NCBI GenBank assembly: GCA_017552535.1
Contig: JAFZPV010000012.1
Location: 1 to 37,799 of the forward strand
Reading direction: 5' to 3'
DNA from: Clostridia bacterium
Lineage (GTDB): Bacteria; Bacillota; Clostridia; Christensenellales; Aristaeellaceae
Length of the DNA stretch: 37,799 nucleotides
The position numbers and the translations under genes were made by a program. Position 1 is the first letter of the stretch. The number at the start of each line of letters is the position of its first letter. Positions 1-37,799 of this stretch are shown in pieces. Below the pieces are notes generated by a model. That model was not told the DNA's origin, searched no databases, and saw only the letters and a list, made by a program, of their open reading frames with translations.

Positions 1-1
1 G

Positions 2-766
2 GACCCGGAGGTAAGCGTGCGGCCCGCGGTCAATCAGGTGGACGATCTGCTGGGCGAACTGCGCCTCACCGCCGAAAAGGGCCAGCGGGCGCTTGTGACC
101 ACCCTCACCAAGCGCACTGCGGAGAGCCTTACCGAATATCTGCGGGAAATGGGCGTGCGGGTGGAATACATGCATTCGGACGTGGAGACCCTGGACCGCA
201 TAGAGCTTTTAAGGAACCTGCGCCTGGGCCAGTTCGACGTGCTGGTGGGCATCAACCTGCTGCGCGAGGGTCTGGACCTGCCCGAGGTGGGCCTGGTGGC
301 CATACTGGACGCGGACAAGGAAGGCTTCCTGCGCTCCGAGACCTCGCTGGTGCAGACCATCGGCCGCGCCGCCCGCAACGTGGACGGCCGCGTGATCATG
401 TACGCGGACGAAATCACGGCTTCCATGCGCGCCGCCATAGACGAGACCAACCGCCGCCGCTTAAAGCAGCAGGCCTACAACGAGGCCCACGGCATCAGGC
501 CCGAGAGCGTGCGCGCCGCGGTAAAGGAGATCATGAACGTGTCCCGCGCGGCGGACGCGGGCGCCGACAGCGGCATGAGCGACGAGGAAAGGCAGCTGGC
601 CATCGACGATTTGGAAGAGAAGATGCTGGCCGCCGCTGCCGATCTGGACTTCGAAAAGGCCGCCAAATTCCGCGACCAGCTGCTGGCCCTCAAGGGCGAA
701 AAGCCCATGGCCACCAACGAAAAGAGCAAGCGCGCCAGGCGCAGAAGGGAAAGAACGATAAAGTAA
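2..766 (+). CDS. uvrB: UvrABC excinuclease subunit B, C-terminal part (5' end cut by window edge)
   Basis: This is the C-terminal 254 codons of the UvrB damage-recognition helicase of nucleotide excision repair. The frame is open from base 2, so the gene begins outside the window and the GTG at 17 is an internal valine. Visible parts are the end of the UvrB interaction region ([11 protein letters not shown]), helicase motifs V and VI ([14 protein letters not shown], then QTIGRAARN with the arginine finger), and a C-terminal UVR domain ([24 protein letters not shown]) that contacts UvrC. The tail is very basic ([14 protein letters not shown]). uvrA follows on the same strand but about 700 bases away, because a repeat-bounded element has come between them. 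In many Firmicutes the two genes are adjacent. Identification is firm; only the missing 5' part is unseen. Confidence 0.97.
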
Positions 767-864
767 AATAGGAAAGAGGAAAGAGAAAAGAGAAAATCAG
801 ATACTATAGGGACAACGACAATGAGAGAAAAAAGCGAAAACAGATATTTGGGGGATGATGCAGG

Positions 865-1221
865 ATGGCAGGGATCGTAAATGATAAAAGTTGTCAGTTC
901 GCCGTCAGGATCGTCAATCTGTGCAAGTTTCTGCGCCAAGAAAAGCACGAATATATCCTTTCCAAACAGGTAATGCGCAGTGGAACCAGCATCGGTGCAA
1001 ATCTGACCGAAGGGGATTACGCGATCAGCGAAAAGGAGTTTCTGGCCAAACAGTATATCGCCCTGAAGGAATGCGTGGAGACCCTGTACTGGCTTCAATT
1101 GCTTCGGCAAACGGATTATCTGACGGACGACCAGTTCCGGAGTCTTGAAGCGGATTGCCTGGAGATAAAGCGTATGCTGTCCGCTTCCACCAAAACGATG
1201 AAACAGCGTCAGGAACAGTAA
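865..1221 (+). CDS. Four-helix bundle protein (S23 / 23S rRNA intervening-sequence protein family)
   Basis: A 118-residue protein with the family's signature layout: an N-terminal helix containing FAVRI-like sequence (FAVRIVNLCKFL), the turn SKQVMRSGTSIGANLTEG, then the FLAKQYIALKECVETLYWLQLL helix and a last amphipathic helix. SGTSIGANLTEG is the most conserved stretch of the family. Relatives are encoded inside intervening sequences of 23S rRNA in Leptospira and Coxiella, and a related fold (Avd) acts in diversity-generating retroelements; for most chromosomal members no function is known. Here no rRNA, reverse transcriptase or template/variable repeat is near. The gene lies inside GA/CT tracts that also occur empty elsewhere in the window. 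The start at 865 fits the usual family length; no strong ribosome binding site precedes it. Confidence 0.85.
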   Translation: MAGIVNDKSCQFAVRIVNLCKFLRQEKHEYILSKQVMRSGTSIGANLTEGDYAISEKEFLAKQYIALKECVETLYWLQLLRQTDYLTDDQFRSLEADCLEIKRMLSASTKTMKQRQEQ

Positions 1222-1283
1222 AACCAAATTGGCGCCTCACGAGGAAAGAATGCCCAGGCACAAAAAACGGAACGGGAAATGCC

Positions 1284-1413
1284 GTTTGCCTTACCAACAA
1301 ACCAATTTCCTCTTTCCTCTTTTGAAAGAAAACATGACGCAGACTCGAAAGAGAAATCAGGATGGGCAACGCAGTTTGCCTTACCAACAAATCAATTTCC
1401 TCTTTCCTCTTTT
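1284..1413 (+). repeat. Tandem 40-base repeat with pyrimidine tail, period 90
   Basis: Positions 1284-1323 and 1374-1413 differ at one base out of 40. Each begins GTTTGCCTTACCAACAAA and ends in the CT tract TTTCCTCTTTCCTCTTTT. The spacer between them contains GAAAGAGAAATCAGG, a shortened purine tract. The pair looks like two nested right ends of the GA/CT element. It fills the gap between the four-helix-bundle gene and uvrA. Confidence 0.75.
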
Positions 1414-1470
1414 CTCTTTCCTCTTTTATGATTTCAGAAGCACCAACACCACTTCAGAAAGGCAAACCGC

Positions 1471-4296
1471 ATGGACAAATTCATCTCCGCCCGGGGCGTG
1501 CGCGTGCACAACCTCAAAAACATAGACGTGCAGATTCCCCGGGACAAGTTCACCGTCATCACAGGCCTGAGCGGCAGCGGCAAAAGCTCCCTGGCCTTCG
1601 ATACCATTTTCGCCGAGGGCCAGAGGCGCTACGTGGAGTCCCTGTCCTCCTACGCCCGCCAGTTCCTGGGGCAGATGGACAAGCCGGACGTGGACAGCAT
1701 CGACGGCCTCTCCCCTGCCATATCCATCGACCAGAAGACCACCGCGCGCTCGCCCCGGTCCACCGTGGGCACCGTGACCGAGATCCACGATTATCTGCGC
1801 CTGCTCTACGCCCGCGCGGGAACGCCCCACTGCCCCTCCTGCGGGCGGGTGATCGACCGGGTGAGCGTGGACGAGATCACCGGCCGCATCATGGGCCTGC
1901 CCGAAGGCACGCGCATCCTCGTCCTGGCCCCGCTGGTGCGCGGGCGCAAGGGCGAATACACCAAGCTTCTGGAGGACATGGCCCGCCGGGGCTACGTGCG
2001 CTGCCGCATCGACGGCATCATGTACGAGCTGAGCGAGCTGCCGCCCCTGGATAAAAATAAAAAACACGACATCGAGATCGTGATCGACCGCCTGATCGTG
2101 CGGCCCGACGCCCTTTCCCGCCTGACCGACAGTGTGGAGACCGCGCTGCGCCTGGGCGACAACCTGGTGATCGTCTCGGTGGTGGACGGGGAGGACATGC
2201 TGTTTTCCCAGCTGTACGCCTGCCCCGTGTGCGGCATATCCGTTGAGGAGCTCACGCCCCGCATGTTCTCCTTCAACAATCCCTACGGCGCCTGCCCCTG
2301 TTGTTCGGGCCTGGGCTTCATGACCACGGTGGACCCCTCCGCCGTGATCCCCGACGACAGCAAGACCCTGAACGAGGGCGCCATCCGCGTTTCCGGCTGG
2401 GACAGCGCCGAAAGCGGCGGCGCCATGGCGCGCATGTACCTGGAAGCCCTGAGCCGCCACTACGGCTTTTCGCTGGACGAGCCCGTAAAGAACCTTTCCA
2501 AAGCCCACATCGACCTGATCCTGTACGGCACCAAGGGCGAAAAAATCAGATGCGAATACGAGCGCGACGGCCGCAGGGGCAGCTTCTCTTCCCCCTTCGA
2601 GGGCATCGTGACCAATCTCGAGCGCCGCTACCGGGAGACGTCCTCCGACCTGAGCAAGGAATCCCTGGAGGAGTACATGGCCATGACGCCCTGCCCCGAA
2701 TGCAAGGGCCAGCGCTTAAAGCCCGCGGCCCTGGCGGTAACGGTGGGCGAAAAGAACATCGCCGCAGTGAGCGACCTTTCCATACGCGACGCACTGGCGT
2801 TTTTTGAGTCTCTGCGCCTGGCGCCCCGGCAGGAGATGATCGCCCGGCAGATCCTTCGGGAAGTGACCGCCCGGCTTACCTTCCTTCGGGACGTGGGCCT
2901 GGAATACCTCACCCTTTCCCGCGGCGCCGCCACCCTGTCCGGCGGCGAAGCCCAGCGCATCCGCCTGGCCACGCAGATCGGCAGCGGACTGGTGGGCGTG
3001 GTGTACATCCTGGACGAGCCCTCCATCGGCCTGCACATGCGCGACAGCGCAAAGCTGCTGGGCACCCTCAGGCGCCTTCAGCAGCTGGGCAACACGCTGA
3101 TCGTGGTGGAGCACGACACCCAGACCATGCTGGCGGCGGACTGGCTGATCGACATCGGCCCCGGCGCCGGCGCGGGCGGCGGGTACCTGGTGGCCTCCGG
3201 CACCCCGCAGGATGTGATGGCGAACCCCGCTTCCGTCACCGGCCAGTATTTAAGCGGCGAAAGGAGCGTTCCGGTCCCCGCCGAAAGGCGCGCGCCATCC
3301 GGCTTCATCACCGTGAAAAACGCCCGCGCCCACAACCTGAAGGGCATAGACGTGAGCTTCCCCCTGGGCGTGTTCACCTGCGTTACAGGCTTGAGCGGCA
3401 GCGGAAAGAGCTCGCTGGTGAACGATATCCTGTACAAGGCCCTCTCCCGGGCGCTCAACCGCTCCCGCGAAAAGCCCGGCCCCCACGACGGCATCGACGG
3501 CCTGGAGCAGCTGGACAAGGTGATCCAGATCGACCAGTCCCCCATCGGGCGCTCCCCCCGCTCCAATCCCGCCACCTACACGGGCCTGTTCGACCTGATC
3601 CGCGAGGTGTTCGCCTCCACGGCGGACGCCAAGGCCCACGGCTACAAAGCCAACCGTTTCTCCTTCAACGTGAAGGGCGGGCGCTGCGAGGCCTGCTCCG
3701 GCGACGGCATCATCAAGATCGAGATGCACTTTCTGCCGGACGTGTACGTGCCCTGCGAGGTCTGCCAGGGCAGGCGCTACAACCGGGAGACACTGGAGGT
3801 GCGCTACAAGGGCAAAAACATCTACGAGGTGCTGGATATGACCTGCGACGAGGCCCTGGAATTTTTCAGCGCCCTGCCCCGCATCAGCAGCAAGCTGCAG
3901 ACCATGGTGGACGTGGGCCTGGGGTACGTGAAGCTCGGCCAGCCCTCCACACAGCTTTCGGGCGGCGAAGCCCAGCGGGTGAAGCTGGCCACGGAGCTGA
4001 GCCGGAAGGCCACAGGCCGCACCCTGTACGTGCTGGACGAACCCACCACCGGCCTGCACCCCGCGGACGTGGAAAAGCTCAACGAGGTGCTTTCACGCCT
4101 GGTGGATGCAGGCAACACGCTGGTGGTGATCGAGCACAATCCCGACGTGATCAAGACCGCCGATTACCTGATCGACATGGGCCTCGAGGGCGGCGACCTG
4201 GGCGGTCACGTGGTGGCCCGGGGCACCCCGGAACAGGTGGCCCTGTGCCCGGAAAGCTACACCGGCCAGTGCATGCGGCCCATCCTGGGCATTTGA
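1471..4296 (+). CDS. uvrA: UvrABC excinuclease subunit A
   Basis: Full-length UvrA (941 residues), the DNA-damage sensor ATPase of nucleotide excision repair that loads UvrB. It holds two ABC ATPase modules. The first Walker A (GLSGSGKSS) is at residues 32-40 and the second GLSGSGKSS is in the C-terminal half, followed by the typical [19 protein letters not shown] stretch. Each half has an ABC signature ([26 protein letters not shown]) and Walker B ([23 protein letters not shown]). Zinc-binding cysteines are visible as CPSC, CPVC...CPCC and CEAC...CEVC. The start ATG at 1471 has AGAAAGG at 1456-1462 with 8-base spacing. The promoter is not clear: the upstream DNA is the CT-tract repeat, so expression may depend on readthrough from uvrB. 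I saw no terminator after the stop. Confidence 0.98.
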
Positions 4297-4312
4297 CCAT
4301 CGGGCGGCGTAT

Positions 4313-4351
4313 GTTATGCTTCTTGCACGTGCAGGTTATGCTTCCCGCACG
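4313..4351 (+). promoter_or_regulatory. Two 17-base direct repeats just upstream of the Ca2+ ATPase promoter
   Basis: GTTATGCTTCTTGCACG (4313-4329) and GTTATGCTTCCCGCACG (4335-4351) match at 15 of 17 bases. Their starts are 22 bases apart, about two helical turns, and the second ends 4 bases before the -35 box. TGCACGTGCA at 4324-4333 is also a perfect palindrome. Position and phasing suggest a binding site for an activator or repressor of the ATPase gene; the protein is unknown. Confidence 0.5.
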
Positions 4352-4355
4352 CCGA

Positions 4356-4385
4356 TTGACAGCGCGTACCTGTCTAATATATAAT
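4356..4385 (+). promoter_or_regulatory. Sigma-A promoter of the Ca2+ ATPase gene
   Basis: TTGACA (4356-4361) and TATAAT (4380-4385) are both full consensus with an 18-base spacer. The predicted transcript starts near 4392 and leaves a leader of about 35 bases before the ATG at 4427. Confidence 0.85.
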
Positions 4386-4426
4386 CTGCTGCGTTCGGTC
4401 CATGGCCGGGCACAAGGAGAATGAGC

Positions 4427-7081
4427 ATGAAATACTATCTGAATTCCATCGAAGAAACGCTGAAGGATACCGGCAGTTCCCTTCAGGGGCTTACTCAGGC
4501 CGAAGCCGAGCGCCGGCTCAGCCAGAACGGCAAAAACAAGCTAGCGGAGGGCAAAAAGGAATCTCTGGCCCACATGTTCCTGCGTCAGCTGGCAGACCCC
4601 ATGATCATCATCCTGATCGTGGCGGCCGCCGTGTCCGCGGTGATCTCCGTAACGCAGGGCGAATCCTTCGCGGACGTGATCATCATCGGCGCGGTGGTGC
4701 TTTTGAACGCGGTGCTGGGCGTATATCAGGAAAGCAAGGCCGAAAAGGCCATCGAGGCGCTGCAGCAGATGACCGCGGCCACCTCCAAGGTGATCCGGGA
4801 CGGCGTGCTGCGCGTGGTGAAGAGCGAGGATCTGGTAAAGGGAGACATCGTGGTGCTGGAGGCCGGGGATTCCGTGCCCGCCGACGCTCGCGTGATCGAG
4901 TGCGCCTCCCTGAAGACCGAGGAGTCCGCCCTCACGGGCGAATCCCTGCCCGTCAACAAGACCGACAAGCCCATCGCCGCGCATGGGGACGGAAACGTGC
5001 CCCTGGGCGACCGCTCCAACATGGTGTATATGGGTTCCACCGCCGTATACGGCCGCGGGCGCGCGGTGATCACCGGCGCGGGCATGGATACCGAAATGGG
5101 CAAGATCGCCCAGGCCCTCACCCAGGCGGAAGACGGCAAAACGCCCCTGCAGAAAAAGCTGGGCGAACTGAGCCGCATCCTCACCTGGCTGGTGATCGGC
5201 ATATGCGCGGTGATCTTCGCCGTTGCCGCCTTCAAGGACGGCGGCTTTATACAGGACCTGAAAAACGGCAGCTTCAAGCCCATGATCGACACGCTGATGG
5301 TAGCCGTGTCCCTGGCGGTCGCCGCCATTCCGGAGGGCCTGGCCACGGTGGTGACCATCGTTCTGTCCATCGGCGTGACCCGCATGTCCAAGCGCAGCGC
5401 CGTCATCCGCCGCCTGACCGCCGTGGAGACCCTGGGCTGCACCCAGATCATCTGCTCCGACAAGACCGGCACCCTCACCCAGAACAAGATGACGGTGGTG
5501 AAGGAATATACCTCCGACAGCCGCGAGCTGGCCGTCGCCATGGCACTGTGCTCCGACGCCGTGATCGGCGAAAGCGGCGAGGCGGAGGGCGAGCCCACCG
5601 AAAACGCCCTGGTGAACCACGCCCTGAAGATCGGCGTGAACAAGACGGAGCTCGACAAAGCCATGCCCCGGGCAGGCGAAGCCCCCTTCGACTCCATGCG
5701 CAAGATGATGTCCACCGTTCATCCGCTGGACGGCGGCTTTGTGCAGTACACCAAAGGCGCCCCGGACGAAGTGCTCAAAAAGTGCACATATATCCTGAAG
5801 GACGGCGCCGCGAGGCCCATCACCCGGAAGGACCTGGACGAGATCAGCGCCGCCAACCGCGAGATGGCAGACAGCGCGCTGCGCGTGCTTTCCGCCGCCC
5901 GCAGGACCTATGACCGCCTGCCGGACAGCTTCGAGGCCGGCGCGCTTGAAAACGAGCTCACCTTTATCGGCCTCTACGGCATGATCGACCCCGTGCGCCC
6001 CGAGGTGAAAGCCTCCATCGAGGAGTGCCGCCGCGCAGGAATCCGGCCCATCATGATCACCGGCGACCACGTGAACACCGCCGCCGCCATCGCCAAGGAG
6101 CTGGGCATCATATCGGACGCCTCCCAGGCCATCACCGGCGCGCAGCTGGACGCGCTTACGGACGAACAGTTCAGCCGGGACGTGGTGAAATACTCCGTTT
6201 ACGCCCGCGTGCAGCCCGAGCACAAGGTGCGCATCGTGAACGCCTGGAAAGAGAAAGGCCGCATCACCGCCATGACCGGCGACGGCGTGAACGACGCGCC
6301 CTCCATCAAGGCGGCTGATATCGGCGTTGGCATGGGCATCACCGGCACCGACGTCACCAAGAACGTGGCGGACATGGTGCTGGCGGATGACAACTTTGCC
6401 ACCATCGTAGCCGCCGTGGAGGAAGGCCGCCGCATTTACGACAACATCCGCAAGGCCATTCAGTTCCTGCTGTCCTCCAATTTAAGCGAGGTCATATCCA
6501 TCTTTACGGCCACCATGATCGGCTTTTCGCTCTTAAGGCCCGTGCAGCTGTTGTGGATCAACCTGATCACCGACACCTTCCCCGCCCTGGCTCTGGGCAT
6601 GGAAAAGCCGGAGGCCGACATCATGAACCGTCCCCCGCGGGACCCGAAGGCCGGCATCTTCGCCGGCGGCGTAGGCTTCGACTGCGTGTACCAGGGCCTG
6701 ATGGTCACAGTGCTCACGTTCATATCCTTCGCCTGCGGCTGCGCGCTGGAGACCGGCTCCTTCGGCTTTGCAAACTCCGCATATGCCTCCACCATGGCGT
6801 TTATTACCATGTCCATGGCGGAGATCTTCCACGCCCTCAACATGCGCTCGGCGCGCGCATCTATCTTTTCCCTCAAGACCCGCAACCTCTGGCTGCTGGG
6901 CGCGATGGTGCTGTCCTTCGCGCTTACAGCCGCCGTGGTGTTCATTCCCCTGCTCCGCACGGCCTTCGGCTTTGCCGCGCTGCCCTTCTCCTCCTTCGCC
7001 CTGGCGGTCGGCATCGCGCTGATGGTGATCCCCATCGTGGAAGTGACCAAGCTCGCGCAGAGGATCGGGCGGAAAAAATAG
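4427..7081 (+). CDS. Calcium-translocating P-type ATPase (type II)
   Basis: An 884-residue membrane ATPase that probably exports Ca2+. The phosphorylation motif CSDKTGTLTQNKM has the catalytic Asp at residue 345; PEGL of M4 is at 302-305; GDGVNDAP of the hinge is at 618-625. Calcium ligands known from SERCA are present: Glu in IPEGL (M4), Asn and Glu in SNLSEVISIF (M5), and Asn, Thr, Asp in WINLITDTFPA (M6). This points to Ca2+ rather than Na+/K+, H+ or heavy metal. An N-terminal cation-ATPase domain precedes M1. Two ATGs are possible. The one at 4421 lies one base after AAGGAG (4414-4419), while the one at 4427 is spaced 7 bases, so 4427 is chosen. The gene has its own promoter and direct repeats. 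A GA-tract element begins at its stop codon. Confidence 0.93.
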   Translation: MKYYLNSIEETLKDTGSSLQGLTQAEAERRLSQNGKNKLAEGKKESLAHMFLRQLADPMIIILIVAAAVSAVISVTQGESFADVIIIGAVVLLNAVLGVYQESKAEKAIEALQQMTAATSKVIRDGVLRVVKSEDLVKGDIVVLEAGDSVPADARVIECASLKTEESALTGESLPVNKTDKPIAAHGDGNVPLGDRSNMVYMGSTAVYGRGRAVITGAGMDTEMGKIAQALTQAEDGKTPLQKKLGELSRILTWLVIGICAVIFAVAAFKDGGFIQDLKNGSFKPMIDTLMVAVSLAVAAIPEGLATVVTIVLSIGVTRMSKRSAVIRRLTAVETLGCTQIICSDKTGTLTQNKMTVVKEYTSDSRELAVAMALCSDAVIGESGEAEGEPTENALVNHALKIGVNKTELDKAMPRAGEAPFDSMRKMMSTVHPLDGGFVQYTKGAPDEVLKKCTYILKDGAARPITRKDLDEISAANREMADSALRVLSAARRTYDRLPDSFEAGALENELTFIGLYGMIDPVRPEVKASIEECRRAGIRPIMITGDHVNTAAAIAKELGIISDASQAITGAQLDALTDEQFSRDVVKYSVYARVQPEHKVRIVNAWKEKGRITAMTGDGVNDAPSIKAADIGVGMGITGTDVTKNVADMVLADDNFATIVAAVEEGRRIYDNIRKAIQFLLSSNLSEVISIFTATMIGFSLLRPVQLLWINLITDTFPALALGMEKPEADIMNRPPRDPKAGIFAGGVGFDCVYQGLMVTVLTFISFACGCALETGSFGFANSAYASTMAFITMSMAEIFHALNMRSARASIFSLKTRNLWLLGAMVLSFALTAAVVFIPLLRTAFGFAALPFSSFALAVGIALMVIPIVEVTKLAQRIGRKK

Positions 7082-7168
7082 GAAAGAGAAAAGAGGAAAG
7101 AGAAAATCGGTTTGTGGGGTGCACCCGACCATATCATTTCCTCTTTCCTCTTTCCCTATTTCCTCTTT
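7081..7168. repeat. GA/CT-tract element, empty copy
   Basis: A purine tract (GGAAAGAGAAAAGAGGAAAG, 7081-7100 and on to 7107) is followed by a core of about 28 bases with GGGGTGCACCC and CCATATCA, then a pyrimidine tract (TTTCCTCTTTCCTCTTTCCC, 7137-7156, and on to 7168). The tracts are inverted and could pair into one long hairpin. The core ends ACCATATCATTTCC, shared with both copies near 33.3 kb. The element starts exactly at the ATPase stop codon and ends 25 bases before the rhomboid start. Confidence 0.7.
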
Positions 7169-7193
7169 ATTGAATCCGTTTGGAGGTGTGTCC

Positions 7194-7796
7194 ATGTCCT
7201 CTCCCCGTCAGCGTCTTCGCCTGAGCTTCAATTCCCCGGTGGTGCTCAGCTTCGCGGGCATATGCATCGCCGTGCAGATACTGAACCTCCTCACCTCGGG
7301 CGCAAGCAACCGGCTGTGGTTCTCGGTAGAGCGCGCGCCGCTGGGCAGCCTGCGCACCTGGGCGCGGCTGGTTCTGCACGTATTCGGCCACGCGGACTGG
7401 GACCACCTGCTCAGCAACATGATGTACTTCCTGATCCTGGGCCCGATGCTGGAGGAAAAGTACGGCGGCAGGAGCCTGATCACGGTGATGGCGGCTACCG
7501 CCGTGGTGACGGGCGCGCTGACGATGCTCCTGTTCCCCCACGTGCGGCTTCTGGGCGCCAGCGGCATCGTGTTTTCGTTTATCCTGCTGTCATCCATCAC
7601 CATACGCGAAACGCGCACCATTCCCCTCACCTTCGTGCTGGTGGCGCTTCTGTACATCGGCGTGCAGATCTATGAGGGCCTGTTCGTAAACGACAGCGTT
7701 TCCCAGATCACCCACATCGCCGGCGGCGTGGTGGGCTCGTGCCTGGGCTTCGTGATGAACGAAAGAAGCAAGTGGAAAGCACGGAGGGAAAGCTGA
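7194..7796 (+). CDS. Rhomboid family intramembrane serine protease
   Basis: A 200-residue protein with about six hydrophobic segments. Rhomboid hallmarks are present: HADWDHLLSNMMYF in the TM2 region, the catalytic serine in LGASGIVF (Ser123), and the catalytic histidine in ITHIAGGVVGS (His174). Such enzymes cut transmembrane segments of other membrane proteins; substrates here are unknown. The ATG at 7194 follows TGGAGGTG (7181-7188) at good spacing. The reading frame is open back to 7119, but that extension translates the CT tract (MHPTISFPLSSF) and is not considered coding. The gene is alone in its unit, between a repeat element and a converging phage remnant. Confidence 0.88.
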   Translation: MSSPRQRLRLSFNSPVVLSFAGICIAVQILNLLTSGASNRLWFSVERAPLGSLRTWARLVLHVFGHADWDHLLSNMMYFLILGPMLEEKYGGRSLITVMAATAVVTGALTMLLFPHVRLLGASGIVFSFILLSSITIRETRTIPLTFVLVALLYIGVQIYEGLFVNDSVSQITHIAGGVVGSCLGFVMNERSKWKARRES

Positions 7797-7842
7797 ACAG
7801 ATGGAAACTGCGGCAGAAACAGGAGAATAAGCCGAATGGTCT

Positions 7843-7926
7843 GGAGGGGCGTCGCCCCTCCATTTTCAATCCGCAGGGCCAGCTTTGCCAGCCCGATGAA
7901 AATGAAATCTCATTTCATTTTCATCG
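7843..7926. repeat. Composite double hairpin: GC-rich hairpin plus AT-rich 33-base palindrome
   Basis: GGAGGGGC-GTC-GCCCCTCC (7843-7861) has perfect 8-base arms. It is followed after about 32 bases by a perfect palindrome at 7894-7926 with 15-base arms (CGATGAAAATGAAAT) and a 3-base loop. The palindrome overlaps the stop codon of the holin-like gene. The same pairing of a GC hairpin and an AAATGAAAT-GAG-ATTTCATTT palindrome occurs at 37659-37712. It may terminate the rhomboid and holin transcripts from both sides, though neither hairpin has a proper U tract. Confidence 0.7.
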
Positions 7927-8139
7927 ATTGCCGTCTGATCCGCTCATGATATCGAGTTTGTTTTGGATGCGCGCGATGCCGCCCTCGATGCTGCCGCTCA
8001 GGCGGTCCACCGTGGCCTGGTAGCGCTCCTCGCGGTCCCGGTTCTCCTTCAGCATGCGGAAAAACAGATAGATGTACAGCGCCGCCCACAGGCCCTGGCC
8101 GATGGCCAGCTCCAGCAGTCTGCCCATGATGTCTTCCAT
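7921..8139 (-). CDS. Phage holin-like peptide (BhlA/UviB family)
   Basis: A 72-residue peptide with one N-terminal membrane segment (LLELAIGQGLWAALYIYLFFRML) followed by a charged KENRDREERYQATVDRLS helix. This is the arrangement of BhlA/UviB bacteriocin-associated holin-like proteins. These act with a cell-wall hydrolase in phage lysis. Its place directly after the endolysin supports the role. Start: ATG at 8139 has GGAGGAG upstream on the minus strand with 4-5 base spacing. It is the last gene of the phage block; a palindromic repeat covers its stop. Confidence 0.82.
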   Translation of the reverse strand: MEDIMGRLLELAIGQGLWAALYIYLFFRMLKENRDREERYQATVDRLSGSIEGGIARIQNKLDIMSGSDGNR

Positions 8140-8164
8140 ATTTCTCCTCCCCTCCGTATGATCG

Positions 8165-9064
8165 TTATTTCCAGAAGCAGTAAAAGCGCTTCGCTGCGGC
8201 CCTGACCTCTTCAAATCTGCCTTTGGCACGGGACGCCTGTGCGCTTGCGGGGTCGCGGATGAAAAACGTTCCGTCCGCATATCTCCACAGGCAGCAGTAG
8301 TGCCCGCCGCCGGTCCAGCGGCTCTTTCCGAAGCACACGATCGCCAGTCCGCCCGTTTTGAGGCAGTCCCTCGCCGCCGAAGCGGACGCGCCTGAGACAA
8401 ACCCGCCCGCGCCGTACCATTTGGCCGCGCGGGCAAAAAACGCGCCCGCCGTGCCGCTTGACCGGGTGCGCGTACCCCAGGAGAGGCTCCTTTGGGCCAG
8501 TTCCCAGGGCGTAGTATTTTCATCCCACCAGACTGCCGCTATGTCCGCCATGGCCGCCGGGCCGCAGCCGGAAGAGCGCATGGTCTGCTTCTTGTTCCCG
8601 CAGGACGAATATATCCGGCCTGCCCAGCGCGCGTCGTACTGCTTGAAGTCCGGTACATTCAGGTCTTCCTTTGCCTTTTCGCCCGCCAGCAGCCTTCGCC
8701 ACACAGCCGGCCCCGCCGTGCCGTCCGCCGTGAGGTCCTCCGTTTGCTGAAAGCGCTTGAGGGCCGCGCGCGTTTCAGGACCGAACCTGCCGTCGGCCTT
8801 CACGTTTGCCAGAAATAGCTGCAGCGCAAGCGCCTCCGGCCCGCGGGCGTTTTTCTGAAGCGAAACCGTTTTGGTCCGGGCGGCCAGCGCGCGCCAGGTT
8901 TCCGGGCCCACCGTTCCGTCGGGCGCAAGCGTATTGTCCTTCTGCCAGGCCTTCACATAGGCGGCAAACTCCTCGTCGAAATATTCGCCGTCCCCATAAC
9001 CCATGAGCAGGCGCGCTGCGCGCACCTGTCCGCCTTGCGCGCCGGGCATAAGCGTGATCTGCAT
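8165..9064 (-). CDS. Phage endolysin: two peptidoglycan-binding repeats and a C39-like cysteine peptidase domain
   Basis: A 299-residue protein. Residues 1-60 and about 65-125 are two PG_binding_1 type repeats, each with the pattern DGTVGPETWRAL / DGRFGPETRAALKRFQQ. The C-terminal part from about residue 135 looks like a C39-type papain-fold peptidase: Cys167 in SSGCGPAAMADI, His255 in GGHYCCLW and Asp271 in FIRDPAS form a plausible catalytic triad. It probably cuts peptidoglycan cross-bridges during lysis. The start at 9064 is set by AGGAGG with 4-base spacing; longer frames upstream run antisense to the start region of nothing convincing and overlap the preceding gene. It sits between a tail protein and the holin-like gene, the usual lysis module position. 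Confidence 0.85.
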   Translation of the reverse strand: MQITLMPGAQGGQVRAARLLMGYGDGEYFDEEFAAYVKAWQKDNTLAPDGTVGPETWRALAARTKTVSLQKNARGPEALALQLFLANVKADGRFGPETRAALKRFQQTEDLTADGTAGPAVWRRLLAGEKAKEDLNVPDFKQYDARWAGRIYSSCGNKKQTMRSSGCGPAAMADIAAVWWDENTTPWELAQRSLSWGTRTRSSGTAGAFFARAAKWYGAGGFVSGASASAARDCLKTGGLAIVCFGKSRWTGGGHYCCLWRYADGTFFIRDPASAQASRAKGRFEEVRAAAKRFYCFWK

Positions 9065-9072
9065 TTGGCCTC

Positions 9073-9702
9073 CTATCCCGCCGTCAGGGCACCCGGGCCC
9101 TGCGGCGCGTAAAACGCGTTTCCCGCCAGGTCGTACAGCCCCGGCACTCCATCCGATGCGCGCACGCAGGGCACGAAGTCCCTCACGAGCACGCCGTCCG
9201 TCCAGGCGCGGAAGCTGAACAGGCGCAGGCTGCCGCCCCCGAACATGGCCGCACCGCTGTTGTTCGTGGCGAACAGGTACACGTTCGGCCCCGCGGTAAA
9301 TCCCTCCGGCTCCAGGCTGACGCACAGCGCGCCGTCCCGGTACAGGCGCTTTACGCCCTCCAGGTACTCGCTCTTCCAGCTGTGGCGCAGTCTGTCGTGC
9401 GCAGGTCCCAGCGCATACACGCCCACACAGAACTGCACGCACCCGGAGCTCTTGGTAAAGCTCAGCTGATTTCCCATTTCGGGCGACATGGCGCTTTTCC
9501 GCCCGCCCCACAGCGTCTGGCTGTTTTCGTCAACGTCCACCAGCTGCGCATCCGCGAAGAAAGTGTTGTTTTCCATTGCCGGCACGCCCGTGTCGATGTA
9601 CACGATGCCGTTCGTGGCGTCGTTCATCACATAATTTACACGCTTAAACGGCGCGGGCAGGCGCACGGACCCCATCGCCCTGCGATGCAGGCCCAGGCTC
9701 AT
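9073..9702 (-). CDS. Phage tail or receptor-binding-type protein, C-terminal beta-sandwich
   Basis: A 209-residue protein that I do not recognise by name. The N-terminus (LPAPFKRVNYVMNDATNGIVYIDTG) and the C-terminus (DGVLVRDFVPCVRASDGVPGLYDLAGNAFY) follow a pattern I recall from tail-fibre and LamG-like proteins of Clostridia prophages. The start is the ATG at 9702, with GGAGGG six bases before it. This ATG overlaps the upstream stop by the sequence ATGA, so translation is coupled. An upstream in-frame ATG at 9717 lacks a ribosome binding site. The function is inferred mainly from position between the portal-tail fusion and the endolysin. Confidence 0.6.
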   Translation of the reverse strand: MSLGLHRRAMGSVRLPAPFKRVNYVMNDATNGIVYIDTGVPAMENNTFFADAQLVDVDENSQTLWGGRKSAMSPEMGNQLSFTKSSGCVQFCVGVYALGPAHDRLRHSWKSEYLEGVKRLYRDGALCVSLEPEGFTAGPNVYLFATNNSGAAMFGGGSLRLFSFRAWTDGVLVRDFVPCVRASDGVPGLYDLAGNAFYAPQGPGALTAG

Positions 9703-11321
9703 ACGAAGCCCTCCCATCTAGCTGCGATCACAGTCTGCCCGTCCTCCTCCTGCCACAGGCAGCGGTAGCTCAGTTCGTACAGCGCGCCGGTCTGCCAGTC
9801 CGGCAGGCTCGCCCATTTGAGCCGGTACTGTGCCGGCAGCGTGTGCGTGAGCTGAAAGCCCGCCCCTGCGCGGAAGATCACGCTCACCAGATAATCCCGC
9901 CCGCTCTGCGGAGCCGGCAGCGAAACGTGAAGCTGGGCCGGCTGGCCCGTGACCGATACGGTCTCGCCCTGAGAAGGCGCGATCTGGGCAAGCTGCGTTA
10001 CGGTCACAGGCGCTTCCGCCTCCGCCAAAAGCGCCCCGAGCCTCGTCACGTCACTTAGCGCGTGGCTGTGCGCCTGGGGCGGAAAAGAAAGCGGCTTGTC
10101 CTCTATGCCCGCCCAGGCCGTGGTGCCCGGCGCCCCCTGCGGGCCGCGGATGGAGGGCGTAACGAACACGCTGCCGTCCGTGAAAGTGAGCTCCAGGGCG
10201 CTTTCGTCCGTCAGGCGTGCGCCCGAAATGCCGCGTCCCGGCTGTCCGTCCAGAACATCCAGCGTGCTCTCCTCATTGCCCCGGCGCACCGTGAGTCTGT
10301 GCCCGCCCGGGATATCCCCGATCACAAGCGTATAGTCGTTCATCACCACGCGCCCCGACCCCAGATACGCGCTAAGCTTGTGGATGTCGTCCGCCAGGGA
10401 CGAACGCAGGATCTCGTTGCCGCTTTCGTTCATCTCCCCGGTGAGGTACTGGGCGGACGCGTCGCCGTCCGGCAGGCACAGGGCCTTGTCCATGCGCAGT
10501 TGCAGCCAGGGCGGGCGCCCGTTTTCGTCGGTCTCCATCGTGCAGCCCGTGAGCACCAGCAGCTTGTCCGCGAACTGGTCCTTGTCGTTCAGCCGGTCGG
10601 ACTGCAGCGCGTCGTAGGCGTCCATCAGGGGCATCACCCACTCAAAGTCGCCCTTTTCGTTTTCGTCGTTCCAGTATTCCACCATGGGCACCCCGCCGAA
10701 AAAGTGGGGCGTGCGCGACTGACGCACGAAACCCTCTTCGGTCTGGGCGAATACGCATATCTCCCTGTCCGTCGCCGCCAGCGCCTTCAGCGGACCGGGT
10801 GATCCGTCCTCCTCCGTCTGACGCGAAACGTACACGCCGAACAGGGGCCTGTGCCGGATATCGTCCTCGTACACCACAAAGGCGCTCTCCGGGCTTAAGG
10901 CGTAGGCGCGGGGCGCAGAGTCCTCCCCCGGGCAGATGTATTCCACGCCCCGGCCGTAGATGGCCGCGGCACGGGCGTTTTCCACGTCCACGGAGGCGAT
11001 GTCCGCCGCGCGGTACATCTCCAGGATCTGCCCAAGCGCCTCGCGGTCTTCCTCGTCCGTTTTGTAGCTCACGCCCTGCCCCGTCAGGTATCCCGTGGTC
11101 ACCGTGACGATATAGCGGGCGAAGGGATGGCTGATGCGGTTGTTGGGCAGCCCCGGTGCGCGGCGGCGGTTCAGGATCTCCGTTTTGCCCAGGTAGTATT
11201 CCCGCAGGCGTTTGTACCGTTCTGCCTGCCGCCCGTGCTCCTTCAGCACGCCCTCCAGCAGCGCGCCCGTCACCTCCCCTCCCGGCATCCATTTGCGCGA
11301 TCTGATGATCAAGCGTTCCAC
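9699..11321 (-). CDS. Chimeric phage protein: N-terminal SPP1-type portal fused to a C-terminal tail protein
   Basis: A 540-residue reading frame. Residues 1 to about 316 are a portal protein of the SPP1 gp6 type: YKRLREYYLGKTEI, APGLPNNRISHPFARYIVTVTTGYLTG, IYGRGVEYI, FFGGVPMVEYWNDENEKGDFEWVMPLMDAYDALQSDRLND are typical. The portal breaks off after SSLADDIHKLS, where family members continue for 100-150 residues. From about residue 317 the sequence changes to a tail-fibre-like chain (GGHRLTVRRGNEESTLDVLDG, a GPQGAPG collagen-like turn, then a beta-rich C-terminus). The junction is near 10371-10376. A simple account is a deletion that removed the capsid and most tail genes and left both ends in frame. 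The GTG start at 11321 follows AAAGGAAG. The protein is unlikely to work as a portal. An assembly error cannot be excluded. Confidence 0.75.
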   Translation of the reverse strand: MERLIIRSRKWMPGGEVTGALLEGVLKEHGRQAERYKRLREYYLGKTEILNRRRAPGLPNNRISHPFARYIVTVTTGYLTGQGVSYKTDEEDREALGQILEMYRAADIASVDVENARAAAIYGRGVEYICPGEDSAPRAYALSPESAFVVYEDDIRHRPLFGVYVSRQTEEDGSPGPLKALAATDREICVFAQTEEGFVRQSRTPHFFGGVPMVEYWNDENEKGDFEWVMPLMDAYDALQSDRLNDKDQFADKLLVLTGCTMETDENGRPPWLQLRMDKALCLPDGDASAQYLTGEMNESGNEILRSSLADDIHKLSAYLGSGRVVMNDYTLVIGDIPGGHRLTVRRGNEESTLDVLDGQPGRGISGARLTDESALELTFTDGSVFVTPSIRGPQGAPGTTAWAGIEDKPLSFPPQAHSHALSDVTRLGALLAEAEAPVTVTQLAQIAPSQGETVSVTGQPAQLHVSLPAPQSGRDYLVSVIFRAGAGFQLTHTLPAQYRLKWASLPDWQTGALYELSYRCLWQEEDGQTVIAARWEGFV

Positions 11322-11348
11322 TTCCTTTCCATGACCGTATTCCCGGTC

Positions 11349-12593
11349 TCAGTACACGTCGCTGCGCGTGCCGGCCCTGCGGGCGCCGATCTCCCTTTCC
11401 AGCGCGTAGCGGCAGCTGTCCAGGGTGTGGTCGTTGCCGTCCGGGTAGGCGTTGATGAAGGCGCCCGTCTTGTCCCTTAGGTACTCAAAGCCCATGAGCT
11501 CCCTGGCCGTCACGGGCGTCCTGGCGGGATCTGCACGTATCTGGGCAAGCGTCTTAAGCCAGCGATAGCCGTGTTCCCGGCTGCCAGGGCCCTTCTTCGC
11601 CGCCGCGGCGTTTACGCCCAGGGCGCGCAGCTCGTGGATCATGCGGGGATCGGCGCTGTCGCAGAACACGGGGCTCCTGCCCGCCCGCGAGAGCACCTCC
11701 TGTGCGAGCCTCAAAGGGCTTTGCTGCGCGGACACGTATTCGTCAACTGCCCAGAGGATCTTCCTTTTCCGGTCGAACGCCCACTGGGTGAAAGCGTCCG
11801 GGTCCAGGGCAAAGCCGAAATCCAGCCCGAAGTAACGCCTGTCCTGGGCAGCCAGCTCGCTGTCGCTCAGCGGGCCGATATACAGGTTTTCAAACACCTG
11901 CCCGCCCGTGCCCGTCACCTCGCCCAGGTATTCGTTGGCGTAGGCGCGGGGATTGAGCGTTTTCAGCCGCTCCGCCTCCAGATAAAACCTTTCCCCCAGC
12001 CATGCGCGGGGCATATCCAGGTAGGTGCTGTGCTTGATCAGCCGAGCGGGTCTTTGTTCCAGGCAGGCGGCGTTTATCCAGTGGGAAGCGGTGCGGGGCG
12101 GATTGAACGTCCCGATCAGAACGCCCCTGTCCGAACCCCTCAGCACGCTCTGCACGATGGAGCGGATGTCCTCCTCGCCGCGGAACTCGCTCATCTCCTC
12201 GAACCACAGAAAGCGGAAATTCCCGCGCGATACGGTGATGGACTTGCTCTTTACCGGATCGTCCGCGCCCCGGAACAGGATCTTCTGCCCCGTGGCCCGG
12301 TACACGATCTCCGGCGGCGACCTTTTAAATGAAAGCAGCCCCTGTACGCCCAGCGCCTCCGCCGCCCACACCATGAGCGCGTACACCGAGTCCCGCAGGG
12401 TGGCGGCCACGCGGCGGTAGATCACGGCGTTGGCCAGAGGGTCCCGCAGGATGCCCATCAGCACGGCAACAGCGGCAAAGCTGCTTTTGCCCGAACCCCG
12501 GCCGCCTTTCAGCCAGTATTCCGCGTGACTGCCCCGGCGCATGTCGTCGTATACGTCGTAATAGGCCTTCGCGATCAGGTCGTATACGTTCAG
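11349..12593 (-). CDS. Phage terminase large subunit (PBSX family), probable CTG start
   Basis: The packaging motor ATPase/nuclease, 414 residues. Walker A is WLKGGRGSGKSSF, Walker B is FRFLWFEEMSEF, and the C-terminal nuclease acids appear in YFGLDFGFALDPDAF, FCDSADPRMI and NDHTLDSCRYALE. The first ATG (12542) would start only nine residues before Walker A. The reading frame upstream gives LNVYDLIAKAYYDVYDDMRRG, which matches the normal family N-terminus. The only codon able to open it is CTG at 12593, placed 8 bases after a perfect AAGGAGG (12602-12608). I therefore extend to CTG. The small subunit precedes it and the portal fusion follows at a gap of about 27 bases. Confidence 0.88.
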   Translation of the reverse strand: MNVYDLIAKAYYDVYDDMRRGSHAEYWLKGGRGSGKSSFAAVAVLMGILRDPLANAVIYRRVAATLRDSVYALMVWAAEALGVQGLLSFKRSPPEIVYRATGQKILFRGADDPVKSKSITVSRGNFRFLWFEEMSEFRGEEDIRSIVQSVLRGSDRGVLIGTFNPPRTASHWINAACLEQRPARLIKHSTYLDMPRAWLGERFYLEAERLKTLNPRAYANEYLGEVTGTGGQVFENLYIGPLSDSELAAQDRRYFGLDFGFALDPDAFTQWAFDRKRKILWAVDEYVSAQQSPLRLAQEVLSRAGRSPVFCDSADPRMIHELRALGVNAAAAKKGPGSREHGYRWLKTLAQIRADPARTPVTARELMGFEYLRDKTGAFINAYPDGNDHTLDSCRYALEREIGARRAGTRSDVY

Positions 12594-12639
12594 CCTTCCC
12601 GCCTCCTTTCCGTGAGCGCACTGGCAAAACCGCTTTTGT

Positions 12640-12960
12640 TCAGGCGTCCGGATCGGGCCTTGCCTCCTCGATAATCACCTGCCCGGGCCGCATGGCGCCC
12701 AGGGACAGCTTTTCCCTGTCGATCAGGTGCTTTTCCTCGCTGTCGCGGCTGCGATAGTCCGCGCCCGCCAGCTCCATCAGGATCGCCACCGCCTTCACGT
12801 CCCCCTTCATGCCCGCCCGCGCCAGCGCCTCCCCGATGGCCGTGGCCGCGCTTTTGCCGGCGAGGGGCTCCCCCTCCGCCTCCAGTTCCCCCGCGTCCCG
12901 GGCCAGTACCCTCCGCATAGCGGACAAAAGCGCCTCCGGCCGCAGTTCATTTTCCGGCAT
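12640..12960 (-). CDS. Probable phage terminase small subunit
   Basis: A 106-residue, mostly helical, acidic protein. GKSAATAIGEALARAGMKGDVKAVAILMELAGADY resembles small-terminase or DUF5681-type proteins (helix with GDVKAxxLL). The position directly upstream of the large terminase is the standard one. The ATG at 12960 has GGGAGGTGATTCG before it; the open frame extends further upstream but without a better start. The identification rests more on context than on clear motifs. It is the first gene of the minus-strand phage block, and no phage repressor, integrase or replication gene lies upstream. Confidence 0.6.
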   Translation of the reverse strand: MPENELRPEALLSAMRRVLARDAGELEAEGEPLAGKSAATAIGEALARAGMKGDVKAVAILMELAGADYRSRDSEEKHLIDREKLSLGAMRPGQVIIEEARPDPDA

Positions 12961-13075
12961 CGAATCACCTCCCGTATCCGGATGCTGCCATCCTACGCCC
13001 CCGGCCTTGCCCGGATTTGCCCATTTTTTCACGAAGCGTTAATTTCCCGTAAACATGGGGACTTGCGCAAACCGG

Positions 13076-13178
13076 CACCTCATCCGGACCGCTTTGCGGC
13101 CCGCCTTCTCCCCAAGGAGAAGGCAAATAAGGCTTCCCCTTGAGGGGAAGCTCCCCCGAAGGCGGTGATGAGGCGGTG
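13076..13178. repeat. MITE-like repeat with CACCTC ends, copy 1
   Basis: The left end CACCTCATCCGG and the right end GATGAGGCGGTG are imperfect inverted repeats. Inside are two perfect hairpins: GCCTTCTCC-CCAA-GGAGAAGGC (13103-13124) and GCTTCCCC-TTGA-GGGGAAGC (13132-13151). A longer relative lies at 18679-18875. Elements of this kind are, to my knowledge, common in spacers of gut Clostridia and have no coding capacity. It sits at the upstream edge of the phage remnant. Confidence 0.75.
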
Positions 13179-13208
13179 TGCTTATCTGACTCTCTGCAAA
13201 GTGCCAGC

Positions 13209-13247
13209 AAAAAAAGCCCCGCCCTTCCGAAAACGGAAAGGCGGGGC
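13209..13247 (-). terminator. Rho-independent terminator of the metallophosphoesterase gene
   Basis: GCCCCGCC...GGCGGGGC stem at 13216-13247 with a GAAAAC-type loop, followed on the minus strand by seven T (13215-13209). It starts 24 bases after the stop codon. This is the most canonical terminator in the window. Confidence 0.9.
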
Positions 13248-13271
13248 ACGGAACTGTTCAGTTGTCCGGAA

Positions 13272-14522
13272 CTAATCCAGCATGCTGGGCGGAAGCTCGC
13301 CCGTAAGGGTCACCAGGGTCACGCGGGGCGGGTTGTTCAGCCGTCCGCTCAGAACGGTGGCGGCGTTGTTGCCCAGGCCCTGGGCGGTATACACGATGGT
13401 GCCTCCCACGCTGCGCTGTCCCTGCACGTATTTTTCGTCCGGGAACCAGCCGTAGCGCGGCAGGATGTTGGACTGCACGTACAGCGTGCCGATCAGCGGC
13501 AGCTTCCACTCGCCGCCGCAGTAGTGCCCGGAGAACACCACGTCCGGCGCCATGAAATAGCTCTTTTTCTCCTGGGCGGAAAGCGCCTCCTGAGCGATGA
13601 GCAGCTGGGAATCGCTGGGCGCTTCGTGGGACAGCATGATCAGCAGGTCGTCGCTGGCCACCGAGGAGATCACCGACTGGGTCTTGAAGAGCTGGTTCCT
13701 GCGGTAGGTGGTGAGGGGCAGTGTTTCGCGGCTTACGCTCACGCCCTCCAGGAAGCTCTCGTTCTGCTGTTCCAGCTCGTCCTTGTAGGCGTCCAGCGCC
13801 GTGGTCACGTTGAGGTTCAAAAACATGTCCGGGATCAGCCACATGGTGGACGTGCCCTTTTTGAGGCTCAGGGGCGTGTCCAGGTACGTGGCGCCGCGCT
13901 CCATCGCCCCCAGCACCCAGTCCGCCAGCACCATCTGGCTCAGGGTCATATCCTGCCCGGAATTGTCCCGGGGCGTCTCCAGGATCGGGGAAGGATCGGA
14001 GTCCCCGGCGATAAAGTACACGGGCTTACGGGTGCCCAGCTGCTCCAGAAGCGTATAGAACGCTTCCGTGCTGCCGCTGGGGCCCACCATGTCGCCCAGG
14101 ATCAGCACGCAGGAATAGCTCTCGTTGGTGAGGCGGCGCATGAGGGTGGACTGCTCCTGGCCGAAGGACCGCCCGTTCAGGTCGGAGATCACCAGGATCT
14201 TATATCCCTCGAAATCGCCGGAAAGGCCCGTGACCACGATCTGCTCGTGATCCACGCCCACGGCGCTGTTGTTGAGGATCAGCGTGATCAGCACGATCAG
14301 CGCCGCCATCATGATCATAAAGCCCGCGTAGGTAACGGTGCGTCCCATCAGCCGCGGCTTGATGCGCACCTCCCTCTCCTCGGGATCGGTGGTCTTGGCG
14401 TAGTACCAGTTGAACAGGCTCCAGACTCGCCGGAAAAACTTTTTCACCCGGTGCGTCTTTTTCTTCTTTTTCTTTTTCGCCGGCTGCTTGGCGCTCAACG
14501 GCTTTTTTCGGGTCTCAGGCAT
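13272..14522 (-). CDS. Membrane-anchored metallophosphoesterase-like protein with diverged metal motifs
   Basis: A 416-residue protein. A lysine-rich cytoplasmic N-terminus (KKKKKKK near residue 18) precedes one membrane segment (YAGFMIMMAALIVLITLIL), and the rest is an extracytoplasmic calcineurin-like fold. The five metal motifs are recognisable but altered: DxH is D114-L-N116, GDxxD is G143-D144-M-V-G147, GNH[DE] is G173-D174-S175-D176, the motif IV His is kept (His299 in LSHEAP), and GHxH is G332-H333-Y-C335. Four of seven usual ligands remain. It may bind a metal differently or have lost phosphoesterase activity. The ATG at 14522 has AAGGAG six bases upstream. It is a single-gene unit with a consensus promoter and terminator. 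Confidence 0.8.
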   Translation of the reverse strand: MPETRKKPLSAKQPAKKKKKKKTHRVKKFFRRVWSLFNWYYAKTTDPEEREVRIKPRLMGRTVTYAGFMIMMAALIVLITLILNNSAVGVDHEQIVVTGLSGDFEGYKILVISDLNGRSFGQEQSTLMRRLTNESYSCVLILGDMVGPSGSTEAFYTLLEQLGTRKPVYFIAGDSDPSPILETPRDNSGQDMTLSQMVLADWVLGAMERGATYLDTPLSLKKGTSTMWLIPDMFLNLNVTTALDAYKDELEQQNESFLEGVSVSRETLPLTTYRRNQLFKTQSVISSVASDDLLIMLSHEAPSDSQLLIAQEALSAQEKKSYFMAPDVVFSGHYCGGEWKLPLIGTLYVQSNILPRYGWFPDEKYVQGQRSVGGTIVYTAQGLGNNAATVLSGRLNNPPRVTLVTLTGELPPSMLD

Positions 14523-14560
14523 GCGGGGCTCCTTGCGTACATGTATATAGGTATATCCGT

Positions 14561-14589
14561 ATTGTACTCCCTGCCCTCCGGCTTGTCAA
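14561..14589 (-). promoter_or_regulatory. Sigma-A promoter of the metallophosphoesterase gene
   Basis: On the minus strand, TTGACA (14589-14584) and TACAAT (14566-14561) with a 17-base spacer. The start codon lies about 39 bases below the -10 box. Confidence 0.82.
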
Positions 14590-14694
14590 CGCATACGGGC
14601 GGAATGAAGGCAAGCCGCTTTTAAGCCCTTGCATTCGTCCCCCGTTTTGTTGTACAATGAGCGGCGGAAGGCAGGGCCGTCTGCGGAAGCGGAC

Positions 14695-14722
14695 AAAAAA
14701 GCGGCGGCCCCAAAGCCGCCGC
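14695..14722 (-). terminator. Rho-independent terminator of the DivIC-like gene
   Basis: GCGGCGGC-6-GCCGCCGC stem (14701-14722) followed on the minus strand by TTTTTT (14700-14695). It lies 27 bases beyond the stop codon. Confidence 0.88.
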
Positions 14723-14749
14723 CTGCACAGGCTGAAAAACAGGATCGGG

Positions 14750-15031
14750 TCACTTGCCCGCGTTCACCGCGCTGTAGCGCGTTTCGTTGGGCTTGCGCAT
14801 CCCCAGGGCGCGGGCATACAGTTCGATGCCCTCGTCGGTCTTCACAAAGGCCAGCTCGCTTTCGAGGGCCTGCAGTTCTTCCGTGAGGCGCACGTTTTCC
14901 TGATTCATCTGCTCAATGCGGGCCAGCACCTGCTTTTTCTCCGCGCTCATATAGCCTTCCAGCGAGAAAAAAATCACGCCGATGGCAATGATCAGAGCCC
15001 AGTACCAGCCTCTCCTGAGGTGAAACTTCAC
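14750..15031 (-). CDS. Septum formation initiator, DivIC/FtsB-like
   Basis: A 93-residue bitopic membrane protein. A short basic N-terminus and one membrane segment (WYWALIIAIGVIFFSLEGY) lead into a coiled coil (ARIEQMNQENVRLTEELQALESELAFVKTD) and end in the family motif DEGIELYARALGMRKPNE. DivIC/FtsB proteins join FtsL and DivIB/FtsQ in the divisome and help activate septal wall synthesis. Two GTG starts are possible, at 15037 (3 bases after AAGGAGG) and 15031 (9 bases). The second has the better spacing and is chosen. The gene is divergent from addA and stands alone; the usual rRNA-processing or S1-domain neighbours are absent. Confidence 0.87.
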   Translation of the reverse strand: MKFHLRRGWYWALIIAIGVIFFSLEGYMSAEKKQVLARIEQMNQENVRLTEELQALESELAFVKTDEGIELYARALGMRKPNETRYSAVNAGK

Positions 15032-15151
15032 GGACACGCGCCTCCTTCTTTTTCAGACGTTGGTCTGTTTGCGGGCTTAAAAATTCGACTATGGTCTTTT
15101 TTATTCCTGCCGTCATCGGGATAATTAACATATGTTTAACATGGAGGCAGT

Positions 15152-18100
15152 ATGGATTTTTCTCCGGAGCAAAAACGCGTCATTTCCGCGCGGCACAAGA
15201 ACCTTCTGGTCTCCGCGGCAGCCGGTTCGGGCAAGACCACGGTGCTGGTGGAGCGCGTGCTGTCGCTGATCCGGGAGGGCGTGCACATCGACGAGATCCT
15301 CATCGTCACCTTTACCCGGGCCGCCAGCCAGGATATGCGCGCCAAGCTGTACAAGCGCCTGAGCGAGCTGGCCCAGACGGACGAAAACATGTACGGCGAA
15401 ATGGAGCGCCTGGAGTATTCCTCCATATCCACGCTGCACTCCTTTTGCACCCGGGTGATACGCGCCAACTTCGAGCTGGCGGACGTGGACCCGGAGTTTC
15501 GCATACTGGAAGAAGCGGAAAACGCGCTTCTGGAGGATGAAGCGCTCGCCGACACCCTGGAAGACGCCTACCGGAAGATGGACGAAGGCATGCAGGTGCT
15601 GTGCCGGGGCCGCTCGCCGGAGGACGTCAGGGACATGGTGAGCGCGCTGTACCGCTTTCTGTCCGCCCGCCCGGACGCCCGGAGCTGGTATGAGGAGGCC
15701 CTCGCCCTGATGGGATCGGACGGGCAGGTCTGGACGGACGTTCTCGCCCGGCAGGCGGTGGAGACGGCAGACGAAGCCGCCGCGCTCACCGAATGCGCCC
15801 TGGCGCTGGCCCGCCGCACGGACGGCCCGTCCGGCGCCGAAGCGGCGCTTAACAGCGACCTGGAGTACATCCGCTCCCTGAAAGGCCTTTCATATGAGCA
15901 GCTGCGCGGGGCGCTGAACGCCTTCTCCCCCATGAAGGCGTCGTACCGCGGGCCGGATGCCGACCCGGAGATCGCCGAGCAGGCCAGGAACCTGCGGGAA
16001 AAGGCGAAGAATCTGCTGCGCGAAAAGGCGCCCGCCTTCGTATCCCTGCCCGTTCAGGAGGCCATGGAGGATATCCGGGAGGATATTCCCGCGTTCCGGG
16101 CGCTGGGAGATATGGCCTTCGGCATGCAGGAGCGCCTGAGCAAAGTCAAGCGGGAGCGCGGCGCCCTCACCTTCAACGACCTGGAACACCTCACGATCCG
16201 GGTGCTGGAAGACGAAAGCGCCCGCGAAAAGCTCCGCCGCAAGTACAAATACGTGTTCGTGGACGAATACCAGGACACCAGCGACATACAGGAAGCCATC
16301 GTGTCCCGGGTGGCAGGCGAAAACAACCGCTTCTGCGTGGGCGACGTGAAGCAGTCCATATACCGCTTCCGCAACGCCGAGCCCGCCCTGTTCATGGAGG
16401 CCTGCTTGCGCAGCGCCCAGGAGGAAAACAGCGAGCTGATCGTGCTGGGCCGCAACTACCGCTCCCGCGGCGCGGTGATCGATTTTGTGAATCTGGTATT
16501 CCGCCGCGTGATGAACGGCGGCACCAGCGAGATCGTATACGACGATGCCGCCCAGCTGTATCAGGGCAGGAATCCCGAAGGCCCGGACGCGCCCGTGGAG
16601 CTTTTGCTGGTGGACAAAAGCGGCGCCCCGGAGGATACGGAGGAAGAAAACGAATTGGACGAGGACGGCGTCTCCCCCGAAGACCTCGCCGATGCAGAGA
16701 AGGAAGCCGTGCTGATCGCCCGGCGCATACACCAGCTGATGGACGAGGACAGGAGCCTGCGCTACCGGGATATCTGCGTGATCACGCGGGTGCGCAAGGA
16801 CGTTCTGGCCCCCATGGCCGCGGTGATGGCGGCTTCCGATATACCCGTATACGCGGACGGCTCAGACAGCGTGTTCGACGCCCTGGAGGTCATGGTGACG
16901 GTGAGTGCGCTGCGGCTTCTGCTCAGCCGCCGCTGCGAGATCGAGCTATTGTGCGTGCTGCGCTCGCCCATGTTCGGCTTAAAGAGCGAGGACCTTGCCC
17001 GCATCCGGGTCGCCTCGCCCGGCGTCAGCCTGTGGCGGGCCGTGGAGAACGCGAGAAACGAGTTTCCCCAGGCGGACCGCTTTTTGCGCCTGAACGAGGC
17101 ATGGCGGGAGCTCGCCGCAAATCTCAGGCTCGACCAGCTGATCCGCCGCATCCTGAACGACACGGACTTTTACCTCTTTACCGGCGCGCTGCCCGGCGGG
17201 CGCCGCCGCCAGGCCAACCTGGACATGCTCTGCCAGCAGGCGCTGGGCTACGAGCGGACCCGGGGAAGCTCCCTGAGCGGCTTTCTGGAGTATATGGAAA
17301 GCATGCGTTCTTCCACGGACGGCTCCGGGGCCCACGAGCTGGGCGAGAACGACGACGTGGTGCGCCTGATGACCGCCCACAAGAGCAAAGGTCTGGAATT
17401 CCGGGTGGTGTTCGCCTCCATGCTGGGCCGCTCCCTTTCCAGGAGCGGCAGGGAGGAGAGCATCTTTACCGACAAGCAGCTGGGCCTTGCCTGCCTGCAC
17501 ACGGACATGGAGCTGGTGAGCCAGCGGCCCACGCTTGCCATGAAGGCCATACGCGCCCAGGATAAGCAGAAAGACCTGGCGGAGGAACTGCGGGTGCTGT
17601 ACGTCACCCTGACCCGCGCCCAGGACCGCCTCATCCTGACGGGCTGCACCTCAAACGCCGAGAACGCCCGCACCAGCTGGAGGGCGGCGCAGTCCTATCC
17701 GGATCTGTACTCCAGCGCGCTGGACATCGTGTGCGCCGCGGCCTTCTGCAGCCCCGGGGCGGAAGCGCTGGGCGGACAAGCGGACCTCGCTCGTCCGCGG
17801 GTGAATGTGAAGCTGTTCCCTGCCGCCTCCCTGTACGCGCCGTCCCAGGCGAAGGGCGGAGAAATGATCCGGGCGCTGGAAAGCATACTGGCCGCGCAGA
17901 GCAGCGATCCCGCGCTGAAGGAAGCCTTCCGGTGGACGTATCCCGAAAGCGCCGTTCCCTGCGCGCCGGTCAAGCTATCCGTCACGGGCCTGGAAAAGGA
18001 GTTTACCGGCGGGCAGGAGCTGCCGCGCGTGGCCGAGGCCCCCGCCTTCCTTACAGGAGAGGACAAAAACGTTTACACCGACCGGGGCACTGCCATACAC

Positions 18101-18604
18101 GCGGCGCTCAGGCACCTGGACCTTGCACCCTTCAAAGCCCTTTCCAGCCGCGAGGACGCCTGCCTCGAAGCTGCCGGCCAGTTAAACGGCATGGCTGAAA
18201 GGCAGCTGCTCAGCGCCGAGGAGCGCGCCTGCGTGAAGCCCGCGTATCTGGCAGACTTCGCCCTGAGCCCCCTGGGCCGCCGCGCGGCGGCGTCAAATGA
18301 AGTGCATCGGGAGTGGAGCTTTTCGCTGTTCGTCCCCACGCGCCGGCTGGTGAAGGATTTCCCCGAGGAAGGCCGCATCCTGGTGCAGGGCACCATCGAC
18401 CTGTGCTTCCTGGAGGACGGGCAGTGGGTGCTGGCGGACTATAAAACGGAACGCTCAAACGACGACGACGCCCTCCTCGCCCGCTACTCTACCCAGCTGG
18501 GCGCCTACGCCGAAGCCCTGGAGCGGATCACCAGCCGGCCGGTTAAACAGATCTGCATCGTGCTCGCCCGGGAGAACCGCGCGGTGGAGTTCGTGCGGGG
18601 ATAA
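15152..18604 (+). CDS. addA: ATP-dependent helicase/nuclease subunit A (AddA)
   Basis: The UvrD-like helicase and nuclease subunit of AddAB, which resects double-strand breaks up to Chi in Firmicutes (RecBCD counterpart). Length is 1150 residues, slightly shorter than the B. subtilis protein (1232). Walker A is AAAGSGKTTVLVERV near residues 22-36; the DEYQD box starts at Asp371; GRNYRSR and the late motifs LMTAHKSKGLEF and LRVLYVTLTRAQDRL are intact. The C-terminal RecB-type nuclease domain has Asp1083 in GTIDLCF and D1096-Y-K1098, so nuclease activity is expected. The start ATG follows GGAGG (15142-15146). addB normally sits directly upstream in an addBA operon but is absent here; the upstream neighbour is the divergent DivIC-like gene. 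Confidence 0.96.
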   Translation: MDFSPEQKRVISARHKNLLVSAAAGSGKTTVLVERVLSLIREGVHIDEILIVTFTRAASQDMRAKLYKRLSELAQTDENMYGEMERLEYSSISTLHSFCTRVIRANFELADVDPEFRILEEAENALLEDEALADTLEDAYRKMDEGMQVLCRGRSPEDVRDMVSALYRFLSARPDARSWYEEALALMGSDGQVWTDVLARQAVETADEAAALTECALALARRTDGPSGAEAALNSDLEYIRSLKGLSYEQLRGALNAFSPMKASYRGPDADPEIAEQARNLREKAKNLLREKAPAFVSLPVQEAMEDIREDIPAFRALGDMAFGMQERLSKVKRERGALTFNDLEHLTIRVLEDESAREKLRRKYKYVFVDEYQDTSDIQEAIVSRVAGENNRFCVGDVKQSIYRFRNAEPALFMEACLRSAQEENSELIVLGRNYRSRGAVIDFVNLVFRRVMNGGTSEIVYDDAAQLYQGRNPEGPDAPVELLLVDKSGAPEDTEEENELDEDGVSPEDLADAEKEAVLIARRIHQLMDEDRSLRYRDICVITRVRKDVLAPMAAVMAASDIPVYADGSDSVFDALEVMVTVSALRLLLSRRCEIELLCVLRSPMFGLKSEDLARIRVASPGVSLWRAVENARNEFPQADRFLRLNEAWRELAANLRLDQLIRRILNDTDFYLFTGALPGGRRRQANLDMLCQQALGYERTRGSSLSGFLEYMESMRSSTDGSGAHELGENDDVVRLMTAHKSKGLEFRVVFASMLGRSLSRSGREESIFTDKQLGLACLHTDMELVSQRPTLAMKAIRAQDKQKDLAEELRVLYVTLTRAQDRLILTGCTSNAENARTSWRAAQSYPDLYSSALDIVCAAAFCSPGAEALGGQADLARPRVNVKLFPAASLYAPSQAKGGEMIRALESILAAQSSDPALKEAFRWTYPESAVPCAPVKLSVTGLEKEFTGGQELPRVAEAPAFLTGEDKNVYTDRGTAIHAALRHLDLAPFKALSSREDACLEAAGQLNGMAERQLLSAEERACVKPAYLADFALSPLGRRAAASNEVHREWSFSLFVPTRRLVKDFPEEGRILVQGTIDLCFLEDGQWVLADYKTERSNDDDALLARYSTQLGAYAEALERITSRPVKQICIVLARENRAVEFVRG

Positions 18605-18624
18605 AATCTTTCCACATTATTATC

Positions 18625-18672
18625 AACCGGCTGAGGGAGGCGCTTCAAAGAAGGTGCTTCCCTCAGCCGGTT
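18625..18672 (+). terminator. Long hairpin after addA
   Basis: AACCGGCTGAGGGA and TCCCTCAGCCGGTT form a perfect 14-base stem with a further inner stem, 20 bases after the stop codon. The tail (TCAGG) has no U tract, so termination efficiency is unclear. Confidence 0.65.
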
Positions 18673-18678
18673 TCAGGA

Positions 18679-18875
18679 CACCTCTTCAGTCAGCCTGCGG
18701 CTGCCAGCTTCCCATCAAAGGGGAAGCCTTTGGCATTGCACACAATGCTTATCTTTCAAAAGAAATCCATTTTACGCAGCGCTGCGCCTTCCCCGGTGGA
18801 GAACCTTTGTGTGGAGGTGCAAAAGCCTTCCCCTGGAGGGGAAGGTGGCCGAGCACTGCGAGGCCGGATGAGGTG
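18679..18875. repeat. MITE-like repeat with CACCTC ends, copy 2
   Basis: Left end CACCTCTTCAG and right end GGATGAGGTG are imperfect inverted repeats. The right half has the hairpin CCTTCCCCTGGAGGGGAAGG (18826-18845) followed by GGCCGAGC...GGCCGGATGAGG; the left half has a decayed counterpart (CTTCCC...GGGGAAG). It is about 95 bases longer than the copy at 13076. Confidence 0.72.
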
Positions 18876-18939
18876 GAACGCGGGCTGATCCACGCCCAGG
18901 CGCTCTTCTTTCAGATGACGCCATCATTCCCCCCCTTTG

Positions 18940-18953
18940 TTACATTTCTGTAA
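18940..18953. promoter_or_regulatory. Candidate BlaI-type operator, distal site
   Basis: TTACA-TTTC-TGTAA is a perfect inverted repeat with the TACA/TGTA halves known from BlaI/MecI operators. It lies 17 bases upstream of the -35 box. Confidence 0.45.
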
Positions 18954-18970
18954 TACTTGGCCCTACCCAG

Positions 18971-18999
18971 TTGACATCTGTCACCCGCCGCGGTATAGT
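18971..18999 (+). promoter_or_regulatory. Sigma-A promoter of the BlaI-M56 operon, with an operator over the -35 box
   Basis: TTGACA (18971-18976) and TATAGT (18994-18999) with a 17-base spacer. The palindrome TGACATCTGTCA (18972-18983) covers the -35 box and shares the ATCTGT half with the larger downstream operator. Confidence 0.85.
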
Positions 19000-19000
19000 G

Positions 19001-19028
19001 TATACAGATGACGCGCGTCATCTGTATA
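19001..19028. promoter_or_regulatory. Perfect 28-base palindromic operator over the transcription start
   Basis: TATACAGATGACGC followed by its exact reverse complement, starting 2 bases after the -10 box. The TACA/TGTA ends fit a BlaI/MecI dimer. It ends before the ribosome binding site at 19028-19034. Binding here would block initiation, so the operon is probably self-repressed. Confidence 0.8.
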
Positions 19029-19039
19029 GGAGGTACAGA

Positions 19040-19417
19040 ATGAAGAATCTCGCCGAGAAGATCTCCGCTTCGGAGCTCGAGGTCATGCAGGTGCTGTGGG
19101 AGGCCGGGGACGCCCAGCCGCTTTCGGAGATACGCAAGACCCTGCAGACACGCTTTGACTGGAGCGACCCAACCGTGAAGACGCTGATACGGCGGCTTTG
19201 CGAAAAAGGCGCCATCCGGCAGGAAAAGCGGGACGTATTCTATTACAGCCCCTGCCTGAGCAGGGACGATTACAACGCCTGGGCGGCAGGCGATATGGTG
19301 AACCGCCTGTTCAAGGGCAGCGCGCAGGACCTGGTAGCCGCGCTGGTCAAGGGCAGGGAGCTGAGCCGCAAGGACATAGACGAGCTCAGGGACATGTTCC
19401 GGATGGAGGGCGAATGA
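19040..19417 (+). CDS. BlaI/MecI-family transcriptional repressor
   Basis: A 125-residue winged-helix repressor. The N-terminal half is typical: SASELEVMQVLWEAGDAQPLSEI, then the recognition region DWSDPTVKTLIRRLCEKGAI and the wing QEKRDVFYYSP. The C-terminal helices (LVAALVKGRELSRKDIDELRDMF) match the dimerisation part. In BlaI the partner protease cuts an Asn-Phe bond in this region; no Asn-Phe pair is visible here, so release may work differently. The start is fixed by GGAGG at 19029-19033. It overlaps almost nothing with the next gene: the M56 start is one base after its stop. The promoter in front holds three candidate operators. Confidence 0.93.
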   Translation: MKNLAEKISASELEVMQVLWEAGDAQPLSEIRKTLQTRFDWSDPTVKTLIRRLCEKGAIRQEKRDVFYYSPCLSRDDYNAWAAGDMVNRLFKGSAQDLVAALVKGRELSRKDIDELRDMFRMEGE

Positions 19418-19418
19418 T

Positions 19419-22250
19419 ATGGAAAACTTCCTTTTGATCCTGCTGTCGCTCTCCGTGTGCGGAAGCGCACTGGGGCTGATCGTGCTGGCCCTGTCCAAAG
19501 TAGGCAAAAAGCATCTGTCCAGTGGCTTCATCTACCTGTGCTGGGCGCTGGTGATCCTGCGTTTCATGCTGCCCGTGAGCGGGCTGATCGGCGTGAGTTT
19601 TGCGAAGACCGTGCCGGAAAGCATCCTCTACACGGTGCGCAGCGACGGTCAGGGCGGGCTGTACGTGTCTCCCCTGGTGCGCACCGAAGGCATGCTCACC
19701 CGCGAAAGTGCCCGCAAAAGCACCAAGTTCACCGAGACCATACGCGAAAGCAATGTATCGGCATCGGAAAGCGGCCCGGCGGCAAACCCCGCCGATGTCC
19801 CTGCCGTGCCCCTGTACAAAAACGCCTCCCTTTGGTTTTACCTGTGGCTGGGCGGGGCGCTCGTCAGCTTCCTGGGCACGCTGATCGGCTTCGGACGCTT
19901 CCGTCGCCTGCTGTTCAGGACCCTGAAGCCCGCCCGGCCGCTGGACAGCTCCGTGCTTTCCGCGCTGAACGCTTCGCCCTATCCCGCACTGTACCGCAGC
20001 GACAAGGTCAGTTCCACCGTGCTGCTGGGGCTGATCCGGCCCGTGATCGTGCTGCCGGACCGCGAGTATACTTCCGAGGACCTCGACCGCATCTTAAGGC
20101 ACGAGCTCACCCACTACCGCAGGGGCGACTTGGCCCTCAAATGGCTGCAGACCCTGGTGTATTCCCTCCACTGGTTCAATCCCCTCGTTCACCTGTTCCG
20201 CACGCAGACCACCCTGTACTGCGAGCTGAGCTGCGACCAGAAGCTGCTCGGGCGCATGGACAGGAACGATAAAAAGTCCTACGGCGAACTCTTGCTCAAT
20301 CTCGCCGCGGACAGAGCGCTTCCCCGCCGCGTGATCGCGGTGAGCTTCACCACCCAGAAGCGCGATCTGAAAGAAAGGCTGGTACAAATCATGACATTCA
20401 AAAAACTCGGAAAACAGGCGCTGGCGCTGAGCCTCGCGCTGATGATGATGATCACGGGCTGTGCGTTCGTGCTGGGTCCCGCCAGGGCCAGCTCCGACAC
20501 AGTCCAGAGCAATACCGCTCCCGCCGATCCCGAATACGAGACCATACACGTGAGCACCGCAGACGAATTCATAGACGCCATCGGCGATAACCGCCTGATC
20601 CTGCTGGCCCCCGGCACCTACGACCTGACCAAAACCCAGGGCTACGGCCGCGCGCAGGGCGACAGCTACTACTGGGAGGAAGCCGCCGACGGCTATACCC
20701 TGGTGCTGGACGTGGTGAAGAACCTGACCATCGCGGGCGAAGGCGGCGCCGATCAGGTGACCATCGTCACGCGTCCCCGCAGCGCCGATGTGCTGAAGCT
20801 GCTTGGCGCGGTCAACGTGACCCTGAAGGATCTTACCTGCGGCCACACGCAGATGCCCGACGCCTGCCAGGGTGCGGTGCTGAATCTGTACGGATGCCGC
20901 GACGTGTCCATCGACGGCTGCGTGCTGTACGGCTGCGGCACCATCGGCATCTGGGCCAACGAGTGCTGGAAGGTCCGCTGTGAGAACACCGTCATCAAGG
21001 AATGCTCCACCGGCGCGATCGAGATCGCAAACTGCTATGACATCATCTTCGACAGCTGCGAATTCCACGATTGCGAAGCCCACAACGGCTATCCGGGAAT
21101 GTGGATGGTCGAGACCTACAACACGACGCTGCTGGGCATCTACAACACCTCGGTATACAACAACCATATGCAGTATTTCGTCGAATCCTCCAACTCTTCC
21201 GGACTCGAGCTGGCTGGCTGCCGCATCTACGACAACCGCTTCGGAACCGGGTTCAATATCTACGGCGACAACATCGCGGTGAGCGGCTGCGAGTTTAAAA
21301 ACAACGGCCTCGGCGCATCCCGCTGGTTTGAAGGCGAACACGCAAACGTGTTCAGCCGGGACGGAGAGCCTCTGTACGTTCAGGATCTGGAAAGCATGCA
21401 GTGGGCCGAATTCCCCAGGTCTGAGCAGGTGCTGATCAGTCCGGAAAAGCCCGAAGGCAAAAAGCTCGCTGACGGCACTACCGAGTACCACGTGTCCACC
21501 GCGGACGAGCTGATCGCCTGCCTGGGCAGCGACACCGTGATCTATCTGGAAGGCGATACCTTCGACCTCTCCTCTGCCCTGGCGTACGGCGGCATGTACA
21601 GCGAAAACTGCTACTGGACGCAGAATTACGACGGCTACGGCCTGGTGCTGATCGGCGTGGACAATCTGAAGCTGATCGGCGCGGAAGGCAGACCCAACAT
21701 CGAGACCATGCCCCGCTCCGCGGATGTGCTGTCATTCCGCTACTGCAGCCGAGTCACCCTGGAAAACCTCGTGCTGGGCCATGTGACAGGCGCCGGCAGC
21801 TGCACGGGCGACGTGATCTCCTTCATGGGCTGCGAAGCGTGCACCATCTCCAACTGCGGCCTGTACGGCTGCGGCGTGAACGGCGTGAACGCTTTCGGCA
21901 GCGTGGATCTCCATGTGAACGACAGCGAGATCTACGAATGCAGCATGTACGCTGCCATCATAAGCGACTGCGCGGGCACCGAATTCAACAATGTGACCAT
22001 CCGCGACTGCGGCAGCAACACTATCGAGACCCAGCGCTGCCACGTGCGCTTCAGCGGCGCCACCTACTACAGCCCGGATTACACACCGAAGGACGAGACC
22101 TGGTACGGCTATTACGACGAATACGGCTACTACAACGAGATTGATGCGGACGACGGAAACGGCATCGCGGACTTCTTCTCCTCCCTCTTCGGCGAGGAAG
22201 CCCCCGTTACGGAACCGCCCGAGGAGGCGGAGGCGCCGGACGCCGTCTGA
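19419..22250 (+). CDS. M56 (BlaR1-like) membrane metalloprotease with a double parallel beta-helix extracellular domain
   Basis: A 943-residue protein. Residues 1-324 are a BlaR1/MecR1-type protease: membrane segments near 4-26, 37-60 and 139-162, the zinc motif HELTH at 228-232, and LYCELSCDQKLL after it. A fourth membrane segment follows (LALSLALMMMITGC, Cys348). The last residues before Cys348 fit a lipobox (ITGC), though in the middle of a protein. Instead of a penicillin-binding domain, the outside part consists of two related right-handed beta-helix units: about 374-660 and 689-890. Both open with the same motif (HVSTADEF / HVSTADEL) and then run through short repeats such as VSIDGCVLYGCG and CTISNCGLYGCG. 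An acidic tail ends the chain. Such folds often bind polysaccharide. It likely senses an envelope or sugar signal and inactivates the BlaI-type repressor encoded one base upstream. Confidence 0.88.
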   Translation: MENFLLILLSLSVCGSALGLIVLALSKVGKKHLSSGFIYLCWALVILRFMLPVSGLIGVSFAKTVPESILYTVRSDGQGGLYVSPLVRTEGMLTRESARKSTKFTETIRESNVSASESGPAANPADVPAVPLYKNASLWFYLWLGGALVSFLGTLIGFGRFRRLLFRTLKPARPLDSSVLSALNASPYPALYRSDKVSSTVLLGLIRPVIVLPDREYTSEDLDRILRHELTHYRRGDLALKWLQTLVYSLHWFNPLVHLFRTQTTLYCELSCDQKLLGRMDRNDKKSYGELLLNLAADRALPRRVIAVSFTTQKRDLKERLVQIMTFKKLGKQALALSLALMMMITGCAFVLGPARASSDTVQSNTAPADPEYETIHVSTADEFIDAIGDNRLILLAPGTYDLTKTQGYGRAQGDSYYWEEAADGYTLVLDVVKNLTIAGEGGADQVTIVTRPRSADVLKLLGAVNVTLKDLTCGHTQMPDACQGAVLNLYGCRDVSIDGCVLYGCGTIGIWANECWKVRCENTVIKECSTGAIEIANCYDIIFDSCEFHDCEAHNGYPGMWMVETYNTTLLGIYNTSVYNNHMQYFVESSNSSGLELAGCRIYDNRFGTGFNIYGDNIAVSGCEFKNNGLGASRWFEGEHANVFSRDGEPLYVQDLESMQWAEFPRSEQVLISPEKPEGKKLADGTTEYHVSTADELIACLGSDTVIYLEGDTFDLSSALAYGGMYSENCYWTQNYDGYGLVLIGVDNLKLIGAEGRPNIETMPRSADVLSFRYCSRVTLENLVLGHVTGAGSCTGDVISFMGCEACTISNCGLYGCGVNGVNAFGSVDLHVNDSEIYECSMYAAIISDCAGTEFNNVTIRDCGSNTIETQRCHVRFSGATYYSPDYTPKDETWYGYYDEYGYYNEIDADDGNGIADFFSSLFGEEAPVTEPPEEAEAPDAV

Positions 22251-22283
22251 CGGAAGCGAATAAACGAATCCAACCTTCAACCG

Positions 22284-22310
22284 GGACCGCTGCAGATCAT
22301 GCAGCGGTCC
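22284..22310 (+). terminator. Hairpin after the BlaI-M56 operon
   Basis: GGACCGCTGCA-GATCA-TGCAGCGGTCC, perfect 11-base arms, 33 bases after the stop. The tail TGCTGTTATG is only moderately U-rich. Confidence 0.7.
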
Positions 22311-22365
22311 TGCTGTTATGCTGCCGCGCATCGGACGGATCTGCAAGCTCCGGCGTGACAGGCAC

Positions 22366-22394
22366 TTGCATTTTGCCGAAAAGTCCGTTATAAT
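22366..22394 (+). promoter_or_regulatory. Sigma-A promoter of the Nudix gene
   Basis: TTGCAT (22366-22371) and TATAAT (22389-22394) with a 17-base spacer. The start codon is 42 bases further on. Confidence 0.78.
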
Positions 22395-22436
22395 GCGGAC
22401 GAAAATCGGAATGCGCCGCCGGGAGGAGAGGTTTAC

Positions 22437-23084
22437 ATGAATACCCAGATCAGCAAAGAACATATCGAGACGCTGTATGAATCGCGGTTTTTAAAATGCT
22501 ATGATCTTCAGTACGCCGAGGGGAAGCACTATTATGTGGCCTCGCGGCGGGAAAAAGCGGACCTCGTGGCGAAAATGACGGACGAAGAGGCGAAGAGCAT
22601 GCTGCCGGACGCCGTCACCATCGCGGTCGTACTGCATCTGCCGGGCAACGAAACGCGTTTGCTCATGTCCTACGAATACCGCTACGCCGTGGGGCAGTTC
22701 CTGCTGAGCCCCGTGGCGGGGCTTCTGGACCCCGAAGACAAAAAAAGCGCCGACCCGCTGGTAAGCGCCGCGATACGCGAGATCAAAGAAGAAAGCGGGC
22801 TTACGGTCAAGCCCACCGACAAAGTGTACGTCCTCAGTCCCTGCGCCTACTGCACGCCCGGCATGACGGACGAAAGCAACGCTTTTCTGTGCGCGGAGAT
22901 CACCCTCGACAGCCTGGACGAGCTCAGCCAGAACGGCGCGGAAGGAACGGAGCTGTTCGACGGCTTCGAGCTGCTTGACCGGGAGCGCGCCCTAAAGATC
23001 TTCCAAACCGGGCGGGACGAACACGACCGCTTCTATTCCCTGGCCGCATGGGCGGTGCTGGGCATTTTCCTGTCCCTATTCTGA
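22437..23084 (+). CDS. Nudix hydrolase, ADP-ribose pyrophosphatase-like
   Basis: A 215-residue protein. The core of the Nudix box, R114-E-I-K-E-E-S-G-L, is intact, with the catalytic glutamates 118 and 119. Upstream of it the box deviates: the first Glu is replaced by Asp and the leading Gly is displaced by a short insertion (LLDPEDKKSADPL). The fold around it (YRYAVGQFLLSPVAGLLD; SPCAYCTPGMTDESNAFLCAEI) resembles ADP-ribose pyrophosphatases, which cleave nucleoside diphosphate sugars. The substrate cannot be read from sequence. GGAGGAGAGG lies five bases before the ATG at 22437. The gene has its own promoter and converges on whiA. Confidence 0.85.
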   Translation: MNTQISKEHIETLYESRFLKCYDLQYAEGKHYYVASRREKADLVAKMTDEEAKSMLPDAVTIAVVLHLPGNETRLLMSYEYRYAVGQFLLSPVAGLLDPEDKKSADPLVSAAIREIKEESGLTVKPTDKVYVLSPCAYCTPGMTDESNAFLCAEITLDSLDELSQNGAEGTELFDGFELLDRERALKIFQTGRDEHDRFYSLAAWAVLGIFLSLF

Positions 23085-23128
23085 GCTTTTCAATCCGGAA
23101 AGATTCCAAGAAAGCGTTCCGTATATAA

Positions 23129-23163
23129 AACAGCCGGCTCCGTTCATCAGGAGTCCGGCTGTT
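23129..23163. terminator. Bidirectional terminator between Nudix gene and whiA
   Basis: AACAGCCGG-CTCC, loop of 8 bases, GGAG-T-CCGGCTGTT. On the plus strand it continues into GTTCTTTT. On the minus strand the arm is followed by TTTTATATAC. The whiA stop codon lies in the loop. Confidence 0.78.
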
Positions 23164-24100
23164 GTTCTTTTATGCGTCTGGCCATGTCCGCGAGCCTGCG
23201 CAGGCGGCTGTTCACGCCGCTTTTGCCTATGGGCGGGTCGCACAGCGCGCCCAGCTCCGTCAGGGACGCCTCGGGGTTTTCCAGCCGCAGGGACGCGATC
23301 TCCCGCGCCCATTCGGGCAGGTGATCGAAGCCCAGCTCCCTGGCCAGAAAGCGGATGTCCTCGCTCTGCTGTGCCGCGGAGTGCACCGCGCGCTCGATGT
23401 TGTTGTTGTCACAGTTGGTGAGGCGGTTGGTCTGGTTTTTGAGATCCTTCATGATGCGCACGTTTTCCAAGCTCAGCCGCGCCGTGTGGGCGCCCGCGAG
23501 GGTCAGAAACACGCTCACGCTCTCGGCATCCTTGGCGTACACCACGTAACCGCTGCGGCGGCGGCTCACGGAGGCGGAAATGTCCATCTCGTGCATCAGC
23601 TCCGACAGGCATTTTGCCATATCCGGGGCGGCGCAGGACAGCGTGAGGGCGTATTCCTTTTCCGGGCTGGAGATGTAGCCCGTGATCAGGAAGGCGCTTT
23701 TCAGAAACGCCGCCCGGCAGCACGCGTTCTCCACGATGGAGGGATGGGGCCGCACCGGCACGCCGAACAGGGCGTTTTCGTCGTGCAGGCAAAGCTCGTC
23801 CATCACCCGGGGCACGCTGTCTTCGGGAAAGGACAGCTCCACCGCGCTGGTCTCCCCCAGGCGGTTTGCCCGAAGCGTGCGGATCTCGCAGGACAGGCCC
23901 AGCGACCGCTTGACCAGCGTATAGAAATACCTGGAGACCGCAGCCCTGCTCACGGTGATGCTCAGCCCGTAGCGCCCGCGCCCCCGGAAGGAAAGACCGC
24001 CGCTTAACAGTATGGCGGCGCAGACCTCCGCCCGGGCGCAGCAGTGACGGGTACACTCCGCGTGGCTCAGTTCTTCCTTTACGGTATCGGTAAAGCTCAT
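23147..24100 (-). CDS. whiA: DNA-binding protein WhiA
   Basis: A 317-residue protein found across Gram-positive bacteria. The N-terminal two thirds are the degenerate LAGLIDADG homing-endonuclease fold (FTDTVKEELSH, CCARAEVCAAILLSGGLSF), and the C-terminus is the WhiA helix-turn-helix (SLTELGALCDPPIGKSGVNSRLRRLADMAR). WhiA is a sporulation regulator in Streptomyces and affects division and chromosome segregation in Bacillus. Its start overlaps the murB stop by ATGA, so the two are translated together. The genes rapZ and yvcK, which usually lie between murB and whiA in Firmicutes, are missing here. Confidence 0.96.
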   Translation of the reverse strand: MSFTDTVKEELSHAECTRHCCARAEVCAAILLSGGLSFRGRGRYGLSITVSRAAVSRYFYTLVKRSLGLSCEIRTLRANRLGETSAVELSFPEDSVPRVMDELCLHDENALFGVPVRPHPSIVENACCRAAFLKSAFLITGYISSPEKEYALTLSCAAPDMAKCLSELMHEMDISASVSRRRSGYVVYAKDAESVSVFLTLAGAHTARLSLENVRIMKDLKNQTNRLTNCDNNNIERAVHSAAQQSEDIRFLARELGFDHLPEWAREIASLRLENPEASLTELGALCDPPIGKSGVNSRLRRLADMARRIKEQQPDS

Positions 24101-25008
24101 GCGTCTTCGCCCAGCACGCGCACTTCGGTCTCCAGCTTCACGCCGGAATCCTTCAGGACCTTTTCCTGCACCAGGGCGATCAAGTCCAGTATGTCCCTGG
24201 CGGTCGCCCCGCCGGCGTTTATGATGAAGCCCGCGTGCTTTTCGCTCACCTGGGCACCGCCCACGCGCGTGCCCTTGAGACCCGCCCCTTCGATCAGCGC
24301 GCCCGCGAACTTGCCCTCGGGCCGCTTGAAGGTGCTGCCGGCGCTGGGATAATTGAGAGGCTGCTTATCGCGGCGGCGGGCGTTAAAGTCCTCCATTTTG
24401 GCGAGGATCTCTGTTTTGTCGCCGGGCTGAAGCCGCAGGTGCACCCGCGTCACGATCTCGCCGGTCTTCAGCATGCGGCTTTCGCGGTAGCCCAGGCACA
24501 GCTCCTCCTCGGTACAGGAAAGCACCTGTCCGCTCACAGGGTCCATCAGGCGCGCGCCCTGCGTGACCTGCTTCATTTCGCCCTGGTACGCGCCCGCGTT
24601 CATGGCCATGGCGCCGCCCACGCTGCCGGGGATGCCGGAGGCAAATTCCAGGCCGGTCAAACCGCGCTCCATCGCCATCTGCGAAAGCCGGGCCAGGCTC
24701 TGGCCCGGAGAAACGAACACATCGCCGCCTTCAAAGCGTGTCTCACTGAACGCGTCGCCCAGCCGGATCACCAGGCCCCGGATGCCGCCGTCTTTGACCA
24801 GAAGGTTGCTGCCGTTGCCGATCACCGTGCTGGGACAGCCCAGCCTCTTGGCATGCTTAAGGGCAAGGGAAAGCTCCTCTTCGCCGGCAGGGGCAAACAT
24901 CACGTCCGCAGGCCCGCCCACCCGGAAGCTGGTGTGCAGCCGCATGGGCTCGTTTCTGAGCAGCCGCTCGCGGGGCAAAACCAGGGCGAAAGAATCGTAC
25001 AGCTCCAT
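24097..25008 (-). CDS. murB: UDP-N-acetylenolpyruvoylglucosamine reductase (MurB)
   Basis: FAD enzyme that reduces UDP-GlcNAc-enolpyruvate to UDP-MurNAc in peptidoglycan precursor synthesis; 303 residues, type II length. Visible motifs: LHTSFRVGGPADVM at the N-terminus, VIGNGSNLLVKDGGIRGLVI for FAD, ASGIPGSVGGAMAMNAGAYQGEM, the catalytic serine 225 in SAGSTFKRP, and Glu295 in LETEVRVLG. The start ATG at 25008 has GAGGAG five bases upstream. It is the first gene of a two-gene unit with whiA; the intergenic space to the preceding gene is about 40 bases, so it may also be read with the O-acetylation pair. Confidence 0.97.
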   Translation of the reverse strand: MELYDSFALVLPRERLLRNEPMRLHTSFRVGGPADVMFAPAGEEELSLALKHAKRLGCPSTVIGNGSNLLVKDGGIRGLVIRLGDAFSETRFEGGDVFVSPGQSLARLSQMAMERGLTGLEFASGIPGSVGGAMAMNAGAYQGEMKQVTQGARLMDPVSGQVLSCTEEELCLGYRESRMLKTGEIVTRVHLRLQPGDKTEILAKMEDFNARRRDKQPLNYPSAGSTFKRPEGKFAGALIEGAGLKGTRVGGAQVSEKHAGFIINAGGATARDILDLIALVQEKVLKDSGVKLETEVRVLGEDA

Positions 25009-25048
25009 ATTGACTCCTCTGTATTTCTGTTTTAAGGCGCAGCCGTCT

Positions 25049-26260
25049 TCAGTCCGCAGCGATCTCCGCCTGTACGTTGCTCAGGGTATGGGCGCAGCAG
25101 GCAAAGATCAGGATGTCGGGCTGTACCGCGTCCAGTATGGATTCCATGGATTCGGTGGTGCTTCGCGGGTCCACCGCGTACACGTCCCCGATAGCCAGGG
25201 ACAGAAACGCGCTCAAGGTGGAGCCGAAGCTGTCCTTGATCACCAGTACCTTCAGCGGCACGGCGCCGTCGTTGTGGGTGTGGGTCTGCGCCAGGTAGTG
25301 GCCGTAGATATAGTAGGCGTCCGAGGAATAGTCCTTGCCCTCGTCGCACTCCAGATTCTCGTATTTGATCACCGCGTCGCGGAAGCTGCCCTCCCGGGTG
25401 GCTTCGGGCGTGCCCCTTTCCTCGTAGAGGATATGGGTATCGTAGGCAGGATACAGCACGTACACATCGTCGTTATCCACGGAAGCGTCGCCGATGCGCC
25501 GGGCAAACTCGCCGTTGAGCCGTTTGGGATACAGGTCCAGGGTGAAGCGGCTCTCGTCAAGCGCCGTTTCGTCCAGGCCCAGGCCGAAGGCGTCGTTCAG
25601 CGTTTTCACGGTATCGCAGGCGGTGTTCAGCGCCAGCAGGTGCGTCCAGTGCATGTCGCTTTTGTTGACGGCCTTATCCATGGTGAGGCCGTGGCCAACA
25701 TAGGTGTCGCGGCTGTCCGTCACGGGCAGGCCCGCCTTCGCCAGGTCTTCCAGGATCAGCCTGGAATAATCGTCCAGATTGTCGTAGGCGTCCGTCTCGC
25801 CGGGCAGGAGGTCTTCCTCGTACAGGCCCGAATGGCAATACACCACCAAGCTCTTCGCGCCGTACTTTTCTTCCGCCATTTGGGCGAAAGCGATCACGTT
25901 GTTGGCGCTGGTGGGGTCGTAAGGCCCGTGCAGCACGTTGTAGTAGCCGCCGCTTTTCAGCTTCACCATGTCGAAGTCGGCGATGTTCACCAGGTGCTTT
26001 CCGGGCAGCATCTGCGCCCGGGCGGACAGATGCCTCAGGGTATCCCGGCCCCAGAGCCGCTTTTCGGCGTTGTAGTTGAGTTTGTACACGCGGGCAGACA
26101 TGCGGTCGAAAATATCGTTGTCCGTCTTGAGCTGGTCGGTATAGCTCTTAAAGAAGCCGTAGGCGTAGTTGCGCCCGTACTTTGCCAGCGTCAGGACCAT
26201 CACCAGGCAGATAAAGCCCACAAACAGGATCGCCAGCGCGCGGTTGACTTGCTTTCTCAT
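25049..26260 (-). CDS. DHHW/AlgX-like protein, partner of the MBOAT acyltransferase
   Basis: A 403-residue protein with an N-terminal membrane anchor (ALAILFVGFICLVMVLTLA) and a SGNH-hydrolase-like body. D202-M-H204-W-T corresponds to the DxHW(T) motif of AlgX/AlgJ/DHHW proteins, and IKDSFGS (Ser344) supplies the nucleophile block. Such proteins accept acyl groups from an MBOAT partner and transfer them to polysaccharide outside the membrane. The MBOAT gene lies directly upstream; its stop codon TAG is part of this gene's ribosome binding site (TAGGAGG), so the two are coupled. The glycan target is unknown. Confidence 0.82.
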   Translation of the reverse strand: MRKQVNRALAILFVGFICLVMVLTLAKYGRNYAYGFFKSYTDQLKTDNDIFDRMSARVYKLNYNAEKRLWGRDTLRHLSARAQMLPGKHLVNIADFDMVKLKSGGYYNVLHGPYDPTSANNVIAFAQMAEEKYGAKSLVVYCHSGLYEEDLLPGETDAYDNLDDYSRLILEDLAKAGLPVTDSRDTYVGHGLTMDKAVNKSDMHWTHLLALNTACDTVKTLNDAFGLGLDETALDESRFTLDLYPKRLNGEFARRIGDASVDNDDVYVLYPAYDTHILYEERGTPEATREGSFRDAVIKYENLECDEGKDYSSDAYYIYGHYLAQTHTHNDGAVPLKVLVIKDSFGSTLSAFLSLAIGDVYAVDPRSTTESMESILDAVQPDILIFACCAHTLSNVQAEIAAD

Positions 26261-26269
26261 GCGCGCCTC

Positions 26270-27679
26270 CTAAAAGTTGTAGTAGATGAACGGGTTGTAG
26301 CCGCCCGCCACCACGTTGGCCACTGCCAGCACCGTAGTGAGCGCAAGGGAAGCGCCGCTCAGAAGCTCCCAGGCCGCGTCCCCCAGGCGCAGGCGGTTTT
26401 TGATCGCCCTGCCCACGGGCAGGCCGCACAGCACGGCGGGCATCAGGTACCAGGCGTATTCCTTCAGCATGAACAGCGTGAGCCGGTCGAAAAACGGCGC
26501 GCCGTTCAGCCCGAACATGGTCTTGTAAAACGCGAGGGCGGAGGAAATGTCGCTGGAGCGGATCAGCACCGTGATCACCACCACGGCCGCCATCGCGTAC
26601 AAATGCCCCACGGCGTGCTTTTCCATCCATTTGCCAAGGCCCGTGAGCTTTTCCGCGATCAGCACCGCGAAGAACAGAAGCCCCCAGCACACGTACGTCC
26701 ATTCCGCGCCGTGCCACAGGCCCGTGAGCGCCCACACCACCAGCATGTTGAAGGCCAGGCGCCATTTGCTCTTCACGCGGCTTCCGCCCAGGGGAAAGAA
26801 CACATAGTCCCTGAACCAGGTGCACATGGAGATGTGCCACCTGCGCCAGAACTCCGTGACGGACTTCGAAACGAAGGGCATATCGAAGTTCTCCAGAAAA
26901 TGGAAGCCGAACATGCGCCCAAGGCCGATGGCCATATCGGAATAGCCTGAAAAGTCGTAGTATACCTGCATCAGGTACGCGCTGGCGGCGATCCAGCTGA
27001 GGGTCACGCTGATCTCGCCCTCCGGCAGCACGTACACCGCGTCCACCAGCCGGGCCAGGGTGTTGGCGAGGATCGCTTTCTTGGAAAAGCCCAGCATGAA
27101 GCGCCGTATGCCCTCGCAGAAATCGTCCGCGGTCTCCGTGCGGCCCGTGATCTCCTCCGCCACGGTCTCATACCGCACAATGGGGCCGGCGATGAGCTGC
27201 GGGAAGAACGATATGTACAGGCACACGTTCATCAGGTGCTTCTGGGCCCTGCCCCTGCCCCGGTACACGTCGATCACGTAGCTCATGGCCTGGAAGGTGA
27301 AAAACGATATGCCGATGGGCAGCGCGATCTTCGGGTCCGCGATGTGCGCCCCGAAAAGGGCGTTCACGTTCCGGACGGCGAAATTCGCGTATTTGAACAC
27401 CGCCAGCACGCACACGTTGAGCGCGACGCCCAGGACGAGCAGCGCCTTTTTGCGCCCAGGCCGGGAGGCGCTTTTGTCGATGCCGAGGGCCAGAAGCCAG
27501 TTCATCACGATGCTCCCCATCATCACCAGCACGAACTTCGGTTCGCCCCAGGCATAGAACAGCAGGCTCATCACCGTGAGAACGGCGTTGGCCAGCACGC
27601 GGCTTTTGCGCACGATGAAATACAGCGCCAGCGTAAGGGTCAGAAAGAAAAACAGAAATGCGTTTGAAGTGAATACCAT
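26270..27679 (-). CDS. MBOAT family O-acyltransferase (AlgI/DltB-like)
   Basis: A 469-residue multi-spanning membrane protein. The AlgI-type signature is clear: FVSKSVTEFWRRWHISMCTWFRDYVFFPLGGSR, followed by the catalytic histidine His323 in ALTGLWHGAEWTYV. The N-terminus (VFTSNAFLFFFLTLTLALYFIV) and GISFFTFQAMSYVIDVYRG are also typical. It moves an acyl group, usually acetyl, across the membrane for transfer to a surface polysaccharide. The ATG at 27679 (GGCAGGGA upstream) is preferred over a GTG 18 bases earlier that lacks a binding site. No dlt genes surround it, so polysaccharide O-acetylation is more likely than teichoic acid D-alanylation. Confidence 0.92.
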   Translation of the reverse strand: MVFTSNAFLFFFLTLTLALYFIVRKSRVLANAVLTVMSLLFYAWGEPKFVLVMMGSIVMNWLLALGIDKSASRPGRKKALLVLGVALNVCVLAVFKYANFAVRNVNALFGAHIADPKIALPIGISFFTFQAMSYVIDVYRGRGRAQKHLMNVCLYISFFPQLIAGPIVRYETVAEEITGRTETADDFCEGIRRFMLGFSKKAILANTLARLVDAVYVLPEGEISVTLSWIAASAYLMQVYYDFSGYSDMAIGLGRMFGFHFLENFDMPFVSKSVTEFWRRWHISMCTWFRDYVFFPLGGSRVKSKWRLAFNMLVVWALTGLWHGAEWTYVCWGLLFFAVLIAEKLTGLGKWMEKHAVGHLYAMAAVVVITVLIRSSDISSALAFYKTMFGLNGAPFFDRLTLFMLKEYAWYLMPAVLCGLPVGRAIKNRLRLGDAAWELLSGASLALTTVLAVANVVAGGYNPFIYYNF

Positions 27680-27753
27680 GTCGGAAATCCCTGCCACGTA
27701 AGGCCGGGCCGCTCCTCAGCGCGAAGAACGGCTTTTCGCCCGTTTTTTACGGC

Positions 27754-27789
27754 GCGTCCGCAGCCGGTGCTTTTACCGGCTGCGGACGC
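27754..27789 (-). terminator. Strong hairpin after the isomerase gene
   Basis: GCGTCCGCAGCCGGT-6-ACCGGCTGCGGACGC, perfect 15-base arms, 19 bases after the stop of the gene at 27809. No U tract follows on the minus strand, so this is a likely but not canonical terminator. Confidence 0.6.
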
Positions 27790-27808
27790 ATTCGGTTCTG
27801 ATAGTGGA

Positions 27809-28582
27809 TTACCTGCTTCTCTCGGCGTCCAGAGCCCTGAAGGCCTCCACCACGTCGGTATCGAAGTCGTCGCAGGCGCCTTCCACGCTCACGCGGCCCT
27901 CGTAGGGGATGCTGCGAAGGGTCTCAAAGAGCTCGGCGTACTTTTCGCCGTCGCCGGTTTTGGGATACTTGCGGCCGATGGCGTTGGCCACGTGCACGTG
28001 CTTAAGCAGCCCGCCCGCCATCTTCAGGGCAGAAAAGCTCTCGCCGCCCATGGCCATGTGGTAGGTATCGCCCAGCACCGCGATGTGGGGCATCTGGATG
28101 AGGGACGCGATCAGCGTAGCCTCGGACACGTAATTGAGTATGTTGCACTCGCCGCTGCGCAGCGGCTCGATGGCGATGGTGATGTCGTGCTCTGCCGCGT
28201 GGCGCTCGCACAGGCGCAGGAAGTTGCCCACCTGGCGCCAGGCCTGGGCGGTATCGAAATCGTCGGGCACCCTTCGGGCCGCGCCGGAACCGAACACCAC
28301 TACCTTCGTGCCCAGCTGCTCAGCCCGGGCAAAGGCCGCGTCCAGATAATCGTGGATGGTCTGTGCGTTCACATCCGGCCCCGTTAGGCGGATGGAACCG
28401 GGGACCATGCCGTTGCACGCCTCTACCTTGATGGGCGAAGCTTCCACCTTCGCCCTGGCCTTTTCAAATTCCTCGTCGGTCAGGGCGGCGATGCCCGACA
28501 GGCTCGTTTCCAGATAATCGAAGCCGGCCTTCGCCACCTTGTCGATGTTGTCTATGGATGTACATACGCCGAGTTTAATCAT
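27809..28582 (-). CDS. Sugar phosphate isomerase/epimerase, xylose-isomerase-like TIM barrel
   Basis: A 257-residue AP_endonuc_2-type TIM barrel. Four metal-ligand positions are easily seen: Glu in IAIEPLRSGECNIL, Asp in AVLGDTYHM, His in KHVHVAN, and Glu in RVSVEGACDDF. Relatives isomerise or epimerise ketoses or act in inositol and rare-sugar catabolism. It follows the isomerase-oxidoreductase fusion by 55 bases and is probably co-transcribed; a GC hairpin (28608-28628) lies between. GGAAGGAG precedes the ATG. Substrate unknown. Confidence 0.86.
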   Translation of the reverse strand: MIKLGVCTSIDNIDKVAKAGFDYLETSLSGIAALTDEEFEKARAKVEASPIKVEACNGMVPGSIRLTGPDVNAQTIHDYLDAAFARAEQLGTKVVVFGSGAARRVPDDFDTAQAWRQVGNFLRLCERHAAEHDITIAIEPLRSGECNILNYVSEATLIASLIQMPHIAVLGDTYHMAMGGESFSALKMAGGLLKHVHVANAIGRKYPKTGDGEKYAELFETLRSIPYEGRVSVEGACDDFDTDVVEAFRALDAERSR

Positions 28583-28607
28583 TCCGGGTCTCCTTCCATT
28601 CAGGCGC

Positions 28608-28628
28608 GGGGCGGCTGTGCGCCGCCCC
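28608..28628 (-). terminator. Intercistronic GC hairpin
   Basis: GGGGCGGC-TGTGC-GCCGCCCC, perfect 8-base arms, 9 bases after the stop of the fusion gene and before the ribosome binding site of the next. Without a U tract it more likely tunes expression or RNA stability than ends the transcript. Confidence 0.5.
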
Positions 28629-28637
28629 GGAAGCGGT

Positions 28638-30683
28638 TTATTTGTTGCCCGCGTAGGTATCGTCGGTGTTCAGCGTGGCTTCGCTGACCTTTTTGGCCTT
28701 GGAAGTCGCGCGGCGCTTGTTGAGCTCCTCCAGGAACAGGTCCTCGTCCAGCGGTAGCTCCACGGTCCTGTCCAGCCAGGAGGACAGGTGCATGGCGTTG
28801 GAGATGGTCAGGCCGTTGATGCCTTCCTCGCCGCCGGCGATCAGCTCGCCCTTGCCCAGGATCTTCCTGGCGAAGGCTTCCAGCACGCCCACGTGCTGGG
28901 GATTGAGGCCGTCGGTCTCCACTTCCACCATCTCGCCCTTGGGGGAGCCGAAGCCGCCCTTGTAGGTCTTGTGGAACTCGGGGATGGGAGTGTCGAGCTT
29001 GTACATCCACAGCTTGTTGCCGTCGCAGATCAGCTGGCCGCCGTCCAGGTCCACCTCCAGGCGGTTGGTGCCGGGGGCGTCGGAAGTGGTGGTGACGAAC
29101 ACGCCGGTGGCGCCGTTGGGGTACTCCACGTATGCGGTCACGTCGTCCTCGACCTCGATGTTATGCCACTTGCCATTGTGGCAGAAGGCGCGCACCTTGT
29201 TGGGCATGCCGCAGATCCACTGCCACAGGTCCAGGTTGTGGGGGCACTGGTTGAGCAGCACGCCGCCGCCCTCGCCGTCCCAGGTGGCGCGCCAGGCGCC
29301 GGAATCGTAATAGCTCTGGGAACGGAACCAGTTGGTGATGATCCAGTTGGTGCGGCGGATGGCACCCATTTCGCCGCTGGCGATGATTTCCTTCATCTTG
29401 CGGTACACGCAGTTGGTGCGCTGGTTGAACATGATGGCGTAGATCTTGTCCTGGGTGCGGGCAAACTCGTTGAGTTCGCGCACAGCCTTGGTGTAAACGC
29501 CCGCGGGCTTTTCGCACATGGCGTGCAGGCCTTTTTCCAGCGCTTCGCGCACGAGCCTGGGATGGTCGTAATGGGGCACCGCCACGATCACCGCGTCGAT
29601 CAGCCCGCTTTCCATCATTTTGGTCGCGTCGTCGAACACTTCAACGCCGGGCAGGTTTTCCTTTGCCCAGGCGCGGCGCTCTTCCTTGATGTCGGCCACG
29701 GCGCTCAGTACCATATCCGGGACCTTGCCGGCGAAGATGTTCTTGGCGTGTCCGGTACCCATGTTGCCCACGCCGATGATGCCGATCCTTACTTTGTCCA
29801 TTTTTTCCCACACTCCCGTTTTTTCAGTCGAAAAGCCCTGTTCGGCCAGTATGCCCTTGATCGCGTCGCAGGCGGCGGCAAACGCCGCGCGGCTGTCCGG
29901 ATACGTATAGGCGTGCTTTACTTCCTCGTCCTGCAGGTTCTTCAGGCCGTCGAACACGGTCAGGTGCGGCTCGACCGTAAGCAGGATGTCGTCGTCCCTT
30001 TCCGCCAGGCCTTCGATGATCCTGGGCAGATCGCCGTCCCCGCAGCCGGAGGGCACCACCGCGCCGGTCTCCATGATGGCGTCCTTGATGTGCATATAGT
30101 AAATGTGCTCTTTGAGCATCGCATAGTTCTCGATGGGCCTTTCGCCACACTGGATGAAATTGGCGGGATCGAAGATGCACTTTAAGCGCCCGCCGAACTG
30201 CAGGATCAGGTCCAGGCAGCGCGCGGCGGTATCGCCATAGATGCCCTTTTCGTTTTCGTGGCAAAGGGTGATGCCCGCCTCTTCGGCGGCGTCCAGCATG
30301 CGTTCCAGCCGGGAGATCACCACGTCGCGGTACGCCCGGGGGTCTTCTCCCTTGGGATAGTAGAACGAGAACATGCGCATCCGGTCGCAGCCGAGGATGG
30401 CGCACAGCTTCAGCGCGTGGAGGAACTCCTTGAAATGGGGCTCAAAATCGTCGTTTACGCCGATCTTTCCGAAGGGCGAACCCATGGAAGACACCCGGAT
30501 GCCGGCATTGTCCAGCTTTTCGCGGACCGCTTTGGCTTCTTCTTCCGTAAGATCCTTTACGTTCTTGCCGTCCACGCCGCGCATTTCCACGCAGGCGACG
30601 CCTGCCGCTTTCAGCGCCTCGATCTGACCGTCCAGCCGCTTGTCGGCTTCGTCCGCGAACGCGGACAGAATGAATCTGGCCAT
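28638..30683 (-). CDS. Fusion of a sugar isomerase-like TIM barrel with a Gfo/Idh/MocA oxidoreductase
   Basis: A 681-residue frame. Residues 1 to about 285 form an AP_endonuc_2-type TIM barrel (LCHENEKGIYGD, CIFDPANFIQCG, YYMHIKDA, LTVEPHL). From Met295 a complete NAD(P)-dependent Gfo/Idh/MocA protein follows: GIIGVGNMGTGHAKN Rossmann motif, then CEKPAGVYTKAV with the catalytic-region lysine, and GGGVLLNQCPHNLDLWQW. Both domains look complete, as two separate enzymes would. One extra T in TTTT (29831-29834 on the plus strand) would give a stop TGA 26 bases before Met295, which has its own weak GGGAG. So this is either a true fusion or two genes joined by a single-base change. The start follows AAAGGAG. 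Role: rare-sugar or inositol-type oxidation and isomerisation, inferred. Confidence 0.82.
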   Translation of the reverse strand: MARFILSAFADEADKRLDGQIEALKAAGVACVEMRGVDGKNVKDLTEEEAKAVREKLDNAGIRVSSMGSPFGKIGVNDDFEPHFKEFLHALKLCAILGCDRMRMFSFYYPKGEDPRAYRDVVISRLERMLDAAEEAGITLCHENEKGIYGDTAARCLDLILQFGGRLKCIFDPANFIQCGERPIENYAMLKEHIYYMHIKDAIMETGAVVPSGCGDGDLPRIIEGLAERDDDILLTVEPHLTVFDGLKNLQDEEVKHAYTYPDSRAAFAAACDAIKGILAEQGFSTEKTGVWEKMDKVRIGIIGVGNMGTGHAKNIFAGKVPDMVLSAVADIKEERRAWAKENLPGVEVFDDATKMMESGLIDAVIVAVPHYDHPRLVREALEKGLHAMCEKPAGVYTKAVRELNEFARTQDKIYAIMFNQRTNCVYRKMKEIIASGEMGAIRRTNWIITNWFRSQSYYDSGAWRATWDGEGGGVLLNQCPHNLDLWQWICGMPNKVRAFCHNGKWHNIEVEDDVTAYVEYPNGATGVFVTTTSDAPGTNRLEVDLDGGQLICDGNKLWMYKLDTPIPEFHKTYKGGFGSPKGEMVEVETDGLNPQHVGVLEAFARKILGKGELIAGGEEGINGLTISNAMHLSSWLDRTVELPLDEDLFLEELNKRRATSKAKKVSEATLNTDDTYAGNK

Positions 30684-30722
30684 GTGCGTTATTCTCCTTT
30701 ATTTCATACTTCCTCATTGGAT

Positions 30723-30751
30723 AGTATAGCCGTTTGCCGTCCCTTCGTCAA
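30723..30751 (-). promoter_or_regulatory. Sigma-A promoter of the isomerase/oxidoreductase operon
   Basis: On the minus strand TTGACG (30751-30746) and TATACT (30728-30723) with a 17-base spacer, 40 bases before the start codon at 30683. Confidence 0.8.
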
Positions 30752-30780
30752 GTAAAAAGACTGAACCGACGCCTGACGTA

Positions 30781-30808
30781 CGGCCCGGCGAAAAAGCTCG
30801 CCGGGCCG
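30781..30808 (-). terminator. GC-rich hairpin after the GH94 gene
   Basis: CGGCCCGGCGA-6-TCGCCGGGCCG, perfect 11-base arms, 20 bases after the stop at 30829 and directly before the next promoter. It has no U tract on the minus strand. Confidence 0.6.
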
Positions 30809-30828
30809 CGGGAAGGATCGTATGGTTT

Positions 30829-33225
30829 TTACATGGTCACGGTGATCGTGTCGCCATCGCGGAGCATCTCGTCGGTGAGCACTTCCGCGTCCGTGGGGAT
30901 GGAATTGACCGCGACGCTCTTTATGCCGCTTTCGCGGTGGTCCGGATTCTTCACCACGATGTGCAGCTTCTTGCCGCGGAAGGTCTTGTCCATGGTGAAG
31001 CCGTCCCATCCGGCGGGGATCGAGGGCATGATCCTGAGGCCTTCCGGCGTGGGCCGCAAGCCCAGGATGCCCTCCACCATGCCCACCATCACGGTGGACG
31101 CGGTGCCGGTGAGCCAGTGCACGTGGGCGCGCCCGGGCTGGGGCGTACCGTGACCCTCTATGAACTGGGTGTGCACGTAGGGCTCCGACTCGCGCACCTC
31201 CGCCCGGTCGTTGTACGCGGCGGGGCAGGATTCCTTGAAGTATTCGAACGCCCGGTCTCCGTGGCCCAAAAGCGCCTCGGCCAGAATGGCCCAGCCCTGG
31301 GTCTGGCAGAAGATGCTGCCGTTCTCCTTGGTGTTGGGGTTGAACAGGCCCATCACCGCGCCGTCGAAGGCGAAGCCCCTGTATATGGGCGCCATGAGCT
31401 CGATGCCGTTGGGGGTGTTGAGCAGTTCGTGCACGCTGGCCATGCTCTTTTCGGCCTGGTCGCGGGTGGCCGCGCCGGAGATCACGCACCAGGACTGGGG
31501 ATTGAGCCACATGGCCGCCTCAGAATCGTGCTTGGAGCCGATCAGCTTTCCATCCTGGGTGTAGCCGCGGCGGAAGCGGTCGTCCTCCCAGAAGTGGCGG
31601 TTGATGAGGTCCAGCTGCTCCGAAGCCGTCTTTTGGAGCCAGGCGCGGTAGGCCTGCTCTTCAGGCGCGTCTGCAAGCAGTTCGTCCAGGATCCTCAGGG
31701 CCATATAGAACTGGAAGGCCACGAAGCTGCTTTCGCCCTGGGCGCCCAGCTTCAGGCAGTCGTTCCAGTCCGCGTGCAGGCCGGCGGGCATTCCGTGGGC
31801 GCCCAGGTGCTTGGTGGTAAAGTCGATGGCGCGCTTCAAATGCTCGGTCACCGTGCCCTCGTCCCTGTCCGCAAAGGGTATGACTTCGCTTAAAAACGCC
31901 TTGTCGCCGGTCTCGGCGATGTATTTGTACACCGTGGGGAAAAGCCACATGGCGTCGTCAGCGCGGTAGGCGGGATGCCCGGTCTCGCGCACGTAGCTGT
32001 CCTGTTCGGGCGTGTCCTCGTGGCCGGGATTGTGGGTGAATTTCACCAGCGGCAGGCCTGCGCCGTGGTGCACCTGGGCGGAGAGCATGAAGCGGATGCG
32101 CTCCTTCGCCATGGCGGGGTCCAGGTGGATGATGCCCTGGATGTCCTGCACGGTGTCGCGGTAGCCGTAGCCGTTGCGCTCGCCGCAGTAGATCAGGCTG
32201 GCGGCGCGGCTCCATACGAAGGTGGTAAAGCACTGGAAGGCGTTCCAGGTGTTCACCATGGTGTTCAGGTCTTCGTCCGGCGTATCGATGTGCAGGTTGC
32301 CGAGCTTTTCGTGCCAGTAATCCTTCAGGGCTTCCCACTCGGCCCGGGTCACCTTTTCCGTGTCCGCGTAGGCGTCCAGAAGCGCGCGGGCGGCCTTCTC
32401 GCCCTTCTGCCCCAGCAGGAAGGCCAGGGTGACGCTCTGGCCGGGCTGGAGCTGGACCACCGTGTGGAGCGCGCCGCAGGGATTGCCGTTGAAGTTCACG
32501 CTGTCGTCCAGCCTGCCGTCCATCACGGCCTGGGGAGAAACGAAGCGCTTCGCGCCCAGAAAGCGCTCGCGCCGGCCCGTATGGCTTTCGACCTCGGCGC
32601 CCGCCAGGCCGAAGAAGCGCTCCCTGCCGTTTTCGCCCTCTTCGTTCACGCCGCAGAACTGGTTGATGCGCTGCAGGATGTGGTCTTTGTGGAATTCCGT
32701 CACGGTGATGAACTGCGTATACTGCAGGTTCACCAGATCCTGCGTATAGAAGCTGTCGGTGGTGAACTCGCAGTAGCCGAACACGCCGATGCGCCGGGGC
32801 GTATCCCCGGTGTTGGTCAGGCGCAGCCGCCACACCTCGTGGGTGGCGCCAAGCGGCACGTAGTACATCACTTCGCTCTGTATGCCCCGGTAGCGCGACT
32901 CGATCTGGGTATAGCTGGTGCCGTGGCGGGTAAGGGTGGAATACTCGCTCAGCGGCTTTTCCACCGGGCGCCAGGAGGCGGACCAGAAGTCGCCGCTGTC
33001 CTGGTCGCGCAGGTAAATGTAGCGGCCGGGCTCGTCGAACTGGTTGAAGATGTAGCGCAGGATGCGCCCCGCCGCGCCGGACTTCACAAAGCTGTAGCCG
33101 CCGGCGTTCTGGGTGACGATCGCGCCGTACTCCGGCGAACCCAGGTAGTTGGCCCAGGGCATGGGCGTGCGCGGATCGGTGATCACGTATTCGCGCCTCA
33201 GGTTGTCAAAGTATCCGTACCGCAT
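30829..33225 (-). CDS. GH94 glycoside phosphorylase (cellobiose/chitobiose phosphorylase-like)
   Basis: A 798-residue inverting phosphorylase, the usual length of the family (about 800). It splits a beta-linked disaccharide with phosphate to give a sugar 1-phosphate, saving ATP. The N-terminal beta-sandwich (MRYGYFDNLRREYVITDPRTPMPWANYLG) matches cellobiose and chitobiose phosphorylases. The (alpha/alpha)6 domain has NAFQCFTTF, YCGERNGYGYRDTVQD and the catalytic region ADWNDCLKLGAQGESSFVAFQ, where Asp489 is the expected general acid. WNPQSW-like and QTQGWAILAEALLGHGDRAFEYF follow. The ADWNDCL form is shared with chitobiose and some cellobiose-type enzymes; specificity cannot be fixed. AGGAGG precedes the ATG. 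It stands upstream of an isomerase/oxidoreductase unit, which suggests shared sugar catabolism. Confidence 0.92.
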   Translation of the reverse strand: MRYGYFDNLRREYVITDPRTPMPWANYLGSPEYGAIVTQNAGGYSFVKSGAAGRILRYIFNQFDEPGRYIYLRDQDSGDFWSASWRPVEKPLSEYSTLTRHGTSYTQIESRYRGIQSEVMYYVPLGATHEVWRLRLTNTGDTPRRIGVFGYCEFTTDSFYTQDLVNLQYTQFITVTEFHKDHILQRINQFCGVNEEGENGRERFFGLAGAEVESHTGRRERFLGAKRFVSPQAVMDGRLDDSVNFNGNPCGALHTVVQLQPGQSVTLAFLLGQKGEKAARALLDAYADTEKVTRAEWEALKDYWHEKLGNLHIDTPDEDLNTMVNTWNAFQCFTTFVWSRAASLIYCGERNGYGYRDTVQDIQGIIHLDPAMAKERIRFMLSAQVHHGAGLPLVKFTHNPGHEDTPEQDSYVRETGHPAYRADDAMWLFPTVYKYIAETGDKAFLSEVIPFADRDEGTVTEHLKRAIDFTTKHLGAHGMPAGLHADWNDCLKLGAQGESSFVAFQFYMALRILDELLADAPEEQAYRAWLQKTASEQLDLINRHFWEDDRFRRGYTQDGKLIGSKHDSEAAMWLNPQSWCVISGAATRDQAEKSMASVHELLNTPNGIELMAPIYRGFAFDGAVMGLFNPNTKENGSIFCQTQGWAILAEALLGHGDRAFEYFKESCPAAYNDRAEVRESEPYVHTQFIEGHGTPQPGRAHVHWLTGTASTVMVGMVEGILGLRPTPEGLRIMPSIPAGWDGFTMDKTFRGKKLHIVVKNPDHRESGIKSVAVNSIPTDAEVLTDEMLRDGDTITVTM

Positions 33226-33250
33226 ACGAACCTCCTGTAGTTTTGTTATA

Positions 33251-33283
33251 AAGAGGAAAGGGGAAAGAGGAAAGAGGAAATGA
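33251..33283. repeat. GA-tract element, partial copy next to the GH94 gene
   Basis: AAGAGGAAAGGGGAAAGAGG continues into AAAGAGGAAATGATATGGTT. It has the purine tract and the GGAAATGATATGGT core edge of the family but no closing CT tract within the next 60 bases. It looks like a truncated element. Confidence 0.6.
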
Positions 33284-33349
33284 TATGGTTGGGGCTGCGT
33301 ACATAGGATCTCTTCCGGCCTTTGGTCTCAATTCTATCCTAGTTCTATA

Positions 33350-33444
33350 AGAGGAAAGAGGAAAGAGAAAAGAGGAAATGATATGGTATTTGGGGCACCC
33401 AAGTAACTGATTTCCTCTTTCCTCTTTATCTATTTCCTCTTTCC
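33350..33444. repeat. GA/CT-tract element, complete empty copy
   Basis: A purine tract (AGAGGAAAGAGGAAAGAG, 33350-33378 overall) is followed by a core with GATATGGT, GGGGCACCC and AACTGATTTCC, then a pyrimidine tract to 33444. In reverse complement the core aligns with the copy at 7081-7168: AAATC[A/G]GTT, GGGTGC, ACCATATCATTTCC in the same order. It ends one base before the ABC exporter stop codon. Confidence 0.72.
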
Positions 33445-33445
33445 T

Positions 33446-36046
33446 TCACTCGCTTCTCAGCGCGATCACCGGGTCACGGCGGGCGGCGAAGCGCGAGGGG
33501 ATGATGCCCGCGATCAGCGTGAGTACCATGCTGACGGCTACAAGCGCCGCGCAGCTGCCAAGCGGCAGGTAGGCAAGGCCCTTTAGTTTTGCCAGGGAGT
33601 AAATGATCGCGTTGATGGGCAGCATGGACAGAAGCGAAACGCCGATGCCCAGCATGCCCGCCGCAAAGCCGATGATCAGGGTCTCGGCGTTGAATACGCG
33701 GCTGATGTCCCGCTTGGAAGCGCCCAGCGCCCGCAGTATGCCGATCTCCTTGGTGCGCTCCAGCACCGATATGTAGGTGATGACGCCGATCATGATGGAG
33801 GACACGAACAGGGACACCGCCACGAACGCCACCAGGATGTAGGTGATGGCCTGCACGATGTCCGTAACGCCCGACAGCAGCAGGCCCACGTAGTCCGTGT
33901 AGGCGATGCTCTTGCCGCCCGCCTCGTTTTCCTTGTTGTAGGCCTCGATATACTCGGTGATCTTCTGCTTGGCCTCGAAATCCCTGGGATAGATGTTGAT
34001 GGCGTCCGGTACGGCCAGGTCGCACACGCCCAGCTTTTTGAGGTTTTCCTCGTAGGTGGCGCCGCTGCCCACGGTGGGCGACACGGTGCGTACGATCTCG
34101 TTCAGGCGGTCTTCGCCCAGGATCATGCGCACCATGTTCACAAATTCCTCGTACTGCGCCAGGTCCACCTTGTTGATGTCGAACTCCGTTTCCTCAAAGG
34201 GCATGCCGCGCAGCACGTCCGTGAGGGGATCGGCCTTCTGGGCGTGAACGATCTCGCTTTCGTTCACCTTTTCGATCATATAGCGCGTAAGCTCCGAAAG
34301 GTAGCCCACCGTGCCGCTGCCGGCAGCCACGACGGCGCCCGGCGCAGGCATCATCACGCCCACCACCTTCAGGGTCATGCCGTTTTCCACCACGGCGCGC
34401 AGCTTTTCGGCGTCGTTTTTGATGCTGGTCCAGTGGGAGGCCGTCTTCTCGTAGTATTCCGTGGGCAGCACCAGGCGGAAGGTGAGGGACAGGATGTCTT
34501 CATAGGTGTACTCCTGCCTTTCGCCTTTGTCCTGCTCCCCGTTCGCCAGACGGCCCAGCAAACCCTTCAGCTCGCTGCGGGGCTTTAAGCCCAGGGTGTA
34601 CAGCACGTAGTCGCTGATGATGCCGCTGCGGTTCACGATCAGCACCACCTCGTCCATGCTTTCGGGCCAGCGCCCCGCCGCCACCTCGTACTGGCTTTCG
34701 AGCACCTCGCGGTTGTCCAGAAGCTCCCGGAACACGCTGGTCATGCCCGTGGTGTAAGAGCTCATCACGCTGCGCATGGCCGCGGCCTGGTTCATGAAGG
34801 AGGGCAGCTCCGTATCCTGCCCGCCCTCGTGGATCTCGTCGAAGATCGTGGAGGGATTCACCTGGATCAGGCCTTCCTCGCTGTCCGCCCATACGTTCAG
34901 TTCCTCGGAATAGCTGTAGGAAATGCCGCTGGTGAGGCTTTCAAAGGCTTCGTCCCCCTCGATTCGCGCCTTGAAGGCAGCCAGGTCGTTCTGCTTCACG
35001 TCGTTCATCATCATGCTCAGAAGTTCCTGCATGATGGACCCGGAATACAGCTTGCCTTCCTCGCGCTCCTCCGCGGGCATTTCCTCTGTGAGGCTGTCCG
35101 CCAGGCCCGTCATGTCCATGGCCTCGCTGGTCAGCGTGACCGGATAGGAAGCCAGGGTCTCGCGCTCCACCTTGTCTATGTACGCTTGCGCGCCTGTGGA
35201 CATGGCCAGGATCAGCGCGATGCCGATGATGCCGATGGAGCCGGCGAAGGACACCAGGATCGTGCGGGTCTTTTTGGTTAAAAGGTTATTGAGCGACAGG
35301 CCAAGCGCCGTAAAAAACGACATGCCGGTGCGCTTGAGGGCCAGTGTGCCCTCTTCCTGTCCGGCTTCGGGCACGGGGTCGCTGTCCCCCTCCACGCGGC
35401 CGTCCAGCAGGCGCACGATGCGGGTGGAATACTTTTCGGCCAGCTCCGGATTGTGGGTCACCATGATCACCAGGCGGTCGGAGGCGATCTGCCTGAGCAG
35501 CTCCATCACCTGTATGCCCGTTTCGGTGTCCAGGGCGCCGGTAGGCTCGTCCGCCAGGAGGATGCGCGGATCGTTGATCAGGGCGCGGGCAATGGCCACC
35601 CGCTGCATCTGTCCGCCGCTGAGCTGGGAGGGCTTTTTGTCCAGCTGGTCGCCCAGGCCCACCTTTTCAAGCACTTCCCTGGCCCGCTCGCGGCGCTCCT
35701 TGCGGGAAACGCCGGAAAGCGTCAGCGCCATCTCCACGTTGCTCAGCACCGTCTGGTGGCCGATCAGGTTGTAGCTTTGGAACACGAAGCCCACGGCGTG
35801 GTTGCGGTAGGCATCCCAGTCCCGGTCCCGGTAGGAGCGGGTGGAGCGGCCGTCGATCAGCAGTTCGCCCGACGTCGCCCGGTCCAGGCCGCAGATGATG
35901 TTGAGCATCGTGGTCTTGCCGCAGCCGGACGGCCCCAGTACCGAAACGAATTCGTTTTTGCGGAAGCGCAGCGAAACGCCGTTCAGGGCGTCCACGGTCT
36001 GCGTTCCGGCCTTGTATTGTTTGTGAATGTCTTTAAGTTCCAGCAT
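33446..36046 (-). CDS. ABC exporter with ATPase and FtsX-type permease in one chain (MacB-like)
   Basis: An 866-residue protein. The N-terminal ATPase has Walker A G38-PSGCGKTT46, Q-loop Gln90, signature LSGGQ at 142-146 and Walker B ILLADE with Glu167. After about residue 230 a permease begins with one membrane segment ([22 protein letters not shown]), a long extracytoplasmic domain, and three C-terminal segments with the FtsX motif [24 protein letters not shown]. This is the mechanotransmission type of exporter that moves peptides, lipoproteins or antibiotics from the outer face of the membrane. The ATG at 36046 follows AGGAGGAAAT; the frame stays open to 36331 but there overlaps the upstream gene. 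It is the last gene of a three-gene unit with the M1-like protein and a small membrane peptide. Confidence 0.92.
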
Positions 36047-36099
36047 ATTTCCTCCTGTGTTGGCGGGGATCGGAAAACCGAGAAAGCGCGCTTTACCGC

Positions 36100-37518
36100 C
36101 TAATCGTAGGTGTCCCCCTGATACCGCGCATATTCGTCTATGGTGTACAGCCAGGAAACGAGCGCGCTGCCCAGGCTTTTGCCCGAGGCTTCGTCCAGGG
36201 CGGATACGAAGTCGCGTATTCCCTTCACTTTTCCCGCAGTGTCCGAAGCGTATATCTTCAGGGCGTTCAGAAAAGTTTCTCGCCCCATGGCCACGCGCAT
36301 TTCGTGCATCACCGCCGCGCCCCGCCGGCACACCACCGCGTTATAATCGTAAACGGTCTGGAATACGGCAAGGGGGCTGTCCGGCGTAAGGCCGCCGGGC
36401 ACGGTGGTCTGAAGCGCCGGCAGGATGCGCTGTGTGAGCGCCCGGGCAAGCGCCTGACCGCCCTTTGCTTCCTCTTCGGCCAGCAGGGAAACGTATTCGC
36501 ACACGCCGCCGCTCAAAAACGGGTCCGTTCCGGGATCGGTGATGACCGCGCAGCCGAAATACTGCCGCGCGCACAGCGCCCGCAAAACGTTTTCCAGGTC
36601 TCCCTCCGCGTCATCGCCCAGCACGATCAGCCCCGGGCGGGACTCCGAAAGCGCCGCGTCCGCAAAGCACACGTCCAGGCGCTCCCAGGGCAAAGGTCCG
36701 AACCAGCGGTCGTATATCTCCATGCACTCGCAGGCGCAGGCCAGCGCTTTTTTGGCAAGCGCCCTGTCGCTGCCCAATGAGCGCACGGTAAGCCCCGAAT
36801 CCAGTTCCCGTTCAAAGCAGTGATAGCGTTTTCCGGCGGCCATGGCCAGTTCCCCCGCGCCGCGCAGGTTTACTTCCCAGCGTCGAAATGCGTTATCCGC
36901 CTCAAAAGCCTCCGCTTCCCCGCCGCATGCCAGATCATAGGAGGCGGGAAGGTATAAGGTCATTTCAAAGTCCGCCGCCGGGGCAAAAAGCCACTGGGCG
37001 GCCCTCGAAGCGCCGGGGCAAATGAAGCCTTCGTCCCAGACGCACAGGGAGGGATAGAACAGGCTCAGGCGCAGGTCCCCGCCCACGCCCTGAAAGCTCC
37101 GGTTCTGAGACAAAAGCAGGGTGTATTCAAAGCCGAATACGCCCCTTTCGCCGTTTTTCAGCGCGCAGGAAACGCGCATGAAGCTTTCGCTTTCGCCCAG
37201 AAAAGCGTACCGCGCCGTTTCCCCGTTGAACGTCACGCGCCCGAACTCCGCTCCGGAGGGCGCATAGCCCCAGGGAAACGCATTGGGAAGCGTGGCGTTG
37301 TCAAAGGGCAGCGTGCTTTCGCGCCTGAACACATTTGCGTACACGCCGAACAGGACGCTGTCCAGGTCCCTGCCCGTATCGTTGGTCCAGGCGCAGGTCA
37401 TGTTTACCGTAAGCGCCTGTTCGCTTTCCAGATATACCGCGTCTATGCGGTAGGCAGGACCCGCTTCTTCCGCCAGGGCAGGCAGAATAAGCAGGCAGAG
37501 GCACAGCGCCGCCCGCAG
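36100..37518 (-). CDS. M1-aminopeptidase-like secreted protein without zinc ligands
   Basis: A protein of about 472 residues with the N-terminal beta domain and catalytic-fold region of M1 metallopeptidases (VYLESEQALTVNMTCAWTNDTGRDLDSVLFGVYANVFRR is cut short here: VNMTCAWTNDTGRDLDSVLF). The HExxH site is replaced by A314-L-C-A-R318 in front of QYFG (normally HExxHQWxG). The third ligand, 19 residues on, is Gly337 in FLSGGVCEY. All three ligands are gone, so it cannot be a normal peptidase. A signal peptide (RAALCLCLLILPALA, cut before EEA) begins exactly at a CTG at 37518, 9 bases after TAAGG; an ATG at 37596 in frame would need a 26-residue leader that overlaps the small gene upstream. I favour CTG. 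It may serve as an extracytoplasmic partner of the exporter. Confidence 0.7.
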   Translation of the reverse strand: MRAALCLCLLILPALAEEAGPAYRIDAVYLESEQALTVNMTCAWTNDTGRDLDSVLFGVYANVFRRESTLPFDNATLPNAFPWGYAPSGAEFGRVTFNGETARYAFLGESESFMRVSCALKNGERGVFGFEYTLLLSQNRSFQGVGGDLRLSLFYPSLCVWDEGFICPGASRAAQWLFAPAADFEMTLYLPASYDLACGGEAEAFEADNAFRRWEVNLRGAGELAMAAGKRYHCFERELDSGLTVRSLGSDRALAKKALACACECMEIYDRWFGPLPWERLDVCFADAALSESRPGLIVLGDDAEGDLENVLRALCARQYFGCAVITDPGTDPFLSGGVCEYVSLLAEEEAKGGQALARALTQRILPALQTTVPGGLTPDSPLAVFQTVYDYNAVVCRRGAAVMHEMRVAMGRETFLNALKIYASDTAGKVKGIRDFVSALDEASGKSLGSALVSWLYTIDEYARYQGDTYD

Positions 37519-37529
37519 GACGGCCTGCC

Positions 37530-37646
37530 TTACAGCAGGTACCAGATCAGGCTCACGATGGAGCCACCGGCCAGAAGCACGCACAGTACCAGACATATCA
37601 CGCGCACCCAGAATTTCTTTCGGTCGCGGGAACGGTGTCTTCTCAT
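37530..37646 (-). CDS. Small basic single-span membrane peptide, 38 residues
   Basis: A short gene found by reading the minus strand. It starts at an ATG preceded by GGAGGAAAT. The product has a strongly basic N-terminus (MRRHRSRDRKKFWVR) and one membrane segment (VICLVLCVLLAGGSIVSLIW), ending in YLL. The stop TAA is 11 bases before the proposed CTG start of the M1-like gene and lies in its ribosome binding site, so the two are probably coupled. The function is unknown. It could be a small subunit or regulator of the exporter. The excellent ribosome binding site and clean topology support it as a real gene. Confidence 0.65.
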   Translation of the reverse strand: MRRHRSRDRKKFWVRVICLVLCVLLAGGSIVSLIWYLL

Positions 37647-37658
37647 ATTTCCTCCGAA

Positions 37659-37712
37659 AGGGGCTGTTTCACAGCCCCTCGCCGAAAATGAAATGAGATT
37701 TCATTTCCGGCG
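37659..37712. repeat. Composite double hairpin, second copy
   Basis: AGGGGCTGT-TTC-ACAGCCCCT (37659-37679, perfect 9-base arms) is followed directly by a palindrome at 37680-37712 with 15-base arms (CGCCGAAAATGAAAT, one mismatch) and a 3-base loop GAG. The core AAATGAAAT-GAG-ATTTCATTT equals that at 7897-7923 in reverse complement. It lies in the 5' leader of the small-peptide operon or ends a gene beyond the window. Confidence 0.7.
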
Positions 37713-37728
37713 GTTCAGTTTTTGATAC

Positions 37729-37758
37729 ATTTGAACCTGATTCATTCCGAAACGTCAA
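37729..37758 (-). promoter_or_regulatory. Possible promoter of the exporter operon
   Basis: On the minus strand TTGACG (37758-37753) and TCAAAT (37734-37729) with an 18-base spacer. The -10 box is weak. CACAA-AC-TTGTG at 37764-37775 is an inverted repeat just upstream and could be an operator. If this is right, the double hairpin is in the leader. Confidence 0.35.
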
Positions 37759-37799
37759 TCTTTCACAAACTTGTGCAACAGGTTTTCAGTTTTTTCTGA

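Follow-up and report, generated by a model that had tools for sequence, protein, structure and literature searches.

A BlaI/M56 gene pair of Clostridia with a predicted tandem beta-helix in place of the penicillin sensor

Introduction

Staphylococci sense penicillin with a BlaI/BlaR1-type switch, and to our knowledge switches of this type have been studied almost only as antibiotic sensors. The closest described systems, BlaR1/MecR1-BlaI/MecI of S. aureus and B. licheniformis, share with the locus reported here an M56 protease with HExxH and ExxxD motifs and four membrane helices, an autocleavage Phe, a BlaI-type repressor and two operators, as well as a peptidase site at the end of membrane helix 4 (predicted in our case). 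They differ in the outside part of the receptor, a penicillin-binding domain there and a tandem beta-helix here, and in the site at the end of helix 4, where the known receptors have only a signal peptidase I site and the present one has a lipobox-type Cys. They also control a beta-lactamase or PBP target gene, and no such gene was seen here.

A second related system comes from the Clostridia. Excerpts from PMC8457756 describe C. thermocellum BlaI proteins that have between one and three operons as targets and bind at sites for four protomers. BlaI_1845, from a BlaI/M56 system, resembles our case in its small regulon including its own operon and in its paired dimer sites, but its operons include other genes, and these excerpts do not mention a beta-helix. 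A search limited to open PMC papers listed no report of BlaR1/M56-beta-helix fusions, which is weak evidence of novelty.

Results

The gene pair and its distribution

The window, i.e. the whole stretch of 37,799 nucleotides analysed, holds two adjacent genes:

19040..19417, + strand: blaI-type repressor gene, 125 aa (PF03965 at 6.8e-30; MecI/BlaI structures at 9e-17 to 2e-16)
19419..22250, + strand: M56 protease - tandem beta-helix receptor gene, 943 aa (Pfam, AlphaFold2, Foldseek)

The checked reading frame of the repressor runs from the ATG at 19040 to the stop at 19415-19417. The receptor frame begins with the ATG at 19419 and has its final codon at 22245-22247 and its stop through 22250, so that exactly 1 base (19418) separates the two. 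The repressor scores 104.2 bits against the Penicillinase_R profile PF03965 (cut-off 22.6) and thus belongs to the BlaI/MecI family. Its identity as a CopY/TcrY copper repressor was rejected, since TIGR02698 gives 80.4 bits against an NCBIfam cut-off of 121.95.

The receptor is nearly whole in 5 of the 6 other genomes of the genus, with 61 to 75% identity (one copy is cut at a contig end), and the sixth contains an N-terminal piece. The window's own genome has two more M56 genes, one on contig 55 that is again fused to a beta-helix and one on contig 8 that is not. We scanned named genomes with the beta-helix alignment, taking the best 80 of 213 relatives, all Clostridia MAGs. Judged by their titles, many of these MAGs come from ruminant guts. 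M56 is fused to the beta-helix in 50 of the 81 beta-helix ORFs of the scan, and two more (L074 and L080), opening with the last part of an M56 domain, are fusions that have been cut or broken. Of the 48 fusions whose upstream DNA reaches far enough, 47 have BlaI no more than 60 bp upstream; in L105 it is about 250 bp away. The search for such fusions in Clostridia had been proposed in a sequence-only reading of this locus, and its outcome shows that the frame is no misjoin. An assembly artefact joining two genes is exceedingly improbable given how often the fusion recurs (5 of the 6 other genus genomes, 50 of the 81 ORFs of the scan), and no point in favour of an assembly error was found. Outside the relatives of the scan the beta-helix domain is rare, being present, at the cut-offs used, in 6 of 396 genomes of the order and in 2 of 398 of a phylum sample, the window's own genome included in both.

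The protease part has the catalytic residues of BlaR1

19419..20394, + strand: M56 part, residues 1-325, with HELTH 228-232, E269/D273, Y288, the autocleavage-like S309-F310 and R320 (conservation, BlaR1 alignment)

Residues 7-323 match Peptidase_M56 (PF05569) at 3.2e-47 and 161.6 bits (cut-off 31). The complete gluzincin set of HExxH, ExxxD, Asp, Tyr and Arg, i.e. H228, E229, H232, D237, E269, D273, Y288 and R320, is present in 50 of 50 aligned rows. F310, a Phe in 48 of 50 rows, aligns with BlaR1 F284, and by alignment the autocleavage site with Phe in P1' is kept, as in BlaR1/MecR1. Both the catalytic residues and the autocleavage Ser-Phe align with the S. aureus BlaR1 residues named in excerpts from PMC9834060. 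This part of the model also matches S. aureus BlaR1 (8exs) in a Foldseek search of the PDB. AlphaFold2 predicts long helices at residues 2-32, 35-50, 136-167 and 332-351, which we take as the four membrane segments. Pfam coordinates and ORF positions, the HELTH motif and these four helices are all in agreement with the sequence-only reading, which had described a BlaI repressor followed one base on by a four-segment M56 protease. The NCBIfam profile blaR1_generic reaches 92.5 bits against a cut-off of 400 and covers residues 20-347 only, and no Pfam match to a penicillin-binding sensor domain was found in the receptor.

The outside part is a predicted double beta-helix with a near-invariant residue set

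20538..21299, + strand: beta-helix unit 1, about residues 374-627, with R454, H476, C483, C506 and C529 (models, conservation)
21480..22067, + strand: beta-helix unit 2, about residues 688-883, with R766, H788, C795, C818 and C841 (model, conservation)

Two stretches of the outside part match Beta_helix (PF13229; 3.4e-16, 59.7 bits, cut-off 25.9), and the motif HVSTADE occurs twice, at residues 377 and 691. In the AlphaFold2 model of the full chain, built from 50 aligned sequences, two beta-strand solenoids span residues ~374-627 and ~688-883, with block pLDDT mostly 80-97. Mean pLDDT of the full chain is 79.5 and pTM 0.58, the low-confidence parts being the loop 56-129, residues 300-309, the linker 349-369 and the C terminus. 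Unit 1 modelled alone from 70 sequences reaches a pLDDT of 95.3 and a pTM of 0.93. The models, the repeated motif and the missing Pfam match to a penicillin-binding domain bear out the earlier proposal of two tandem beta-helix units opening with HVSTADE. The structure prediction that it had suggested as a check does return a beta-helix.

In Foldseek searches of the PDB the beta-helix part matches right-handed beta-helix enzymes (polysaccharide lyases, epimerases, glycosidases), with TMq not above 0.63 among the matches listed, i.e. a likeness to carbohydrate enzymes at superfamily level only. The receptor shares the fold of the right-handed parallel beta-helix superfamily (PF13229; PL6, pectate lyases, mannuronan epimerases), but none of the matches listed is a close one, and an Arg/His/Cys3 set is the receptor family's own mark. 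Matches in a viral structure library were general beta-helix matches only, and none of the lyase or hydrolase families of Pfam and NCBIfam reaches its cut-off on the receptor.

The set comprises R454, H476, C483, C506 and C529 of unit 1 and R766, H788, C795, C818 and C841 of unit 2. Each is found in 82 of 82 aligned rows, except R454 (81 of 82), C506 or C818 being partly preselected in this count by the GCG contained in the genome scan pattern. Other Cys columns of the beta-helix alignment are variable, in contrast to this set. The motif GH-C-GCG-C is present in 14 of 18 domains of proteins found independently of the scan, after removal of 12 of 30 domains whose proteins, judged by sequence, are also in the scan set (L007-L011, L058). 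It is absent from unit 2 of the paralogues L004, L013 and L015 and from a fragment of L056, and from all 6242 other ORFs of the examined loci. Judged by strand positions in the unit 1 model, R454, H476/C483, C506 and C529 occupy the same corner in four coils that follow one another.

By sequence a metal or thiol site appears to suit the set no less well than a glycan site does. We also weighed a metal or thiol/redox sensor, in which each unit would use its Arg-His-Cys-Cys-Cys edge to bind a metal ion or to react with an electrophile. The invariance of H476, C483, C506, C529 and their unit-2 counterparts amid varying other cysteines argues for such a sensor, as does their modelled clustering on successive coils, but unit 2 of three paralogues lacks the set and the repressor is not a CopY (80 bits against a cut-off of 122). 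We hold it to be a tentative possibility. A metal, thiol or covalent ligand is a candidate equal to a glycan. The sequence-only reading had envisaged a proteolytic switch sensing a glycan or wall fragment. The intact catalytic residues sustain the switch, while the ligand part is not upheld by a superfamily-level match and the Arg/His/Cys3 set. Beyond the beta-helix, 27 ORFs have more than 60 further residues; the C-terminal extensions of the 5 that were tried all lack a Pfam match.

Membrane helix 4 ends in a conserved lipobox-type Cys

20412..20471, + strand: membrane helix 4 (residues 332-351) with the lipobox-type ITGC, Cys348 at 20460-20462 (conservation, control sets)

The sequence KKLGKQALALSLALMMMITGC, which is internal rather than N-terminal, has the predicted features of a lipoprotein signal, namely an n-region, a hydrophobic core and then the lipobox Cys. 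In the 50-row alignment (the window's receptor and 49 fusions, the near-copy L143 having been dropped) the Cys348 column holds Cys in 48 rows, with G, A or S before it in 49 and mostly G or A after it. The loose lipobox motif is matched by 46 of 50 fusions and the strict one by 33; as a control, the part of ~320 residues ahead of it holds a strict match at any position in 6 of 50. Over all loci, with copies and cut ends removed, the loose motif is found in 47 of 53 M56 proteins with a beta-helix versus 4 of 31 without (Fisher 3e-12, kinship not corrected), and in 3 of these 4 it lies within the helix and not at its end. Many stand-alone beta-helices carry ordinary lipoprotein signal peptides.

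According to excerpts from PMC9834060, the signal peptidase I SpsB cuts S. aureus BlaR1 after Gly331 and thereby sheds the sensor. Gly331 aligns with Gly353 of the receptor, five residues beyond Cys348, and S. aureus BlaR1 has Ser at the Cys348 column. As the lipobox Cys is kept in 48 of 50 rows and lies near the signal peptidase I site of BlaR1, processing of the receptor into a lipoprotein at Cys348 is likely on these sequence grounds. A lipoprotein form via ITGC had been suggested before and is now a prediction backed by comparison. That Lsp processes Cys348 in a real fraction of the molecules we regard as moderately probable. Since the lipobox is missing in L099, L107, effectively L105, and in the genus paralogues L004 (L002/L004) and L013, such processing is, by sequence, not universal among the fusions; L108 also fails the motif, keeping the Cys but with Met before Gly. 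The proteins of the genus have, beyond the Cys, an additional AxA site (GPARA/SS) that resembles a signal peptidase I site, so that both Lsp and signal peptidase I cuts are possible there.

The receptor might instead work conventionally and unprocessed, the attached beta-helix binding an acidic polysaccharide or wall fragment and Cys348 being a packing residue of helix 4. BlaR1 itself signals as an intact protein (excerpts from PMC9834060), and the fold is that of polysaccharide lyases, epimerases and glycosidases. However, a mere packing role is at odds with nearly every fusion keeping Lys/Arg, then a short hydrophobic core, and the Cys preceded by G, A or S, and with the rarity of such a Cys in M56 proteins without beta-helix; nor does any lyase or hydrolase family of Pfam or NCBIfam score above cut-off. 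We consider this explanation unlikely and prefer lipoprotein processing.

Operators and predicted regulon

18969..18986, + strand: operator O1 AGTTGACATCTGTCACCC, overlapping the -35 box (sequence; 3 mismatches from AGATGACNNNNGTCATCT)
18971..18999, + strand: promoter TTGACA (18971-18976), 17 bp, TATAGT (18994-18999), predicted from the sequence
19002..19027, + strand: operator O2, the perfect palindrome ATACAGATGACGCGCGTCATCTGTAT, just 3' of the -10 box (found once in the window and never in 100 shuffles)

The dyads of O1 and O2 are 37 bp apart, and the same spacing is found in G001, G002, G003, G005 and G006. A search for the operator elsewhere, also proposed in the sequence-only reading, located the 24-bp core of O2 (up to 3 mismatches) once per genome in 5 of the 7 genus genomes. 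The other two are G004, whose contig starts inside the gene, and G006, whose operator has diverged. At this promoter other lineages have a site like AGACTACACGTGTAATCT. This site is present at up to 1 mismatch in 13 of 20 other genomes and absent from 7 because their operators differ; of the 16 sites 14 lie ahead of blaI-M56, among them all 10 exact ones, while the reversed control pattern occurs at 7 places anywhere. Among the 7 genus genomes 66 sites were found at up to 2 mismatches, 11 at the operon and 55 elsewhere (reversed control 18); at up to 1 mismatch 7 of 8 sites are at the operon.

Based on these counts the operon itself is the predicted main BlaI target at high stringency. Further targets are possible among the 55 weaker sites elsewhere; the 8 off-operon sites that were examined (L165, L169-L174, L176; up to 2 mismatches) have no blaI or M56 gene nearby. 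No beta-lactamase or PBP gene was seen beside the operator among the sites located. Apart from blaI and the fusion itself, no neighbour family is widespread across the fused loci, the next most frequent clusters occurring in up to 10 loci at scattered positions. A role of stand-alone beta-helix genes as BlaI targets is not supported, as 4 of 31 upstream stretches have a site (up to 2 mismatches) versus a shuffle mean of 4.2. Overall, a regulon that is essentially the operon alone seems reasonably probable.

The beta-helix also occurs alone and beside an ECF sigma factor

Between 29 and 31 of the 81 scan ORFs are stand-alone secreted or lipoprotein beta-helices, and BlaI is present in the locus of only 1 of the 31 ORFs scored as stand-alone. 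On a tree of 83 domains (L074 and L080 relabelled) the fused and stand-alone states need 12 changes, at least 9 of them forced by starred branches.

ECF sigma/membrane anti-sigma pairs provide a further predicted chassis, without M56 and BlaI. In one related family of the order, f10, the domain forms the outside part of a one-helix protein whose gene comes right after an ECF sigma gene in all 3 genomes with upstream sequence (L215, L216 and L213, the last identical with L062; L214, cut upstream, was left out). The sigma gene scores above cut-off with Sigma70_r2, Sigma70_r4 and TIGR02937. Position and topology suggest that the one-helix protein is an anti-sigma factor, with no anti-sigma profile of Pfam or NCBIfam matched, and the stretch examined contains no lipobox. 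L221 and L222 share the sigma factor and resemble these loci in the N-terminal part of the protein, but lack the beta-helix. The presence of the same domain on predicted ECF anti-sigma factors favours the view of the beta-helix as a portable sensor module, and the strongest argument for a sensor role is that two chassis share it.

The beta-helix lipoprotein could alternatively be an effector, i.e. the inducible product whose amount is set by M56/BlaI, with some other stimulus acting on the M56 part. An operon that appears to be nearly the sole BlaI target would suit this, as would the many secreted or lipoprotein stand-alone forms and their interchange, at least 9 times, with fused ones. The ECF anti-sigma-like chassis argues for sensing instead, and the stand-alone forms have almost never a BlaI gene in their locus. 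We judge an effector role rather improbable, and consider it quite probable that the beta-helix acts as the sensor.

Discussion

By sequence and models the tandem beta-helix occupies the slot of the penicillin-binding domain of BlaR1. Because this double beta-helix is quite different from the penicillin sensor, the BlaR1-like input probably differs as well, the receptor sensing something other than an antibiotic. Our preferred reading, which we hold with fair though limited confidence, is that of a BlaI/BlaR1-type proteolytic switch, self-contained and autoregulated, fitted with a new sensor. In a resting cell BlaI dimers would sit on both operators. A ligand meeting the beta-helix outside would cause the M56 domain inside to cut BlaI and so derepress the operon, the main induction product being the receptor itself with its surface beta-helix. 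Membrane helix 4 would double as a lipoprotein signal peptide, where Lgt and Lsp would lipidate and cut the chain at Cys348, which would leave a four-helix protease and a beta-helix held by a lipid anchor. The sensor would then stay on the membrane, whereas that of BlaR1 is shed by a signal peptidase I cut at nearly the same place. The most elaborate combination, a one-chain receptor split by Lsp with an Arg-His-Cys-Cys-Cys site for a metal or covalent ligand in each unit and a module used on two unrelated chassis, is doubtful.

A different outside module on a widespread group of such switches in gut Clostridia would show the proteolytic switch to be a general platform and would turn the input of the receptor into a testable question. 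Processing at the end of the helix has so far been seen as the shedding of BlaR1; the conserved lipobox suggests that it can also hold a sensor on the membrane.

A further difference concerns the repressor. Excerpts from PMC9834060 give Asn101-Phe102 as the cleavage site of staphylococcal BlaI. The residue aligned with F102 (P1'), a Phe in staphylococci, is Leu in 48 of 49 rows, so that the repressor may be cut differently here.

The outside domain and its apparent exchange

In two loci (L221 and L222) an ECF sigma gene is accompanied by the same N-terminal membrane part as in the beta-helix versions, but without the beta-helix, consistent with an outside domain that is exchanged on a single chassis. 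An ECF-sigma-like ORF lies directly 3' of an M56/beta-helix gene:
L138:7106-7762, ECF-sigma-like ORF

In the receptor P0001 helices 2 and 3 are joined by a loop on the outside, in which one short peptide is conserved among the genus orthologues and the rest is variable (alignment A1):
residues 88-97, window ~19680-19709, RTEG-LTRE peptide

This peptide is possibly the counterpart of the EL1 loop in BlaR1. Many M56/beta-helix fusions carry an additional C-terminal domain (for example L124:6681-7175) with the recurrent motif FA..VQ..IA.GDWEALA; the examples of this domain that were searched gave no Pfam match.

Related genes in the source genome and beyond

The source genome (G000) harbours two further M56 genes:
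contig 55, L004:4040-6667, second M56/beta-helix fusion, 876 aa
contig 55, inside L004:3336-4040, its own blaI ORF
contig 8, L003:1113-2955, third pair, with an M56 protein of 492 aa without beta-helix

The contig-55 fusion lacks the lipobox Cys and has lost the His/Cys set from unit 2. By eye, the ORF 5' of the contig-8 M56 gene appears BlaI-like.

Related to the contig-55 paralogue is a secreted protein (L015) of the genus genome G001:
L054:6112-7809 (reverse-complement coordinates), beta-helix protein without M56

In L064 and L065 the family's beta-helix is placed behind a different N-terminal domain; Pfam and NCBIfam searches named only Beta_helix, leaving this domain without a name. Both have the appearance of lipoproteins or secreted proteins.

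The window further contains:
25049-27697, MBOAT O-acyltransferase gene (PF03062) and an adjoining ORF without a Pfam match

These two genes look similar to polysaccharide O-acetylation pairs.
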